From Actinomycetota bacterium (GTDB lineage: Bacteria; Actinomycetota; Acidimicrobiia; Acidimicrobiales; Acidimicrobilacustridaceae): a stretch of 64,000 nucleotides of DNA. The notes beneath the pieces are model-generated. The model saw only the letters and a program-made list of their open reading frames with translations, searched no databases and was not told the DNA's origin. The first letter of the stretch is position 1. The number at the start of each line of letters is the position of its first letter. A program made the position numbers and the translations under genes. Of this stretch, positions 1 through 64,000 are shown piece by piece. The DNA is taken from NCBI GenBank assembly GCA_026393455.1, contig JAPLAE010000101.1, positions 1-64,000 of the forward strand, given 5' to 3'.

Positions 1-162
1 GACCCAACGTGGTTTGGTGCTGATGGGTTCGATGCGGGCGACAGGACGCCCGTCGAGGGTGACGATGACGGTGTCGCCTTCGAGGACGCGATCAAGGACC
101 GACCGGGTTTCGTTGCGAAGTTCACGGGCGCCGACTGTGGGCGGGTCAGAGGTGAGGGCCAT
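1..162 (-). CDS. Type II antitoxin, Phd/YefM family (partial, C-terminus outside window)
   Basis: Reverse-strand frame running off the left edge. From the ATG at 162 it reads MALTSDPPTVGARELRNET, followed by SVLDRVLEGDTVIV and then DGRPVARIEP. This is the classic Phd/YefM N-terminus (VGARELR... VL.RV..GD.V.VT..GRPVA.I.P), which binds DNA and neutralises a cognate toxin. In-frame ATGs also exist at 180 and 189. I prefer 162 because an inverted repeat sits directly upstream of it (164-192). The toxin, often a PIN-domain RNase in such modules, would lie beyond the left edge. The family call is firm; the partner is inference. Confidence 0.8.
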   Translation of the reverse strand, partial: MALTSDPPTVGARELRNETRSVLDRVLEGDTVIVTLDGRPVARIEPISTKPRWV

Positions 163-163
163 G

Positions 164-192
164 ACGATGTTGTAGCACATGTGCGACATCGT
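164..192. promoter_or_regulatory. Inverted repeat upstream of antitoxin, candidate autoregulatory operator
   Basis: ACGATGT (164-170) and ACATCGT (186-192) form perfect inverted arms around a central palindrome GCACATGTGC (175-184). Phd/YefM antitoxins typically repress their own promoter through such palindromes. If translation starts at 162, the repeat lies just upstream of the start codon. Seen by eye only. Confidence 0.4.
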
Positions 193-253
193 GCGATAGC
201 GGTCGACCGGCCATCTTTCCGCCTGCGATCTCTGCCTGATTCTAATTGTTGAG

Positions 254-282
254 TTGATTGGTCGGGATTAGGCCCCTAGAGT
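254..282 (+). promoter_or_regulatory. Putative sigma70-type promoter of metY
   Basis: TTGATT (254-259) and TAGAGT (277-282) are separated by exactly 17 nt, predicting transcription from about 289. The short leader holds a hairpin ACCGGC/GCCGGT (297-302 with 307-312) and the ribosome binding site GAGGAG (321-326). I see no riboswitch fold between 190 and 331. The same TAGAGT hexamer recurs before the leuB leader at 17169. Confidence 0.45.
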
Positions 283-331
283 CTCGCTCCTGTCCGACCG
301 GCCCGAGCCGGTTGATCGATGAGGAGTGACC

Positions 332-1642
332 ATGAGCGATAACTGGGGTTTCGATACCCGTCAGATTCACGCAGGCCAGGAGCCCGACCCCACCACCGGT
401 GCGCGCGCGGTTCCGATCTACCAAACGACCTCGTATCAGTTCCGAGACACGACCCACGCTGCGAACCTGTTCGCTCTGGCCGAGATCGGCAATATCTACA
501 CCCGCATCATGAACCCGACGCAGGGCGTTTTCGAAGCTCGTATCGCATCGCTTGAAGGGGCAACGGCAACCGCAGTTGGTCTTCCAGGCGCACTTGCAGT
601 CGCATCGGGTCAGGCTGCCGAAGCGCTTGCCATTCAGAACCTCGCTGAAGCGGGAAGCCACATCGTTGCCTCAGCAGCGTTGTACGGCGGCACCTACAAC
701 CTTCTTCACTACACACTTCCGAAGTTTGGTATCGACGCAACGTTCGTCGAAGATCCTGACAATCTCGACGAATGGCGCAATGCGATCCGTCCGAACACCA
801 AGGCGTTCTACGGCGAGACTATTGGCAACCCGCGCAATGACGTGCTCGACATCGAGGGCATTTCGAAGGTCGCGCACGAGGCCGGCATTCCGCTCATCGT
901 TGACAACACCGTCGCGTCGCCATGGCTTATTCGTCCGTTTGAGTGGGGCGCAGACATCGTCGTGCATTCGGCGACCAAGTTCATTGGTGGTCATGGCACC
1001 TCAATCGGCGGCCTCGTCGTCGACGGCGGTTCGTTCGATTTCTCGGCGAATGACAAGTTCCCGATGTTTACCGACCCCGACCCGAGTTACCACGGCCTTC
1101 AGTACTGGCCCGCCCTCGGAGCTGGTTCTTACATCATCAAGGCTCGTGTTCAGTTGCTTCGTGATCTTGGCCAGGCCATCACGCCGTTCAACTCGTTCCT
1201 GTTCCTCCAGGGTCTCGAAACGCTCAGCCTTCGCATGGAGCGTCACAACGACAACGCCGCAAAGGTTGCCGCGTATCTCGCCGGACACTCGCAGGTCGAA
1301 GAAGTGCAGCACGCCAGCCTTGCGTCATCGCCGTGGCATGAGCGGGCCAAGAAGTACACCGCCGGCAAGGGCTTCGGCTCCGTGCCCGCATTCATCATCA
1401 AGGGCGGCAAGGAAGCCGGACAGAAGTTTGTCGAAGCGCTTGAGCTGCACAGCCACGTTGCCAACATCGGTGACGTGCGCAGCCTTGCCATTCAGCCGGC
1501 AACCACAACGCATTCACAGCTCTCCGAAGCCGAGCAGATCACCGCTGGTGTGCAGCCGGGTCTCGTGCGCCTTTCGGTTGGCCTCGAGTCAATCGAGGAC
1601 ATCATCGCCGACCTCGACAAGGGCTTCGCCGCTGCGAAGTGA
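332..1642 (+). CDS. metY: O-acetylhomoserine sulfhydrylase (O-acetylhomoserine aminocarboxypropyltransferase)
   Basis: Protein of 436 aa of the Cys/Met-metabolism PLP family. It makes homocysteine (or methionine) from O-acetylhomoserine and sulfide or methanethiol in the cytoplasm. The N-terminus reads [11 protein letters not shown] and then [10 protein letters not shown], typical of MetY. The PLP-phosphate region and the PLP lysine in [11 protein letters not shown] (Lys about 216) are intact, and the length fits the family (about 430). ATG 332 is chosen over the in-frame GTG at 326 because GAGGAG (321-326) lies 5 nt upstream. A strong hairpin terminator follows, so the gene is probably monocistronic. 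Related gamma-synthases are shorter and lack this long MetY-type C-terminus. Confidence 0.93.
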
Positions 1643-1666
1643 GTGTTTGGTTGTCTCAAGTTGTTG

Positions 1667-1703
1667 GAAGAGGCCCGGTCGATGACCGGGCCTCTTCGCG
1701 TTT
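1667..1703 (+). terminator. Strong hairpin terminator after metY
   Basis: A perfect 14-bp stem, GAAGAGGCCCGGTC (1667-1680) with GACCGGGCCTCTTC (1684-1697), has a 3-nt GAT loop and a weak tail GCGTTTC. The stem is very stable but the U-tract is poor, as in many actinobacterial terminators. Confidence 0.8.
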
Positions 1704-1739
1704 CTGACCGGCTACGTTCGGGGGAAACAAGGGGGAGTC

Positions 1740-2510
1740 ATGGAAGCAACATTTGATTTCAGCGGCAAGGTTGTCATCGTCACAGGTTCGACCAAAGGGT
1801 TAGGACGGGCCATGGTCGATGGTTTTGCCGACGCTGGGGCAAAGGTCGTGGTCAGCAGCCGCAAGCAAGATCTTTGTGATCAGGTCGCGGCAGAGTTGAC
1901 CGAACGCACTGGTGCCGAAGTATTTCCGTTGGCATGTCATGTCGGTGAGTGGGATTCGATCCCAGTTTTTGTCGACAAGGTCATGGAACGATTTGGTCGC
2001 ATCGATGTTCTTGTGAATAACGCCGGCATCAATCCCACGAGCGATTCGTTGATCGATACCAACATCGATCTGTGGCGCAAAGTATTTGCCGTAAACCTCG
2101 AGGGGCCATTGCGCATGGCGACATGCGTTGCTCCACATATGCGCGACTCCGGTGGCGGTTCAATCGTGAACATTGCGACGGTTGGCGCCTACAGCGGTGG
2201 TCCGGGTGTTGGTGCTTACGGTGCTTCAAAAGCAGGTCTCATCAATCTTGGGCGCACGCTGTCGAAAGAACTCGCACCGTGGAACATTCGTGTGAACACG
2301 ATTTGTCCTGGTCCGGTGAAAAGCGAACTCACTGAGGGCGCCGAACGAATGACCCCTGGTTTTTACGAGCGTGCTGCATCGGCGACCTCGTTGAAGCGAG
2401 TGGCCGAGACGGCAGAGATCATCGGCCCGGTGATGTACCTCGCCAGCGATCTGTCCTCGTTCGTCACTGGCGACGACATTGTCGTCGCAGGCGGAATGGC
2501 TCGTGGCTGA
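1740..2510 (+). CDS. Short-chain dehydrogenase/reductase (classical SDR, FabG-like)
   Basis: Protein of 256 aa, typical classical SDR length. It has the NAD(P)-binding motif VTGSTKGLG near residues 14-22, the NNAG motif near residue 95, a serine-containing strand and the catalytic YGASK near 165. The C-terminus (YLASDLSSFVTGDDIVVAGG) matches 3-oxoacyl-ACP reductase-like members. GGGGGAG about 2 nt upstream supports ATG 1740. The 3' end overlaps the next SDR, so the two are co-transcribed and probably act on the same acyl or alcohol substrate. The substrate cannot be read from sequence. Confidence 0.85.
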   Translation: MEATFDFSGKVVIVTGSTKGLGRAMVDGFADAGAKVVVSSRKQDLCDQVAAELTERTGAEVFPLACHVGEWDSIPVFVDKVMERFGRIDVLVNNAGINPTSDSLIDTNIDLWRKVFAVNLEGPLRMATCVAPHMRDSGGGSIVNIATVGAYSGGPGVGAYGASKAGLINLGRTLSKELAPWNIRVNTICPGPVKSELTEGAERMTPGFYERAASATSLKRVAETAEIIGPVMYLASDLSSFVTGDDIVVAGGMARG

Positions 2511-3459
2511 GGACATCGTCTTCAGCGGCGAGATTGCTGTCATTACGGGTGCTGGTGGTGGGTTAGGGCGCGCCTACGCGCACATGCTCGGCGAAAGGGG
2601 CTGCCGCATTGTCGTGAATGATGTTGGTCGGCCGCACGGAGACAATGTTCCCGTTGCACGCGCGGTGGTGGATGAGCTTCATGCCAAGGGAATCGAAGCG
2701 GTCGCCGATAATCACAATGCGATTTCCGAAGGTGGCGCCATCATCCAGACTGCTCTCGAAGCATTTGGTGGCGTTGACATCGTGATCAATAACGCGGGTA
2801 TTGGTGCCGGTTCACCCATGGGCCCGAATTCTGCTGAAGAGTGGCGCGAAACAATCGATGCAACGTTGCAGACCTCTATTGCCGTGACGGGCGCCGCCTG
2901 GCCTCACCTGATTGAACGTGGTGGAGGTCGAATTGTGGTTACTGGTTCGCCGGCGATGTTCGGTGCATCGACCACGATTCCCTATTCAGCGACGAAATCT
3001 TCGATGTACGGCTTCACTCGATCTGTTGCTGCTGCAGGTCGTCGACATGGCATTTTCGCCAACAACATCATGCCATCGGCCTACACCCGGCTGACTCGTT
3101 CATTGCCTCCGGGCCCCATGGCGTCGCTCTTCGCCGATCACTATCCGCCAGAAGATGTTGCTTCTTTTGTGGTGTGGCTCTGTCACCAATCGTGTGAGGT
3201 GTCGGGTGAATCGTTTTCCGTAGGCGGAGGTCGAGCCGCGCGCGTTGCGTTGGCCGAGAACCACGGAGTGCTGGTCAACGATCAGGCTCCCGAATCGTGG
3301 GCAGCACAATTCGAAGACCTCATGTCGCTCGATGAGGTTGTCTTTCCGCTTTCGATGAACGACGAAGTCACCTGGCAGGCGCACACACTCGGTAAGTCGG
3401 TGCCTGAGGAACTCGCGCCGGGCGGTCCGCTTGATTGGAATCGCAAACCTCGGCCGTAG
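2503..3459 (+). CDS. SDR family oxidoreductase with C-terminal extension (17beta-HSD4/MFE-2-like)
   Basis: Protein of 318 aa from GTG 2503. AGGCGGA at 2489-2495 is its ribosome binding site, and the start overlaps the upstream SDR by 8 nt, indicating translational coupling. Motifs are VITGAGGGLGRAYA, then NNAG and the catalytic YSATK. The C-terminal 70 residues beyond the SDR core recall peroxisomal multifunctional enzyme type 2 dehydrogenases, which act on 3-hydroxyacyl-CoA. A role in beta-oxidation-like chemistry is plausible but inferred. The gene ends 12 nt from the convergent serC. Confidence 0.82.
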   Translation: MAEDIVFSGEIAVITGAGGGLGRAYAHMLGERGCRIVVNDVGRPHGDNVPVARAVVDELHAKGIEAVADNHNAISEGGAIIQTALEAFGGVDIVINNAGIGAGSPMGPNSAEEWRETIDATLQTSIAVTGAAWPHLIERGGGRIVVTGSPAMFGASTTIPYSATKSSMYGFTRSVAAAGRRHGIFANNIMPSAYTRLTRSLPPGPMASLFADHYPPEDVASFVVWLCHQSCEVSGESFSVGGGRAARVALAENHGVLVNDQAPESWAAQFEDLMSLDEVVFPLSMNDEVTWQAHTLGKSVPEELAPGGPLDWNRKPRP

Positions 3460-3471
3460 CCAAACGGTTGG

Positions 3472-4596
3472 TCAGAGGTTCTCGACCACGTAATCGACGC
3501 ACTTGGTAAGCGCTTCGACATCTTCGGGATCAATTGCCGGGAACATCGCGACGCGGATCTGATTGCGGCCAAGTTTGCGGTAGCTGTCGGTATCGACAAT
3601 GCCATTTGCGCGGAGCACTTTGTTGACTTCGTCGGCCGAAACCGAATCGTCGAAGTCGATGGTGGCAACAACGTGGCTGCGCTCATCTGGATTCGCGACA
3701 AACGGCGATGCATACGAAGAGGCTTCGGCCCATGAGTACATAATTTCGGCGGAACGGTCGCACCGCGACGCGGCAAAGTGCAGGCCTCCGTTGTCGTTTA
3801 CCCATTCGACCTGCTGTACGGCAAGGAACACCGTGGCAAGTGCTGGCGTGTTGTAGGTCTGGTCTTTGCGTGAGTTGTCGAGCGCAGTGGTGAGGCTGAG
3901 CGATTCGGGAATCCAGCGCCCTGATGCACCGATCTTTTCGATGCGTTCGATAGCAGCGGGGGAGACGGCTGCCAGCCAAAGTCCGCCGTCAGACGCGAGG
4001 CACTTCTGAGGGGCGAAGTAATACACATCGGTTTGTGAGGCATCGAAGCGAAGACCACCAGCAGCAGAAGTTGCATCGACGAGAACGATTGCTTTGCCTT
4101 CGGAGCCAGCAGGGCGCACCAACGGCATCGAGACACCGGTTGACGTTTCGTTATGTGTAAACGCGTAGGTGTCGATTGCGTCGTCGACGATCGGCTGCGG
4201 GTGGGTTCCGACATCGCTCTTGATGACTACGGGGTCGTCGAGGAACGGCGCCGCAGCCGCGGCTTGCGCAAACTTGGACGAGAACTCACCGAAGGTGAGA
4301 TGTTGGCTTCGTCGATCGATGAGGCCGAAGGTGGCGATATCCCAGAACACGGTGGAGCCACCGTTGCCGAGCATGATTTCGTAGCCGTCGGGAAGGGCGA
4401 ACATTTCGGCCAGCCCATTGCGCAGGCGGCTCACCATGTACTTCACGGTGTCTTGTCGGTGGCTGGTGCCGAGGTACTCGCTACCGGCCTCAGCCAGTGC
4501 TGCAACGGCCTCGGGGCGAACCTTCGAGGGGCCACAACCAAAGCGGCCGTCGGCGGGAAGGAGATCGGTGGGGATGGTGATGGGGGATGTGCTCAC
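3472..4596 (-). CDS. serC: Phosphoserine aminotransferase (actinobacterial type)
   Basis: Protein of 374 aa. It transaminates 3-phosphohydroxypyruvate to phosphoserine, the step after SerA (encoded at 7965). The N-terminus PADGRFGCGPSKVR, the internal HNETSTGVS and the PLP-lysine segment YFAPQKCLASDGGLWLA are diagnostic of the actinobacterial SerC branch. The start is the GTG at 4596 (V-S-T-S-P-I). A longer upstream frame lacks family similarity. GACGAT, 6 nt before this GTG, could be a -10 of a leaderless promoter. Divergent from aspC, sharing the 4597-4724 spacer. Confidence 0.93.
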   Translation of the reverse strand: MSTSPITIPTDLLPADGRFGCGPSKVRPEAVAALAEAGSEYLGTSHRQDTVKYMVSRLRNGLAEMFALPDGYEIMLGNGGSTVFWDIATFGLIDRRSQHLTFGEFSSKFAQAAAAAPFLDDPVVIKSDVGTHPQPIVDDAIDTYAFTHNETSTGVSMPLVRPAGSEGKAIVLVDATSAAGGLRFDASQTDVYYFAPQKCLASDGGLWLAAVSPAAIERIEKIGASGRWIPESLSLTTALDNSRKDQTYNTPALATVFLAVQQVEWVNDNGGLHFAASRCDRSAEIMYSWAEASSYASPFVANPDERSHVVATIDFDDSVSADEVNKVLRANGIVDTDSYRKLGRNQIRVAMFPAIDPEDVEALTKCVDYVVENL

Positions 4597-4724
4597 CTCT
4601 CCATCGTCGCACTCCGAGAGGGTGGTCGCGTTACGCTGTGAGTCACACCGAATTCGATGCGGGGGAGGGTCGCTGAACCGGTAGCGTGCGGGCGCCCACT
4701 TCAGTCGATCCAAGGACTTCCCCA

Positions 4725-5930
4725 ATGGCCACAGAGCGCCTCTCTCGCCGTGTCTCCGCCATCACCGAATCTGCGACCCTTGCGGTCGATGCCCGGGCCA
4801 AAGCGCTGAAGGCCGCCGGCGAGCCCGTCATCGGGTTCGGTGCAGGTGAGCCTGACTTCCCGACACCGGCCCATGTGGTCGAGGCGGCCATTGAAGCTGC
4901 TCGCGACGTCAAGAATCATCGCTATACCCCTGCTGCTGGTCTGCCGGAACTGAAAGAAGCGATCGCAGCCAAGACGCTTCGCGATTCCAATGTTGTGGTC
5001 TCTCCGAGTCAGGTGCTCGTCACTAATGGCGGAAAGCATGCCGTCTACAACACCTTCGAAGCACTGTTGAACCCTGGCGATGAAGTTCTGCTTCCGGCGC
5101 CGTACTGGACCACCTATCCCGAGCCCATCGCACTCGCCGGTGGAGTTTCGGTTGTGCTTTCCACCGATGTTGAATCAGGTTTCCGCGTCACCGTTGAACA
5201 ACTTGAAGCAGCGCGCACAGACAAGACTAAGGCGCTTGTGTTCGTTTCGCCTTCGAACCCAACCGGAGCGGTGTACCCGCCCGAAGAAGTTCGTGCAATT
5301 GGTGAGTGGGCCCTCAAGCACGGCATCTGGGTCATCACCGATGAAATCTACGAACACCTCACCTTCGACGACAACGTGTTCACCTCGATCCTGGCTGAGG
5401 TTCCTGGTCTTGCCGACACCTGCGTGATTCTCAACGGCGTGGCGAAGACCTATGCCATGACGGGTTGGCGCGTCGGCTGGATGATCGGTCCTGCCGATCT
5501 CATTAAGGCTGCCACCAACCTTCAGTCGCATTCGACATCAAACGTGGCCAACGTTTCTCAGCGTGCCGCTATCGCCGCGCTCGAAGGTGGTCTCGAATGT
5601 GTCGAAGAAATGCGCGAAGCATTTGCTCGTCGTGCGATCCTCATTCATGGGCTACTCAATGACATTCCCGGGGTCACCTGCATGGTTCCCCAAGGTGCGT
5701 TCTATGCGTTCCCGTCGATGGAAGGTTTGTTCGGTCGCAACTTCGGCGACGTAACGCCCACGACAACCTCGGAACTGTGCGAGGTCATTCTCGACCAGGC
5801 AAAGGTTGCGCTTGTTCCTGGCGAAGCATTTGATGCGCCGGGGTATGTACGTATTTCTTTTGCTGTCAGTGATGCTGACATCGTCGAAGGCATCGGCCGC
5901 ATAGCGGAACTCGTCGCAAAGAGCAGCTGA
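4725..5930 (+). CDS. aspC: Pyridoxal-phosphate aminotransferase class I, aspartate aminotransferase
   Basis: Protein of 401 aa, fold-type I aminotransferase interconverting aspartate/2-oxoglutarate and oxaloacetate/glutamate. It shows [12 protein letters not shown] near the N-terminus, [11 protein letters not shown], the NPTG motif in [18 protein letters not shown], and the PLP lysine in [16 protein letters not shown], followed by a C-terminal arginine motif in [11 protein letters not shown] 4725 has AAGGA 8 nt upstream. Earlier in-frame codons are not conserved family sequence. It is followed after 7 nt by the S9 peptidase remnant, so the two were probably one transcript. Confidence 0.9.
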
Positions 5931-5937
5931 TCAACTG

Positions 5938-7909
5938 ATGACAACTGCGCCGTTCGGTTCGTGGTCTTCGCCGATCACCACCGATCTCATCGTTTCCAAA
6001 TCAGTCTCTATCGGCGAGGTTTTCGTCGGCGGCAACGATGTCTGGTGGAGCGAAGCTCGACCCGAAGAGGGTGGACGGGTGCAGTTGGTCCGCCATCATC
6101 CCGGTGGCGGAGCCGTCGATGTTCTGCCCGAGGGTTTCGGTGCGCGCACGCGTGTGCACGAATACGGCGGCGGTGCGTGGTGGCTGCATGGTTCCGATGT
6201 TGTGTTCGTGAATTGGGCGGACCAACGGCTCTATCGCTTGGCTGCTGGCACCTCGACCCCAACGCCTCTGACTCCTGAGCCCGCCGACCGTCATAGCGAT
6301 CGTTACGCCGACGGTCGATTCACTGCCGATGGCCGATGGGTGGTGTGTGTACGCGAACGACACGAAAGCGCCGACGCCGAACCAATCAACGAGATTGTTG
6401 CGGTGCGCGTGCATCACAACGGTGAACCGGCCGAACCAGTTGTTCTCGTTTCGGGTTCCGATTTTGTTGCTGCACCTCGTGTGAATCCTTCCGGCAACGT
6501 GCTCACGTGGTTCCGTTGGAACCATCCCGATATGCCATGGGACGGCACCGAACTTTGCGTTGCTTCGATGTACGACGATCAGTCGGACGATGGACAGATC
6601 GTTGTTGGCGACACTCGTGTTGTTGCCGGTGGCCGCGATGAATCCATTACGCAGCCCGAGTGGGCGCCCGATGGGTCGTTGTTGTTCATCTCGGATCGCA
6701 CCGATTGGTGGAACCTCTATCGAGTCTCCGCTGATGCAGTTCATGAACTCGTTGCGAATGGTGTTGCTGCTGAAGCACTTCCGATTGCGCCAGTCGATGC
6801 GGAAATCGGTGTGCCGCATTGGGTGTTCGATAATTCGCGCTACGCGATCCTTGCCGACGGGCGCATTCTCGTTGCCTGGTTCAGGTTGGGCATCGATCAT
6901 CTCGGTGTCATTCCCGCTGGCGGCGGTGCGATGGTTCCGCTCGAGTCGCCGTTCACCGCGCTGTCCTCAGTGCGCGCGTTTGGTTACGGCGCAGTTGTTG
7001 TCGGAGCGTCGCCAACCTCCGAAGCCGTCGTCGCCGTGCTCGATATTCCATCGAAGCCCGATATTGACGGTTCGACCTCAGTTCTTTCGGCACCGTTGCG
7101 GCCAGCACGCGACTTAGGCGTCGGTATCGAGTGGTACTCGACGCCTGAGCCGATCACGTTCGCAACCTCGGGTGATCGGTTCGCCCACGGTCTGTACTAC
7201 CCGCCAACAAACCCAGACTTTTCAGCGCCCGACGACGAGCGCGCGCCGCTCATTGTTTTGAGTCACGGCGGGCCCACGTCAGCTGCTCGTCCGCAACTCA
7301 ATCTCGGGGTGCAGTTCTGGACGTCACGCGGCTTCGGCGTTGTCGATGTCAACTACGGCGGCTGATGTCGACGATTCCATCGCCGCAACGCGTCTTCTCA
7401 TCGATCGCGGTGATGCCGATCGCGATCGACTCATTATCCGCGGTGGAAGCGCTGGCGGTTTCACCACGCTGAGCGCTCTCACATTCCGCGATGTTTTCGC
7501 TGCTGGCTGCAGTCTTTACGGCGTGGCCGATCTTGAAGCCCTGGCCCGCGACACACACAAGTTCGAAGCTCGCTATCTCGACTCGCTCGTTGGCCCTTGG
7601 CCGGCCCGCAGCGACATTTACGTCGAGCGTTCTCCGATCCATCACGTCGAAGACCTCGAATGTCCCTTAATCGTGTTGCAAGGCCTTGAAGATGAAATCG
7701 TGCCACCGAACCAATCGCAAATGATTGTCGAAGCGCTCGATGCCAATGGCGTGCCGTGGGCCTACCTCGAATTCGAGGGCGAACAGCATGGTTTCCGTCA
7801 AGCCGCCACGATCAAACGAGCGCTTGAGGCCGAGGCCTACTTCTATAGCAAGGTGCTTGGTTTCGATCTCGCCGACGATGTCGAGCCCATCGATATCGCT
7901 CATCTCTGA
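5938..7909 (+). pseudogene. S9 family (prolyl oligopeptidase-type) peptidase, frame disrupted
   Basis: The first frame (5938-7365) encodes the beta-propeller and the start of the alpha/beta-hydrolase domain, ending in GVVDVNYGG then TGA at 7363. The rest continues in another frame as [17 protein letters not shown], with the nucleophile RGGSAGG, the acid in LEDEIVPP and the histidine in EGEQHGF. Homologues have about 17-20 residues (YGGSTGYGRAYR... WG-type) between these two parts; they are absent here. The lesion at about 7357-7365 is therefore a deletion whose length is not a multiple of three, not a one-base slip. All catalytic residues remain, but an intact protein cannot be made. Genuine pseudogene or assembly error cannot be told apart here. 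Confidence 0.78.
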
Positions 7910-7964
7910 CTCTTCACGCAACTGGGTTGGCGACGCACCGTTGCGCCCGTAAGGATGGACCCCT

Positions 7965-9521
7965 ATGGCACGGATTCTTGTTACTGAAACCATCGCTGAT
8001 GGCGGCCTCGATCGCCTCCGCGCTGCTGGACACACCGTCGATGTGCAGGAGGGTCTGAGCCCCGAGCAGCTCGTCGAGGCCATCAAGGGAGCCCACGCGC
8101 TCATCATCCGTTCGGCTACCGATGTCACCGCTGAGGTCCTGGCTGCTGGAACCGACCTCATCGTGGTTGGTCGCGCTGGTATTGGTCTCGACAATGTCGA
8201 CACCGCGGCCGCCACCGAACGCGGTGTCATGGTTGTGAACGCGCCTCAGTCCAACATTCTGTCCGCTGCCGAACACACCATGGCGTTGTTGCTGTCGATG
8301 GCACGCAACGTTCCCCAAGCTCATGCCGCTCTCGTTGCTGGCCGCTGGGAACGCAGTCGCTGGACCGGCATTGAACTTTCCGACAAGACACTTGGTGTTG
8401 TCGGCCTTGGTCGTATCGGCAAGTTGGTTGCACAACGGGCAATGGCCTTCGGAATGAAGATCGTGGCCTACGACCCCTTCGTTTCTCCCGAGATGGCTCG
8501 CCAGATTAACATCGAGATCGTCGATCTCGACGCGCTCCTTTCTGTTTCCGATTTCGTCACGCTGCATGTAGCCAAAACTCCCGAAACCGTTGGCCTTATT
8601 AACGCTGAGCGCTTAGCCAAGGCGAAGAAGGGCATTCGCATCGTGAATGTGGCTCGTGGCGGCATCATCGTCGAAAGCGATCTGGCTGACGCGATTCGTT
8701 CTGGTCATGTTGGTGGCGCTGCCATCGACGTGTTCGATAAGGAACCCACCACCGAATCTCCGCTCTTTGAACTCCCCGAGGTTGTTGTCACTCCGCATCT
8801 CGGTGCCAGCACGCACGAAGCGCAGGACAAAGCCGGCGACACCATTGCCGAAATGGTTGGCCTCGCACTTGCCGGTGAATTCGTCCCGTTCGCGGTAAAC
8901 GTCAACGCTGCTGAAGCCAGCGAAACCGTTCGCCCGTTCCTTTCGCTTGCCGAACGACTCGGTGCAACCTTTGGCGGACTCGCCACGGGTGTCGAGGCAC
9001 TCGAGGTTTCCTACGAAGGGGAAATCGGCGGCTACGACACGCGCATCCTCACGTTGTCGTTGCTCAAGGGTTTCTTTGGTCGCATCAGCGATGATCCGGT
9101 GTCGTATGTGAACGCGCCGAAGATGGCCGAAGAACGCGGTATCACCGTTACCGAAACCACCACGACCACGGCGCATAACTTCGTGAACCTCATCACCATT
9201 CGGGGTGGCGCTCACTCGCTTGCTGGCACCCTCATGGGTCTCGATGGTGAAGCTCGCCTCGTGATGGTCGACGATCACCGCGTTGATGTTCCGCCGGCCA
9301 ATCACATGCTCGTGGTTCGTAACGACGACCGCCCCGGCATGATCGGACTCGTCGGCACCATCGTTGGTGAATCGGGTCTCAATATCGCCGATATGGACGT
9401 CGGCCAGGCCCCGAGCGGCGCCTCCGCGATGATGGTGCTGTCCATCACCGATGCGGTTCCGGCTGAGGTATGCGAGCGCCTCCGTGCAGTCGAAGGCATT
9501 GTTTCCGTCGACGCCATCTGA
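7965..9521 (+). CDS. serA: D-3-phosphoglycerate dehydrogenase (long form with ACT domain)
   Basis: Protein of 518 aa. It oxidises 3-phosphoglycerate to 3-phosphohydroxypyruvate, the first step of serine synthesis. It has the Rossmann motif [13 protein letters not shown] near residue 145, [10 protein letters not shown], the catalytic [14 protein letters not shown] near 280, then an intervening substrate-binding (ASB) domain, and a C-terminal ACT domain ([18 protein letters not shown]), probably for serine feedback. The length matches actinobacterial SerA (about 525-530). AAGGA lies upstream of ATG 7965. It works with SerC at 3472. The leuA leader begins 76 nt downstream, and no clear terminator is seen between. 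Confidence 0.95.
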
Positions 9522-9597
9522 GGCCAGCGCTCCCTTTGGGGTAGTGGGGGATTGCCCCATGGTTGCTTTCGCCATAGGAACCCGGCAGACTCTTGCC

Positions 9598-9633
9598 ATG
9601 CGTTCTATTGCTTTGGAGCTTCTACTTCGTTAG
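9598..9633 (+). CDS. Leucine-rich leader peptide of leuA (11 aa)
   Basis: ATG CGT TCT ATT GCT TTG GAG CTT CTA CTT CGT TAG encodes M-R-S-I-A-L-E-L-L-L-R. Four of eleven codons are Leu, three of them nearly adjacent just before the stop, including CTA, a codon that looks uncommon in this window. A -10-like hexamer CAGACT at 9586-9591 puts the predicted +1 exactly on the A of the ATG, so the leader is probably leaderless. It sits directly upstream of two alternative hairpins and leuA. This is the standard layout of ribosome-mediated leucine attenuation. Confidence 0.8.
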   Translation: MRSIALELLLR

Positions 9634-9690
9634 GCGGGTGCCACATATGGCGCCTGCCAACCTCCTGCGCCCTCGGGCCGGGAGGTTTTT
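9633..9690 (+). promoter_or_regulatory. Leucine attenuator: pause hairpin, antiterminator and intrinsic terminator
   Basis: Arm 1 GGCGGGTGCC (9633-9642) pairs over 10 bp, with two G-U pairs, with arm 2 GGCGCCTGCC (9649-9658). The terminator is AACCTCC (9659-9665) with GGAGGTT (9681-9687) plus internal pairs, followed by a run of T (T6 at 9686-9691). Arm 2 can instead pair GGCGC (9649-9653) with GCGCC (9667-9671), which would destroy the terminator. A ribosome stalled on the Leu codons covers arm 1 and favours this antiterminator. Confidence 0.78.
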
Positions 9691-9753
9691 TCGTTCTCCG
9701 GCCAGTTTCTGTTTGTTCCCCGAGCTACACCACATGCCCTGAAAGGCACCTTT

Positions 9754-11334
9754 ATGAGCACCACCGACACCACTGCAACCAACGACAGGGTCATCATTTT
9801 TGACACGACCCTTCGTGACGGCGAACAGTCGCCAGGAATCTCGCTCGATCAGGGCGAGAAGGTTGAGATCGCGGAACAACTCGCTCGTCTTGGTGTCGAT
9901 GTCATCGAGGCCGGGTTCCCGATCGCCAGCCAAGGCGATTTCGAATCGGTGCAGGCCATCGCCAAGTCTGTGCGCGGACCAGTGATTTGTGGGCTGTCTC
10001 GCACCGCACTTGGCGATATCGATCGGTGCTGGGAAGCAATTGAGTCGGCGGAGCATCCTCGTATTCACGTTTTCATTGCCACCAGCGAAACCCATATGAA
10101 GCACAAGCTGCGGATGACTCCCGATCAGGTGAAGGCCGAAGCTGCGGCCGGCGTTGCTCGCGCTCGTTCCTATACCGACGATATTGAATTCTCGCCGGAA
10201 GATGCATCGCGTTCTGATTTCACCTTCATGTGTGAGGTTCTGCAGATCGCAGTCGACAACGGCGCAACAACGCTGAACATTCCCGACACCGTGGGTTTTG
10301 CGGTGCCGCAGGAATACGCCGAACGTTTGGCCAATGTCCGCAACTTCGTTAAGGGCGATTACGTCATCTCTACCCATTGCCATAACGATCTGGGAATGGC
10401 CGTCGCTAACTCGTTGGCAGCAGTGCAACTGGGTGCCCGTCAGGTCGAGTGTGCGGTCAACGGTTTGGGTGAGCGCGCTGGTAATGCTGCGCTCGAAGAA
10501 ATCGTGATGGCGCTGCGTACCCGTTCCGATTACTTCGGAGGCATCGATACCGGCATCAAGTCAGAAGAGTTGGCCCGCACGTCACGTCTGGTCAGCCGCC
10601 TGACCGGTTATCCGGTGCAGTACAACAAGGCGGTTGTTGGTCGTAATGCGTTTGCGCATGAATCTGGCATTCATCAGCACGGCGTGTTGAATGAGCGCAC
10701 CACCTACGAGATCATGGACCCAGCCGCTGTTGGTCAGGGCGAATCGAAGATTGTTCTGGGCAAGCACTCAGGTCGTCACGCGTTCGCCGACACACTGAAG
10801 AAGATGGGTTACGACCTGCACGGCGACGCGCTGAATCAGGTGTTCACTCGCTTCAAGGAATTGGCCGACCGCAAGGTCGAACTGAGCGATGCCGACCTCG
10901 AAGCATTGGTCGCCGAAGAAATGGGCGACACCGTTCGCTATGCCTTCTCGCTTATCTCGCTCGATAGCCATGGTGGTTCGAGTTCCACGCCTACGGCAAC
11001 GATTGTGCTCGATCATGACGGCACCAAGATCGAAGCGACTGCGGAAGGTTCGGGCATGGTCGATGCCGCCTGCGCCGCAATCCATACTGCGACCGGCATC
11101 ACTGGCACTCTCACCGATTACGCCGTCACCTCGGTCACCGGTGGGGTCGATGCATTGGCCGACGTTGCCCTGCGCTTTGAGGTTGATGGTGTTTCGATGC
11201 CAGGCCGTGGCCTGTCCACCGATGTAGTCGAAGCTTCAGCCCGAGCACTACTCAACGCACTGAACCGCATTGTGCGAGTTCGTGACACCGGCGAAGACCC
11301 GAACGCAGTTTCACGGCCGGGCTCGCTCAGTTAG
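9754..11334 (+). CDS. leuA: 2-isopropylmalate synthase
   Basis: Protein of 526 aa. It condenses acetyl-CoA with 2-oxoisovalerate, the committing step of leucine synthesis. The TIM-barrel domain opens with IIFDTTLRDGEQSPGISL, carries the metal-ligand segment STHCHNDLGMA near residue 206 and NGLGERAGNA near 233, followed by HESGIHQHG and the LGKHSGRHAF linker. The C-terminal part is the LeuA allosteric dimer domain for leucine feedback. GAAAGG lies upstream of ATG 9754. It is preceded by its attenuator and ends 1 nt from the convergent leuD stop. The similar protein at 19257 is citramalate synthase, not a second LeuA. Confidence 0.95.
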   Translation: MSTTDTTATNDRVIIFDTTLRDGEQSPGISLDQGEKVEIAEQLARLGVDVIEAGFPIASQGDFESVQAIAKSVRGPVICGLSRTALGDIDRCWEAIESAEHPRIHVFIATSETHMKHKLRMTPDQVKAEAAAGVARARSYTDDIEFSPEDASRSDFTFMCEVLQIAVDNGATTLNIPDTVGFAVPQEYAERLANVRNFVKGDYVISTHCHNDLGMAVANSLAAVQLGARQVECAVNGLGERAGNAALEEIVMALRTRSDYFGGIDTGIKSEELARTSRLVSRLTGYPVQYNKAVVGRNAFAHESGIHQHGVLNERTTYEIMDPAAVGQGESKIVLGKHSGRHAFADTLKKMGYDLHGDALNQVFTRFKELADRKVELSDADLEALVAEEMGDTVRYAFSLISLDSHGGSSSTPTATIVLDHDGTKIEATAEGSGMVDAACAAIHTATGITGTLTDYAVTSVTGGVDALADVALRFEVDGVSMPGRGLSTDVVEASARALLNALNRIVRVRDTGEDPNAVSRPGSLS

Positions 11335-11335
11335 T

Positions 11336-11932
11336 TCAGCGATTCGTTGCCGGCATCCACGCCGGTCGAGTGGCCTCAAAGGCCGCGATCGCATCGACGT
11401 GCTGAAGTGTGATGGCGATGTCATCGAGGCCATTCAGGAATCGTTCTTGGGTAGAATTGTCGAGCGGAAACTCCACGTCGATATCGAGCGAAGCAACGAC
11501 AACGCGCTTGGTGGCGATGTCGATGGTGATTTCAACGGTCGGGTCGGCTTCAACGGCACGCAGGATGCGCTCGCTTACGTCGGCGGGGAGCACGACGGGG
11601 ACGAGTCCGTTCTTGGCAGAGTTATTGCGGAAGATGTCGCCGAAGCGAGGAGCGATGACGGCTTTGAAGCCGTAATCCATGATCGACCACACGGCGTGTT
11701 CTCGAGATGAACCCACGCCGAAGTTGGCCCCGGCAACAAGGATGTTGGCCTCGCCAAACTGCGGAAGGTTCATGACGAACTCGGGATCTTCACGCCACTC
11801 TGAAAAGAGCCCCTGGCCAAAGCCAGTGCGTTCGACGCGCTTGAGCCAATCGCTCGGGATGATCTGATCAGTGTCGACGTCAGATCGGTCGAGGGGGAGT
11901 GCGGTTCCGGTGATGGTGATGACTGGTTCCAT
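11336..11932 (-). CDS. leuD: 3-isopropylmalate dehydratase small subunit
   Basis: Protein of 198 aa, swivel domain of isopropylmalate isomerase, partner of LeuC. Motifs: LDRSDVDTDQIIPSDWLKR near the N-terminus, then GANFGVGSSREHAVW, FGDIFRNNSAKNGL and the C-terminal helix. ATG 11932 (M-E-P-V-I-T) gives the usual family length; an upstream extension inside leuC's end is not conserved. It lies 16 nt after leuC in the same operon, and with LeuC isomerises 2- to 3-isopropylmalate, and citramalate to 3-methylmalate in the CimA route. Confidence 0.93.
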   Translation of the reverse strand: MEPVITITGTALPLDRSDVDTDQIIPSDWLKRVERTGFGQGLFSEWREDPEFVMNLPQFGEANILVAGANFGVGSSREHAVWSIMDYGFKAVIAPRFGDIFRNNSAKNGLVPVVLPADVSERILRAVEADPTVEITIDIATKRVVVASLDIDVEFPLDNSTQERFLNGLDDIAITLQHVDAIAAFEATRPAWMPATNR

Positions 11933-11948
11933 GATGTGCTCAGTTCTC

Positions 11949-13352
11949 TCAGGCCAGATCGCGAGGATCGGCGAAGGTTCCGGCAATTGCGGTTGCAGCA
12001 GCGACAGCGGGGGAGACGAGGTGAGTACGGCCACCCTTGCCCTGTCGTCCTTCGAAATTGCGGTTCGAGGTTGATGCCGAACGCTCACCCGGCGCCAACT
12101 TGTCGGGGTTCATGGCGAGACACATGGAACAACCCGGTTCACGCCAGTCGAATCCGGCCGCGGTGAAAATCTTGTCGAGGCCCTCGGCTTCGGCTTGACC
12201 CTTCACCATGAATGAACCCGGTACGACCATGGCCCGCACTCCGGCCGCAACCTGACGACCTTCGGCAACCGCAGCTGCGGCACGAAGATCCTCGATGCGA
12301 CTGTTGGTGCACGAACCGATGAACACGGTCTGCACAGGAATGTCTTTGATCGGCATGCCAGCGGTGAGGCCCATGTACTCAAGGGCGCGAGATGCAGCAT
12401 CGCGTTCTCCGGAATCGGCGAACGATGCCGGATCGGGCACATTGCTATCGAGCTCGATGACCTGACCAGGATTGGTTCCCCATGAAACGAAGGGACGAAG
12501 TTTTGTGGCGTCGATGTCGACAACCTTGTCGAATACGGCACCGTCATCGGTGGGGAGTGTGCGCCAGTACGCAACAGCAGCGTCCCAGTCGGCACCAGTC
12601 GGTGCGTACTTGCGATCCTTGAGGTAGTCGAAGGTGATTTCGTCGGGAGCAATGAGGCCAGCTTTGGCACCTGCTTCGATCGACATGTTGCACACCGTCA
12701 TGCGGCCTTCCATCGACAGCGAACGGATCGCTTCGCCGCGATATTCGATAACCGAACCGATGCCACCTCCGGTGCCGATACGACCGATGATGGCCAGCAC
12801 GAGATCTTTGGCGGTGACGCCGTCGGGAAGTGCACCGTTCACGTTCACTGCCATGGTTGAAGCTGGATGCTGGGGGAGTGTCTGGGTGGCCATGACATGT
12901 TCAACTTCAGAAGTACCGATGCCGAAGGCCAGCGCGCCGAACGCGCCGTGCGTAGCTGTGTGGCTGTCGCCGCACACGATGGTCATGCCCGGCATGGTCA
13001 GACCTTGTTCCGGTCCGATCACATGCACGATGCCTTGACCGGGAGTACCCATGGCGTGTTCGACAATGCCGAACTCGGCAGTATTGGCCCGCAACACATC
13101 AACCTGTTTGCGCGAGATCGGATCGGCGATGGGTTGGTCGATATCGGAAGTGGGGACGTTATGGTCCTCGGTGGCAACGGTGAGTTCAGGTCGCCGAACA
13201 GTTCGGTCACTCAGACGCAAACCGTCGAAGGCCTGTGGCGAGGTCACTTCGTGCACGAGGTGGAGATCGATGTAGAGCACGTCGGGCTCGCCGTCGGCGC
13301 GATGTACGACGTGATCGTCCCAAAGTTTTTGCGAAAGGGTTCTCGGGGCCAT
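11949..13352 (-). CDS. leuC: 3-isopropylmalate dehydratase large subunit
   Basis: Protein of 467 aa, aconitase superfamily. The [4Fe-4S] ligands are visible as GSCTNSR near residue 347 and CSMC near 407-410, the positions usual for LeuC. The N-terminus [44 protein letters not shown] and the C-terminal [22 protein letters not shown] are also typical. AGGAG precedes ATG 13352. First gene of leuCD, divergent from the IclR regulator at 13451, with a likely operator in between. Confidence 0.95.
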
Positions 13353-13417
13353 GTTCTGCTCCTGTTCGGGAGGTTGGCCGGCACTGACAATGACGTGAGT
13401 TCCGGACGGCGCCGTTT

Positions 13418-13438
13418 GCGTCTCATATAATGGGACGC
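13418..13438. promoter_or_regulatory. Inverted repeat in leuC-ndgR spacer, candidate NdgR operator
   Basis: GCGTCTCA (13418-13425) and TGGGACGC (13431-13438) form an 8-bp inverted repeat with one mismatch around TATAA. It ends exactly where a -10 box TAATCT (13439-13444) begins. That box places +1 on the GTG of the regulator at 13451. IclR regulators of the NdgR/LtbR type bind the leuC upstream region in other Actinobacteria. The repeat therefore probably mediates both autoregulation and leuCD control. Confidence 0.6.
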
Positions 13439-13450
13439 TAATCTTGCTCC

Positions 13451-14119
13451 GTGGGAAACACTATAGGTGGTGTGGGTGTTTTAGACAAGGCGGTTGACGT
13501 GCTCAACGCGCTCGAAGTCCGCTCGTTGTCGCTGTCGGAACTCGTTGGGGTGACGGGACTGCCTCGGGCGACTGCTCATCGTCTTGCGACGGCGCTTGAA
13601 CGCCATGGTCTTGTTCGGCGCGACGTCGATGGTCGATTCATGCTCGGGACCCGATTGCTTTCTCTGGGACAGGCGGCGGCGGACGCATGGCCCCTCGCTA
13701 CTGCGGCGGCATCTGCCCTTGCGATTCTGCGAGATGAAACTGGTGAGAGCGTGCAGCTGTTTGTTCGCGACGGCGAGGAGCGTGTGTGTATTGCTGCTTT
13801 GCAGTCGCTGCACGGATTACGCACGATCGTGCCACTGGGTGCCCGGCTTCCACTCTCTGCAGGATCAGCAGCTCGTGTCTTGACGAGTGCCGATCAAACG
13901 GCAGGGGAGTGGATCGAGAGTGTGGGCGAGCGCGAGGCCGGGGTGGCGTCTGTTTCCGCTCCGGTGCGAGACGCGTCGGGTCGAGTGGTCGCTGCGGTGA
14001 GTGTGTCGGGGCCGATTGAGAGAACTTCTCGACAGCCAGGTAAGCGGTACGGTTCCTTTGTGGTCCGTGCAGCGAGAGAGATCGAATCAGAAGCTGGTTT
14101 GCGGGGCGTCGACGCGTGA
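13451..14119 (+). CDS. ndgR: IclR family transcriptional regulator (NdgR/LtbR-type)
   Basis: Protein of 222 aa. The N-terminal winged HTH ([15 protein letters not shown] then [22 protein letters not shown], residues about 7-50) is followed by an IclR effector domain with [19 protein letters not shown] and [17 protein letters not shown]. Position divergent to leuCD is the hallmark of NdgR/LtbR regulators of leucine and related amino-acid genes. GTG 13451 is supported by TAATCT at 13439-13444 (leaderless). It overlaps ppx by 4 nt. Effector and sign of regulation are inferred from the family. Confidence 0.87.
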
Positions 14120-15687
14120 CCGAACGGCCACTTGCAGCCATCGATATCGGTACCAATTCGTTCCACATGGTCGTCGCGCGAGTAGGCGAAGTTTCGGTCG
14201 CGGGCGAGTTCATTGGCCCTGCATTTGAAGTGATTGCTCGGGAGAAGGAAATGGTTCGCCTGGGCTCGAGTTCAGGCGACATGAAGGAACTCTCTGACGA
14301 TGCAATAGAGCGCGGCGTGTTGGCGCTGCGACGTCTGGTCAAGATCGCGGCCATTCACGACGCCGATGTCGTGGCAGTGGCGACGAGCGCGGTGCGCGAG
14401 GCTGAGAACGCCGATGTCTTCATCGAACGATCGCTCAATGAAGCAGGGGTTGTTGTCGACGTCATTGCTGGTGTGGAAGAGGCGCGGCTCATCCACATTG
14501 GAGTTCTCCAAGCCGTCCCGGTTTTCGATCAGCGCTTAGTCGTGATCGATATTGGTGGCGGAAGTACCGAGATTCTTGTAGGCGAACAAGGTGAGACCCT
14601 CGTTGCCGGCAGTTTGAAACTTGGCGCAATTCGATTGACCCGTCGTTTCTTCCGCGGAGAACGACTTCATCCCGGGGCAGTGGAATCTTGCCGCCGTCAT
14701 GTCCGTTCGCTGCTTTCGCCGATGGTGCGTGAGGTCGAGCGATTCGGTTTCGGGGTTGCCATTGCGTCGTCGGGAACAGCGGAAACGGTTGCGTCGCTTG
14801 TGAATTCTCAGCGGGGTCACGCTGTTCCTCGAACATTCAATAACTTCACGATGAGTAGCGACGAGATACAAGCCGCGGTGCGGGCGCTCATTGCCGCAAG
14901 TTCTGTTGAGGAGCGCAAGGCGCTTGCCGGGATGGACCCCAGCAGGGCGGACATCATCCTGGGGGGAGCGATCATCCTGGAGCAGGCCGTCGAAGAACTC
15001 GGGATCGATGAAATCATCATTTCGGACAACGCGCTTCGAGAAGGGGTGCTTCTTGATGCGCTTTCGAGGCGCCGAGGCGCCACCTTGCATCATCTTCGGG
15101 ATTTGCGGCGGCGAAGCGTTCTGCACCTTGCGGAATCCATGGATGACGACGTTGCCCATTCGATTCGTGCGGCGGGCTTCGCTCTCGATCTCTTCGATGC
15201 AACTGCATCGCTGCACGGGCTCGGAGACGATTCACGGGAATTGCTCGAGGCAGGCGCCCTACTTGCCAACGTGGGACTCTCTATCTCGCATTCTGAGCAT
15301 CACAAGCACAGCTATTACGTGATTCGTCATTCTGATTGTTTGGCCGGGTTTACCGACCACGAGATCGAATTGATTGCGCAAATTGCCCGATATCACCGAA
15401 AGAGCGCCCCAAAGGTGAAGCACACGGAGTATGCGCGCTTGCGTTTGGAGGACCAAGACCGAGTTCGGATCCTTGCAGGGCTTCTTCGCGTAGGGATTGC
15501 ACTTGATCGCTCACATAAGGGTCGCGTTCAACAGATCACAGTTTCTGTCGGGGCTGATGATGAGCCCGTTTCTATTCTCGTGAAACATCTTGACGATGTC
15601 GATGTTGATCTCGAGATTCAGACTGCTGAAGATCGCAAAGGCTTACTTGAATTCGTTCTTGATCGACGCGTGGTCTTTTCCTTGTGA
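14116..15687 (+). CDS. ppx: Ppx/GppA family exopolyphosphatase/pppGpp phosphatase
   Basis: Protein of 523 aa from GTG 14116, overlapping the regulator's stop in GTGA. The actin-like ASKHA fold shows AAIDIGTNSFHMVVARV at the N-terminus, LVVIDIGGGSTEILVG near residue 145 and KLGAIRLTRRF after it. The C-terminal half (LHHLRDLRRRSVLHLAE onward, with LLANVGLSISHSEHHKHSYY) is an HD-like helical domain as in long Ppx proteins. It would hydrolyse polyphosphate or pppGpp in the cytoplasm. Ppx and GppA cannot be separated by eye. Confidence 0.88.
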   Translation: MTERPLAAIDIGTNSFHMVVARVGEVSVAGEFIGPAFEVIAREKEMVRLGSSSGDMKELSDDAIERGVLALRRLVKIAAIHDADVVAVATSAVREAENADVFIERSLNEAGVVVDVIAGVEEARLIHIGVLQAVPVFDQRLVVIDIGGGSTEILVGEQGETLVAGSLKLGAIRLTRRFFRGERLHPGAVESCRRHVRSLLSPMVREVERFGFGVAIASSGTAETVASLVNSQRGHAVPRTFNNFTMSSDEIQAAVRALIAASSVEERKALAGMDPSRADIILGGAIILEQAVEELGIDEIIISDNALREGVLLDALSRRRGATLHHLRDLRRRSVLHLAESMDDDVAHSIRAAGFALDLFDATASLHGLGDDSRELLEAGALLANVGLSISHSEHHKHSYYVIRHSDCLAGFTDHEIELIAQIARYHRKSAPKVKHTEYARLRLEDQDRVRILAGLLRVGIALDRSHKGRVQQITVSVGADDEPVSILVKHLDDVDVDLEIQTAEDRKGLLEFVLDRRVVFSL

Positions 15688-15714
15688 ATCGAAGGAACTG
15701 CGGTTCTCGCTTCT

Positions 15715-15735
15715 CTGATGAACCGTGTTCATCAG
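15715..15735. terminator. Bidirectional hairpin between convergent ppx and alpha/beta hydrolase genes
   Basis: CTGATGAAC (15715-15723) and GTTCATCAG (15727-15735) form a perfect 9-bp stem with a CGT loop in the short convergent spacer. No strong T-run follows on either side. Confidence 0.5.
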
Positions 15736-15739
15736 TAAT

Positions 15740-16633
15740 CTAGGGAGTGGACGGTCCGGTCGATCTGGTTCGTGACGCAACGTCACTGCATGCGGCGAGA
15801 AGTGCATCACTGAATCGTTCCGGCCTGGTGGCACAGAAATCATGACGGCCATCTACCTCAATGACGGTGGAATGGGCAATGGCATCGACGAGTTGTCGTT
15901 GCCGATGCGGCAAGACTGTTTCATCGCGCGTGGTGAGAACGACAGCGGTCGGGACGTTGACCGAACTTATCCAGCTGGTTGCATCGTACGAAGCGACTTC
16001 GTGTCCCGATTCGAGCATGGTCCGCAAATCATTAAGACGCGCTTGCTCGCGAGCCCAGTTACCGAGAGGTGTCGTGTCGTATTTCGATACCAGCACGCGT
16101 TCCGAGACACGTCGGTTGACTGAAGGCGGCGCAAGCCGGGTAGCGAGCGACAGACCAGAAACAACACCATTGAGGACGCGTTCGCCGCGTCGTTCGCTAA
16201 ATCGTGCCGCTGTTGCGCACAGTACGAGACCTTCGACCATCTTGGGGTGTCGACGCCACAGCAACTGAGCGATTGGACCTCCCATTGAATAGCCAACCGC
16301 AATTGCACGTTTAATGTTCAGCGCTTCGAGGAGTGCGGCAGCGTCATCGGCGCAGTCTTCGAGTCGAAAACGACGGCGACTACGAATGCCGCAGCCGTGA
16401 CCGCGATGATCGATAGCGACAACATTGAACTCGCGCTGAAGACCTTCATATGCACCGAACCAGTTGAGAGCCGAGTTCGCTGTCCAGCCGTGAAGAAGGA
16501 GAAGCGTTGGAGCACCCTGTGGTCCGGGGGCTTCTCGTATCCATGTTGTCCCTCGACCCGGAAGTTCGAGTGCACGACCGTCAGGTAGGCCTGGCGTCAG
16601 AAACGGCGTGGATCCTGGTAGCGAGGGTGACAT
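15740..16633 (-). CDS. Alpha/beta hydrolase
   Basis: Protein of 297 aa with the alpha/beta-hydrolase fold. The oxyanion strand is LLLLHGWTANSAL near residues 44-56, the nucleophile elbow is GYSMGG near 119, an acid lies in VVLTTRDETV and the histidine in GRHDF near 270. These members hydrolyse esters, lactones or carbon-carbon bonds; the substrate is not identifiable. It lies 12 nt downstream of greA on the same strand and is likely co-transcribed. No signal peptide is evident. Confidence 0.8.
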   Translation of the reverse strand: MSPSLPGSTPFLTPGLPDGRALELPGRGTTWIREAPGPQGAPTLLLLHGWTANSALNWFGAYEGLQREFNVVAIDHRGHGCGIRSRRRFRLEDCADDAAALLEALNIKRAIAVGYSMGGPIAQLLWRRHPKMVEGLVLCATAARFSERRGERVLNGVVSGLSLATRLAPPSVNRRVSERVLVSKYDTTPLGNWAREQARLNDLRTMLESGHEVASYDATSWISSVNVPTAVVLTTRDETVLPHRQRQLVDAIAHSTVIEVDGRHDFCATRPERFSDALLAACSDVASRTRSTGPSTP

Positions 16634-16645
16634 GTTTGCTTCTCG

Positions 16646-17110
16646 TCAGGCTTCGATGCTGACGATCTCAACCTTGAGGACGCCACCGGGGGCTTCAAAG
16701 TCGACGATGTCGCCGACCTTGTTTCCCATGAGGGCCCGTCCCAAAGGTGAGCCTGGGGTGAGGACTTCAAGTTCCGCGCGTTCTTCAACGGAGCCGACCA
16801 GAAGTCGCTCAACCTCGTCGTCACCTTCGTAGCGGATGCCGACGATCACGCCTGAGACCACGGCGGATCCATCGGCGGCTTCGACGATTTCGGCGTCGAG
16901 GAGTAGTGCCTCGAGTTGGCGGATTCGGGCTTCCATCTTGCCCTGTTCCTCTCTCGCGGCGTGGTAGTCGCCGTTCTCAGAGAGATCGCCCATTTCACGG
17001 GCAGTCTGAATTTTGCGGGCAATATCGACTCGACCGTGGGTCGTGTGCTGCTCGTGTTCAGCGCTCAACCGGTCGTAGGTCTGTTGGGTGAATCGGTGTA
17101 CGACAGCCAT
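16646..17110 (-). CDS. greA: Transcription elongation factor GreA
   Basis: Protein of 154 aa, the standard GreA length. The N-terminal coiled coil carries the acidic tip region ARKIQTAREMGDLSENGDYH with ENGDY, which inserts into the RNA-polymerase secondary channel to stimulate transcript cleavage. The C-terminal FKBP-like domain ends GSPLGRALMGNKVGDIVDFEAP. TACGCT at 17122-17117 lies 6 nt before the ATG, giving a leaderless start at 17110. Divergent from the leuB leader. Confidence 0.93.
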   Translation of the reverse strand: MAVVHRFTQQTYDRLSAEHEQHTTHGRVDIARKIQTAREMGDLSENGDYHAAREEQGKMEARIRQLEALLLDAEIVEAADGSAVVSGVIVGIRYEGDDEVERLLVGSVEERAELEVLTPGSPLGRALMGNKVGDIVDFEAPGGVLKVEIVSIEA

Positions 17111-17182
17111 GTCGCTAGCGTACCGGCCCTTCGTGGAACTCGCCTAGGGCGGCGGGAGGGGGTCGGACTAGAGTGATGAGCC

Positions 17183-17233
17183 ATGTCCACACCGAGCCCA
17201 CACCGTTCGCGCTCCATCGTGATCATTCGCTAG
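17183..17233 (+). CDS. Ile/Val-rich leader peptide upstream of leuB-ilvE-cimA (16 aa)
   Basis: The frame reads MSTPSPHRSRSIVIIR and stops at TAG 17231-17233. The last codons ATC GTG ATC ATT (Ile-Val-Ile-Ile) sit directly before the stop and abut the first of two hairpins, the layout of an ilv-type attenuation leader. A TAGAGT box at 17169-17174 predicts +1 at about 17181, 2 nt before the ATG. The codons match the end products of the downstream genes (IlvE, CimA). Short and composition-based, so less certain than the leuA leader. Confidence 0.65.
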   Translation: MSTPSPHRSRSIVIIR

Positions 17234-17290
17234 CGCACACCGAGTTCGGTGTGCGCCCTCGGCCGTCCACCCCGGTGGGCGGCTTTCTCG
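17233..17290 (+). promoter_or_regulatory. Two-hairpin attenuator region before leuB
   Basis: Hairpin one is GCGCACACCG (17233-17242) with CGGTGTGCGC (17247-17256), loop AGTT. Hairpin two is GCCGTCCACC (17262-17271) with GGTGGGCGGC (17274-17283), one G-U pair, followed by a weak tail TTTCTCG. A competing antiterminator is less obvious than at leuA: I find only GGTG (17248-17251) with CACC (17268-17271). The rest of the spacer to 17357 shows nothing else but the leuB ribosome binding site. Confidence 0.6.
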
Positions 17291-17357
17291 TTCCAGCACA
17301 GGGCCTGTCCCTTTCCCGGCATTGCACTCTTCAGCACAGCAACCAATCGGAGTCATC

Positions 17358-18338
17358 GTGAGTCACAGAATCGGAGTTATCCCCGGAGACGGGATTGGGC
17401 ACGAGGTCATTCCCGTCGCCCTCAAGGTCATCGGTGCTGCGGGCGTCGAGCTCGACTGTGTTGACTACGACCTCGGTGGCGCTCGCTACCTGCGTGACGG
17501 CGTCGTTCTTGACGATGCGACGGTCGAAGAATGGCGCGGACTCGATGCTCTTTTGCTCGGTGCAGTCGGGACGCCAGATGTTCCGCCAGGTGTCATCGAG
17601 CGTGGCCTTCTTCTCAAGATGCGTTTTGATCTCGACCTCTATATCAATCAGCGTCCGTTCATTGCCCCCGACGGGTCACATGATTTCATCGTGATCCGCG
17701 AGAACACTGAAGGCACCTACGCGGGCGAAGGTGGCTTCCTTCGCAAAAACACGCGGTTCGAAGTCGCGACGCAGGGTTCGGTAAATACCCGGCACGGCGT
17801 TGAACGTTGTGTTCGCTATGCCTTCGAACTTGCACGCAGCCGTGATCGCAAGCACCTCACTCTCGTTCATAAGACCAATGTTCTGACGTTTGCTGGCGAT
17901 CTCTGGGAGCGCACCTTCAATGAAGTTGCCGCGGAATTCCCCGATGTTTCGACGGCTTACAACCATGTCGATGCTGCTTGCATCTACTTCGTTGAAGATC
18001 CGAAGCGATACGACGTTATTGTCACCGACAACCTGTTCGGCGACATCCTCACCGATCTCGGTGGAGCGGTCTCCGGTGGGATTGGGTTCGCCTCGTCGGG
18101 CAATCTCAATCCAGATCGAACGAGCCCTTCGATGTTTGAACCAGTTCATGGTTCAGCTCCTGATATTGCTGGGCAAAACAAAGCCAATCCCGTCGCTGCG
18201 ATTCTCTCAGCTGCGATGATGCTCGAATTCCTTGGTGAAGAAGCGGCAGCAACGACAATCCGCAATGCGTGTTCCGACACCGCCACCCTCACCGGTTCAA
18301 CCACCGAAATCGGCGACATTGTCGTCGCTCGTCTCTGA
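17358..18338 (+). CDS. leuB: 3-isopropylmalate dehydrogenase
   Basis: Protein of 326 aa of the isocitrate/isopropylmalate dehydrogenase family. It oxidatively decarboxylates 3-isopropylmalate, and 3-methylmalate in the citramalate route. Motifs: GVIPGDGIGHEVIPVALKV, VIRENTEGTYAGEGG, the HVDAACIYFVEDP segment, and VTDNLFGDILTDLGG near residue 224 with FEPVHGSAPDIAGQNKANP. GGAG lies 5 nt before GTG 17358. It is the first structural gene after the Ile/Val leader and is followed after 11 nt by ilvE. Tartrate dehydrogenase is a related alternative, disfavoured by the operon. Confidence 0.92.
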   Translation: MSHRIGVIPGDGIGHEVIPVALKVIGAAGVELDCVDYDLGGARYLRDGVVLDDATVEEWRGLDALLLGAVGTPDVPPGVIERGLLLKMRFDLDLYINQRPFIAPDGSHDFIVIRENTEGTYAGEGGFLRKNTRFEVATQGSVNTRHGVERCVRYAFELARSRDRKHLTLVHKTNVLTFAGDLWERTFNEVAAEFPDVSTAYNHVDAACIYFVEDPKRYDVIVTDNLFGDILTDLGGAVSGGIGFASSGNLNPDRTSPSMFEPVHGSAPDIAGQNKANPVAAILSAAMMLEFLGEEAAATTIRNACSDTATLTGSTTEIGDIVVARL

Positions 18339-18349
18339 GAGGCAATGCA

Positions 18350-19267
18350 ATGCCAATTACACCTACGAACAAGATTTGGATGAACGGAACGCTCGTCAAT
18401 TGGGACGACGCGAAGATCCACGTCCTCACCCACACCCTTCATTACGGAACGGGTGTCTTCGAAGGAATCCGCGCGTATGAAACCCCAAAGGGTCCTGCGG
18501 TGTTCCGGCTTACCGAACACATTGAGCGCTTACACAATTCAGCGAAGATCCTCGGCATGGACATGCCCTATGGCGTCGATGAGTTGGTCCAGGCCACGAA
18601 GGACGTCGTCAAAGCATCGGGACTTCCTTCTGCCTACATCCGTCCGATCGCCTATTACGGCTACGGCGAAATGGGACTGAACACGCTTCCGTGCTCGGTC
18701 GATGTTTCGATTGCTTGCTGGCCATGGGGCGCGTACCTCGGTGAAGATGCGCTCACGAAGGGGATCAGCACAAAGATTTCTTCGTGGACCCGTCACGATC
18801 ACAACACCATGCCGCCGGCTTCGAAAACCACGGGCAACTACGTGAACTCTTCGCTGGCCAAAGTCGAAGCGCTCCGAGGTGGATACGACGAAGCGATCAT
18901 GCTTAACCCGCAGGGTTTCGTCAGCGAATGCACGGGCGAAAATATTTTCGTTGCGCGCGACGGCGTCTTGGTGACGCCGCCGATTGCGGCTGGCGCGCTC
19001 GAAGGAATCACTCAAGACAGCGTGATGACGATTGGTCGAGACCTTGGTTATGAGTTCCGCGTCGATTACCTGACGCGCTCTGACCTCTATGTCGCCGAAG
19101 AGATCTTTCTGTGTGGAACCGCTGCTGAGGTTTCGGCTGTGAATTCAGTCGATAATCGCGATATCCCGTGCCCCGGTCCGATGACGTCTGTCATCGCTGC
19201 TGAATATGGACGCGTTGTGCGCGGTCAGGTTCCCCGTTACGAGGACTGGTTGGAGTATGTCCACTAA
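18350..19267 (+). CDS. ilvE: Branched-chain amino-acid aminotransferase
   Basis: Protein of 305 aa, fold-type IV PLP aminotransferase performing the last step to Leu, Ile and Val. The start MPITPTNKIWMNGTLVNWDD and THTLHYGTGVFEGIRAY are typical of IlvE group I. The PLP lysine lies in ASKTTGNYVNS near residue 160, with SECTGENIFVARDG after it. GAGAGG (18337-18342) lies 7 nt before ATG 18350; an in-phase extension back into leuB is not family sequence. Its stop overlaps the cimA start by 11 nt. Confidence 0.93.
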   Translation: MPITPTNKIWMNGTLVNWDDAKIHVLTHTLHYGTGVFEGIRAYETPKGPAVFRLTEHIERLHNSAKILGMDMPYGVDELVQATKDVVKASGLPSAYIRPIAYYGYGEMGLNTLPCSVDVSIACWPWGAYLGEDALTKGISTKISSWTRHDHNTMPPASKTTGNYVNSSLAKVEALRGGYDEAIMLNPQGFVSECTGENIFVARDGVLVTPPIAAGALEGITQDSVMTIGRDLGYEFRVDYLTRSDLYVAEEIFLCGTAAEVSAVNSVDNRDIPCPGPMTSVIAAEYGRVVRGQVPRYEDWLEYVH

Positions 19268-20900
19268 CAACGGCGCCAAAACTGAGCTCTCATCGCTTCC
19301 ATCCTCGGTCGAGATTTTCGATACGACTTTGCGCGATGGCGCCCAGTTCGAAGGCATCTCACTCACCGTTGAAGACAAGCTTCGCGTTGCCGAGCAGCTC
19401 GATTGGCTTGGCGTTCGCTGGATCGAAGGGGGCTACCCCCAGGCCAATCCGAAAGACGAGGAGTTCTTCCAGCGCGCCCCGCTTGAACTCAAGCTCACAA
19501 ATGCCGAACTCGTGGCATTCGGTTCCACACGCAGGCCCGCAGGGAAGGTCGATGTTGACCCAACCTTGGCGGCTCTCGTTGGTGCCGGAACTTCGACAGT
19601 TTGCATCGTGGGTAAGAGTTGGGATTTCCATGTCACCGAGGCCTTACGAACGACGCTCGATGAAGGCATTGCGATGGTTGCCGAATCGGTTGCTTTTTTA
19701 AAGGCCGAAGGATTGCGCGTCTTTTTTGATGCTGAACATTTCTTCGATGGTTACAAAGCCAATCCTGAATTCGCGCTTCGAGTTCTCGAGGCAGCCATGG
19801 TCAACGGCGCCGATTGTGTGGTGTTATGCGATACCAACGGGGGGTCACTCCCGCACGAGGTTCAGCGCGTCACCGCCGAAGTCGTTTCTTTTGTTGGCGG
19901 CGCAACGGGCGTGGGCATTCACACTCAAAATGATTCTGGCTGCGCTGTAGCAAATTCTGTAGCGGCGGTTGTTGGTGGAGCTACACAGGTGCAGGGCACC
20001 ATCAACGGCTACGGCGAGCGCACGGGTAATGCAAACCTCATGACCGTCATTCCCGACCTCACGCTCAAACTCGGAGTGGCGACACTGCCTGAGGGGCACC
20101 TCGATCGACTCACCGTTGTGAGTCACCGCGTTGCGGAACTCGTCAACCTCCCGCCGCATCCCTCTGACCCATATGTTGGACAGTCTGCCTTTGCGCACAA
20201 GGGTGGCTTGCATACTTCGGCGCTAGGCCGCGCGGGCGGAGCGACCTACGAACACATCGATCCGGCAATTGTGGGCAACCACACTCGGGTACTCGTATCT
20301 GACCTCGGCGGGCGCGCTGGCATGGCCATGAAAGCCGACGAATTTGGCGTCGAACTTGACGATAAGTCCGTTGCCAAGCTGTCTGACGACCTGAAGCAAC
20401 TCGAGTCGGAAGGCTGGTTGTTTGAATCGGCCGACGCGTCTCTTGAACTTCGTATGCGCCGAGCCGCTGGTTGGGAACAAGCATTTTTCGAGGTTGAGGA
20501 ATATCGAGTTTCGAGTTCACACCGCGAAGGTGCTGCCACAACTGGCGGTGCCCTCGAGGTCACGACCGAAGCAACGGTCATACTCTGGATTGACGGCGAA
20601 CGAGTCACCGCCGATGGTGAGGGGAATGGCCCCGTCAATGCACTCGATGCCGCAGTTCGTCGAGCGCTCAACGGACGGTTCCCTGCGCTTGAACGAATTC
20701 ATCTGACCGATTTCAAGGTTCGCGTCGTCGATGGTGGCGCTGCGACCGGAGCGGTGGTGCGCGTGCTCATCGATTCCACCAACGGCGACCGCGTCTGGAC
20801 GACCGTAGGAGTCGATAGCAACGTGATTGAGGCCTCATGGCAGGCGCTCATGGACTCCATTCAGTTTGGTTTGGTCCACGCTGACGATCTTGCCGGGTAG
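19257..20900 (+). CDS. cimA: (R)-citramalate synthase
   Basis: Protein of 547 aa. It condenses acetyl-CoA and pyruvate to citramalate, opening the threonine-independent isoleucine route. VEIFDTTLRDGAQFEGISL, the ERTGNANL motif and CVVLCDTNGGSLPHEV mark the CimA branch; LeuA has DGEQSPG and a different HxH context. The C-terminal allosteric domain is present, with an AATTGGALE-type segment. The start ATG 19257 overlaps ilvE, so expression is coupled. With LeuCD and LeuB it yields 2-oxobutyrate for isoleucine. Homocitrate synthase is a distant alternative, rejected on motif and context. Confidence 0.92.
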   Translation: MSTNNGAKTELSSLPSSVEIFDTTLRDGAQFEGISLTVEDKLRVAEQLDWLGVRWIEGGYPQANPKDEEFFQRAPLELKLTNAELVAFGSTRRPAGKVDVDPTLAALVGAGTSTVCIVGKSWDFHVTEALRTTLDEGIAMVAESVAFLKAEGLRVFFDAEHFFDGYKANPEFALRVLEAAMVNGADCVVLCDTNGGSLPHEVQRVTAEVVSFVGGATGVGIHTQNDSGCAVANSVAAVVGGATQVQGTINGYGERTGNANLMTVIPDLTLKLGVATLPEGHLDRLTVVSHRVAELVNLPPHPSDPYVGQSAFAHKGGLHTSALGRAGGATYEHIDPAIVGNHTRVLVSDLGGRAGMAMKADEFGVELDDKSVAKLSDDLKQLESEGWLFESADASLELRMRRAAGWEQAFFEVEEYRVSSSHREGAATTGGALEVTTEATVILWIDGERVTADGEGNGPVNALDAAVRRALNGRFPALERIHLTDFKVRVVDGGAATGAVVRVLIDSTNGDRVWTTVGVDSNVIEASWQALMDSIQFGLVHADDLAG

Positions 20901-20911
20901 ATTCACTCTCA

Positions 20912-21472
20912 ATGGCTGCTCCTGATTACGTCCCCGTACCCGTCGACGATCCTGCCCGGGTGTATCAGTCACCTCCGTGGCGCCCCGAGTCATGGATGGC
21001 CGATCGACCGGCAGAAATTGTGGGCCGTCAGCCTCTTGGTCCGCGTTTGGGAGATCCAGGGCCCGACCAAGGTTTTGCGATCCGTCTCGCCCGCCAGGTC
21101 CGCGGCCGTCTGGTGCTTACGTCGGGCGAATCCGAAGCAGACGCGCTTTCGGGCACTGTTGCGATCGCGATGCGTCGTTCGGCGATGTTCGGCCGAGCCC
21201 CTTCGATTCACGACATCACTGTGGCACTCACGCTCTGGGGCTACCTCTCGGAAGCACCTGTTGAACTTGTCACTCTTCGTACGCAGGTGTTCGCGGCAGT
21301 TGCACACAGTCACCACTACATGGAGCGACGTGCCATCGTCGATGCTGTCCCTGAAGAGATGCTCCGGCTTGACCCGGCATCGGTCACGACCCTTGTGCGC
21401 AACGAACCGTCGCGCATCCTTGCGATGGCCAACGCCGCTTTGGCTGGTCAGTCGCACGACGACCACGCCTGA
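20912..21472 (+). CDS. Conserved hypothetical protein (186 aa)
   Basis: I do not recognise a named domain. The N-terminus is proline-rich (VPVPVDDPARVYQSPPWRPESWM), followed by FAIRLARQVRGRLVLTSGE and a helical segment ADALSGTVAIAMRRSAMFGR. The C-terminal half is helical and ends in HDDHA. There is no signal peptide or membrane span. TAGATT at 20898-20903 predicts +1 at 20910, 2 nt before the ATG; this box overlaps the cimA stop. Position behind cimA and convergent to the L,D-transpeptidase gives no functional clue. Good codon use and a sensible start make it a real gene. Confidence 0.7.
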   Translation: MAAPDYVPVPVDDPARVYQSPPWRPESWMADRPAEIVGRQPLGPRLGDPGPDQGFAIRLARQVRGRLVLTSGESEADALSGTVAIAMRRSAMFGRAPSIHDITVALTLWGYLSEAPVELVTLRTQVFAAVAHSHHYMERRAIVDAVPEEMLRLDPASVTTLVRNEPSRILAMANAALAGQSHDDHA

Positions 21473-21473
21473 G

Positions 21474-21500
21474 GGCGGCTATTCGCCGAGAGCGAATCGG
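21474..21500. terminator. Weak bidirectional hairpin between convergent genes
   Basis: ATTCGC (21481-21486) pairs with GCGAAT (21492-21497), extended with a bulge by GGC/GCC on the flanks. There is no T-run. Its place between two convergent genes is the main argument. Confidence 0.3.
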
Positions 21501-21525
21501 CCTGGAGTTGAACTCGTGAGGCGGT

Positions 21526-22443
21526 TTAGGGCTTTGCCGTTGTAGCGGTGGTGATCGACCCGACCGTGGGAGTGGTCGCGAAGATGTCGATTGGGGTTCC
21601 AGCAGGTATCGCTCCGGCGATCTTGATCACAACGTCATTGGGGATGCGAACGCAACCATTTGATGACTTCGTGCGAACCAGTTCGGGTTGGTTGGTCCCG
21701 TGAAACGCCACCTGCGGGAGCCCATTGTCGAACGTATCGAGGACTTCGCTGTATCCATTCGTAGGAAGGATCCATGCGCCGTAGACCCCGGTATCGGAGG
21801 AGTTCTTGATTTTTTCCGTTACGAAGAAACGCCCAACGGGAGTTGGTGTTGAGTCTTTGCCAATGACGACATCGGTTTCAACGAAGACAGATGCACCTTG
21901 GAAGACCTTCAAGTGGAAGGTCGAAAGATCGAGTTCCAAGTGAAAGTCGGTCGCCGCAATGGTGACATCTTCGGCTTTGATCCATCCGGTGGTGTGATTT
22001 GGACGAGCGGTGATGAGCACCTTCATCCAGTCGCCTTGGTTCTCGAGCACATCGACCACCAAAGGGTTCTTGTAATAAGTGGGGTTCGTGAACTCGTAAC
22101 CATCAGTGGTTTTCTTCACAGCGGCGGAGTTGAGACCAGTGCGGGGAATTGCGGCAACGGTGGCTTTCGCGGCAGTGGTGGTTGACGTGCTCGAAGGCGG
22201 TGTTGTTACGACGCTCTTGGGAAGTTCGCTGTACACCGTGAGCTTCGAGCCCTTGGCGGTTGCGTAGGTCGTCTGATACGGCACAACCGCCGTTGAAGCC
22301 GTTGAAGCCGTTGACTCCGAAGTGGAGGTATCTGATGGCGCCTTCTTCCCGTCTGAGCATGCGGCCACGCCCAAAACGAGGGCAAGTGAAATCGCGGCAG
22401 CAGCGATTGGGCGGAAGTGACCTAAACGGCGTGGGGAGTTCAT
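21526..22443 (-). CDS. L,D-transpeptidase (YkuD) lipoprotein
   Basis: Protein of 305 aa. From ATG 22443 the N-terminus is a lipoprotein signal with lipobox LGVAAC (Cys about 29), then a long Ser/Thr linker, a beta-rich segment resembling an SH3-like domain (WMKVLITARPNHTTGWIK) and a C-terminal YkuD catalytic domain. The catalytic motif HGT...SSNGCVRI is complete (Cys near 263). Such enzymes make 3-3 cross-links in peptidoglycan or attach proteins, outside the membrane. A longer upstream frame adds non-signal residues and is unlikely. It diverges from gltX. Confidence 0.88.
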   Translation of the reverse strand: MNSPRRLGHFRPIAAAAISLALVLGVAACSDGKKAPSDTSTSESTASTASTAVVPYQTTYATAKGSKLTVYSELPKSVVTTPPSSTSTTTAAKATVAAIPRTGLNSAAVKKTTDGYEFTNPTYYKNPLVVDVLENQGDWMKVLITARPNHTTGWIKAEDVTIAATDFHLELDLSTFHLKVFQGASVFVETDVVIGKDSTPTPVGRFFVTEKIKNSSDTGVYGAWILPTNGYSEVLDTFDNGLPQVAFHGTNQPELVRTKSSNGCVRIPNDVVIKIAGAIPAGTPIDIFATTPTVGSITTATTAKP

Positions 22444-22546
22444 GTAGTGCCTGCTGGGAGGTTCAGTCGTTGAGCCCGATTGGCTCAGATCGCCCAGATC
22501 AGTTGGCTGAACGGGGGAATGAAGGCCTGACGGTACCATCGACCCT

Positions 22547-23962
22547 GTGAACACCCCAGTCGCCCGAGTCCGCTTTGCTCCCTCGCCTACGGGCTACCTC
22601 CATATCGGTGGGGCCAGAACCGCCCTCTTCAACTGGTTGTTCGCACGGCAGCAAGGTGGCGAGTTTGTGCTTCGCATCGAAGACACCGATGCTGAACGCT
22701 CGCGACCAGAACTCATCGACGTCATTTTTCGGTCTCTGGAATGGTTGGGTCTCGACTGGGATGGCACTCCCGTGCATCAGTCCGAGCGCGGGGCCATGCA
22801 TCTCGCTGCAGTCGAGACACTTCTGGCGAATGGCTCGGCCTACTGGTGTTCGTGTTCCTCCGATGAGGTCAAAGCCCGAGCGGAAGCTCGTGGCGGCACT
22901 CCCGGCTACGACGGATTTTGTCGTGAACGGGGATTAGGCCCAGGCGAAGGTCACGTTGTTCGTTTTCGGGTTCCTGACACTGGCATCACCTCCTTCGACG
23001 ACCTCATTCGCGGCACGGTCAGTTTCGAAAACGCCGTACTTGAAGACTTTGTCATTCTCCGGTCGAACGGAACGCCGATGTTCCATCTGGCGAACGCAGT
23101 TGATGATGCCGATCAAGGAATTACTCACGTCATTCGCGGCGAAGACCTCATCAATGTCACACCCAAGGTTCTTCTGCTCCGTCAAGCACTTTCAACTCCT
23201 GGCGAACTGATTTTCGCTCATCTTCCGCTCATCGTGAATGAAAAACGTCAGAAGCTTTCGAAGCGACGCGACGATGTTTCGGTAGGCGATTACATCGATC
23301 GCGGCTATTTGTCAGAGGCGATGGTGAATTACCTCGCCACGCTGGGGTGGGGGCCACCTGATGACATCGAAATTCGTCCGCTTGCCGAAATTGTCGACTT
23401 GTTCCGCATCACCGATGTGAATAATTCCGGTGCCTTCTTTGATGTCAAGAAATTGCAGCATTTCAATGGCGAATACATTCGCAATCTGTCGGTTCCGCAA
23501 TTCGTCAGTCGCTCAACTCGATGGTTGTACGAAGACACTCCTTGGAAAGCAGATCGATTCGATATCTCCACCTTCGAAGTCCTTGCTCCACTTGTGCAAG
23601 AACGGGTGAAATTGCTTTCAGAAGTGCCCGGTTATGTCGATTTCATTTTCAGTCCCGACCCCGTTATCGATGACGACTCTTGGCAGAAGGTGATGGTGAA
23701 GGGTGCCGATCTGGCGGCGGCAGTGCTTGACCATGCTGTGGCTCAATTCGAGGAGTGCGAGTGGAACGCCGCATCTCTTGAAGCGGCACTTTTCTCGTAT
23801 GCCGAAAAGCACGAAATTTCGAAGGGCAAAGTGCAAGCCCCTGTGCGAGTTTCGGTGACTGGTCGCAGTATTGGTCCACCGCTGTTCGAATCGCTTGAAG
23901 TTCTTGGTCGGGACGAAACGCTTCGCCGTCTTTCATCAGCGAAGGTTCTCCTGCAGGGCTGA
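22547..23962 (+). CDS. gltX: Glutamyl-tRNA synthetase
   Basis: Protein of 471 aa, class I aminoacyl-tRNA synthetase charging tRNA-Glu (and perhaps tRNA-Gln in organisms lacking GlnRS). The HIGH-type motif is in RFAPSPTGYLHIGGARTAL near residues 8-26 and the KMSKS-type motif is KLSKRRDDVSV near 234; the C-terminal anticodon-binding helices follow. Start GTG 22547 has TACCAT at 22534-22539, so it is probably leaderless. A tRNA-Gln gene lies 0.7 kb downstream and a tRNA-Glu gene at 45.3 kb. Confidence 0.95.
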   Translation: MNTPVARVRFAPSPTGYLHIGGARTALFNWLFARQQGGEFVLRIEDTDAERSRPELIDVIFRSLEWLGLDWDGTPVHQSERGAMHLAAVETLLANGSAYWCSCSSDEVKARAEARGGTPGYDGFCRERGLGPGEGHVVRFRVPDTGITSFDDLIRGTVSFENAVLEDFVILRSNGTPMFHLANAVDDADQGITHVIRGEDLINVTPKVLLLRQALSTPGELIFAHLPLIVNEKRQKLSKRRDDVSVGDYIDRGYLSEAMVNYLATLGWGPPDDIEIRPLAEIVDLFRITDVNNSGAFFDVKKLQHFNGEYIRNLSVPQFVSRSTRWLYEDTPWKADRFDISTFEVLAPLVQERVKLLSEVPGYVDFIFSPDPVIDDDSWQKVMVKGADLAAAVLDHAVAQFEECEWNAASLEAALFSYAEKHEISKGKVQAPVRVSVTGRSIGPPLFESLEVLGRDETLRRLSSAKVLLQG

Positions 23963-23963
23963 C

Positions 23964-24566
23964 ATGTTCTTTGGACTGCGTTGGGTGATACGTATCGCCC
24001 TCGGACTGCTCACAGTCGTGGTTCTCTATGTTGGAATCACGTTCGCGCAGGTGTGGTGGGCGGCGCGGCAGAATGACACATCGCACGCTTCGGCGATCGT
24101 TGTCATGGGTGCCGCTCAGTGGAATGGTTCGCCGTCGCCGGTGCTGAAAGGTCGACTCGATCACGCTGCCGAGCTCTACCAAAAAGGCGTCGCTCCAGTG
24201 GTGATCGTCGCAGGCGGAAAGCAAGCGGGCGACAAGGTCACACAAGGTCTCGTGAGCTTCGAATACTTACGGTCGAAGGGAATCCCCGAAGGGGCGATCA
24301 AGATTGAAGTGGACGGAACAGATAGCTACGAGGAACTCTCTTCTTCGGCATTCATCATGAGACAAGCCGGATTACCTCACGACGTGGTGATCGTGACCGA
24401 TCCGTATCATTCATTTCGGGCCACTGACATTGCTGATGAGGTTGGACTTGCCGCTCATGTCTCACCGACCAAGGGCCGGTCAACGTTCAGTGATTATGTG
24501 CGCGAAACAGGCGCAGTCGCTATCGGCCGCATCATCAATTACCGCCGTTTGGCTGCGTGGCACTGA
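23964..24566 (+). CDS. YdcF/SanA-like membrane-anchored protein (DUF218)
   Basis: Protein of 200 aa. One N-terminal membrane helix (about residues 8-28, VIRIALGLLTVVVLYVGITF) is followed by a DUF218 domain: ASAIVVMGAAQWNGSPSP, GRLDHAAELYQKG, VIVAGGK, SYEELSSSAFIMR and VVIVTDPYHSFRA. DUF218 proteins of the SanA/YdcF group act at the envelope; their chemistry is poorly defined. ATG 23964 begins 1 nt after the gltX stop, so it is co-transcribed with gltX. Confidence 0.82.
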   Translation: MFFGLRWVIRIALGLLTVVVLYVGITFAQVWWAARQNDTSHASAIVVMGAAQWNGSPSPVLKGRLDHAAELYQKGVAPVVIVAGGKQAGDKVTQGLVSFEYLRSKGIPEGAIKIEVDGTDSYEELSSSAFIMRQAGLPHDVVIVTDPYHSFRATDIADEVGLAAHVSPTKGRSTFSDYVRETGAVAIGRIINYRRLAAWH

Positions 24567-24633
24567 CTCCGGCTCGGGTACCGGCCGTGGTTTGGTGTCA
24601 CCCCCGTTCCAGCCGGTAACGTTCGCTCGCCCT

Positions 24634-24705
24634 TCGGGGGTGGTGTAATTGGTAACACGAGTGGTTCTGGTCCATTTGTTGGGGGTTCGAGTCCTCCCCC
24701 CCGAG
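24634..24705 (+). tRNA. tRNA-Gln (anticodon CUG)
   Basis: 72-nt cloverleaf. Acceptor TCGGGGG (24634-24640) pairs with CCCCCGA (24698-24704). D-stem GTGT/ACAC encloses loop AATTGGTA. Anticodon stem AGTGG/CCATT has one G-U, with loop TTCTGGT (anticodon CTG). The variable loop is TGTT, and the T-arm is GGGGG-TTCGAGT-CCTCC. The discriminator is G; CCA is not encoded. Confidence 0.93.
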
Positions 24706-24715
24706 CTTTGAAGAT

Positions 24716-24747
24716 CGGGCGCCGATACTGTCGGCGCCCGTTTCGCG
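24716..24747 (+). terminator. Terminator after tRNA-Gln
   Basis: CGGGCGCCGA (24716-24725) and TCGGCGCCCG (24731-24740) form a perfect 10-bp stem with loop TACTG and tail TTTCGCG. It lies 11 nt after the tRNA. Confidence 0.75.
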
Positions 24748-24773
24748 TGTTGTCCCGCCCGTAGGCTGAGCGC

Positions 24774-25365
24774 GTGACAACTCTTGGATCGCTTTGTGTC
24801 TATTGCGGCTCGAAATCCGGCAGCGACCCGCGACACGAGGCTGTTGCTGTTGAGTTAGGTCGACTCATGGCTCAGGCTGGTGTTCGCCTGGTTTACGGCG
24901 GCGGGTCGGTTGGATTGATGGGAGCGATCGCCGATTCTGTGTTGGCCAACGGGGGGGGACGTCTTCGGGGTGATGCCGAAAGGGCTCTTCACTTCGGAAA
25001 TCGGTCATCCCGGTCTGACCGAACTTGTTGAGGTCGGTTCTATGCACGAGCGCAAAGCACTGATGGCGGCTGAGGCCGATGCCTTCGTTGCTTTGCCGGG
25101 CGGATTGGGAACACTTGAAGAGCTGGCAGAGATCGCTACATGGTCACAGCTGGGTATTCACGCCAAACCGGTCGGTGTGCTTGATGTTGACGGGTTCTGG
25201 GAGCCACTGCTCGGGTTTCTCGCCAGCGCCGCCGACGCCGGACTTATTCGGCCCCAGCATCGAGACATCATTTTGCGCATTACCGCTGTCGAAGATGTGA
25301 TCCCAGCCCTGGCGGCGGCGACCGTGCCGCCGTCTGCGCCGCTGCTTGGTATCGAAGAGTCTTGA
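24774..25365 (+). pseudogene. LOG-family (TIGR00730-type) nucleoside monophosphate phosphoribohydrolase, frameshifted in a G8 run
   Basis: The 5' part (GTG 24774) reads LGSLCVYCGSKSG and LVYGGGSVGLMGAIADSVLANG. After the run of eight G at 24951-24958 the reading is lost. With one G fewer it continues as DVFGVMPKGLFTSEIGH, then the family motif LPGGLGTLEEL and a normal C-terminus. The two parts make a complete protein of about 196 aa of the LOG family, which hydrolyse cytokinin-type or related nucleoside 5'-monophosphates. The homopolymer suggests a sequencing error or slippage rather than decay. TAGGCT at 24762-24767 puts +1 exactly on the GTG. Confidence 0.8.
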
Positions 25366-25407
25366 CCCGATGCGGTCCTGGCTGCGTTGACGCGAGACAA
25401 TTGAGAC

Positions 25408-26649
25408 ATGGAACAGGTCGACATCGCCGTTATCGGCGCCGGTCCCGCAGGCTCGTCTGCCGCGGCATGGGCGGCGCGTGGCGGGGCTTCGGTCGCTCTG
25501 TTTGAAAAGGCAACGCAGGGTCGCGAGAAATCCTGCGGCGATGGCCTGACGCCGCGAGCGGTCACAGAATGCCGCCGTCTGGGTATTGATCTCGATCGGT
25601 TCCACCGCATCGATGGACTGCGTGTTCAGGCGGGTAGCAAAGTTCGCGAAGTGTTGTGGCCCGACGGAGCATTTCCTCCGGTTGGCGCAGTTGCTCCGCG
25701 CGCTGAGTTCGACGCAATGGTGATGCAAGCAGCAATTGATTCGGGTGCAGACTTTCGCGAGAACTCGCCGGCCGAACTCTGGATCGAAGACGGCCGTGTC
25801 TTGGGTGTCATTTGCCATGGTGAAAAGGTGCGCGCTCACCTGACCGTGATCGCTTCTGGTGCTGGTTCACCGGCAGCGCGCGCTGTCGGAGCCGCACGTG
25901 TTGCATCGTCACCATTCGGTTTAGCTATTCGTGGCTACATCTCCTCGACCCGCGCCGATGATCGCCACATGGAGGCATGTCTCACCGTCAAGGGCCCCGA
26001 CGGTTCCATCGTCCCCGGCTACGGATGGGTGTTTCCCGCCGGCAACGGCATCGTCAACATCGGTGTTGGTGCGTTATCGACGATGAAGAACTTTTCTGAT
26101 CTCAATCTCAACACGATGCTCGAGGCGTACACCGCTCAAGTGCGCGACTCGTGGGGTCTTGGCGAGTTCATCGCTCGTCCAAAAGCGTGGCGTCTTCCGA
26201 TGCACGTTGAGCACCGCGGCGGCCATGGTTGGGTAGTTGTTGGCGATGCAGCTGGTCTCGTGAATCCCTTTAATGGGGAAGGCATCGACTACGCGCTCGA
26301 ATCTGGTCGTCATATCGCGGAATGTTTCCTGGCCGAACCCGGAACTGCCTGGGCCTCCTACCAAGCGATCGTGCGCAAGGAGTACGACCCGTTCTTTGCC
26401 ACCGCCCGTCGCTTCGCGTGGCTTATCGGCCGTCCGAAACTCCTGCAGTTCCTTCTCGGTATTGCGTTGTCGACCAATTTCACGATGAAACTCGTCCTCG
26501 ACATCATGGCGAATCTGGTCGATATGGAGCACCCCGGTTTGGCCGGCCGTTCGCTCACGATCGGGGGCAAGGTGCTTTCATTGGCCGACCCGCTTCTTGT
26601 TCGTTCACCGAAAAAGCCTGGGAAACGACCAACAACTCCTGTCGGGTAG
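25408..26649 (+). CDS. Geranylgeranyl reductase family FAD-dependent oxidoreductase
   Basis: Protein of 413 aa. The FAD-binding GxGxxG is VIGAGPAGSSAAAWAARGG at residues about 7-25, followed by CGDGLTPRAV, the GGR-family CG-motif. A second FAD motif is GWVVVGDAAGLVNPFNGEGI near 275-295. Family members saturate isoprenoid chains (menaquinone side chain, chlorophyll or archaeal lipids); in Actinobacteria a menaquinone reductase (MenJ-like) role is likely. GACAAT at 25396-25401 gives a leaderless ATG at 25408. Substrate inferred only. Confidence 0.85.
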   Translation: MEQVDIAVIGAGPAGSSAAAWAARGGASVALFEKATQGREKSCGDGLTPRAVTECRRLGIDLDRFHRIDGLRVQAGSKVREVLWPDGAFPPVGAVAPRAEFDAMVMQAAIDSGADFRENSPAELWIEDGRVLGVICHGEKVRAHLTVIASGAGSPAARAVGAARVASSPFGLAIRGYISSTRADDRHMEACLTVKGPDGSIVPGYGWVFPAGNGIVNIGVGALSTMKNFSDLNLNTMLEAYTAQVRDSWGLGEFIARPKAWRLPMHVEHRGGHGWVVVGDAAGLVNPFNGEGIDYALESGRHIAECFLAEPGTAWASYQAIVRKEYDPFFATARRFAWLIGRPKLLQFLLGIALSTNFTMKLVLDIMANLVDMEHPGLAGRSLTIGGKVLSLADPLLVRSPKKPGKRPTTPVG

Positions 26650-26689
26650 GTTCAGGAGTCCCATACGGGGATGAACGGGGGAGTCGGTC

Positions 26690-27547
26690 ATGAGTAATTC
26701 GCCAGTCGCCATTGTCACGGGTGCGAGTCGAGGAATCGGTCGGGCTGGAGCGCTTGCGCTCGCTGAAGCTGGTTTCGATGTTGTCGTAAGCGCACGCACG
26801 GTGCGCGAAGGCGAAGGCGTTGCCGAACCGAACTCGGTTCGTGAAGAAACCACGCTTGCAGTGCCGGGAAGTCTTGAGCGCACCGCACAGGAAATTGAAG
26901 AGCGCGGTCAGCGAGCTCTCATCGTCCCTATGGATCTGATCGATGTCGCGTCGCTCAAGGCGTTGCCCGCGACGGTTATGGCTGAATGGGGTCGAATCGA
27001 CGTGTTGTTCAACAACGCGATCTTCCGCGGCGTCGGAACTCTTGATCGAATTGCCGATCTCACCATTGAGTCGATGACCAATCTTCTTGCCGGAAACTTC
27101 ATGAATCAGATTCTGCTTATCCAAGAAGTGATACCTCACATGCTCGCCGCTGGCGGCGGCACCATTATCGACATGGTGTCGGGTTCTGCCCGACTTGATC
27201 CTGCTGGTCCTCCCGGAGAAGGCGGATGGGGAATTCTTTATTCCGCATCAAAGGCAGCGTTTGGTCGCGTTGCCGGTGGCGTGAACGCGGAATATCGGGC
27301 AAAGGGAATCAAAGCGTTCAATGTTGATCCCGGCAACGTCGTGACTGAAGCTCGCAAAGCGGCCAAGCCAGACGATGAATACAGCTCGGGCTATGGCAGT
27401 GAACCGGCTGAAGCCACGGGGAAGGTTGTTGCGTGGTTGGCCTCTGATCCGACCTCAGACAAGTTCCTCGGCAAGTGGATCTTTGCTCCGAAACTTTGTT
27501 CCGACCTCGGGCTCCTTCCGGGTTGGACGTTCCAGGCACCGCAATGA
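26690..27547 (+). CDS. SDR family NAD(P)-dependent oxidoreductase
   Basis: Protein of 285 aa. VTGASRGIGRAGALALAEAG binds the cofactor, NNAIF replaces the usual NNAG, and the catalytic pair is in YSASKAA. An insert after the second strand (TVREGEGVAEPNSV region) is shared with the SDR at 32672, which also has NNAIF; the two belong to one subfamily. GGGGGAG lies 6 nt before ATG 26690. It overlaps the SnoaL-like gene by 4 nt (ATGA), so the two probably serve one pathway. Confidence 0.84.
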   Translation: MSNSPVAIVTGASRGIGRAGALALAEAGFDVVVSARTVREGEGVAEPNSVREETTLAVPGSLERTAQEIEERGQRALIVPMDLIDVASLKALPATVMAEWGRIDVLFNNAIFRGVGTLDRIADLTIESMTNLLAGNFMNQILLIQEVIPHMLAAGGGTIIDMVSGSARLDPAGPPGEGGWGILYSASKAAFGRVAGGVNAEYRAKGIKAFNVDPGNVVTEARKAAKPDDEYSSGYGSEPAEATGKVVAWLASDPTSDKFLGKWIFAPKLCSDLGLLPGWTFQAPQ

Positions 27548-27996
27548 ATGAACAGGAACGCGCCGATCGACACGAAATCCGAAAGATCGTCGACGATTAC
27601 GCGCGTCTTGCCGATCGCATCGAGAACGAAGCGCTTGCGTCGTTGTTCGCTCCCGAAGGCGTCCTGCGCATCTGTGAGCGCGGAAATCCTGAACCGGTTC
27701 GCCAACGCGTAGGACGCGCCGAGATTGCTGAGGCAATCAAGGGTTTGTCGCGCTATGACGTGACACTTCACATGATTGGGAACCATTACGTCGAACTCAA
27801 TGGTGACGTCGCTACTGGTGAAAGCTATTGCCGAGCGAGTCACATCCGACCGGTAGAAGGCGGCGATGCCGCGGCCCGCGAGAACTACGTCATGAATATC
27901 CGTTATCTCGATGACTTTGTTCGCATGGAAGCGGGATGGCGAATCGCAAAACGTGAACTCCAGGTCGAGTTCGCTGAGGTCGTCCCGATTCTCTGA
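27544..27996 (+). CDS. SnoaL-like / nuclear transport factor 2-fold protein
   Basis: Protein of 150 aa. The N-terminus EQERADRHEIRKIVDDYARLADR and the segment LASLFAPEGVLRI are typical of SnoaL_4-type cone-barrel proteins, as are HMIGNHYVELNGDVATGESYC and the final YLDDFVRMEAGWRIAKREL. Members isomerise, dehydrate or hydrolyse small polycyclic substrates, or only bind them. The ATGA overlap with the preceding SDR suggests translational coupling. Convergent with the APH-like gene at 28006. Confidence 0.8.
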   Translation: MNEQERADRHEIRKIVDDYARLADRIENEALASLFAPEGVLRICERGNPEPVRQRVGRAEIAEAIKGLSRYDVTLHMIGNHYVELNGDVATGESYCRASHIRPVEGGDAAARENYVMNIRYLDDFVRMEAGWRIAKRELQVEFAEVVPIL

Positions 27997-28005
27997 GATT
28001 GCGGG

Positions 28006-29064
28006 TTAGGCGCCGCGAAGCGATGCGACTGATGACGAAGTTGCCATCTCAAGAGCGAGGTTCGCCAACTCGGCGATTGTGTTCGCGGTACCGGTTGTGT
28101 CCTCGTCAGGGCGTGTTGCTGTAATGCGGGCCAATGCGCCCTCTGTGATGATCGAGAGCTTGAAGACCGCCAGCACTCGGTAGACATCGATATCGCTGAT
28201 CGAGCGACCGCTGGAAGCCTCGTAGCGGGCCAGAAGGTGATCTGCTGATGGGAAGCCCGGGTTGAGGCGGTGGGGCTGCGGAGAGCGGCTCCGCCACATG
28301 ATTTGGCCGGCCTCACCCCAATAGACACTGACCATGCCGAGATCGGTGAGCGGATCGCCGAGTGTGGACATTTCCCAGTCGAGAACCGCGACCATTTGGG
28401 AAGGGTCCGCACGACTCCACATCGTGTTGTTGAACGAATAGTCGCCGTGCACAATCGACGCCTCGGTGTGGGCGGGAATCGAACGCTTGAGGCGTTGGGC
28501 TACCTCGTCGATAGCGGGAAGTTCACGTTGTTTTGATTTCTCCCACTGTGTGCACCAGCGGTTCACCTGTCGCTCAAGAAATCCTGCAGGTTTGCCGAGT
28601 TGTCCGAGGCCTACTGCGTCAAAGTCGACAGCATGCAGGCGAGCAAGCACGTCGATAAGTTCGTTACTCGCTGCAAGTGCTTGCGCTTGGTCGAGATGCG
28701 CGACCTGATCGGTGTCGGAGTAGACGATGCCATCAACGAAATCCATTAAATAGAATGGAACTCCGATCACCGATTCGTCCTCGCACATCGCAACGGTGTG
28801 CGGCACGGGAACATCGGTGTCGCGTAAACCGGTTTGCACGCGGTATTCGCGGCCCATGTCATTAGCGGTAGCGAGGAACGCGCCAACGGGTGGGCGTCGT
28901 AGTACCCAATCGTTGGTGTCGTCTTGTACTCGGAACGTCAGGTTTGAAGAACCGCCCGACAGATGCGAAACCTTGACTGGACCCTGTGCACCCGCGACGT
29001 TGGCGGTTATCCACGTGTGTAATGCAGCGGTGGGGACAGCCTCGGCGACCTGCTCGGGGTTCAT
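28006..29064 (-). CDS. Aminoglycoside phosphotransferase-like kinase (ACAD10/11-type)
   Basis: Protein of 352 aa. A protein-kinase-like fold shows LSGGSSNLTFRV near the N-terminus, the HGDYSFNNTMW catalytic loop and VLDWEMSTLGDPLTDLG carrying the metal-binding Asp. This branch is fused to, or neighbours, acyl-CoA dehydrogenases in Actinobacteria and animals (ACAD10/11), where it phosphorylates 4-hydroxyacyl-CoA. It is not an antibiotic-resistance enzyme on this evidence. ATG 29064 is chosen; upstream codons lack similarity. It follows the unknown 274-aa gene by 40 nt and lies near SDR/TauD genes, fitting acyl-CoA catabolism. Confidence 0.82.
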   Translation of the reverse strand: MNPEQVAEAVPTAALHTWITANVAGAQGPVKVSHLSGGSSNLTFRVQDDTNDWVLRRPPVGAFLATANDMGREYRVQTGLRDTDVPVPHTVAMCEDESVIGVPFYLMDFVDGIVYSDTDQVAHLDQAQALAASNELIDVLARLHAVDFDAVGLGQLGKPAGFLERQVNRWCTQWEKSKQRELPAIDEVAQRLKRSIPAHTEASIVHGDYSFNNTMWSRADPSQMVAVLDWEMSTLGDPLTDLGMVSVYWGEAGQIMWRSRSPQPHRLNPGFPSADHLLARYEASSGRSISDIDVYRVLAVFKLSIITEGALARITATRPDEDTTGTANTIAELANLALEMATSSSVASLRGA

Positions 29065-29104
29065 GTGATGGAAATCGGGGTCATCAGTCGACGGGCGTCG
29101 CAAC

Positions 29105-29929
29105 TCACCACAGTTCGTTGGCGTAGGTATCGGTGCCAACCACGGTGCGGAAGAAGGGTGCCACGAGATGCACATCAGCAAGACCAGCAGCTTCGACTGC
29201 ATCGGTGTAGGCCTTCATGCGTTTCGTAGCTTTCGTGACATCGCCACGCACAAAAATGACCTGAACGAGCCGTTCGGTGCCGCCCGCTGGCGAGCCAAGG
29301 TCCATGGGCTGATCGGCGGCTGGTGTGGCCACTGGCTGCCAAGAAGACACCAGTTCAATGTCGGAACCATTCATGAGATCGGCGTAAATACCGGACTTCT
29401 CAATGTCGGCGTGAACGCTCTTCGCATTGTGGCCGTCACGTGCGTCGAAGAACACGTTAAAAATGCCGTCGTACGCGCTGTCGAGAGCAACATCGACCGG
29501 AACGCCATCGGCGTCGCGATTTGCCGAGCCAATGAAGTCGAACAGGTTCGTGTGGGTGTGCTTGCGCTCGGGGAATCCGCGGCTATTGGTGTAGAGCCAT
29601 GTGACGCGCTCGGTGCTCCAGTTGTTCCAGTCGTCGTGGTGTCCGTCTTCGATCCAGTAGATCGCGACATACGAACCTGAATCGGTGGGGTTGGCAACGG
29701 CAGTGTCGCCTTCGGGCCAACGAAGATCTTTCAGGCTTCGCGTGGCAACCCAGCGCGAACCTGACATCTGATGCGGGGCCACCATGCAGCCTGCGTAAAA
29801 GTGATCTCGCTCGTACCAGCGGTTGTAGGCAGATTCGAAACCAGCGTTGGGGTCAACCATCGTGAGCAACATGGATCCGACCTTCATCGGATAGTCGTGG
29901 AGGCCGCCGGGATCGAGTGGGTATGCCAT
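29105..29929 (-). CDS. Conserved hypothetical, probably duplicated ferredoxin-like (EthD/dimeric alpha-beta barrel) fold
   Basis: Protein of 274 aa. Two similar-looking halves can be seen: residues about 14-60 (MKVGSMLLTMVDPNAG, then SAYNRWYERDHFY with the W-Y-E-R-D-H pattern of EthD-like proteins) and about 205-265 (RLVQVIFVRGDVTKATKRM). No signal peptide is present. AAGGAA precedes ATG 29929. Such barrels bind or oxidise small aromatic or polycyclic molecules. It lies between the TauD and APH-like genes on the same strand, and is probably in the same pathway. Function unassigned. Confidence 0.65.
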   Translation of the reverse strand: MAYPLDPGGLHDYPMKVGSMLLTMVDPNAGFESAYNRWYERDHFYAGCMVAPHQMSGSRWVATRSLKDLRWPEGDTAVANPTDSGSYVAIYWIEDGHHDDWNNWSTERVTWLYTNSRGFPERKHTHTNLFDFIGSANRDADGVPVDVALDSAYDGIFNVFFDARDGHNAKSVHADIEKSGIYADLMNGSDIELVSSWQPVATPAADQPMDLGSPAGGTERLVQVIFVRGDVTKATKRMKAYTDAVEAAGLADVHLVAPFFRTVVGTDTYANELW

Positions 29930-30011
29930 GTTTTCCTTCGCTTTCGAACGCGGGCGAAACGCCCCCTAGTAGGACTGAAACTAGCCGTTTGAAATGGCGT
30001 GTGATGCGCCG

Positions 30012-30830
30012 TTAGCGCCCGAAGGTGCCGAGCACTGACACCCGGTACATGAGGCGGCGGCCGGGGAAATCATTGAGTACGCGATGCATCGTGGAGCGGT
30101 TATCCCACATGAGTAGGTCGCCTTCTCGCCAGTGATGACGATAGGTGAAGTGCTCCTTGACCGAATGCTGAAAGAGGAACGCAAGGATCGCGTCGCTCTC
30201 ATCGGGCGGGAGACCAACGATGTGACGGGTATAGGTCGGGTTCACGAACAATCCTTTGGCGCCGGTCTCGGGATGGATGCGAACGACAGGATGTGCAGTA
30301 CGTCGATCTTGAGCAATTGCTGCGGCGTATTGCTCTGGGGAGGCATTTCCGAAGCGATAGCGAAGTTCAGTGGTGCGGCTGAGATCGTGAATGGCGGTGA
30401 GACCCTCGAGGTACAACTTCATGTTTGGTGACAGCGCGTCGTATGCCGCTGACGTTGATGCAAACATCGTGTCGCCGCCGACTTCGGGCAGTGTCTTGGC
30501 CTGAGTGAGTGTTCCCATCGGCGGATGAGGAAGGAACGTTTCGTCGGTATGCCACATCGACGCGGTATTGCCTTCATCGGAATCGAGAACGCTGACGTGT
30601 TCGAGCCCGGGACCAAGGTTGGGGAAGAATGCATGGATTTCGATCTCACCGATGCGGCGACCGAGGGACATGTGCTGCTCCGGTGTCAGCCCCGGGGCGT
30701 GGATGACGAGTACCTGGTTCTCGACCAGTGCGGCATGCACTGCATCAAGTGTCTCGTCGTCGAAATCGGAGGTGAGATCGAGGCCGGTGATTTCGGCACC
30801 GAGCGCAGGGGTCAGTCGGCGGCTCTGCAT
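30012..30830 (-). CDS. TauD/TfdA family Fe(II)/2-oxoglutarate-dependent dioxygenase
   Basis: Protein of 272 aa. The iron-binding triad is visible: HTDE (WHTDETFL, near residue 97), and the distal histidine in NRSTMHRV near 255. The 2-oxoglutarate-binding arginine lies in PGRRLMYRVSVLG. The N-terminus LTPALGAEITGLDL is typical of TauD. It hydroxylates small acids, sulfonates or aryloxyacids; the substrate is unknown. ATG 30830 (M-Q-S-R-R-L) matches the family start, and a longer frame adds a Pro-rich unconserved tail. Divergent from the SDR at 30919. Confidence 0.87.
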   Translation of the reverse strand: MQSRRLTPALGAEITGLDLTSDFDDETLDAVHAALVENQVLVIHAPGLTPEQHMSLGRRIGEIEIHAFFPNLGPGLEHVSVLDSDEGNTASMWHTDETFLPHPPMGTLTQAKTLPEVGGDTMFASTSAAYDALSPNMKLYLEGLTAIHDLSRTTELRYRFGNASPEQYAAAIAQDRRTAHPVVRIHPETGAKGLFVNPTYTRHIVGLPPDESDAILAFLFQHSVKEHFTYRHHWREGDLLMWDNRSTMHRVLNDFPGRRLMYRVSVLGTFGR

Positions 30831-30918
30831 GGGGCGATGTTGACACTTTTCCAGCCCACTCGTAGGTTCGATCCACCGGCCGCCGGGTGGCGGCCCTTGA
30901 TCTTGGGGGATTGGTTCC

Positions 30919-31722
30919 ATGACAAATCTGTTCAGTTACGCCGGTAAGCGCGTTGTTCTCACGGGAGGCGCTACTGGTATTGGTGCTGCACTCGCTGATC
31001 TACTTGGCGAACTTGGCGTTGAGCACCTCACCATTCTCGACATCAAGGCCCCAACCGGCCGATGCGACACGTTCATCGAAGCCAATCTCGCCGATCCCGC
31101 ATCGATCGATGCGGCAATCGCGCAGCTTGAAGAACCGATCGACGTGGTGTTCTCGAACGCCGGGGTCGCGGCCAACGCTGGAGTTCGCACCTGCATGGCG
31201 GTCAATGTCGCCGCATCTCGTCGACTTACCGACGGACTCATTGATCGCATCACTAAGGGTGGAACAATTGTGTACACCGCTTCAATGGCAGGAAACGGTT
31301 GGCCTGCGCAGGTGGCTGAAATCACCGAGCTTCTCGAAATCGCCGACTGGGACGCGTTTCTTGATTGGTGCGAGGCGCACCCTGAGGTTGTCAACGACGT
31401 GTATGCGTTCTCAAAGATGTGCATGCAGGTGTACACAATGCGTCGTTCGTATTCGGCAATTCGCAATGGCATTCGCATCAACAGCATCTGCCCCGCCCCG
31501 GTTGATACGCCGCTCATGGCAGATTTCAAAGTCTCAATGGGCGAGGACGCCATCAACTGGGCCGTGGGCGTTCAAGGCAATGGACGGATGGCCATCGCCA
31601 CCGACATTGCGCCGTCACTCGCATTTATGGGTAGCGATGCCGCTGCGTTTATTAATGGCGAGAACTTGCACGTTGACAGCGGTTTGAGCTCGGCCATGGT
31701 TACTGGTCTGGCGTTTAGCTAA
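30919..31722 (+). CDS. SDR, 3alpha-hydroxysteroid dehydrogenase-like
   Basis: Protein of 267 aa. LTGGATGIGAALADLLGELG is the cofactor motif; the short central Rossmann part, SNAGVAANAG and a long insert before the catalytic YAFSK recall Comamonas-type 3alpha-HSD/carbonyl reductases. These oxidise 3-hydroxysteroids or related alicyclic alcohols. GGGGGA upstream supports ATG 30919. It is followed after 5 nt by the DUF7064/7065-like gene and a further SDR, forming a three-gene operon. The steroid link is a family resemblance, not proof. Confidence 0.8.
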   Translation: MTNLFSYAGKRVVLTGGATGIGAALADLLGELGVEHLTILDIKAPTGRCDTFIEANLADPASIDAAIAQLEEPIDVVFSNAGVAANAGVRTCMAVNVAASRRLTDGLIDRITKGGTIVYTASMAGNGWPAQVAEITELLEIADWDAFLDWCEAHPEVVNDVYAFSKMCMQVYTMRRSYSAIRNGIRINSICPAPVDTPLMADFKVSMGEDAINWAVGVQGNGRMAIATDIAPSLAFMGSDAAAFINGENLHVDSGLSSAMVTGLAFS

Positions 31723-31727
31723 CCGCC

Positions 31728-32675
31728 ATGCATCCCGAAGACGAATTTCACCCGCCCACAACCGACGACCCTGAGTGGACCGAAACTTGCTGGTTCACGT
31801 TTGCTGTTCCCGAACGTAATTTGTCGGGGCAGATCTATCCGTATTTCAAGACAAATCAGGGCGTGGCTGCGGGCGGCGCGTTCTTTTGGGATGGACGTAA
31901 CGAGCGACCAGAAACCTGTGTGTACGCAAAGCAGTTCTGGCACCTCCCGTTAGGGGATCAGAAGCTCACCGATCTCACACTCGCCAACGGCATTCGTTAC
32001 GAATGCCTTGAGCCGCAGAAGAAATGGCGCGTGCGCTACGACGATCCCGATGACGGTGACGAGATCCATGTCGACCTCACGGTCACTGGCATCGTTGCCC
32101 CCAACATGCTGGGTGAATCGCATGTCGACCAACCGTGTCGCTATCAGGGCACGATTGTTCTGCACGGTGAAACGATTGCTGTTGACGCCTACGGGTTCCG
32201 CGATCGTTCTTGGGGGCCGCGTCCACAGTTCGGCCAGGGCATTCATGGGGGAGCGACGATGCGAGGCGGTTACAGCTACGCGACCGCTTCTGACACGCAC
32301 GCATTTCATGCGATCACCATGGATTTCGGCACCGGAGCAATCGCCATCCACGGTTCGTACATGGTCGATGGTGAGTGGGCGAAGTTGAAAAGTGGCGAAC
32401 GCCGAGTGATCGAACGCGATCGTGAAGGTTTCCCGCTTGTTGTGGAACTCGATGGCGTCGATGAACTCGGTCGATCGTTCAATGCTCGTGGCGAAACGAC
32501 AAACTCTCTTGGTTTCCTGATTAATCCGAATCTGTACACCATCAATTGTCTGACCCGTTGGTCGTTCGATGGCATCATCGCGTGGGGCGAAGATCACGAC
32601 AACCATTCGTTTCCCGACGCTCGTCGTCTGTTCCGCGAAGCGCGAGGCCAAACGCTCTGGACTGTTCCATCGTGA
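31728..32675 (+). CDS. DUF7064/DUF7065-like lipocalin-type protein
   Basis: Protein of 315 aa without signal peptide. The sequence ETCWFTFAVPERNLSGQIYP, then GFRDRSWGPRPQ and an overall beta-rich pattern match hydroxyneurosporene-synthase/CrtC-like or DUF7064/7065 proteins. Such genes accompany steroid and terpenoid oxidation genes in other bacteria. The conserved DRSWG segment near residues 164-168 is the best landmark. It overlaps the following SDR by 4 nt (GTGA). Function unproven; possibly hydration or isomerisation of a hydrophobic substrate. Confidence 0.66.
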   Translation: MHPEDEFHPPTTDDPEWTETCWFTFAVPERNLSGQIYPYFKTNQGVAAGGAFFWDGRNERPETCVYAKQFWHLPLGDQKLTDLTLANGIRYECLEPQKKWRVRYDDPDDGDEIHVDLTVTGIVAPNMLGESHVDQPCRYQGTIVLHGETIAVDAYGFRDRSWGPRPQFGQGIHGGATMRGGYSYATASDTHAFHAITMDFGTGAIAIHGSYMVDGEWAKLKSGERRVIERDREGFPLVVELDGVDELGRSFNARGETTNSLGFLINPNLYTINCLTRWSFDGIIAWGEDHDNHSFPDARRLFREARGQTLWTVPS

Positions 32676-33505
32676 GTGCTGAAATCCGAACGGCACTCGT
32701 AACTGGTGCTAGCAGAGGCATTGGTCGAGCTACTGCGATTGCGTTGGCGCGGGCAGGTTTTGATGTCGCGATTACCGCTCGAACGGTTGTCGATGGCGAT
32801 CCAACTTCGTTGACCGAAGACGGAAAGGTCCTTCCGGGAAGTTTGGCCTCGGCCGCAGCCGAGATCGAAGCGCTCGGTCGACGCGCGGTACAGATTCCAC
32901 TTGATCTTCTCGATCGCGATGCGCTCGTACCTGCAGTTGAGTCGGCAATTTCTGGGCTTGGACATCTTGATGTAGTTGTGAACAACGCGATCTTTGTGAG
33001 TGGCGGCGGGCCCAAGTATTTCCTCGACACCGATCCCGAAGATCTCATCAACCAGATGTGGGGCGACCTCACCGCTCAGTTGTTGTTGCTTCAACCGCAG
33101 GTCGCGCACATGATCTCGCGTGGCGGTGGGACTGTTATCAACATCGGTTCTGGTTCAGGAAAGTGGAAGTTGAAGTTCCCCATCGGTCAGGGCGGCCCCC
33201 AATTGGCCTACTGCGCATCGAAGGCGGGCTTTCATCGCGCGGCTGACCGATTGGCATTTGAGTACGGCGATCAAGGCATTGTTGCGTTCACCGTTGATCC
33301 GGGATTTGTAGCGACGGAACGTACGAAGATGGTCACTGAACTCGGCGAGATTGCTGCACGCGGTGTTGAACCCTCAGTCGTTGGTGAGGCGATTGTTTGG
33401 TTAGCCACGACTGGTGCGACTGCAGAAAAAAACGGCAGCTATCACGAGGCTCAAGCGATCGCTCGAGACCTTGGTCTCTTGCCGCCCCTTCCTGAAACCG
33501 ATTGA
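32672..33505 (+). CDS. SDR family NAD(P)-dependent oxidoreductase
   Basis: Protein of 277 aa from GTG 32672, overlapping the upstream stop. VTGASRGIGRATAIALARAG, VVNNAIF and the catalytic YCASKAG are present. The NNAIF variant and the TVVDGDPTSLTEDGKVLPGS insert resemble the SDR at 26690 (TVREGEGVAE...VPGS), making these two paralogues. The 3' end runs into a hairpin shared with the convergent LLM gene. Substrate unknown. Confidence 0.83.
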   Translation: MSAEIRTALVTGASRGIGRATAIALARAGFDVAITARTVVDGDPTSLTEDGKVLPGSLASAAAEIEALGRRAVQIPLDLLDRDALVPAVESAISGLGHLDVVVNNAIFVSGGGPKYFLDTDPEDLINQMWGDLTAQLLLLQPQVAHMISRGGGTVINIGSGSGKWKLKFPIGQGGPQLAYCASKAGFHRAADRLAFEYGDQGIVAFTVDPGFVATERTKMVTELGEIAARGVEPSVVGEAIVWLATTGATAEKNGSYHEAQAIARDLGLLPPLPETD

Positions 33506-33522
33506 TTCGCTCGCGGCGAATC
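33504..33522. terminator. Hairpin overlapping both stop codons of convergent SDR and LLM genes
   Basis: GATTCGC (33504-33510) and GCGAATC (33516-33522) pair perfectly around TCGCG. The stem includes the end of the plus-strand gene and part of the minus-strand stop codon, an economical bidirectional terminator. Confidence 0.45.
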
Positions 33523-34486
33523 AGAGGTTGGGGGCAACCTGCGTGCAGGTGAGTTCAACGTGACGTTCGACGAGGTCATCGGGCATTCCGGCAACGCTGG
33601 CCCACAAATAGACGTGTTCCACGGGTGAACCGTTCGTTGCTTCGTGGATGGCTTCGACGGCATCAGCCGGCGTGAGCACTCGAAGGCCAGGGATCTGCCC
33701 TGTCTTTGCCGCACCACCGCGCAATTTCTCGATGGTGATTTCGCGTGGCGCATCGCGGCCCGAGCCCGCAGCGGCGGCGGCACGGTAGGAGTTCAATTGG
33801 TGTGCGTAGTGGGGGAGGATGCGTTCGAACGCTGCTTCAGGGTCATCGGCAACGATGATGTCGAGCATGCCGCCAGTGCGTGCATCTGCAGGATCGTGGC
33901 CGCCCTCGACGAGACCTTCGTGGTAGGGCTCGAGCAGCGCTCGATCAAGACTCAAGAGGCCGACGCCAAGCCGACCAGCGCGCTTGGCACCCTGTGGTCC
34001 CTGATAGCCAAGCCAAATTGGAAAAGGGTTCTGTGCGGCTGGGGGAGTGACGATGCCGTCGTCGAGAAGGTGGCGAATTTCGGCGACCGCGGCGTCGGTG
34101 AGTCCGTAGCGCTTTGAGACATCGGTGTTGTAGAGCTCGAACTCAGGAACGCTGTAGCCCGCCCCAATTCCCAGTTCGAGCCGACCGTCAGACAACTGAT
34201 CGATAACTGCTACCTCTTCGGCTACCAGTGCGGCGGGGCGAAGGGCGGCCAGAAGGACAGCGGTTCCGATTCGAACTCGCGACGTTCTTGCCGCTGCGGC
34301 TGCAGCGAACGTCAGGGGCTGGGGTAAGTAGCCGTCGGAGAAGAGATGGTGTTCAGAGAACCACACCGATGCTGCGCCCAGTCGTTCGGCCTCGACGACG
34401 AGATCAAGCGCACGTCCGTACACCTCGGGCCACGGACGCGCCCAAGGCTCTGGATTGCGCAGGTCGAAGTAGAGGCCGAGTTTCAA
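33521..34486 (-). CDS. LLM class flavin-dependent (luciferase-like) oxidoreductase
   Basis: Protein of 321 aa, TIM-barrel luciferase-like monooxygenase fold. The N-terminus KLGLYFDLRNPEPWARPW, WFSEHHLFSDGYLPQPL, VRIGTAVLLAALRPA and RLELGIGAGYSVPEFE are characteristic. Members use FMN or F420; a cofC gene at 55740 shows that the cell makes F420. The only start that fits is TTG 34486, which lies 8 nt after the upstream SDR stop without a clear ribosome binding site, implying coupled translation. Substrate unknown. Confidence 0.85.
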   Translation of the reverse strand: MKLGLYFDLRNPEPWARPWPEVYGRALDLVVEAERLGAASVWFSEHHLFSDGYLPQPLTFAAAAAARTSRVRIGTAVLLAALRPAALVAEEVAVIDQLSDGRLELGIGAGYSVPEFELYNTDVSKRYGLTDAAVAEIRHLLDDGIVTPPAAQNPFPIWLGYQGPQGAKRAGRLGVGLLSLDRALLEPYHEGLVEGGHDPADARTGGMLDIIVADDPEAAFERILPHYAHQLNSYRAAAAAGSGRDAPREITIEKLRGGAAKTGQIPGLRVLTPADAVEAIHEATNGSPVEHVYLWASVAGMPDDLVERHVELTCTQVAPNL

Positions 34487-34494
34487 CTCGGGGC

Positions 34495-35337
34495 TCAGGC
34501 GCCGACGGGCTTTTTGGCAACGAGTGCGTCGTGGCCAATGGCGGGTTCGATGAACGAACGGAAGTCAGGGCCTCGGCGCAAGTGATGTCCGCCATCGCAG
34601 TTGATTGCGGTACCGGTGATCCAGCGAGATTCATCGCTCAGAAGGAAACGAGCGAGGTTGGCAACGTCTTCCGGTTCGCCGACGTCGTCGAGGGGTGTGT
34701 TGACGATGTACGAGTCGTACACGGCTGATTCTCGCGGGATGCCTTCCATGATTTCGGTGGAGATGAAACCAGGACGAATCGCATTGAAGCGAACCTTTAC
34801 TTCACCGAATTCATCGGCAGCGTTCTTCATCATTTCTTCGATGCCCGCTTTAGCAACGCAATAGGCGCCGAACATGACGTGCGTCTTGTGTCCGGCAAGT
34901 GATGACATGCCGACAAATGAACCGCCGCCAGCGGCGACAAGGTGAGGAACCGAATGCTTCACTGACAACATTGTTCCGAGAACGTTGAGGTGAAGTACGC
35001 GAATGAATTCTTCGGTGTCGAGCAAGTGGTACGGACCCATCCCGCCACCACCGCCGGCGTTGGCAACGAAACCGTCGAGACGGCCGAATGCATCGACGTG
35101 GCCGGCAACAAGCGCTGCAACATCGGTTTCAATCGTGACATCGGTGACCTGATGACGGATCTGACCGGATGCGCCGCTGGCCTTGATGCGATCGACAACG
35201 TCGGTGAGTTTGCTTTCCGTACGGCCACAAATCGTGACGTTCATTCCATCTTCAGCGAGACGCGTTGCACACGCTGCGCCGATACCAGTGCCGCCGCCGG
35301 TGACGATTGCGGTACGACCTGCGAGTGATGAAGACAT
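34495..35337 (-). CDS. SDR family oxidoreductase
   Basis: Protein of 280 aa. Motifs VTGGGTGIGAACATRLAEDG, NAGGGGG in place of NNAG, and the catalytic YCVAK. The C-terminal GTAINCDGGHHLRRGPDF is typical of classical SDRs with a Gly-rich end. GGAG lies 6 nt before ATG 35337. Middle gene of an operon running amidohydrolase, SDR, LLM oxidoreductase (37147 to 33521). Confidence 0.85.
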   Translation of the reverse strand: MSSSLAGRTAIVTGGGTGIGAACATRLAEDGMNVTICGRTESKLTDVVDRIKASGASGQIRHQVTDVTIETDVAALVAGHVDAFGRLDGFVANAGGGGGMGPYHLLDTEEFIRVLHLNVLGTMLSVKHSVPHLVAAGGGSFVGMSSLAGHKTHVMFGAYCVAKAGIEEMMKNAADEFGEVKVRFNAIRPGFISTEIMEGIPRESAVYDSYIVNTPLDDVGEPEDVANLARFLLSDESRWITGTAINCDGGHHLRRGPDFRSFIEPAIGHDALVAKKPVGA

Positions 35338-35392
35338 GTGTTTCTCCGTGAAGGGTGTGGTTGGTTTTAGAACTGTTAGTAAGCGCTGTGAG

Positions 35393-37147
35393 TTATCGCT
35401 GACCGCGGACGAGGCGTCCGGGTCGTGCACCAGTGTCGGCGCCATTGCGGCGGGTGACGACACCACTCACGATGGTGTTGACATAACCGGTTGCTCCTTG
35501 GAGCAACCGCTTTCCGCCGGCGGGAAGGTCATAGGCCATATGTGGCCGACCAACCTCGATGCGGTTCATATCGATGATGTTGATGTCGCCCTTCTTGCCT
35601 TCGGCGATCACACCGCGATCATTGAGGCCGTACAGGGTTGCGGTGTCGAGTGACTGCTTTTTGACCACGTACTCAATTGGAAGTCCTGGACCACGTGTGC
35701 GTGCGCCTTCCTTCGCCCAGAAGGAAAGGAGGTAGGTGGGGTAGGACGCGTCACAAATCATTGCGCAGTGAGCGCCACCATCAGAAAGGCCAGCAACACC
35801 AGCGGGGTGGAGCAACATTTCGCGTACGGCGTCTTGATTGCCCTCTGAATAATTGAAGAACGGCACCATCGACATTGCCCCAGCGTTGTGTTCGCTGTAG
35901 GTGTCGTACAACACCTCAAGCGGATCGCGTCCTTGTGCCTTTGCGATCGCAGTAATGGTTTTGTCGGGGGTTGGTTCGTAATCAACTGGCGAGCCGAGTG
36001 GATAGGTGCGATCGACCATTCCTTGAGCGAGCGCGTTCATTCCGTCGAATAAAACATTGGGGTCCGAAGGAAGATCGGTTTCGGAAAGGATCTTGGCTTT
36101 GACGGTGGGCTTCAGGAGTTCGGCGGCGAGTTCCTCGTGAGACAACTTGGCGCGCAGTTCAACATAGGTCGGACGCTTTGAGAAGGCATGGTGTCCGGGG
36201 AAGCCGAGCAGCATGCCGAATGGACGGGCAGCGACCTGCGGGTAAATCGGGGCGCCGGCATCGTGAGCAGCAAGCGACTCGGCCATGATCTCTCGCCACA
36301 GATCAGGCGCTGCGTCGACCTGAATGAGAGCGAAGGAAACCGGGCAGTCGATGTCAGCAGCGAGACGCTTCATCCACTCGACTTCAGTTTTCGGAGCGAT
36401 GATGTCTTCGCCAGCCGCACCCATGGGGGCGAGCTCAAATACGGAAGCGCCGCCGCGAGCCATTGCACGACCAAGGCCGAAGAGTTCATCTTCGGCAGCA
36501 AAGGTGCCGGGAACCGGTTCACCATTCATGGCGCGATGGCCGAGTGTGCGTGATGTGGAGAAGCCGAGAGCGCCGGCTTCGACAGCTTCGGTGACGTACT
36601 TGCCCATGAGGTCGATGTCCTCGGACGAGGCGGCCTCGTTTCTTGCGCCGCGCTCACCCATGACGTAGGTGCGAACCGCGCTGTGGGCGATCTGTACGCC
36701 GAAGTCGACGGCGAGATCGAGTTTTTCAAGTTTGTCGAGATAACCGGGGAATGATTCCCAACCCCAGGTCATGCCTTCAGTGAGAGCAGTGCCGGGAATG
36801 TCCTCGACACCTTCCATAAGTTCAATAAGAGCGTCTTCATAGCCAGGACGAACCGGAGCGAAGCCGACACCGCAGTTGCCACTCACGATGGTGGTGACGC
36901 CGTGTTGGCTCGAAGGCTCAAGGAGCCCGTCCCATGTGACCTGACCGTCGTAATGGGTGTGAATGTCGACAAAGCCGGGAGCCACGATCATGCCAGTGGC
37001 ATCGATAACTTCGGCTGCGTCTCCTTGAAGACCCCCGCCGCGTTGCACCGCCACGATGACGCCATTCGTGATGGCGATATCGCCCACGAAACGGTCGGCA
37101 CCGGTGCCGTCGACGATTGTGCCATTAGTGATCTTGAGATCGAACAT
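35393..37147 (-). CDS. D-aminoacylase / N-acyl-D-amino-acid deacylase-type amidohydrolase
   Basis: Protein of 584 aa, amidohydrolase superfamily. N-terminal LKITNGTIVDGTGADRFVGDIAI is the composite beta-sandwich; the metal site begins at GFVDIHTHYDGQVTWD (residues about 58-73), followed by SGNCGVGFAPVRP. Later segments include LSDGGAHCAMICDASYP with a conserved Asp. The length (about 570) fits the NagA/D-aminoacylase-like group widespread in Actinobacteria. It cleaves N-acyl amides or cyclic imides; the substrate cannot be deduced. First gene of its operon. Confidence 0.87.
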   Translation of the reverse strand: MFDLKITNGTIVDGTGADRFVGDIAITNGVIVAVQRGGGLQGDAAEVIDATGMIVAPGFVDIHTHYDGQVTWDGLLEPSSQHGVTTIVSGNCGVGFAPVRPGYEDALIELMEGVEDIPGTALTEGMTWGWESFPGYLDKLEKLDLAVDFGVQIAHSAVRTYVMGERGARNEAASSEDIDLMGKYVTEAVEAGALGFSTSRTLGHRAMNGEPVPGTFAAEDELFGLGRAMARGGASVFELAPMGAAGEDIIAPKTEVEWMKRLAADIDCPVSFALIQVDAAPDLWREIMAESLAAHDAGAPIYPQVAARPFGMLLGFPGHHAFSKRPTYVELRAKLSHEELAAELLKPTVKAKILSETDLPSDPNVLFDGMNALAQGMVDRTYPLGSPVDYEPTPDKTITAIAKAQGRDPLEVLYDTYSEHNAGAMSMVPFFNYSEGNQDAVREMLLHPAGVAGLSDGGAHCAMICDASYPTYLLSFWAKEGARTRGPGLPIEYVVKKQSLDTATLYGLNDRGVIAEGKKGDINIIDMNRIEVGRPHMAYDLPAGGKRLLQGATGYVNTIVSGVVTRRNGADTGARPGRLVRGQR

Positions 37148-37255
37148 GGAGTTCCCCCTTCGGAAAATTCAAACGCTACTACTTGGTCCTAAGGCAATTC
37201 CTATGGCGCTTTATGACCCTGCTGATCGGGTGTTTTCCTGCGAATCGGTTGACCG

Positions 37256-38077
37256 CTAAGGGCGAGAACTGCCGTCGAGGTTCCGGACCTCGAGGCCAAA
37301 TTCGTCGATGTTGTCGAGGCTGACAGTGATGCGGCCAGTGATGTCGGGTGCGCAATCGCAAAGTACGAGCGTTCCTTCGACCATGGCTTCCATCGATTCA
37401 ATCTGATCGGGACGTAAACGATCACCCAAAATGGCGGCCGCGCCTTCAGAGAGCACTGCCGCGCGAGGCTCGACCGTGTTGACGCGCACACCGGTTCCGT
37501 AGAGCTCCATTGCCAGACCGTTGCTGATTCGGTTGAGCGCTGCTTTTGATGCTCCGTACGCAGAGATATTGGGCGAGCTTGGTTCGATCGGGTCCGAAGG
37601 TCCGCCCCAGAACTTGGCACTGCCGCTCGAGAGATTCACGATCCAACCTTCGCCGGCTTCGACCATTGCCGGAGCAACGGCAAGAGCGAGATCAAGTGGA
37701 GCATTCACATTGACTTCAAACATGATGTTGCGGCGCTTCACCGAGAATCCGGTGAGAGGTGCCTGGATCGAAGCCGCGGCATTGTTCACGAGGATTTCGA
37801 TGTGACCCCCAAGTGCTTCCGTTGCTTCGGGGATGACTCGAAGTCGATCAATGGGGTCAGTGAGATCGGCCACCACGATGGCCACGGTCGTGCCATAACG
37901 AGCAAGCCGGTCGCGAGTCGCGTTGAGACTTCCCTCGAGGGTGTCGTGCTGGTCGAGCGTGCGCGCCGTGAGCACAATGTTTGCACCTTCTGCGGCCATT
38001 CGCTCAGCGATTGCTGCACCGATGCCCCGGCTTGAACCAGTGACCACGACTCGGCGGCCTTCGAAGCGACCAGCCAT
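37256..38077 (-). CDS. SDR family oxidoreductase
   Basis: Protein of 273 aa. VVTGSSRGIGAAIAERMAAEG, NNAAASIQ and YGASKAALNR are the cofactor and catalytic motifs. The start ATG 38077 shares one base with the upstream DegT-family stop (TGATG), so it is translationally coupled and probably reduces the product of that enzyme. Third gene of the marR-degT-SDR operon. Confidence 0.85.
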   Translation of the reverse strand: MAGRFEGRRVVVTGSSRGIGAAIAERMAAEGANIVLTARTLDQHDTLEGSLNATRDRLARYGTTVAIVVADLTDPIDRLRVIPEATEALGGHIEILVNNAAASIQAPLTGFSVKRRNIMFEVNVNAPLDLALAVAPAMVEAGEGWIVNLSSGSAKFWGGPSDPIEPSSPNISAYGASKAALNRISNGLAMELYGTGVRVNTVEPRAAVLSEGAAAILGDRLRPDQIESMEAMVEGTLVLCDCAPDITGRITVSLDNIDEFGLEVRNLDGSSRP

Positions 38078-39309
38078 CACAAACCCTTTTCCGAAACGAA
38101 TCCGTCGATGCATTCGCCGATGTAATTGCAGTCGTCGTCGGAGAGCGAATGGTTGTTGGGAACGATGAGACCCCATTCCATGACGCGGTCGGCGTTGGGG
38201 AGACCGTCGGAAGGAACACGGAACTCCTGCCCGCGAAGCATTGGTTGCCGAGTGATGTTTCCCGTCCACACCATGCGGGTATCGACACCATGGGATTCCA
38301 TCCACTGCTGAAGGTCGGCGCGTCGGATGCCTGAATCGGGCTGAATGATGAACGGGAACATGTGCCAGCCCGTTTCGATGCCGTCGGTCAGTTGAGGCAG
38401 GATGAAAAGGTGCGGGTACTTAGCAAGATGAGAACTTGTGATCGCAAAACTGCGCTGGCGACGCGCAAGGTTTTCGCCCAACTTGTCTAACTGAACAAGT
38501 CCAAACGCAGCCGAAAGTTCTGAAGGCTCGAAGTTCCAGCCGTTTTCATCAAAGATGAAAATGTTGTCGTATTCGAGTCCGTCATCGAGTGCGCTGAAAA
38601 AGCGGTTTTCCTTGCCCTTGAGCGAGCCGAAGAGTTGAAGTTCAGAGCGGCGGCCCCAACGACGAAACAACAATGCGCGGTCAGCGAGCTGGTCATTGTC
38701 GAAACACACCATGCCACCGGTGCCCGCGGCAGTGATGATGTGTGAGAGGGCGAAACTGGTGAGCGAAATATCGGCGCGAGTGCCGGTGGGAGTCCCTCGC
38801 AAGGTTTGTCCGAGTGCGTCGCAGGAGTCTTCGATAACGAGCAGATTGTGCTCGTCGGCAATTCCACGGATGACATCCCAATCAGGGCAGTTGCCGATCA
38901 GGTTCGGCGCCATAATCGCCCGAGTCTTCGGCGTAATCATCTCGGCAATCCGATTGACGTCGATCTGAAAGGTATCTGGGGTGACGTCGACGAACACGGG
39001 AACGGCACCCTTGCGGACGACCGGAGCTACATCGGTGGAGAAGGTCACTGCACTAGTGACGATTTCATCTCCAGGCTGAAGGTCGATGGCTTCATAGGCG
39101 AGGTACAACGCAGAACTTCCGGAGTTACACATGACGCCGCGCTTTTTTTCAAAGAGGTCGGCAACACGACGTTCCATGGCCTTGACGTTCTTCCCGATAC
39201 GCATGGACGTCGGCCCACCGCGTAAAACTTCGACAACGGCTTCGATCTCGCGTTCATCGTGTACAGATCCGGCGTAGTCAATGCGGCGTTCGCTGTTAAT
39301 GCGGCTCAT
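38077..39309 (-). CDS. DegT/DnrJ/EryC1/StrS-family enzyme with His at the PLP-lysine position (RfbH/ColD-like dehydratase)
   Basis: Protein of 410 aa. Fold-type I PLP features: MCNSGSSALYLAYEAIDLQPGD, IEDSCDALGQTLRG, and a C-terminal TGNITRQPMLRG. At the usual lysine the sequence reads SFALSHIITAAGTGG, giving His at about residue 190. This change is known from 3-dehydratases RfbH/E1 and ColD, which use PMP/PLP without a Schiff-base lysine. The Cys cluster that binds [2Fe-2S] in RfbH is absent: the loop RRWGRRSELQLFGSLKG has no cysteine, so ColD-like chemistry is more likely. It overlaps the MarR gene by 4 nt. Confidence 0.82.
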   Translation of the reverse strand: MSRINSERRIDYAGSVHDEREIEAVVEVLRGGPTSMRIGKNVKAMERRVADLFEKKRGVMCNSGSSALYLAYEAIDLQPGDEIVTSAVTFSTDVAPVVRKGAVPVFVDVTPDTFQIDVNRIAEMITPKTRAIMAPNLIGNCPDWDVIRGIADEHNLLVIEDSCDALGQTLRGTPTGTRADISLTSFALSHIITAAGTGGMVCFDNDQLADRALLFRRWGRRSELQLFGSLKGKENRFFSALDDGLEYDNIFIFDENGWNFEPSELSAAFGLVQLDKLGENLARRQRSFAITSSHLAKYPHLFILPQLTDGIETGWHMFPFIIQPDSGIRRADLQQWMESHGVDTRMVWTGNITRQPMLRGQEFRVPSDGLPNADRVMEWGLIVPNNHSLSDDDCNYIGECIDGFVSEKGL

Positions 39310-39791
39310 GGTTGCTCCTTGACGGTGAGTGTGTCGGTTCGTATTGGGGTTGATCGAAGATCGGCGACCAATTGGTCAACGAGTCGCACAAGTTCAGTGC
39401 AGTCACGCTGAGACCAGTCGCCGAGTACGTCAGTCATCTGTTCGACACGCAGGCCAACAATGCGGTCGTGTGCGTGACGTCCATTCGTGGTGAGCCGGGC
39501 GACGGCGAGACGAGCATCGTCTGGGTCGGTAACGCGTTCAACAAGTTCGGCATCTTCAAGGACACGAACTTGTCGGTTCGCAGCAGCGGGGTCCATGGAA
39601 CATCTGCGCGCGAGTTGCCCCATCGGCATCTCGCCAGTATCGGCAAGAGAGCGCAGGATCGCGTAACCGGCACGGGTGACGTCAACGCCAATGGCGGCAG
39701 TCTGTCGATGGTGTACGGCCCGGTTCACTGTGAGCCGAAAGAGTCGCTCGAGTGATCGTTCGGCGTCAGCGACTGTTGGCGGTGTGGGCAT
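39306..39791 (-). CDS. MarR family transcriptional regulator
   Basis: Protein of 161 aa. The winged HTH spans about residues 38-105: TRAGYAILRSLADTGEMPMGQLARRCSMD, then AANRQVRVLEDAELVERV and the wing DPDDARLAVARLT. MarR proteins sense small ligands and repress adjacent efflux genes. Here it diverges from an MFS exporter and leads an operon with the His-variant DegT enzyme and an SDR. ATG 39791 is chosen because a TTGACA-17-TACCGT promoter ends 7 nt upstream; the earlier GTG at 39800 lies inside the -10 box. Confidence 0.87.
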   Translation of the reverse strand: MPTPPTVADAERSLERLFRLTVNRAVHHRQTAAIGVDVTRAGYAILRSLADTGEMPMGQLARRCSMDPAAANRQVRVLEDAELVERVTDPDDARLAVARLTTNGRHAHDRIVGLRVEQMTDVLGDWSQRDCTELVRLVDQLVADLRSTPIRTDTLTVKEQP

Positions 39792-39798
39792 GCGAGGC

Positions 39799-39827
39799 AC
39801 GGTATGGCAGGTCTTGGACTATGTCAA
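39799..39827 (-). promoter_or_regulatory. Consensus promoter of marR (leaderless), overlapping candidate MarR site
   Basis: On the minus strand TTGACA (39827-39822), 17 nt, then TACCGT (39804-39799). The predicted +1 falls at 39792, one base before ATG 39791. The imperfect inverted repeat TTGGAC/TGTCAA (39814-39827) overlaps the -35 box and could be the regulator's own operator. The divergent MFS gene has CAAAAT at 39876-39881, giving +1 on its ATG. Confidence 0.6.
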
Positions 39828-39887
39828 TGTTCTTGCGCCTCGCGATCTCGGCGCCGAGGATGGCCGATTCTGGACCAAAATGCCCCC

Positions 39888-41450
39888 ATGACCGACGTAA
39901 CTGCCACGAATCATCCCGCTCGCGCAGGGCTCGTACTTGGCTCGCTGATTCTTGTAGCGACCGTTGCGAACCTGAACCTTTCTGTTGCAAATGTTGCTCT
40001 GCCAGATATCGGACGCCACTTCGATGCCTCGCAAACCGGGCTCAATTTGGTGGCGGTTGCCTACTCGCTCGGGCTTGCGGCTTCGGTGCTGTGGCTCGGA
40101 GCGGTCGGCGATCGCCACGGTCGCAAGATGATGCTGCTTGTTGGCACAGGGCTCGCTGTTCCCGCATCAATCTTGGCCGCGTGGGCACCAAGCCTTGAGG
40201 TTCTCATTTGCGCGCGGGTGTTGGGGGGTCTTGCCGCGGGCATGGCCTTCCCCACGACGTTGTCACTGATCGCCGCGTTGTGGAGTGGTCCGGCTCGAAC
40301 CAAAGCGATTGCACTTTGGTCGGCACTCGGCGGTGCGATGGCGGCACTTGGTCCGCTGACTGCCGGAGCGGTGCTTATGTACTTTTGGTGGGGCTCGGTC
40401 TTTCTCATCACGCTGCCGCTGGCTGCAGTTGCGTTTTTCGGTGCATGGAAATTTGTTCCATCACATGTCCATGAGTCGACTGAACCGGTAGACAACTTGG
40501 GTGGCATTCTTTCCGTTGTCATGGTGGGTGCTGTGGTGTTGGCAATCAGTTTTGCGCCGGAACCAGGCATGCTGACGCAGACGCTCATCTTCGCCATCGT
40601 CGGCATAGGGGCGATTGGGGCATTCATTCTCCGTCAGCGACGCGTGCAAGTTCCGCTTTACGACTTGCATTATGCGAGTCGGAAACCATTCTGGGTCGCA
40701 GCGATTGCGGGAATTTTGGTCTTTGGTTCTCTTATGGGAGCCATGTTTGTCGGACAGCAATATCTGCAGAACGTCCTTGGGTATTCAACATGGACCGCGG
40801 GGTTGAGCGTATTGCCTGCAGCCTTTGTGATGGTGCTGCTTGCACCGCAATCAGCGAAACTCATCGAGAACTATGGATCACGCGTCACACTGATGCTTGG
40901 TTACGTCTCTTGCATGTTGGGATTCGGCGTCATGCTGTTTCTCTGGAACAGTCGCTCTTCGTTTGCCATGGTCAGTCTGGGTTATGTGTTCCTGGGTGCG
41001 GGTGTTGCATTTGCCGGAACGCCGGCATCTCGTGCACTTACGAGTGCAGTTCCGGTGCGAAAAGCCGGTATGGCTTCAGCAACGGCGGATCTTCAACGAG
41101 ATCTTGGTGGCGCGATCATGCAATCGATTTTCGGGGCACTATTGACTGCCGGTTACGTGAAGTCGTTTAACTCGCAGATCGAGTCCACGCCTCAGACGGC
41201 CGCCATCTCCGATCAAGTTGTGGGTCAACTCACGCGGTCGTTCTCGAGCGCAGAAAATGTCGCAACCACGTATCCGCAATATGCATCGCAAATAACAACC
41301 GCCGCTCGAGATTCATTCATCGATGGCCAACACTGGGCGTTTGCTGCAGGGGCATTCGCCATGGCACTCGGAATGGCGTTGGTGTGGTTCGCCTACCCGA
41401 GAAAAGACCAAGAAATCGCTATGTTTGCGGAGTATCAAGCCGCAGACTGA
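39888..41450 (+). CDS. MFS transporter, DHA2 (EmrB/QacA)-type drug/proton antiporter
   Basis: Protein of 520 aa with about 14 predicted membrane helices. Motif A, LWLGAVGDRHGRKMM, lies between helices 2 and 3, and motif C-like glycines lie in ALGPLTAGAVL. DHA2 members export drugs or secondary metabolites using the proton gradient. ATG 39888 (M-T-D-V-T) is preferred over a longer frame because of CAAAAT 6 nt upstream and the short cytoplasmic N-terminus. It is divergent from marR, so probably controlled by it. The export substrate may be linked to the marR-degT-SDR operon. Confidence 0.88.
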   Translation: MTDVTATNHPARAGLVLGSLILVATVANLNLSVANVALPDIGRHFDASQTGLNLVAVAYSLGLAASVLWLGAVGDRHGRKMMLLVGTGLAVPASILAAWAPSLEVLICARVLGGLAAGMAFPTTLSLIAALWSGPARTKAIALWSALGGAMAALGPLTAGAVLMYFWWGSVFLITLPLAAVAFFGAWKFVPSHVHESTEPVDNLGGILSVVMVGAVVLAISFAPEPGMLTQTLIFAIVGIGAIGAFILRQRRVQVPLYDLHYASRKPFWVAAIAGILVFGSLMGAMFVGQQYLQNVLGYSTWTAGLSVLPAAFVMVLLAPQSAKLIENYGSRVTLMLGYVSCMLGFGVMLFLWNSRSSFAMVSLGYVFLGAGVAFAGTPASRALTSAVPVRKAGMASATADLQRDLGGAIMQSIFGALLTAGYVKSFNSQIESTPQTAAISDQVVGQLTRSFSSAENVATTYPQYASQITTAARDSFIDGQHWAFAAGAFAMALGMALVWFAYPRKDQEIAMFAEYQAAD

Positions 41451-41493
41451 GTCGGTTGGGACTTCTGCTTCCAATGAAAGAGTGCGCTGACGC

Positions 41494-41533
41494 GAAGAAG
41501 CCGCCGACCATTTCTGGGCGACGGCTTCTTTTC
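41494..41533. terminator. Bidirectional terminator between MFS and P450 genes
   Basis: AAGAAGCCG (41495-41503) pairs with CGGCTTCTT (41522-41530), enclosing an 18-nt loop with internal pairing, followed by TTCG. On the minus strand it is preceded by A-rich sequence giving a U-containing tail. Located in the convergent spacer. Confidence 0.6.
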
Positions 41534-41555
41534 GTAATTGTCGAAGTGACAGTAC

Positions 41556-42809
41556 TTACGCGGTTGCGAACGGTGCCGGATTACGGCGAGCACCAGCGCT
41601 GAAGGTGACGGGCATGTGCTTGACGCCACCAATGAAGTTCGAGCGCAGGATCTCAACATCACCAGCGAGGCGCATGTCGGGAATTCGCTCCATGATCTCG
41701 CGGAAGATCAGTTTGAGTTCCATGCGAGCGAGATTGGCGCCGAGACAGAAATGCTGGCCACCGCCACCGAACGCGATGTGCTCGTTCGGGAAACGCTCGA
41801 TGTTGAACTGATAAGGATCGTCGAAGACTTCCTCGTCACGATCGGCACTGATGTGCCACATGACGACCTTGTCGCCCTTTTTGATTTCCTTGTCACCAAT
41901 GATTGTGTCTTCCAAGGCGGTGCGGCGGAAGTGGTACACCGGCGTTGCCCAGCGAAGGACTTCCTCGATTGCTTGATCGATCTTCCCGTCGATGTCACCG
42001 GCGAGCGCAGCGTATTGATCTGGGTTCTGCATGAGAGCCCACATGCCCCACGACGTGGTGTTTCGGGTGGTCTCGTTGCCGGCGACGGTCAGCAGCACCA
42101 TGAACATGTCGAACTCGAGTTCGCTCATCTTGTCGCCCTCGATCTCGGAATTGATCAACTTCGTGATGATGTCTTCACGAGGGTCGTTTGCTCGCTCCTT
42201 ACCGAGTTGGTTGACATAGGAGTAGAGCTCGACCATGGCCGAAGCGTTGTCTTCGGTGGCGTACTCGGGATCGTCGAGGCCGATCATACGGTTCGACCAG
42301 TCGAACAGCATCATGCGGTCTTCCTGCGGGACGCCCATGATTTCGGCGATGGCCTGGAGGGGGAGTTCCGATGCCAGATCAACAACAAAGTCACACGAAC
42401 CGCGTTCGATGATGTTGTCAACGATAAGGATGGCGCGGTGCTCGAGGTACTTCTCAAGCATTCCGATCATGCGTGGTGTGAAGCCCTTGTTGACCAGCAA
42501 CCGATAGCGGGTGTGCTTCGGGGGATCCATGTACAGCATCATGAGTCCGCGCGGGTCGCCGCCGCCGGCGCCACCAGCAAGCTCATCGGGGGTCAGGATG
42601 GAGATGCCACCGGCCTCGGAGGAAAATAAAGCGGTGTCACGATTCACCGTGAGAAGGTCCTTGTGCTTCACGACGTTCCAGAACCCTTGGGCGCCTGGGT
42701 ACTCGTGCCAACTCACCGGATCTTCGGCGCGCAGGCGGTCGAACATTTGGTAGTGCTCGAGACGCTGGAAGCGGTCGAGGTCGAGGAGGTCGATTCCCTC
42801 GAGTGTCAT
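41556..42809 (-). CDS. Cytochrome P450, CYP125/CYP142-like
   Basis: Protein of 417 aa. Heme-thiolate motif FGGGGQHFCLGANLARMEL (Cys near residue 355), the I-helix AGNETTRNTTSWG, and the ExxR in EEVLRWATP. Segments MMLYMDPPKHTRYRLLVNKGFTPRM and MMLFDWSNRMIGLDDPEY are very close in style to CYP125/142 family enzymes, which oxidise the sterol side chain at C26/27. GGGGA lies about 5 nt before ATG 42809. It needs a ferredoxin and reductase not present here. Substrate class is inference from resemblance. Confidence 0.88.
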   Translation of the reverse strand: MTLEGIDLLDLDRFQRLEHYQMFDRLRAEDPVSWHEYPGAQGFWNVVKHKDLLTVNRDTALFSSEAGGISILTPDELAGGAGGGDPRGLMMLYMDPPKHTRYRLLVNKGFTPRMIGMLEKYLEHRAILIVDNIIERGSCDFVVDLASELPLQAIAEIMGVPQEDRMMLFDWSNRMIGLDDPEYATEDNASAMVELYSYVNQLGKERANDPREDIITKLINSEIEGDKMSELEFDMFMVLLTVAGNETTRNTTSWGMWALMQNPDQYAALAGDIDGKIDQAIEEVLRWATPVYHFRRTALEDTIIGDKEIKKGDKVVMWHISADRDEEVFDDPYQFNIERFPNEHIAFGGGGQHFCLGANLARMELKLIFREIMERIPDMRLAGDVEILRSNFIGGVKHMPVTFSAGARRNPAPFATA

Positions 42810-43010
42810 GCGGATCCCCTTGATCGGTGCTGAGACAGTCAGAAGACGTGCCTTCGGTGGCGAAACACTAATAGAGCGAGGCCATTTCGCCACTTTCCGC
42901 CCCCAAATTGTGGTCGAGGGGTTAGGGGCCCAGTTCGTGGCGGGGTCCGATGGCTGTCTTGGGGAGGTGCCGGGTAGCGTTTAAGAGCACGCATTTTCGA
43001 TTCCGCCCTT

Positions 43011-45308
43011 ATGACGAAACCTCACTCCGCCCCCCTGCAACGGTTTCTGCGTCGTCCCCTTCGTTCTGCGAGCACTCTCGCCGGGTTGTTTTTCGCACTT
43101 GCGGTCATCTTGGTGGTTGCCGCGGTCGGAGCGGTTTCCGCTGGGGCCGTCACCGATGAACAGCATTTCCGCCCATCGTTTGTCGGATCCCCGTATTTCG
43201 CGCCGGGACAGGTGTACACCCAGAACTTCCCCGATCCCGATGTGGTGTGGGACGAGGCGACACAGAAGTACTACGCATTTTCGACAACCACTGGTGGTGT
43301 CTATGTGCCGGTGATGTCATCAACAGATCTTGTGACATGGACAGCGCGGTCGAACTATCCGACCAATCCGTCACCGTACGCGAATGCAAATGGGCAAATC
43401 CATGACGCATTGCCAGATCCGTCTCCGACGGGGAGCACCTGGACGTCCGGGGAGAAGAACTTTCCCGATCAACTTTGGGCGCCGTCAGTCGCAAAGTTGT
43501 CAGTCAATGGTTCAAGCGCATGGTTCATGTTTTATGCACTTCGAGTGAATGACTTCGGCCGGCACTGCATCTATTACGCATCAAGTCAGACTCCTGACGG
43601 TCCGTATCTAGATCCGCATCAGATGTGGTGCGGAGATTCGCAGCTTGGTGTGATCGATCCGAGCGTCTTCGCTGATTCGGCGACGGGTAAGACATGGCTG
43701 TTATGGGAAGACCAGGGGAATCCGGGCAGCTACTGGGCATCCATTTTTGCCAAAGAAATAGTGATGACGAGTCGACAAACCGTTGCCTTTGCTCCGGGAA
43801 GTGTTCCCATTTACTTGTTGAAAGCCTCCGAAGGGTGGGAGCGCGGTGTGACGGAAAATCCGTCAATGGCTCGACTTTCTGACGGCGTTCCAACGCTTTT
43901 TTATTCGGGTTCCCACTGGGATTCCGACGGCTATTCGCTGGGAATGGCGAAGTGCGGTGCGCTGCAGTTCAGTTGGACGCCGATCTGCACTCGCGTTGGT
44001 TCAGGTCAAGTGATGTCTCGGCGCCAAGGCATGATGGGAATTGGGGGTTCATCTGTCTTTCGCGGTGCCGGCAATGTTCTTTACGTTGCCAATCACTATT
44101 GGGAAGAAGGTTTCGACCTCAGTTATCCAGAAAATCAGCGACGACTCGTTGTTGACCGCATCTTTGAAACTCCCGGTGGCCTCGCATTCTCGAACGAGCC
44201 GGGGGCAACGGGGGTGGCCGCGGTAAGCGGTTACGTCCCGGTTGGGCCGACGCGTGTTCTCGACACACGGTCGGCACTCGGTACAACTTCAACACGCTCA
44301 CTTGAATCCGGCGAAGTCTTTGTGCTCGACCTTTCAGAACGAACGACAGCGACAACAACGTCGGTCACGATGAACGTCACGGTCGATGGCACCACGGATA
44401 CTGGTTACCTTGCTGTGTACGCATGCGGCGATCCGCCAACGACATCAACACTCAACTATCTTCCCGGTGCGGTTTCGACAAACCTTGTCACGGTTCGGCT
44501 GAATGCAAGCCGCAAAGTGTGTTTCTATTCTCAATCTGCAACTCACTTGATCGTGGACTTTCAAGGTCTGTATGACTCTGCGGTTTCCTCCGCGGTAACT
44601 CCGGTAACTCCGACTCGAGTTCTCGACACGAGGCATTCGACGGCGGTTTCTGCCAACGGCCAGGTACAGGTCCCGATAACTGGCCCGGCTGGAGTCCCAT
44701 CTGGGGCAACAGCAGTGCTCGTAAGCCTCACTGCTGATGGCGCCAGTGGTTCTGGATATCTCACGGCGTGGCAGTGCGGAGGTACTCGGCCAACCGTGTC
44801 GAATGTGAATTATCAGTCGAAGGTGCCGTCAGGCAACGGCGCGATTATCCCGCTTTCTCCGGGCGGTTCGATCTGTGTTTATTCGCTACTTGACACAAAC
44901 GTCATCGTCGATGTTTTTGGCTATGTCGGGCCATCGGGACAACGACTCAATATCTCGACACCAACCCGAGTGTTTGACTCGCGTTCGTCCATCGGGTTGG
45001 TCAATGGTGGACAGACGGTCCCTGTACAGGTGACGGGTGCAGGAAAAGCAGCGGTTGGTTCGTCTGCGGTCGAGGTCAATATCACCGCGACTGATGCTCG
45101 AAGCCCCGGGTGGGTTTCGGTATTTCCGTGTTCAACTCCGCCGGCACCTGGTTCGGAAACCTCCGTGCTGAATCTTGTGACTGGCCAAACTAAAGCCGCA
45201 CATGTCGTCGTGCCTGTCGGAACAACCGGTGTCGATGCCGGCAAGATCTGTCTGCGTGCGCAAAACGCGACACAACTCATCGTTGATCTGTCTGGCGGTT
45301 ACAGCTAG
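43011..45308 (+). CDS. Secreted GH43-like five-bladed propeller protein with three C-terminal PTRVLDTR-type repeats
   Basis: Protein of 765 aa. A Sec signal (residues 1-47, helix TLAGLFFALAVILVVAAVGAV) is followed by a GH43/arabinanase-like propeller (about 60-395): NFPDPDVVWDEATQKYYAFS with the conserved Asp, then DPSVFADSATGKTWLLWED and a later Glu candidate in GWERGVTENPSM. Three repeats of about 115 residues begin at about 408 (PTRVLDTR), 531 (PTRVLDTR) and 648 (PTRVFDSR), each with two Cys and a final LIVDFQG/VIVDVFG/LIVDLSG strand. Such repeats are common at the C-terminus of Acidimicrobiia surface proteins. Probable extracellular polysaccharide degrader. Confidence 0.8.
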   Translation: MTKPHSAPLQRFLRRPLRSASTLAGLFFALAVILVVAAVGAVSAGAVTDEQHFRPSFVGSPYFAPGQVYTQNFPDPDVVWDEATQKYYAFSTTTGGVYVPVMSSTDLVTWTARSNYPTNPSPYANANGQIHDALPDPSPTGSTWTSGEKNFPDQLWAPSVAKLSVNGSSAWFMFYALRVNDFGRHCIYYASSQTPDGPYLDPHQMWCGDSQLGVIDPSVFADSATGKTWLLWEDQGNPGSYWASIFAKEIVMTSRQTVAFAPGSVPIYLLKASEGWERGVTENPSMARLSDGVPTLFYSGSHWDSDGYSLGMAKCGALQFSWTPICTRVGSGQVMSRRQGMMGIGGSSVFRGAGNVLYVANHYWEEGFDLSYPENQRRLVVDRIFETPGGLAFSNEPGATGVAAVSGYVPVGPTRVLDTRSALGTTSTRSLESGEVFVLDLSERTTATTTSVTMNVTVDGTTDTGYLAVYACGDPPTTSTLNYLPGAVSTNLVTVRLNASRKVCFYSQSATHLIVDFQGLYDSAVSSAVTPVTPTRVLDTRHSTAVSANGQVQVPITGPAGVPSGATAVLVSLTADGASGSGYLTAWQCGGTRPTVSNVNYQSKVPSGNGAIIPLSPGGSICVYSLLDTNVIVDVFGYVGPSGQRLNISTPTRVFDSRSSIGLVNGGQTVPVQVTGAGKAAVGSSAVEVNITATDARSPGWVSVFPCSTPPAPGSETSVLNLVTGQTKAAHVVVPVGTTGVDAGKICLRAQNATQLIVDLSGGYS

Positions 45309-45327
45309 CCGGTAGGCAGTCCTGCGT

Positions 45328-45402
45328 GGCACCCCCAACGGGATTTGAACCCGTGCGTCCACCTTGAGAGGGTGGTGTCCTAGGCCGCTAGACGATGGGG
45401 GC
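45328..45402 (-). tRNA. tRNA-Glu (anticodon CUC)
   Basis: Minus-strand cloverleaf. Acceptor GCCCCCA (45402-45396) pairs with TGGGGGT, with G1-U72. Anticodon stem CCACC/GGTGG carries loop CTCTCAA (anticodon CTC). T-arm ACGGG-TTCAAAT-CCCGT, discriminator G at 45331, and encoded CCA at 45330-45328. A nearby gltX (22547) charges it. Confidence 0.93.
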
Positions 45403-45523
45403 CGGTGTCACGCTTGCGTTGCTGGGCAAAGCCACAGCAGACCGGAGAGCATAGCGGGGGTCGAAGTTCAGATACCAAGCGGTCAATGACCGGTGGATCG
45501 AATGTGTGACGATGAAGTTCCGC

Positions 45524-46177
45524 TTAGATCTCTGAGTCGCGATTTGGTTCAGGTGGGAACTGGACATCGGCAGATGGACGCAGCGGACGAACGCCTTCGA
45601 TGGGGCCGACTCCCCGAACGGTGACCTCTTTCGGTGGTCCGATCTCGACCCAATCGGGCACGCCATTAAGTGCTGACGGGTGTGCGAGCAATTGGCCAGG
45701 TTCGGCTTCGTCGCAAAGCCGAGCAGCAAGATTGACGGGGCGACCGATGTAATCGTCACCATCGAACAACAAGGCTGTTCCGCTGGCGACGCCAGCTCGA
45801 AGGTCGATCGCGAATGATTCGAATCTGCCCGTCATTTCCGCAACGGTCGCCACGATGGGGCCAGGCTTCACGCCAACAAGGAGAACGCCGTCGCCTAACC
45901 ATTTGGCAACGCGCACGCCGCGTCGACCGGCAACTTCTTTCACTGCTGAGCGGAATACTTCAAGCGCGCGCACAGCGCGTCGAGGTCCATGTCGTTCGGT
46001 GAGTGCGGTAAACCCGCAGATATCAATGAACGCAAAGGTTCGTTCGAGAGCAATTGGTCCGCCAGTGGGCGGGACGTCCTCTGGGCGTTCGGTACCCATA
46101 CCGGTGGCTGGTGGGGGCGTCATAGGGCCGGCAGCGTTGGCGTCGGATTCTTTCGAGAAGTCGGGATCATCAGGCAT
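45524..46177 (-). CDS. Adenylate/guanylate cyclase domain protein (class III)
   Basis: Protein of 217 aa. After an unstructured Pro-rich N-terminus (1-45) comes one class III cyclase homology domain: TFAFIDICGFTALTERHGPRRA with the first metal Asp, then KWLGDGVLLVG (GDG with the second Asp), RAGVASGTALLFDGDDYIGRPVNLAARL. It makes cAMP or another cyclic nucleotide as a dimer; the substrate-specifying residues cannot be assigned reliably by eye. It has no membrane or sensor domain. Downstream of tesB on the same strand with a 77-nt gap. Confidence 0.83.
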   Translation of the reverse strand: MPDDPDFSKESDANAAGPMTPPPATGMGTERPEDVPPTGGPIALERTFAFIDICGFTALTERHGPRRAVRALEVFRSAVKEVAGRRGVRVAKWLGDGVLLVGVKPGPIVATVAEMTGRFESFAIDLRAGVASGTALLFDGDDYIGRPVNLAARLCDEAEPGQLLAHPSALNGVPDWVEIGPPKEVTVRGVGPIEGVRPLRPSADVQFPPEPNRDSEI

Positions 46178-46254
46178 TTCTTATGACGATGACACAGATT
46201 GCACCCTGTGCGCAGCCGAGTTTCGAAAATATCCGATGAACTCAGAGGAACGGT

Positions 46255-47052
46255 TCAGCGTCGAGGGCGACCGAGGGCCTCTTGAACGGCCGTGGCCACG
46301 TGGGTGCCGGACTGGTTGAAGACTCGAGCGATCGAAAGTCCGCGCGCATCAGACATTCCTTGGCCGTCAAGCGTGAAACACAGCCAGTCGTCGACTCGTA
46401 GCGGACGATGGAACCAAAGTGCGTGGTCAAGGCTTGCGGTCATGAGTTTCTCGAAATCGCCAATGAGGCTGTGTCCTGTGAGTGCCGCTCCAAGGAGGTG
46501 CTCATCGGAGAGGTAGGCGAGTGCACACGCATTCATCACTGGGTCATCGCCGAATGATTCTTCGGCTCGCATCCACGCAGTCTTGGCCATGCCGTGAGCA
46601 TCGCGGAGTGCTCGAGTCTGGAAGAACAGGGGTGTTTCTTCATCCTCGAGCGCGTCAGGCTGCGGTGTATCGGCCGGCAGAAACGTTGCCTCGCGCTCTT
46701 CGCTTTCTTCTGGCGTATGAAAACTCGCGATGCAATTGAGAATCGCACCACCCGACTGTGATGCGACAACTTGTCTGGTGGAAAACGAACGACCATCGCG
46801 AATTCGTTGAACTTCGTACAGCACAGGCGCTGCTTCATCACCTGGGCGGACGTAATACGCGTGCATTGAATGAGGGATCTGTCCATCGTCAACGGTGAGT
46901 GCAGCAGCGCGGAGGGCTTGAGCGATTGCTTGACCGCCGTAAATTCGGCCCCAGCCGGTATGCGCGCTTGGGGCGAGAAACGCATCGGGGCTCACTGCTT
47001 CGAGGGTGAGCAGCGTCCGGAGGTCAGTGGCGAGGGGAAGCTCAAGAGTCAC
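46255..47052 (-). CDS. tesB: Acyl-CoA thioesterase II
   Basis: Protein of 265 aa, double hot-dog fold. The N-terminal half contains GWGRIYGGQAIAQALRAA and HSMHAYYVRPGDEAAPVLYEV; the C-terminal half has LDHALWFHRPLRVDDWLCF, the TesB signature with the catalytic Asp, and ARVFNQSGTHVATAVQEAL. It hydrolyses medium/long acyl-CoA in the cytoplasm. The start is the GTG at 47052 (V-T-L-E-L-P). Divergent from the aquaporin gene. Confidence 0.9.
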   Translation of the reverse strand: MTLELPLATDLRTLLTLEAVSPDAFLAPSAHTGWGRIYGGQAIAQALRAAALTVDDGQIPHSMHAYYVRPGDEAAPVLYEVQRIRDGRSFSTRQVVASQSGGAILNCIASFHTPEESEEREATFLPADTPQPDALEDEETPLFFQTRALRDAHGMAKTAWMRAEESFGDDPVMNACALAYLSDEHLLGAALTGHSLIGDFEKLMTASLDHALWFHRPLRVDDWLCFTLDGQGMSDARGLSIARVFNQSGTHVATAVQEALGRPRR

Positions 47053-47210
47053 GGTAGGAGCCTGCCATGTGCGGGCATGTGGTCTCAGTTTTCGGACTCC
47101 AGCAAACTCGAATGCGATTTATTCGTCTATCCACCCTTCGTGGGACCGGCGCTTCTACCGTTTTCTTCGTCGCCGACTCCCGGCGATACATGACACCCCA
47201 AGGGGGACCA

Positions 47211-47966
47211 ATGGACATGGGCAAGAAGCTCATCGCCGAGGCGATCGGAACGTTCTGGCTAGTTCTCGGCGGCTGTGGGAGTGCTGTGCTGGCGGCAAAA
47301 TTGATCAGCAGCAGCGATGGCATTCAGTTAGGTATCGGTCTTGTAGGTGTGTCGTTTGCGTTTGGTCTCACTGTGCTGACGATGGCTTATGCGGTTGGTC
47401 ATATTTCTGGCGGTCACTTCAACCCGGCCGTCACCATCGGGTTATGGGTCTCAAAGCGTTTCCCGACGAAGGAAGTACTTCCCTACGTCATTGTTCAGGT
47501 AGTTGGCGCGATTCTCGCGGCGCTGACGCTGTGGGCGATTGCCTCCGGACGCGCAGGGTTTGACCTCAAGGTCGATGGACTTGCTGCGAACGGATATGGC
47601 GCGCATTCGCCAGGCGGATTCAATCTCGCCGCTGGCCTCATCACTGAAATCGTGATGACCGCAGGGTTCCTCTTCGTGATTCTCGGAGCGACGGCGAAGA
47701 AAGCAGTTGGGGCAGCAGCGCCGATGGCCATTGGCTTCGCGCTTGTGCTTATTCACTTGATTTCGATTCCGGTGACGAATACTTCGGTGAATCCGGCGCG
47801 ATCTACGGGACCGGCAATTGTTCAGGGTGGTTGGGCGCTTGGTCAGCTTTGGCTGTTCTGGGTTGCACCGATTATTGGCGCGATTATCTCCGGACTTGTA
47901 TGGCGATTCCTGAGCCCATCAGACAGCACTCTTGACGACGAACCAGAAGAGGCACGTGCCTACTGA
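47211..47966 (+). CDS. aqpZ: Aquaporin Z-type MIP channel
   Basis: Protein of 251 aa with six membrane helices and both half-helices: GGHFNPAV near residue 69 and [12 protein letters not shown] near 192. The [26 protein letters not shown] start and the NPARSTGPA context are those of AqpZ water channels rather than glycerol facilitators. AGGGGG at 47201-47206 lies 4 nt before ATG 47211. A hairpin terminator follows. Monocistronic. Confidence 0.92.
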
Positions 47967-47993
47967 GTTTGCGTAATAGGTGTGAGTGAGAGC

Positions 47994-48033
47994 GGTCTGG
48001 CATTCCGATGGAGTGTCAGGCCGTTTCTGTTTT
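47994..48033 (+). terminator. Terminator after aquaporin gene
   Basis: GGTCTGGCATTCC (47994-48006) pairs with GGAGTGTCAGGCC (48010-48022) over 13 bp including G-U pairs, loop GAT, tail GTTTCTGTTTT. Best U-rich tail of the protein-gene terminators seen here. Confidence 0.75.
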
Positions 48034-48076
48034 CGGAAGATGGGCTGCGTCGAAAGACGATCGTGAGTGAAGTCGC

Positions 48077-49528
48077 TCACGCGTGAATTTCTGGAACCCG
48101 TTCATTCCAGTTGCATGCCGCTTCGAGTTCAGATGCAAGACGAATGAGTAAGTCTTCGCGTCCAAACGGTGCAACAAACTGAATTCCAACGGGTAATCCG
48201 TTTTCGGTCCACCAAAGCGGCAGTGAGATCGCGGGTTGCCCAGTGACGTTGAATTGCGCGGTGTATTGCATGATCGAGGTCACTCGCCCGAGGCCTTCGA
48301 TCGGATCGCTCAGCCAACCAATTTTTGGCGGTGCACTGTTCAGTACTGGGGTGCAGAGGATGTCGAAACCATTGGGATTGAACGCGCTCGTCCACCAAGT
48401 GGCCATGCGACGAGACCATTCCTGCTGCCAGAAGATTGCATCGAGATACTGAGGAGCGGTGAATGAACGGCCGATCGTCGCGAACATCCAATTGCGCTCT
48501 TCGACATCGACTTCGGTGATGTCTCGTCCGAGCACCCGTCCCCATTCGTCAAGGTCGTGTGCGATGTGGGCAGCGATGACGGTTGTAAATGCGTTGGTGA
48601 ATTCAGGGTCACCCATCGCCTCTGGGTGCGAATCTTCGATCTTGTGTCCGAGTTGTTCGAGCAGTGACGCAGCAAAGCGAACGGCGCTGGTCATTTCCGA
48701 CGAGGTCTCGACGTAAGGGAGGAGAGGGTGGTCGAGGATTCCGATGCGCAGTGAGCCAGGATCGCGGCCGACTTCTTCGGCAAGAGGTCGTAGCAACGGG
48801 GGAGTGGCGTAGGCATCTCCTGGCATCGGACCAGACATTGCGTCGAGAAGGGCAGCGGTATCGCGCACCGTTCGCGTAACGACGCCGTTGGTGGTTGAAC
48901 CGGCCCATGATTCGCTAATGGCTGGTCCAAGTGGAACTCGACCACGCGTGGGTTTGAGCCCAACCAGTCCGCATTCGCTCGCCGGAATACGAATCGAACC
49001 GCCACCATCGCTGGCGTGAGCGGCAGGCACCATGAACGACGCGACTGCAGCTGCAGATCCGCCAGAGGATCCGCCTGTCGAATAGCCGGGGTTCCAAGGG
49101 TTGAGGGTGGCGCCGTGTGACTCAGGCTCGGTTGTGATGGTGGTGCCGAACTCGGGAGTGTTCGTTCGTCCAACGATCACGACACCAGCAGCCCGCAGTC
49201 GTGAAGTGACGTAGTCGTCTCTATCGGAGATGTACCCAGCGTTTTTGAGAAACGAAGTGCCAGCGTGATGAGGATCACCCACACTGCGGGTTTCGAGATC
49301 TTTGAGGAGGAAGGGCACGCCACGAAACGGGCCGTCGGGAAGTGCGCCTTCGGCTTCGGTCCGAGCCTTCTCGAATCGCTCATGGATAACAGCGTTGAGT
49401 ATCGGGTTGACCAATTCGATGCACGCTATCGCTGCATCAACGAGGTCTAGGGGTCGGACCTCGCCCGACTGGACGAGTTCAGCTTGCGCGGTGGCATCAA
49501 GTTGAGCAAAGTCGGAGGTTGAAGTCAT
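48077..49528 (-). CDS. Amidase signature family enzyme
   Basis: Protein of 483 aa. The Ser-cisSer-Lys triad is present: Lys in VPFLLKDLE near residue 75, and the Gly/Ser-rich [34 protein letters not shown] at about 150-185 (split here by function). Family members hydrolyse amides; GatA is excluded because there are no gatC/gatB neighbours and the C-terminus differs. TAGTTT at 49540-49535 gives +1 exactly on ATG 49528. It lies downstream of the double-TetR regulator on the same strand with a 39-nt gap, so it may be a target. Confidence 0.86.
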
Positions 49529-49567
49529 CCCCGGAAACTATCGCCAGGAAATTATGCGTGCCGATCT

Positions 49568-50806
49568 TCAGTTCGGCTGGGTTCGCATGACTTCCATCGC
49601 CGTTGTGTAAAACGTGGTCGCTGCTTCTGGCTTGAGTTCAGGGAAGGCTGCGCAAACGAGACCAGCCCCCACTGGGTTGACCGACAGGAACCACACTGCA
49701 GTTTCGGCGTCAATATCTGATCGGAGGAGTCCCTCGCCTTGGGCGTTCCTCACGAAATTCGCCATATTGGCGAGCGTGGCCTCTTGAAGTGATCCAACCA
49801 CGGCGGCAACTTCGGGCTCGTGCCGTGATGCATCGCGAGCGGCGAGGCGAAGCCCACGGTTGTCCAAATCGGAGTTGTCATTTAAACGAACTATGAGGTC
49901 GGAAACCGCTGGATCTGAAATCGCCTGGGATGATGCAAGCGTTTGAACAACGTCGAACCCGACGATTTGAGCACCAGCGCTGAGTTTGTCGATGATGACG
50001 GCGTTCATGAGGCCGGCCTTTCCGGCAAAGCGGTTGTAGATGGCGCCCGTTGTGAGCCGGGCGCGACGTGCGATATCGGCAACTGCAGCCGCGTGGTAGC
50101 CCTTCTCTGCAAAAACCTCGGCGGCGGAATTGACGAGAGCCTCATGGATTGCGTCGTGCTCGAGGATTTCATAGTGGGGGGCGTTGGACACGACGCGTGC
50201 CTTGTTCGGACGTTGAGCGGTAAGTGGAGTTGAAAGGGGAACATTCGTCACGGTCAAGCGCACGAGGTCGTCGACGGATTTCATGTAGCGCTTGGGAGGT
50301 TCGCTGACGATTCCAAAGACGTAGGAGCCAACCCAGCTCGCACCGCGCATGAGAACTTGGACTAATGGGTCTTGGCCGTCTCGCACTTCACCGCGAGCAG
50401 CAGCCTTGTCGCGTTCGACGAGCGCGGTGTCTGCGCGACGTCGGAGAAAGCCGTAGACCGAATCGTGGAGAGATGGGTTGTGGCGCGCTGCCAGGAGAAG
50501 TTCGGCCATAACGCCAAGTTGATTGCCGTTGAGTTTCGGCGAATCTGATGAGCCTGACCAGAACGCAATTGCTGCAGCGTCTAGTTGCCCGCCGAATTTT
50601 GGTTCGATGCGCTCGACTATGAGTGCTTCGATAAGAGATTCTTTGGTGGGGAATCTGTTGTAGATCGCGCTCGTCGCAAACCCACAGGTTTGGGCAACGG
50701 AGGTGAGCGCCGTGGCGTCGTAGCCAACGTGAAGAAGTTCGGTGGCAGCCGCATCGAGGAGTTCGATCCGAATTTCAGCTGAGCGTTGGCGACTGACTTT
50801 GACCAC
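49568..50806 (-). CDS. TetR-type regulator with two tandem HTH/TetR units in one polypeptide
   Basis: Protein of 412 aa, twice the usual TetR length. The first HTH is at about residues 8-60 (IELLDAAATELLHVGYDATALTSVAQ, then ATSAIYNRFPTKESLIEALI). The second is at about 222-275 (ALVNSAAEVFAEKGYHAAAVADIARRA, then TTGAIYNRFAGKAGLMNAVI). Each is followed by a helical ligand-domain-like segment, so one chain could mimic a TetR dimer. I choose GTG 50806 because a perfect palindrome (50846-50862) overlaps the alternative TTG start at 50848. GGAAGG lies upstream. Confidence 0.83.
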   Translation of the reverse strand: MVKVSRQRSAEIRIELLDAAATELLHVGYDATALTSVAQTCGFATSAIYNRFPTKESLIEALIVERIEPKFGGQLDAAAIAFWSGSSDSPKLNGNQLGVMAELLLAARHNPSLHDSVYGFLRRRADTALVERDKAAARGEVRDGQDPLVQVLMRGASWVGSYVFGIVSEPPKRYMKSVDDLVRLTVTNVPLSTPLTAQRPNKARVVSNAPHYEILEHDAIHEALVNSAAEVFAEKGYHAAAVADIARRARLTTGAIYNRFAGKAGLMNAVIIDKLSAGAQIVGFDVVQTLASSQAISDPAVSDLIVRLNDNSDLDNRGLRLAARDASRHEPEVAAVVGSLQEATLANMANFVRNAQGEGLLRSDIDAETAVWFLSVNPVGAGLVCAAFPELKPEAATTFYTTAMEVMRTQPN

Positions 50807-50845
50807 GGTGGGTGGACCTTCCGTAACTTTGAGGTGACGCAGGAT

Positions 50846-50862
50846 CAAATAAAAGTTATTTG
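50846..50862. promoter_or_regulatory. Perfect palindrome, probable operator of the double-TetR regulator
   Basis: CAAATAA (50846-50852), AAG, TTATTTG (50856-50862): 7-bp perfect arms. A minus-strand TAACTT (50858-50853) -10 candidate lies inside it. The flank to 51064 (about 200 nt) is AT-richer than genes around it and holds a further imperfect repeat ACAGA/TCTGT (50889-50905), but no coding frame that I can support. Confidence 0.6.
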
Positions 50863-51064
50863 TTCAATAGCGCTCACGCCATAATGCCACAGATAGCGCT
50901 TCTGTGTTTTTCTCTGTGAGTTGAGCCAACGGGCAACGTTTCGTTGCTCGAAGACACCGAACGGACACGCACGATCAACGGAAGATCAGCAAACCTAGTT
51001 ATCGCTGGGCACTTGGGAACGCTACGGGCACTCGGCGTCTGGACGCAGCCGCCCACTGTTCGGA

Positions 51065-51811
51065 TCAGGAACTGCTCGCGCTACCTACGTGGAGGGGGCA
51101 GCCGGAGGGGAGTCCGAGAGAGCGGGCTGCATTGTTTGTCAGGAGTCCCACCGGAGTGGCTGCATCGGTAATGCGCGGCAACGCGACCATCCACGATGTT
51201 GTTGGATCAACAACATCGAGCATCGATGCACACCAAGCACCTGACTGTCGGTCGACAACACCAGTGCCGATAGCAGTGGTCATGCTTATCGCGTGGTCAC
51301 CGCCGAGTTGTCGCATGTAAAAACCGATCGGGACGGTGATGGTGTGAAGGTCAGCCCACGCCTCGGGCGAAGTGCGGCGCAGCCACGAGAGCAATGCGAC
51401 AGTCGAGCCTGCTTCGGGAAGGACGCCAGTGATCTCGCGCCACGAATCTGCACCGCCAGCGAATTGTGTGACGAGCAACTTGGCATCTGTGTCTGAATCG
51501 ACGTGGTCGCCAGGTACTGCAGCACACACGATTCCGGAAGAATCGAATGCGACGAGGCCGCCAGCGGGTTCATTGCCGGATAGTTCGATGAGCCGGATGT
51601 CTTTGATTGTGAGACCGAGTGCCGCGAGCCCGTCGGTTGCGGTGTGGGCTGCGCTGATGAGCGATTCCCACCAGTTCGTCGCTGTCTCTTTCGCTGTCTT
51701 TCTGGAACCGTGAAGCGAACGGCCTTCTGCAACGATGGAATGGGCTGCGATGTCAATGATCGTTACTGCAGTGGAATCAGCAGACCAGTCGATGGTCAGC
51801 ACGAGTGTCAT
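51065..51811 (-). CDS. FGGY-type sugar kinase N-terminal domain only (truncated, possible pseudogene)
   Basis: Protein of 248 aa. The N-terminus LVLTIDWSADSTAVTIIDI resembles the phosphate-1 loop of FGGY kinases, and the sequence follows the first ASKHA domain (ELSGNEPAGGLVAFDSSGIV, then GSTVALLSWLRRTSPEAW and YMRQLGGDHAISMTTAIGTGVVD). It stops at ...HVGSASSS where xylulokinase-like proteins enter the second domain. About 230 residues, including the ATP-binding half, are missing, and the downstream 200 nt encode nothing similar in any frame I read. Either a remnant or a domain with a new role; catalysis is unlikely. Confidence 0.55.
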   Translation of the reverse strand: MTLVLTIDWSADSTAVTIIDIAAHSIVAEGRSLHGSRKTAKETATNWWESLISAAHTATDGLAALGLTIKDIRLIELSGNEPAGGLVAFDSSGIVCAAVPGDHVDSDTDAKLLVTQFAGGADSWREITGVLPEAGSTVALLSWLRRTSPEAWADLHTITVPIGFYMRQLGGDHAISMTTAIGTGVVDRQSGAWCASMLDVVDPTTSWMVALPRITDAATPVGLLTNNAARSLGLPSGCPLHVGSASSS

Positions 51812-51861
51812 GTTGTGAGCCTGCCACGGGCGGCCTGCGCTCTACGAGTGCAAGGAGCGAT

Positions 51862-52665
51862 TCACTCACAGAATCGAACGGTTGCCCAGAGTCGGTCGAA
51901 GGTCGCTGGCCCGAGAACCGCTTCGAGAGCATCGACGAGGTCGGCGCGATCGGGAAGTGAGTCCATTGCCCATCGGGAGAACATGCCGCAATCCATCCAG
52001 GTTGCGAGTTTGGCTGCGTCGCTGCCGAAGGGGAATCCGCCTACCGTCGCGATCACCCTGCGAAATCGCTCCCAATCAAGTGAGGTTCCGAGCGAACGGG
52101 TCGCTTCGGCGAGTGTCGCGGGAGTGACAGGCCACTCTGCCGAAGACCCCGCTGGATGCAGTCCAACGATGTGTGACCATTCCAGTTCGGGCTCGTGAAG
52201 AGCGTGACGCACAAGTACTTCGAGCCACGCGGTAACGACGAAGTTGGTCATTGGTTCTGATGGGGGTGATGTGGAGAGACCAAGTGTGCGCCGACACGCA
52301 TCGGGGACTCGACCTTGTTGCGGTAAGACCGTTGGACCGAACCAGCGGGAGTCAGCCTCGTCACTCAGGACGGTGATGGCGCAACCATTTCGATTCACGA
52401 CATGAACAACGGTGTGATGGCCGGGGAATGTTCCTGCGTTCGTGGGCTGAGTGATCTCGGCCGGAGCGCGCACACCCACTGCAGTAATGGAATCAGCGGC
52501 AGATCGGCCAAGAAGCCCAGTGACCGGATCGGTGGAATCAAGTTCGTGAATTTCTGCGATGACATCACCGGTGTAGGTGATGAACGTTGCAATGTTGGGA
52601 GACAATGTTTCGAGATCAAGCGTGATCTGGGCCAGGGTCTCGACGGCAACGGCTGTGGTGTGCAT
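51862..52665 (-). CDS. Hypothetical protein (267 aa)
   Basis: Not recognised. From ATG 52665 (M-H-T-T-A-V) the first 110 residues look beta-rich (ATFITYTGDVIAEIHELDS, HTVVHVVNRNGCAITVLSD), and the rest is helical with many Trp (LEWSHIVGLHPAGSSAEW, TSLDWERFRRVIATVGGFPFG). There is no signal peptide or membrane span. It precedes the FGGY-like fragment by 50 nt on the same strand and follows the exonuclease gene; these may form a loose operon. Confidence 0.62.
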   Translation of the reverse strand: MHTTAVAVETLAQITLDLETLSPNIATFITYTGDVIAEIHELDSTDPVTGLLGRSAADSITAVGVRAPAEITQPTNAGTFPGHHTVVHVVNRNGCAITVLSDEADSRWFGPTVLPQQGRVPDACRRTLGLSTSPPSEPMTNFVVTAWLEVLVRHALHEPELEWSHIVGLHPAGSSAEWPVTPATLAEATRSLGTSLDWERFRRVIATVGGFPFGSDAAKLATWMDCGMFSRWAMDSLPDRADLVDALEAVLGPATFDRLWATVRFCE

Positions 52666-52774
52666 GGGACGGTCTCTCCGCGTCGGTTGACAACGGCGAC
52701 CGGTTTCGGGTGATCGCAATCCCTCGGAGAAATCTGGCGGCTACCCAAGAAAACGACAAGGGCTATTTGGCCGC

Positions 52775-53374
52775 TTACGTGAACGGGAGTGCGTCTTGGT
52801 TACTTGGAGGGAATAAACGGTGGAGCATCGCCTGCAAAACCAGTGCTGTAACTCGCGTGTCGGGGAGAGCTCGGTGGGCGTTGGGGTGGTCGATTCCTAA
52901 CGCCGCCGCACACGCTGCAAGCGAATAGCCGTCGTTATCGGGGAGCACGTGGCGAGCTAATTGCAGGGTGCACAAAGCGGGTTGATACGGCAAAGGTGTC
53001 TGGGTCCGCGCGTATTCGGCACCTAAGAAGCCAGCGTCGAACGAAAGGTTGTGCGCGACAATCATTGCCCCTTCAACGCGCTCGGCGAGTTCTTCCGCGA
53101 TCTTGGCGAATGTGGGTGCTCCGACTAAGTCGGCGGCGCTGATGCCGTGGATGTGTGTGGGGCCAGGATCGCGGCCGGGGTCGACAAGTGTTGACCACTC
53201 ATTGATGAACGATCCATCGGACGCGCATCGGACAACAGCGATTTCGATGATGCGATCCCGATCGGAACTGAGACCGGTGGTTTCGACATCGAGAACCGCA
53301 AACGGAAGAACGGGTGGTTGCTTTGACCACTCGCGCACGTTCACGCTTTGGAATGTCGATGGCTTCTGACTCAC
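52775..53374 (-). CDS. DEDDh 3'-5' exonuclease, DnaQ-like
   Basis: Protein of 199 aa. ExoI AVLDVETTGLSSDRDRIIEIAVV (Asp, Glu), ExoII VAHNLSFDAGFLGAEY and ExoIII HRALPDTRVTALVLQ (His, Asp) form a complete DEDDh site. It is a stand-alone epsilon-like proofreader or RNase/nuclease; the short length and lack of a clamp motif leave its partner open. GTG 53374 is preferred over GTG 53383 because TAGCGT (53387-53382) would be its -10 and overlaps the earlier codon. Confidence 0.85.
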   Translation of the reverse strand: MSQKPSTFQSVNVREWSKQPPVLPFAVLDVETTGLSSDRDRIIEIAVVRCASDGSFINEWSTLVDPGRDPGPTHIHGISAADLVGAPTFAKIAEELAERVEGAMIVAHNLSFDAGFLGAEYARTQTPLPYQPALCTLQLARHVLPDNDGYSLAACAAALGIDHPNAHRALPDTRVTALVLQAMLHRLFPPSNQDALPFT

Positions 53375-53423
53375 GGCACTCACGCTAGATCGTGTGTCCG
53401 ACAGTCAGGTCAATCTTGCCGAT

Positions 53424-54728
53424 TCAGGAATCGAGGGGACCGTCAAGTAACTCGGTGACGACAGCAGCGATTTCACTGCGCTCGGAGCGAGTCAAGGTGA
53501 CATGACCAAAAATCGGGTGACCGCGGAGGGCCTCGATCACCGTGATGATTCCGTCGTGTCGGCCGACGCGCAGATTGTCGCGCTGGGCGACATCGTGGGT
53601 GAGCACAACGCGGCTTCCTTCGCCGAGGCGACTGAGTGCGGTGAGAAGCACTGGTCGCTCAAGGTTCTGGGCCTCGTCAATGATGACGAACGTGTCGGTG
53701 AGGCTTCGTCCACGGATATGCGTGAGCGGAAGAACCTCGAGGAGTTCACGATGGATGACTTCATCGATGACCTCTGGACCAGTGATCGCTTCGAGGCCAT
53801 CGAGTACCGCCGCTGCCCATGGGCTCATCTTTTCGAATTCCGAACCGGGCAAGTATCCGAGGTCTTGTCCGCCGACGGCATAAAGCGGTCTGAAAATAAC
53901 AACGCGTTTGTGACTGCGTTGTTCGAGCACGGACTCCAAACCTGCAGCGAGAGCGAGCACGCTTTTGCCGGTTCCTGCAGGGCCCCCAAGAGACACGATT
54001 CCAATGGATTGATCGGAGAGAAGATCGATAGCAATGCGTTGTTCGGCCGAACGACCGCGAACGTCGAACAACTGGCCGTCACGGCGAACAAGGTGCAGTG
54101 ACTTGTCGGCATGAACGCGAGCAAGCGCTGATTGCGAACCCGCGTGCATGACCACACCGGTGTGGCACGGAAGATCGCGTGCCCGTTCGTCGTCAACGGT
54201 TCCGAGTTCGAACAATTCATCGATTAGAGAGCTCTCGCATGCAAGTTCAACGATGCCGGTCCAACTGTCGTCGCGGGCAAGTTCGTTTCGGTATTCATCG
54301 GCATTCAAGCCAACGATCGACGCCTTCAGGCGCAGGGGGAGGTCCTTGGTGACGACGGTGACCTGGTTGCCTTCAGCGGCGAGGTTTCGCGCCACTGCCA
54401 AGATCCGGTGATCGTTGGTGTCGCCTGCGAGTGACGGCGGAAGTGCGCCGAGGTCTTGATGGTTGATCTCTACGCGGAGGGTGCCGCCGGCATCGTTCAC
54501 AGTGAAGGCGGTTGTGAGAGATCCGTGTTTGACGCGCCAATGTTCAAGTTGACGTAATGCCTGACGAGCAGACCAACCCAATTCGGGGTGATTGCGTTTT
54601 GATTCGAGTTCGAGCACAACGACGACAGGAAGGACAACATCGTGTTCTTCAAACCGTGTCATCGACTTGGGGTCGGCGAGCAGAACTGACGTGTCGAGTA
54701 CGTAGACCTGTTTCCCAAGCGGCGTCAT
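53424..54728 (-). CDS. PhoH family protein with N-terminal PIN domain
   Basis: Protein of 434 aa. The PIN RNase domain spans about residues 1-145 ([26 protein letters not shown]; Asp/Glu site [12 protein letters not shown]). It is followed by a PhoH-type RNA helicase/ATPase domain with Walker [19 protein letters not shown] near 245-262 and Walker [16 protein letters not shown]-PhoH proteins unwind and cleave RNA. AGGAGG lies 3 nt before ATG 54728. A 235-nt leader/intergenic region precedes it. Confidence 0.92.
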
Positions 54729-54854
54729 TGACCTCCTCCCGCAGCAAGATCGAAGGATGCTTCTCTCGATTGCGTGGACAGGTTTGACGACATGGCCAGA
54801 GTGGTGGTCACTGGACTCCCGAAGGTGCGGTTGCTGCGACCCCGTCATCCAACA

Positions 54855-54877
54855 CCGCGCGTCGGGCTCACGCGCGG
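54855..54877. other. GC-rich hairpin in the 235-nt region upstream of phoH
   Basis: CCGCGCGT (54855-54862) and ACGCGCGG (54870-54877) pair perfectly around CGGGCTC. It lacks a T-run on either strand. The surrounding spacer (54729-54963) shows no coding frame I trust; an RNA leader or small RNA is possible but unproven. Confidence 0.35.
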
Positions 54878-54963
54878 ATGCTTGAGAGGAGTTCGTCTTC
54901 TGTTCACAGAGCCGTCATCAACGCGGACGGTTCGACCTTGTCGAGGGGCTTGAAGGCGACTCG

Positions 54964-55743
54964 TTAGAGACTTAAGAGGATCTTGAAGGCCTCGCCGCGA
55001 GTGACGCCAGCGATCGATCCGACAGCTTCGGCATGGTCACGCACCCGTTTCCCGAAAGCTTCGGCGGCAGAGCCATCATCGTCAGTCGGAATTAAATGTG
55101 TCGTAATAAATTGACTTGCGTGAGCGAGAAGTGCGTCGACCTTTGCGTCGACGAATCCAGTGATGTCTTCAACATGATCGGGTTCGTCGGCTTCAAACAA
55201 AAGCGCGATCTCTGGGCGATGAACGTCAAGCCCATGGTGGCGGAAATAGTGCGGATCGCGTGCGGCAACGATTCCATCGAGTGCGAGCCATCCGGCATTG
55301 CGGTGATCGGGGTGAAGTCGATAGCGCTTCCACGGGTCGTGGGCGAGGACAACGTCAGGCTGGGTGGACCGAATCCAATAGGCGACCTGATCGCGAATAT
55401 GAAGCGTTGGTTGCAGCTCTCCGTCCACATGGCCGAGCATCACGACTTTGCCGGTGGAACCAAGGCGGCGCGCTGCTTCCATTTGTTCGGCTCGCCGTTG
55501 TTCCACCAGAGCATCGGTATTTCGATCGGCATCCCACGTGCCTTTTGAGCCGTCGGTCAAAACGAGATAGTTGACGACACAGCCTTTGCCCGCCCACTTC
55601 GCAAGCGTTCCTCCGCACTGAAATTCTGCATCGTCGGGATGGGCGACGATCACGAGCGCGCGACCGGGGGTGGCGAGATCGTGGGAGTCGATGGAGCGAG
55701 TCGGCAGATCACCGAGCGGTAGCGGAGGGAGTTCGGTCGTCAT
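54964..55743 (-). CDS. PIG-L family deacetylase (LmbE/MshB-like)
   Basis: Protein of 259 aa. The zinc-binding motif AHPDDAEFQCGGTLAKW is at about residues 34-50 (HPDD), with NYLVLTDGSKGTWD and the later HxxH-like HPDHRNAGWLALDG near 138. Enzymes of this family remove N-acetyl from GlcNAc conjugates, as in mycothiol synthesis and conjugate cleavage. ATG 55743 overlaps the cofC stop by 4 nt (ATGA), so it is co-translated with cofC. The exact substrate is unknown. Confidence 0.88.
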   Translation of the reverse strand: MTTELPPLPLGDLPTRSIDSHDLATPGRALVIVAHPDDAEFQCGGTLAKWAGKGCVVNYLVLTDGSKGTWDADRNTDALVEQRRAEQMEAARRLGSTGKVVMLGHVDGELQPTLHIRDQVAYWIRSTQPDVVLAHDPWKRYRLHPDHRNAGWLALDGIVAARDPHYFRHHGLDVHRPEIALLFEADEPDHVEDITGFVDAKVDALLAHASQFITTHLIPTDDDGSAAEAFGKRVRDHAEAVGSIAGVTRGEAFKILLSL

Positions 55744-56324
55744 GTTGTTTCTCCCCAATTCGGAGGCACTAAATCTTCGGGCCGGTCGACATCCCACGCA
55801 AGTCGGTCATCGTGAATGACGCGGACAGCGAGCCCAAGTCGTTTGGCTTCTGCTTGGTGTCGCTGAAATGAGGAGGGGCCATAGGAAAACACGAAGCCGC
55901 TATCAGTTGGGATCACAATGACGTTTGTGCCGTCGCCGTGACGGTCGGGTACGAGCGTGACGCCGTCGTAGTCAGCGAGCCACTCGAGGTGTTCGGCATG
56001 GGGAAGGTCGGCATGCGCAACGATCACGGTGTCGACGTCGAGGTGAGCGAGGTCAGCCACGCCTTCGTTCACGGCACCATTGAGGCCGCGGTCCGGCTTC
56101 CACAGAACGCTTGCGCCTTGCTGTGTTGCCCACGTTGCCACCGCTGTGTCATCACACACGACCCAGACAGCGAGGGGAGCAGCTGCAGCTACGACGATTG
56201 TCGCCATCGATTGAGCGAGCGTTGAGCGTTCGTCGGGATTGAGGGCTTCGGCAAGACGCGCTTTTGCATCGGAGAACGCTTTGACGGGAATGAGCACAGC
56301 ACGCGTTGGCTCAGAATCGGACAC
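55740..56324 (-). CDS. cofC: 2-phospho-L-lactate (or phosphoenolpyruvate) guanylyltransferase, coenzyme F420 synthesis
   Basis: Protein of 194 aa. The start VSDSEPTRAVLIPVKAFSDAKARLAEAL contains the CofC pattern IPVK...AK.RL, followed by VCDDTAV, GLNGAVNEGV, VIVAHADLPHA and DGTNVIVIP with a conserved Asp-Gly-Thr-Asn. It activates phospholactate or PEP with GTP for F420. GTG 56324 has TACACT (56336-56331) 6 nt upstream, exactly the leaderless spacing, which decides against longer frames. Divergent from the 607-aa gene. Confidence 0.9.
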   Translation of the reverse strand: MSDSEPTRAVLIPVKAFSDAKARLAEALNPDERSTLAQSMATIVVAAAAPLAVWVVCDDTAVATWATQQGASVLWKPDRGLNGAVNEGVADLAHLDVDTVIVAHADLPHAEHLEWLADYDGVTLVPDRHGDGTNVIVIPTDSGFVFSYGPSSFQRHQAEAKRLGLAVRVIHDDRLAWDVDRPEDLVPPNWGETT

Positions 56325-56433
56325 CGCCGGAGTGTAGGTCGGGTGGTTCGCGTGGCTTCTAGCCACCCTTGGTGCGATGGCGAGATCGCTGCGATGAACG
56401 GATGGCGTTCGGCCGGGGGTAGCGTCGCCGCCG

Positions 56434-58257
56434 ATGGAGCGCGCCCTGTTGGACCAAAACGCCAATGACCAAGCAATCGCCGATGCCTGGGTTCTGCTCG
56501 GCACGATCGGGGCTGGCGGCCGGGCCAAGGTGGACCGTCGTGGGGTAATCACTCCCGAGGGAGCGACGTGGTCGCTCGATTGGTGGGTAGGGGCCGAAGA
56601 CCGATGGCATGTGGCGTCGGGTGTGGCTCTTGTGCGTCAATCTCTGACTGAGTCCACGCCGGTTGTCCTTAGTGCGATGAGGCTTCCCGGTGGCGAGATC
56701 GAGCAGCGAGCATGGAGCGTGGTTGACGGATCCACGGGTAGCCCTGTGCTCGTCATTGCTTTTCACAACGCCACGTCGATCCCCGTTGCGCTTGCTCTCG
56801 CGTTTACAAGCGCATCGAGCGCGTCGTCGACGATCGATTTCGCCGATGGCATCGTTACGATCGATGGCGACGCCGTTGCTGCGTTTTCACGCTTGCCATC
56901 TCGATTCGGAATTGAACTCGATGGGCGGTCGGCAAAAGACGTCACCATCGCCGGCGATGCCGTCAACGCGTTTCCTGATGACGGAATCAAATTGACGGGC
57001 GCCTGCACAACCGCATCGTTTGTTTTTCCACTGCCACACACCGCGACGTTGCAAGTTGTTCTTCCGCTCGGAGCGGCGATGAGCGCTGCTGATCTCAAAC
57101 GTTGTGATATCACCGCGCTTCCTCCTTTTGAACGTGTTGTCGCTGGTTGGAAAGCGCAGACGGCGCGAGCGCCAAAATTCGATCTTCCCGAGAGGCAGAG
57201 CGAAGAAGCAATTGACGGATCTCGCTCTCATCTCTTGGTGCACGTCGCTGGAGAGGACCCCCTTCGTTGGCCAGGTGTTCCCGTGAATGGTCTTGAGCGG
57301 TCGGAACTCACGATGGCTCTTGATGAACAAGGACTCTCGGCAGAAGCTGAGCGCCTTTTGATCGCGTCCACCGATCTTCAGAATGCCGATGGTTCCTTCG
57401 ACTCGCACAGCCTCGATGCAACGGCGAGTTGGGTCGTGACGCTGGAGCGACACGTTGCGTTGTCCGGTGACGGCGCGTTCGCTGACCAAATGATTGAACG
57501 AGTGGCCTCTGCAGCTCATTGGATAGCGAAGCGCCAACGCGGGAGTCGCTTGCGGCGTTCGAGTTCATTTTTTGCCATCGGCGATGGTCCGGTCGGGCTC
57601 GATGTTGCTCAACGTGTTGGTTATGACGCTCGTTGGACGGTTCGGGCCTATCGCTCGGCAATTGCGTTGCTTGACGGTGCAGCAGAGCCTGACGCTGCGC
57701 TTGCGGTTCGGCTGCACTTGGCTGCACTCAACGATGAGATGGATCGTCGTGGTGTGTCTCGAGTTGGGCCAGGCGATGGAACGGTTGATATAGGAGCGAT
57801 CGCTCAACTCCGGCGAGAGTTACTTTCCGGAGAACCGCTTTGGGCGTGGCCCAGCGAAACCGACGCTCACGATCCTTTTCGTACCGCGGCGTTCTTGCGA
57901 AATATCCGGGCCATCGTTGTGTCCGATGTCGATGCTGTTGTCGACCTGCTTCCAGGGTTCACCGAGGAATGGCTCGGTCAACCGATAGCGGTGCATCGAT
58001 TGCCGACGGCTGTTGGTTTGTTGTCGTTTGCATTGAGGTGGCACGGGGCTCGCCCAGCTTTGCTTTGGGAGGTCGAGGGCGATCAGAACCTCACAGTTAC
58101 GTGTTCATCGATTGATTCCGACTGGTCGACGGCCGATCTGCGAGGCGAGGCACTCCTTGCTGCGCCAGTCTTTGACCATGTTCATAGTCATTTCGCCCAT
58201 GCCAGCGAGGAATCGGTGGCGGAAACTCTGGTCGATGAGGGAACTTCTTTTACCTGA
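56434..58257 (+). CDS. Large conserved hypothetical, possible alpha/alpha-toroid glycoside-like protein (607 aa)
   Basis: Not confidently assigned. Residues about 1-200 are beta-sandwich-like (TWSLDWWVGAEDRWHV and HNATSIPVALALAFTSAS). From about 270 the pattern is helical (ERLLIASTDLQNADGSFDSHSLDATASWVVTLERHV, shown in part; QMIERVASAAHWIAKRQR), reminiscent of six-hairpin glycosidase repeats. There is no signal peptide, so it would be cytoplasmic. TAGCGT at 56420-56425 gives +1 within 2 nt of ATG 56434. It shares a divergent spacer with cofC. A trehalase- or glucoamylase-like role is a guess. Confidence 0.6.
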   Translation: MERALLDQNANDQAIADAWVLLGTIGAGGRAKVDRRGVITPEGATWSLDWWVGAEDRWHVASGVALVRQSLTESTPVVLSAMRLPGGEIEQRAWSVVDGSTGSPVLVIAFHNATSIPVALALAFTSASSASSTIDFADGIVTIDGDAVAAFSRLPSRFGIELDGRSAKDVTIAGDAVNAFPDDGIKLTGACTTASFVFPLPHTATLQVVLPLGAAMSAADLKRCDITALPPFERVVAGWKAQTARAPKFDLPERQSEEAIDGSRSHLLVHVAGEDPLRWPGVPVNGLERSELTMALDEQGLSAEAERLLIASTDLQNADGSFDSHSLDATASWVVTLERHVALSGDGAFADQMIERVASAAHWIAKRQRGSRLRRSSSFFAIGDGPVGLDVAQRVGYDARWTVRAYRSAIALLDGAAEPDAALAVRLHLAALNDEMDRRGVSRVGPGDGTVDIGAIAQLRRELLSGEPLWAWPSETDAHDPFRTAAFLRNIRAIVVSDVDAVVDLLPGFTEEWLGQPIAVHRLPTAVGLLSFALRWHGARPALLWEVEGDQNLTVTCSSIDSDWSTADLRGEALLAAPVFDHVHSHFAHASEESVAETLVDEGTSFT

Positions 58258-58427
58258 GGTGAAACGAGGCCGATGCCGCCGGGGCCACATTTCTTGCCTC
58301 ACTTGCTGTGAAAGTAGCGGCCTGCTCTCGCATGTGCCTCGGGTCACGTCTAGGGTTTGTCTCACAGAGGGGTTCCGTGGGGTGCCCCGATTCGAACCGT
58401 CGGCTATGGCCGAAGGAGGCAGTAATC

Positions 58428-60086
58428 ATGCAGAGGCGTGCGGGAATCCGTCGCTGGGCACCAGTCGTCGCCGCAGTCATGGCCTTTGGCCTGATCGCAA
58501 CGGCGTGTGGTGGGAGCTCAAGTAGCTCGTCCCAAAGCGGCAAAACCAGTGACGTAACCATTAAGGCTTCCGGTCCGCCGAAGGCTGGCGGCTCGGTCAA
58601 GTTTGGACTTGAAGCTGAAACCGATGGTTTCAATCCGTCCAGCAACCGTTGGGCCATTGCTGGCTACATGATCGGTAACGCGGTCTTCGATCCGCTTTCG
58701 GCATATGACGCGAATGGCAACTGGGCTCCGTACCTGGCCAAGGCCTTTACGTCGAGTGCCGATTTCAAGACATGGACTGTCGATCTTCGTGCAGGTGTGA
58801 CCTTCTCCGATGGCACCCCCGTTGACGCAACAGCCGTCAAACTCGCACTCGACAAGGTGAAGGCCAACGCTCTCACTGGCGCCGCACTTGCGAACATGGG
58901 CTCGATCACGGTGGTCTCAGCTTCGCAGCTGACCATCTCGACTGTTGATGCATGGGCATCACTTCCCGCAGTGCTTACGACGCAGGTTGGCTTCATTGCC
59001 GCTCCCGCTCAGCTCAATGCCGAAGGGGCAGCAGCATCGCGTCTGCCGATCGGTTCTGGTCCGTTCATTCAGAAGGAATGGATCCCGGACAATCACTGGA
59101 CCGGTACAAAGAATGCCAAATACTGGCGTTCCGACGACAAGGGCAACAAGCTCCCGTATCTCGATTCAGTGGAATTCCGCCCGATCGTTGATCCGCAGAA
59201 CCGAGTGAACGCTCTTCTCTCAGGTGATGTGCAGATGATCCACACCACTGACTGGCCGGCGATCAACCGTCTTCAGTCTGAAGCGGCCTCGGGCAACATC
59301 CAGTTTGTTGCTGACGGAACCGAAACTGAAGAGCAGTTCCTGATGTTCAACACGCAGAAGGCTCCGGTTGACGATGTGCGCGTGCGTCAAGGGCTCACGT
59401 TGTGCACCGATCCGACTGCAGTTCTGGTCGTGCAAGAGACGCCAGCCGGACGTTCGGCGGACAGTCAGTTCACGAAGGATTCGCCGTGGTATTCCAATAG
59501 CGGTTTCACCACCAATGATGTGGCTAAGGGCAAAGCGCTCCTTGATCAGGTGAAGGCCGAAAAGGGCCCGATCGTCATCTCGCTTGGAACCACACCAGTT
59601 CCGGCCAACACCAACACCACTGCACTCATTAAGCAGCAGTGGGAAGCCTGTGGCGTGACCGTAAATACAACGACCTCGGAACAGAGCAAGTTCGTTTCCG
59701 ATGCCGTGACCGGTAACTACACCGTCGACTTGTTCCGTCAGTTTGCTGCTTCCGATCCCGACGGCGATTACGTCTGGTGGACACCGAAGAATGCAGTTGG
59801 TCCGCTCACACTGAACATCGCTCGACTTGCTGACACTCAGATTGGTGCGGCGCTTGATAAGGCTCGTGCCTCGAACGATGTCGCAGTGCGCAAGCAGGCC
59901 TACGCCGACCTTCAGAAGCGTCAGACAGAACTTGCGCCGTACATCTGGATTTCGCACTCACAGTGGGCGATCGGTGCGGCCAAGAACATCCGCAACATCA
60001 CGAACCAGACTCTTCCCGATGGACAGGCAGCTCTGCCGTTCCAGCGTGGCGAGGTTCGTCTTACTCAGACCTGGCTCGATAACTAA
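58428..60086 (+). CDS. ABC transporter substrate-binding lipoprotein, family 5 (oligopeptide-type)
   Basis: Protein of 552 aa. Lipobox in LIATACGG (Cys about 27) after a short Arg-rich n-region. The SBP_bac_5 domain shows GGSVKFGLEAETDGFNPSSN, AVFDPLSAYDANGNW, VDLRAGVTFSDGTPVDATAVK, and QKEWIPDNHWTGTKNAKYWR. These bind peptides, nickel complexes or glycosides at the cell surface. AAGGAGG lies 8 nt before ATG 58428, the strongest ribosome site in the window. It has a tandem paralogue at 60239 and no permease or ATPase genes nearby. Confidence 0.9.
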   Translation: MQRRAGIRRWAPVVAAVMAFGLIATACGGSSSSSSQSGKTSDVTIKASGPPKAGGSVKFGLEAETDGFNPSSNRWAIAGYMIGNAVFDPLSAYDANGNWAPYLAKAFTSSADFKTWTVDLRAGVTFSDGTPVDATAVKLALDKVKANALTGAALANMGSITVVSASQLTISTVDAWASLPAVLTTQVGFIAAPAQLNAEGAAASRLPIGSGPFIQKEWIPDNHWTGTKNAKYWRSDDKGNKLPYLDSVEFRPIVDPQNRVNALLSGDVQMIHTTDWPAINRLQSEAASGNIQFVADGTETEEQFLMFNTQKAPVDDVRVRQGLTLCTDPTAVLVVQETPAGRSADSQFTKDSPWYSNSGFTTNDVAKGKALLDQVKAEKGPIVISLGTTPVPANTNTTALIKQQWEACGVTVNTTTSEQSKFVSDAVTGNYTVDLFRQFAASDPDGDYVWWTPKNAVGPLTLNIARLADTQIGAALDKARASNDVAVRKQAYADLQKRQTELAPYIWISHSQWAIGAAKNIRNITNQTLPDGQAALPFQRGEVRLTQTWLDN

Positions 60087-60107
60087 TCCAGTTCTGCAAA
60101 ATTTGCT

Positions 60108-60141
60108 GAAGGGGCCCGGTGCTTCGGTACCGGGCCCCTTC
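60108..60141 (+). terminator. Terminator between the two binding-protein genes
   Basis: GAAGGGGCCCGGT (60108-60120) pairs with ACCGGGCCCCTTC (60129-60141) over 13 bp, extended inward by GC/GT around a UUCG tetraloop. The tail GCGTCATGG lacks a T-run. It closely resembles the metY terminator in style. Confidence 0.75.
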
Positions 60142-60238
60142 GCGTCATGGCACTATCCACCTTGTGGCATTTTCCCGTCATGGATGACGCCCCATCGGTA
60201 ATGTGAGAGAAGGAAGACCTTTGGCTCGGGAGGCGTTC

Positions 60239-61888
60239 ATGATTCGTCGGATGGTTTCAGTCGTTGCAGTTCTCGCTGCAGTCGCGCTTTTTGCATCGGC
60301 GTGCAGCAGTTCCGGCTCAAGTTCGGGAGGAAACTCCGCGACGAGTACCTCAGACATCACGGTGAAAGCAAAGGGTGCGCCAACTCCTGGCGGCTCAGTG
60401 AAGTTCGCGTTGGAGGCGGAGTCCGATGGCTTCAATCCGACAACAAACCGATGGGCCGTTTCAGGACACATGGTTGGTTCCGCGGTCTTTGATCCGCTTT
60501 CCGCTTACGACGAAAACGGGAAAGCGCAGCCGTATCTTGCGAAGTCATTTACGCCAAGCGCCGACTTCAAATCGTGGACGATCGAGTTACGTCCGAACGT
60601 GAACTTTTCTGATGGCACCCCGGTCAACGGCGCAGCAGTGGCGAAGTCGTTAAACGCAATGAAGAAGGATGCGCTGGTCGGGATTGCACTTGTGAATATT
60701 GCTTCTGTTGTTGCATCGGGTCCTTTGAGCGTGACGGTGTCGATGATCGATCCCGACGCGTCGTTGCCAGCGGAACTAACGACGCAGGTTGGCTATGTCG
60801 TTTCCCCCGCGCAACTCGATGCAGCCCCGCCAGCGAATACGAGATCACCAATTGGCTCGGGCCCATTCATCCAAAAAGAATGGGTCCCAGATAACCACTG
60901 GTCGGGCACGAAAAACCCTAACTACTGGCGTTCCGACGCGAAGGGCAACAAGCTTCCGTATCTCGACTCGGTTGAGTTCCGGCCCATCACCGATCCACAA
61001 AATCGTGTGAATGCGTTGCTCGCTGGCGATGTCAACATGATTCACACCACAGACTTCCCGGCGATGGCCAAACTCCGCAGCGAGGCGCAATCTGGTGCAG
61101 TGCAGGTTGTCTTCGATCAGACCGAGACTGAAGAAAGCTTCATAATCTTCAACACCTCAAAGTCTCCGATGGACGACGTGCGCGTTCGTGAAGGTTTGAA
61201 ACTTTGCACCGATCCAGCAGCAGTCCTTGTGATCAATGACACCCCTGCCGATCGCGCTGCCGATAGTCAGTTCACCAAAGATTCTCCTTGGTATTCCGAT
61301 TCAGGTTTCAAGACCAATGATCCTGCCGCCGGTAAAGCGTTAATCGCGAAAGTCATCGCGGAAAAGGGTCCGATCTCGTTGAGTCTTACAACTACGCCGG
61401 TCCCGGCAAACGTCAACACCACTGCGCTCATTAAGCAGCAATGGGAAGCGTGTGGGGTCAGCGTGACGACGACAACGACCGAACAGAGCAAATTTATCTT
61501 GGACCTAGCAACCGGCAACTATCAAGCGGACTTGTCGCGTCAGTTCAGCGGAACCGATCCCGCCGTCGATTACGTGTGGTGGACCGGAAAGAACGCGACC
61601 GGGCCGCTTGCGTTGAACTTTGCCCGACTCAATGATCCAGAAATCAACGCAGCGCTCGACAAGGGTCGTGCCTCACCTGATGTGGCCATTCGCAAAGACG
61701 CTTATGCCACAGTTCAGAAACGTCAAACAGCACTGGTTCCTTACATCTGGCTCGCTCACTCACAGTGGGCACTTGGTGCGGCCAAGAACATACGGGACTT
61801 CACATCGATGACGCTTCCTGACGGGGCAAAGGCGCAGCCATTCCAAGGTGGCATCGTCAAACTCACCGAAACCTGGATCGAGAAGTGA
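60239..61888 (+). CDS. ABC transporter substrate-binding lipoprotein, family 5, paralogue of the preceding gene
   Basis: Protein of 549 aa, collinear over the full length with the 58428 product: GGSVKFALEAESDGFNPTTN, FDPLSAYDENGK, SDGTPVNGAAV, QKEWVPDNHWSGTKNPNYWR. The lipobox is ALFASACSS (Cys about 21). GGGAGG lies 5 nt before ATG 60239. The terminator in between and separate ribosome sites suggest independent expression, perhaps for related ligands. A recent local duplication is the simplest origin. Confidence 0.9.
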   Translation: MIRRMVSVVAVLAAVALFASACSSSGSSSGGNSATSTSDITVKAKGAPTPGGSVKFALEAESDGFNPTTNRWAVSGHMVGSAVFDPLSAYDENGKAQPYLAKSFTPSADFKSWTIELRPNVNFSDGTPVNGAAVAKSLNAMKKDALVGIALVNIASVVASGPLSVTVSMIDPDASLPAELTTQVGYVVSPAQLDAAPPANTRSPIGSGPFIQKEWVPDNHWSGTKNPNYWRSDAKGNKLPYLDSVEFRPITDPQNRVNALLAGDVNMIHTTDFPAMAKLRSEAQSGAVQVVFDQTETEESFIIFNTSKSPMDDVRVREGLKLCTDPAAVLVINDTPADRAADSQFTKDSPWYSDSGFKTNDPAAGKALIAKVIAEKGPISLSLTTTPVPANVNTTALIKQQWEACGVSVTTTTTEQSKFILDLATGNYQADLSRQFSGTDPAVDYVWWTGKNATGPLALNFARLNDPEINAALDKGRASPDVAIRKDAYATVQKRQTALVPYIWLAHSQWALGAAKNIRDFTSMTLPDGAKAQPFQGGIVKLTETWIEK

Positions 61889-61927
61889 TCCCGAGCTGAA
61901 CCAAGACGCGCCACTACGTTCACAGGC

Positions 61928-62635
61928 GTGGCTGGTTCAGTTCGTCAACTTCGTGCAGGGTTGCGTAATAGCGCGCCCACGCTCGCTAACGAAAAAGAAC
62001 TTTGGGCCGAGGGCCATTTCGTTGTTGTCGGCCTCGATGAGGTCGGCCGCGGTTCATGGGCCGGGCCGTTGGTGATTGGCGCAGCAGTTATTCCGCAGGA
62101 TCGACGCGTTTACAAACTTCGTGATTCAAAGATGCTCACGGAAGCAGAACGAGAATCGATGTTTGATCGTGTGGCTAAATGGTGTGACGCGTGGTCACTC
62201 GGAATCGTGACCCATCAAGAATGCGACGAACTCGGAATGTCCGCAGCGCTGCGTCTAGCGGCGTCGCGCGCGATCACATCGCTCGGCGTTACACCCGATC
62301 GCGTTTTGCTTGATGGTTCACATGATTTCGTTGGTGGGGGTATCACGAAGACAATTGTGAAAGGTGATGCAACGTGTGTGTCGATTGCTGCCGCTTCGAT
62401 TCTGGCCAAGGTCAGTCGCGATCGCATGATGAGAGCTGAAGCGGAAAATTTTCCGGCTTATGACTTCCATCGCAATAAGGGCTACCCGTGCCCGCGACAT
62501 CGCATGGCGCTTGCCGCGTTAGGGCCGACCACGATTCACCGTCGTTCATGGTCCTATATGGATGATCTGCCATGGTCAGGAATCCACCGTTCGGATCCGG
62601 TAACAGCCCAGGCGAGTTTGTTTAACGTCGGGTAG
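61928..62635 (+). CDS. rnhB: Ribonuclease HII
   Basis: Protein of 235 aa. Catalytic motif VGLDEVGRGSWAGPLVIGAAV at about residues 35-55 (Asp-Glu), the second Asp in RVLLDGSHDF and the C-terminal HRNKGYPCPRH. It removes ribonucleotides from DNA-RNA hybrids. GTG 61928 has TACGTT at 61915-61920 (+1 at 61927). The first 30 residues before the conserved core are unusual but in frame; a start near the core cannot be excluded. Confidence 0.9.
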   Translation: MAGSVRQLRAGLRNSAPTLANEKELWAEGHFVVVGLDEVGRGSWAGPLVIGAAVIPQDRRVYKLRDSKMLTEAERESMFDRVAKWCDAWSLGIVTHQECDELGMSAALRLAASRAITSLGVTPDRVLLDGSHDFVGGGITKTIVKGDATCVSIAAASILAKVSRDRMMRAEAENFPAYDFHRNKGYPCPRHRMALAALGPTTIHRRSWSYMDDLPWSGIHRSDPVTAQASLFNVG

Positions 62636-62670
62636 TCGTTTGGGCGTTGGGTGGCAGGTACCCTCACGTC

Positions 62671-63105
62671 ATGAATCTCCGCTCCCGCATTGTTCTTCTC
62701 GCTTTTGTTCTTTGGACGGTGCTCGTCTGGGGCAATCGCATTTCGAACACGCTGCGATCTGAGGAATCGGCGAGTTCAAAGACCTTCTCAACAGTGCTTT
62801 CTGTCATCCTGTTGGCGTTTGCGGTGGCAGTGATTGTGGTTGTGGTCAAAGCCTGGAAGTCGCAGATCTCTCTCAGTGGAGCCAAAGTGCTGATGGTTGC
62901 CGCTGCGCTCACAGTGGTGGTTTGGCTTGTGCGAGTGCCCATGATCCTCATGGCGGACCATGGCGACAAGGATCCCGGGTTCAAGATCGTTCATGTCGGT
63001 CTAGGCGTGGTGTCGGTCGTTCTTGCTGCACTCGTCTGGCAGATCGGTGCGGTCGTGTTGCGCCAGGGCCGGGAGAGTTCGGCAATGGAGAGCAGTCGGG
63101 TCTGA
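62671..63105 (+). CDS. Small membrane protein, four predicted helices (144 aa)
   Basis: Not recognised beyond topology. Four hydrophobic stretches: about 6-21 (IVLLAFVLWTVLVWG), 43-62 (VLSVILLAFAVAVIVVVVKA), 74-93 (LMVAAALTVVVWLVRVPMIL) and 107-127 (GLGVVSVVLAALVWQIGAVV). The N-terminus is short, and the C-terminus cytoplasmic-looking and Ser-rich. Conserved small proteins of this layout next to rnhB occur in Actinobacteria. TACCCT at 62659-62664 puts +1 exactly on ATG 62671. Confidence 0.7.
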   Translation: MNLRSRIVLLAFVLWTVLVWGNRISNTLRSEESASSKTFSTVLSVILLAFAVAVIVVVVKAWKSQISLSGAKVLMVAAALTVVVWLVRVPMILMADHGDKDPGFKIVHVGLGVVSVVLAALVWQIGAVVLRQGRESSAMESSRV

Positions 63106-63124
63106 CCCGACTACATTCAGCGTC

Positions 63125-63442
63125 ATGGGTCAGCCAGTCACAGTTCTAGAGAAGCCGTCGTCAATCCCCGGTGTGGTCCGATTCGAGACCAATCGTCCGC
63201 TTACCGGCATGGGACACGAGATCTACCGATCTGCCGAGGATGCTGTCGCCGATCGTCCAGCCGACCTCGTAGCCCGCACGTTGTTCGAAGTTGCTGGGGT
63301 CGAGTCGGTCCATGTGAATGGCAATGTCATCACGGTGGCGTTCACGGGCAAGCCGGAGGGTTTGAAGGAACGCCTTGAGGAGCTCTTCACCTATTACCGA
63401 GAAGGCGTCGAAGTCGTGATGCCGGAAGGTTTCGGCGACTGA
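63125..63442 (+). CDS. Nfu/NifU N-terminal-domain protein (scaffold-like, no CxxC)
   Basis: Protein of 105 aa. KPSSIPGVVRFETNRPLTG, ARTLFEVAGVESVHVNGN and VITVAFTGKPEGLKERLEELF match the Nfu_N domain found before the Fe-S-binding NifU domain in NFU1-type scaffolds. Here the Fe-S half with CxxC is missing, so it stands alone. It may assist Fe-S cluster handling. TACATT at 63112-63117 gives +1 one base before ATG 63125. Confidence 0.78.
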   Translation: MGQPVTVLEKPSSIPGVVRFETNRPLTGMGHEIYRSAEDAVADRPADLVARTLFEVAGVESVHVNGNVITVAFTGKPEGLKERLEELFTYYREGVEVVMPEGFGD

Positions 63443-63446
63443 TCAG

Positions 63447-63475
63447 TTGCCTTTATCGAACATATGTTCGATACT
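63447..63475 (+). promoter_or_regulatory. SOS promoter with perfect LexA box upstream of imuA'-like gene
   Basis: TCGAACATATGTTCGA (63456-63471) is a perfect 16-bp palindrome matching the actinobacterial LexA box TCGAAC-N4-GTTCGA. It sits between TTGCCT (63447-63452) and GATACT (63470-63475), which are 17 nt apart, so bound LexA would cover the promoter. Predicted +1 is 63482, which is a GTG codon in the frame of the downstream gene. Confidence 0.85.
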
Positions 63476-63481
63476 GGTGCG

Positions 63482-64000
63482 GTGGTTGTCCCCGCCGCTC
63501 TTTCCTCTTCCAGAGATCTCTCTGATCTTCAGGAACTGGCCGAACAGATTCGGCCGGTGGTGCTGGCGCGCCAAGCCGTACTGCCCGTTTGTGGGCCACT
63601 TGAACAGGTCATTCCCGACGGGGGGCTTGTGCGTGGTTCGACTATCGCCGTTGGCGGGGTCGGGGCCACTTCGCTGGCACTGCAGCTCGTTGCAGCGGCA
63701 TCGAAGAACGGTTCATGGGTCGCCGTTGTTGGACTGAGCGATCTCGCTCCGGTTGCGGTGCTTGAAGCGGGCCTTGATGCTGAGCGTGTGGCATTTATTG
63801 ATCCGGGAGGCTCGGGTCGACAGGTTGATGTTGTGGCTGCGCTTATCGGCGCAGTCGACATTGTCATGCTCGACTCGCGGTTGTCGTTACGCGATTCAGA
63901 TACTCGTCGACTTGGGTCGCGATTACGTGAACGCGGTTCGATTCTCGTTGTGGTGTCTCCAGGGAATGAACCAACTTCGCAATGGTCAAGTGATCTGGTT
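63482..64000 (+). CDS. ImuA'-like (RecA-fold) protein of the DNA-damage mutagenesis cassette (partial, C-terminus outside window)
   Basis: Open to the right edge, at least 173 aa. The sequence has the layout of actinobacterial ImuA'/SulA-like proteins: LPVCGPLEQVIPDGGLVRGSTIAVGGVG near a degenerate P-loop, then SLALQLVAAASKNGSWVAVVGLSDL and VDIVMLDSRLSLRDSDTRRLGSRLRERGSILVVVS. These accompany ImuB and DnaE2 in error-prone repair. GTG 63482 coincides with the predicted transcription start under the LexA-box promoter; the ATG at 63464 lies inside the LexA box and is less likely to start translation. imuB should follow outside the window. Confidence 0.72.
   Translation, partial: MVVPAALSSSRDLSDLQELAEQIRPVVLARQAVLPVCGPLEQVIPDGGLVRGSTIAVGGVGATSLALQLVAAASKNGSWVAVVGLSDLAPVAVLEAGLDAERVAFIDPGGSGRQVDVVAALIGAVDIVMLDSRLSLRDSDTRRLGSRLRERGSILVVVSPGNEPTSQWSSDLV

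Follow-up and report, generated by a model that had tools for sequence, protein, structure and literature searches.

An acidimicrobial leuA leader with a leucine-codon ORF, two covarying hairpins and no conserved antiterminator: a probable ribosome-mediated attenuator

Results and discussion

The leuA gene of the acidimicrobial genome studied here is preceded by a leader that very probably acts as a leucine-responsive, ribosome-mediated transcription attenuator of the actinobacterial leaderless type. A short open reading frame ending in leucine codons is followed by a hairpin at its stop codon (H1) and, directly behind it, by an intrinsic terminator. A leucine attenuator of leuA with a translated leader and an intrinsic terminator had been proposed in an earlier note on this DNA, and this proposal is supported by 62 of 63 relatives and by the covariation of both helices. 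An antiterminator that shares bases with the terminator is not conserved. The arrangement most likely restricts the production of leucine enzymes to leucine scarcity.

Anatomy of the leuA leader

The window, a stretch of 64,000 nucleotides, corresponds to contig C80 in a 2.28-Mb genome that is incomplete. Between serA (7965-9521; TIGR01327) and leuA (9754-11334, forward strand), the sequence carries, in this order, a -35-like hexamer, a -10-like hexamer, the leader ORF, H1, and the terminator, all on the forward strand. The leuA product was assigned to 2-isopropylmalate synthase of LeuA type I (NCBIfam TIGR00973, 683 bits, above the cutoff). On direct reading, all coordinates in the earlier note were correct, and the leader peptide MRSIALELLLR is encoded as claimed there (9598-9633; ATG at 9598, stop codon TAG at 9631-9633). 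Its regulatory codons CTT CTA CTT (9619-9627) are followed by one spacer codon, CGT, and the stop. H1 (9633-9658) starts at the stop codon and pairs 9633-9642 with 9649-9658 over 10 bp, two of them G-U. Flush with H1 lies the terminator, AACCTCCTGCGCC-CTCG-GGCCGGGAGGTTTTTT (9659-9691), with the stem at 9659-9687 and six Ts at 9686-9691. The leuA start is 62 bp past the terminator and is preceded by a Shine-Dalgarno-like GAAAGG (9741-9746, forward strand).

The 168-nt fold had a z score of -3.98, and none of 200 shuffled sequences was equally stable. When both strands of the window were scanned for a stop codon followed by a hairpin and a terminator, the leuA unit was a clear outlier, and no further copies of the device were found. 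A second hairpin, TGGGGTAGTGGGGGATTGCCCCA, is located 3' of serA at 9537-9559; it has a weak T tail and may be the serA terminator. The closest named relatives by LeuA are Acidimicrobiia assemblies (L157 LeuA, 90%). The leuA of L156 (CAMAYJ010000111.1) is 98% identical at the protein level, and its title, 'Bifidobacterium breve', is probably wrong.

Promoter and leaderless start

The -10-like CAGACT (9586-9591) lies 6 nt ahead of the leader ATG, and the -35-like TTGCTT (9563-9568), which the earlier note had overlooked, 17 nt ahead of the -10 hexamer. Both are conserved across the genus, as TTGC(T/A) and CAGACT-N6-ATG, and the order has TTGAC at the -35 position. From the distance of CAGACT to the ATG, the transcript start is predicted at 9598. 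We scanned the order for TTGAC-N17/18-xAxxxT ending 5-11 nt ahead of an in-frame start codon. The pattern was found in 41 of 62 sequences, compared to a mean of 0.09 and a maximum of 1 in dinucleotide shuffles; the promoter in the window itself resembles this pattern only weakly. The observed distances between -10 and start codon were 6-11 nt with a mode of 9, and a Shine-Dalgarno-like motif ahead of the nearest start occurred in only 4 of the 62 sequences. These comparative data support the view that transcription would begin at the start codon or up to about 4 nt upstream of it. The conserved promoter-start spacing thus strongly supports the start proposed in the earlier note, with a leader predicted to be leaderless or nearly so.

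Conservation and covariation in the order

To compare the leader among relatives, we used 63 upstream regions of LeuA orthologues, picked solely by LeuA homology after a LeuA protein search of 148 genomes of the order. The same device precedes 62 of the 63 type I genes. In these sequences, the leader is a short ORF that ends in Leu codons, usually one more codon, and the stop; H1 starts between -4 and +3 nt from the stop codon and is immediately succeeded by a terminator of the form CCUCCUGNGCC-loop-GGCCAGGAGG-U(n) or by one very similar to it. The earlier note would have been refuted by a lack of conservation of the peptide and the stems; the peptide, H1, and the terminator are conserved. The single type I gene without the device is L045 (G048:C3), where the leuA start is close behind another ORF.

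Both the 10-bp hairpin and the T-tailed terminator described earlier carry compensatory changes. In the order alignment, these were found in 10 of 10 pairs of H1, while the terminator had 97.7% of its cells paired and changes on both sides in 5 of 10 pairs. Over the whole structure, 95.8% of cells were paired and 57 were doubly changed; the corresponding values for shuffles were 89.3% and 12.6. De novo prediction with RNAalifold returned only two helices, namely H1 and the terminator. In a set of 140 sequences, all of the twelve column pairs with the strongest covariation fell within these two helices, and the first pair outside them was just 52% complementary. A comparison of native with swapped arms, which covered twenty-one segment pairings, gave z scores of -13.7 for H1 and -11.3 for the terminator. 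A pairing of the upstream leader with arm 2 reached p 0.01, which is unconvincing among 21 tests, so that only H1 and the terminator stand out.

The terminator has a bulged, variable base (C/U/A) within CCUCCUG-N-GCC, at column 60 of alignment A1 (window position 9668). Most members of the order retain the bulge despite its weakening effect on the hairpin. We also considered frameshifting or readthrough across the terminator and rejected it: none of the three frames was open more often than the others (50-53 of 62), which is what GC-rich DNA would be expected to show.

Distribution and target genes

A covariance model (R1) built from the leuA upstream sequences of the order had matches in 203 of the 395 class genomes searched. 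In a sample of 297 genomes from across the phylum it matched 33, about 20 of which belong to the same class. No match was obtained in nine genomes of other groups, all of which carry a LeuA relative. A second model, from which the window's family had been left out, matched the window at 9619-9691 with an E value of 6.7e-14, the next-best match in the window having an E value of 0.43. Rfam leader families, e.g. Leu_leader, gave no match at the gathering score or at E values up to 10.

The downstream genes of 117 matches were examined. LeuA1 and LeuA2 genes followed 53 matches each, IlvB four, and LeuS four; the remaining three could not be matched to a reference, and at least one of these lay at a contig end. 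LeuA type II (TIGR00970) is only about 27% identical to LeuA type I. Among the low-ranked matches that were read further, more leuS and ilvB genes and one cimA gene were found. The leaders differ accordingly in their codons. Those of the class homologues listed all end in LLLx*, those of ilvB in LVLIx*, IVLR* or similar, and the citramalate synthase gene (TIGR00977) of L125 (G179:C18; ORF 1638-3239, reverse strand) is preceded by an isoleucine-run leader, SIAIIIIS*. The geometry of run, one codon, stop, hairpin, and terminator remained constant and nearly gapless while the codon identity varied. Thus, the device follows function across two LeuA types, leuS, ilvB, and cimA, and its codon run tracks the product of the downstream gene, which is the strongest evidence in support of a product-sensing leader. 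Because R1 includes the Leu run, this census is biased towards Leu leaders.

Leu-rich devices before leuS were also seen in several lineages outside the window's class (L126, L127, L131, L134, L135, and L139). A weak match in L133 (G509:C78), restricted to model positions 17-75, lies before a serine aminotransferase-serA operon and has a leader ending in RRSNK*; it may or may not be an attenuator. The window's own cimA (19257-20900, TIGR00977) has no leader device, and it begins near the end of the preceding gene or overlaps with it.

Absence of a conserved antiterminator

The leu and trp attenuators of E. coli have product codons and rare Leu codons in the leader and a terminator before the operon, as is the case here. 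They also have a Shine-Dalgarno-led leader and a four-segment pairing switch, which is not conserved here. Such a switch had been proposed in the earlier note, with H1 as the 1:2 protector, a 2:3 antiterminator (GGCGC at 9649-9653 with GCGCC at 9667-9671), and the 3:4 terminator. The two 5-nt segments are indeed complementary, and the 2:3 helix was seen in the nascent fold with arm 1 covered. Across relatives, however, it was paired at chance level (77.2% compared to 77.5% in shuffles), with covariation likewise at the shuffle level and no sign of co-evolution. Native 2:3 segments had no advantage over swapped ones (p 0.17), and 2:3 pairs were absent from the top covarying pairs of the 140 sequences. 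The helix would, moreover, leave CCTCC unpaired. H1 does not qualify as a classical protector either, because the Leu codons lie upstream of H1 and outside segment 1; by geometry and constrained folds, H1 stays largely folded when a ribosome stalls on them and is opened by a ribosome at the stop codon. We therefore regard the four-segment switch as very improbable.

A different form of competition has been proposed for ilvBNC of Corynebacterium glutamicum, in which the antiterminator and the terminator share a GCC trinucleotide (PMC11857589). The order of elements is identical to that of the leuA device, i.e., control codons, stop, hairpin, and abutting terminator, and H1 might accordingly compete with the terminator for bases at their boundary. 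Even when both hairpins were maximally extended, though, they had no base in common in 53 of 62 sequences and only 1-2 nt in the rest, and 77 further members agreed. Since nearly all sequences lack common bases, the device does not correspond to the textbook pairing switch, and competition at the boundary is unlikely.

Taken as a whole, the order sequences, the covariation in 140 sequences, and the swap tests revealed no conserved alternative pairing. The leader has the product-codon-rich ORF (LLLx*) and the intrinsic terminator before the gene that characterize classical attenuators, while a conserved antiterminator sharing terminator bases was found neither in the 62 + 77 members nor in the 140-sequence covariation. 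For this reason we do not assign the device to the classical pairing-switch class; it would nevertheless work like a ribosome-mediated attenuator.

Proposed mechanism

RNA polymerase would begin on the leader ATG or a few bases away from it. A ribosome would load on the leaderless end and translate the 11 codons. With ample Leu-tRNA, the ribosome would pass CTT-CTA-CTT, reach the stop codon, and open or leave H1, whereupon the terminator would form and transcription would end before leuA. With scarce Leu-tRNA, the ribosome would stall on the Leu codons with the folded H1 directly against its front; the terminator would then not be completed, and leuA would be transcribed. The leading edge of a ribosome is about 12-15 nt past the first P-site base. 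Given this footprint, a ribosome on the Leu codons would come to rest at H1 or immediately ahead of it; a ribosome on the stop codon would cover most of arm 1. In constrained folds, H1 survived a stall at the Leu codons in most sequences and was lost with the ribosome at the stop codon. The terminator remained the best fold for almost every state and sequence examined, and in nearly all modelled ribosome states the two hairpins were thermodynamically compatible. Folding alone thus yields no switch, and readthrough at low leucine demands that the folded H1 with its abutting ribosome opposes termination.

How this is achieved can be proposed only tentatively. The explanation we favour, although we would not call it probable, is steric exclusion: once H1 has formed, the RNA left free between the ribosome and the polymerase would be too short to accommodate the two hairpins together. 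From the P-site to the transcript end, the free RNA amounted to 24-30 nt with a stalled ribosome and both hairpins folded, and to 43 nt with the ribosome at the stop codon and H1 open (sd 1.6-2.5). Ribosome and polymerase together occupy about 24-30 nt at minimum, and the steric step rests on such general footprints. The chief competing explanations are pausing or kinetic control. H1 might chiefly pause RNA polymerase or slow the ribosome to keep the two in step, with the terminator set by kinetics alone. Pause hairpins belong to known attenuators, and H1 sits at the mRNA entry when the last Leu codon occupies the A site; by itself, however, this explanation is silent on how stalling lowers termination and leaves the flush H1-terminator spacing unexplained. 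We consider it a little less likely than steric exclusion. The broader notion of a class-wide attenuator without antiterminator pairing, in which the stalled ribosome and H1 use the RNA slack and which serves several genes as an exchangeable module (Leu, Ile, or mixed branched-chain amino acids), is possible but speculative. The missing antiterminator pairing and the rigid ribosome-hairpin-terminator spacing make the leader a clean test of attenuation by steric exclusion.

Comparison with known systems

Leaderless leaders with branched-chain amino acid codons and terminators are already known in Actinobacteria, namely from Streptomyces lividans leuS (PMC8079986) and C. glutamicum ilvBNC (PMC11857589). 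The leuA device resembles the latter in its probably leaderless leader, the hairpin right behind the control codons, and the abutting terminator; it differs in the target gene and in the shared GCC, as an overlap of the C. glutamicum type was not observed (none in 53 of 62, 2 nt at most). M. tuberculosis ilvB1 likewise has an upstream ORF with branched-chain amino acid codons at which stalling favours readthrough, and a ribosome at the stop codon masks the downstream hairpin so that the terminator forms; its leader sequence is 166 nt long, mutually exclusive folds are proposed, and the target is ilvB (PMC13236596). The logic suggested here for leuA is that of both systems (PMC13236596; PMC11857589), minus the shared bases. 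The S. lividans leuS and leuA leaders are Leu-rich too, and leaderless, as is predicted for the leader described here. In leuS, a hairpin and a U stretch lie behind the leader, whereas the leuA leader is without a typical terminator and has its Leu run four or more codons ahead of the stop (LLLSEPR*; PMC8079986).

The actinobacterial LEU element also has a leader peptide with a Leu run ahead of leuA, but a pseudoknot of the Leu run and the Shine-Dalgarno sequence was proposed and no terminator was reported (Seliverstov 2005, PMC1262725), while the terminator is conserved here. Translational control of this kind is conceivable insofar as the Leu run is complementary to AGGAGG in the 3' arm of the terminator (mean -8 kcal/mol). 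Yet this AGGAGG belongs to the terminator, leuA has its separate GAAAGG at 9741, the Leu run and the 3' arm show no co-evolution, and GGGGG variants are common. In addition, the 75-nt core contains no covarying helix besides H1 and the terminator that would correspond to a pseudoknot. Control by Shine-Dalgarno pairing is thus the least likely explanation considered here, with hardly any weight. Described actinobacterial leuA leaders are reported without a typical terminator (PMC1262725, PMC8079986); the device presented here is a complete, terminator-bearing, class-wide leuA version in a related lineage. We found no report for Acidimicrobiia in the papers searched.

The leaders finally show a marked codon preference. 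CTT was the last Leu codon in 53 of 62 leaders (p about 5e-74) and accounts for 2.7% of the Leu codons in the leuA genes of the relatives. This bias could serve mRNA structure instead of tRNA supply; it resembles the use of rare codons typical of known leucine leaders.
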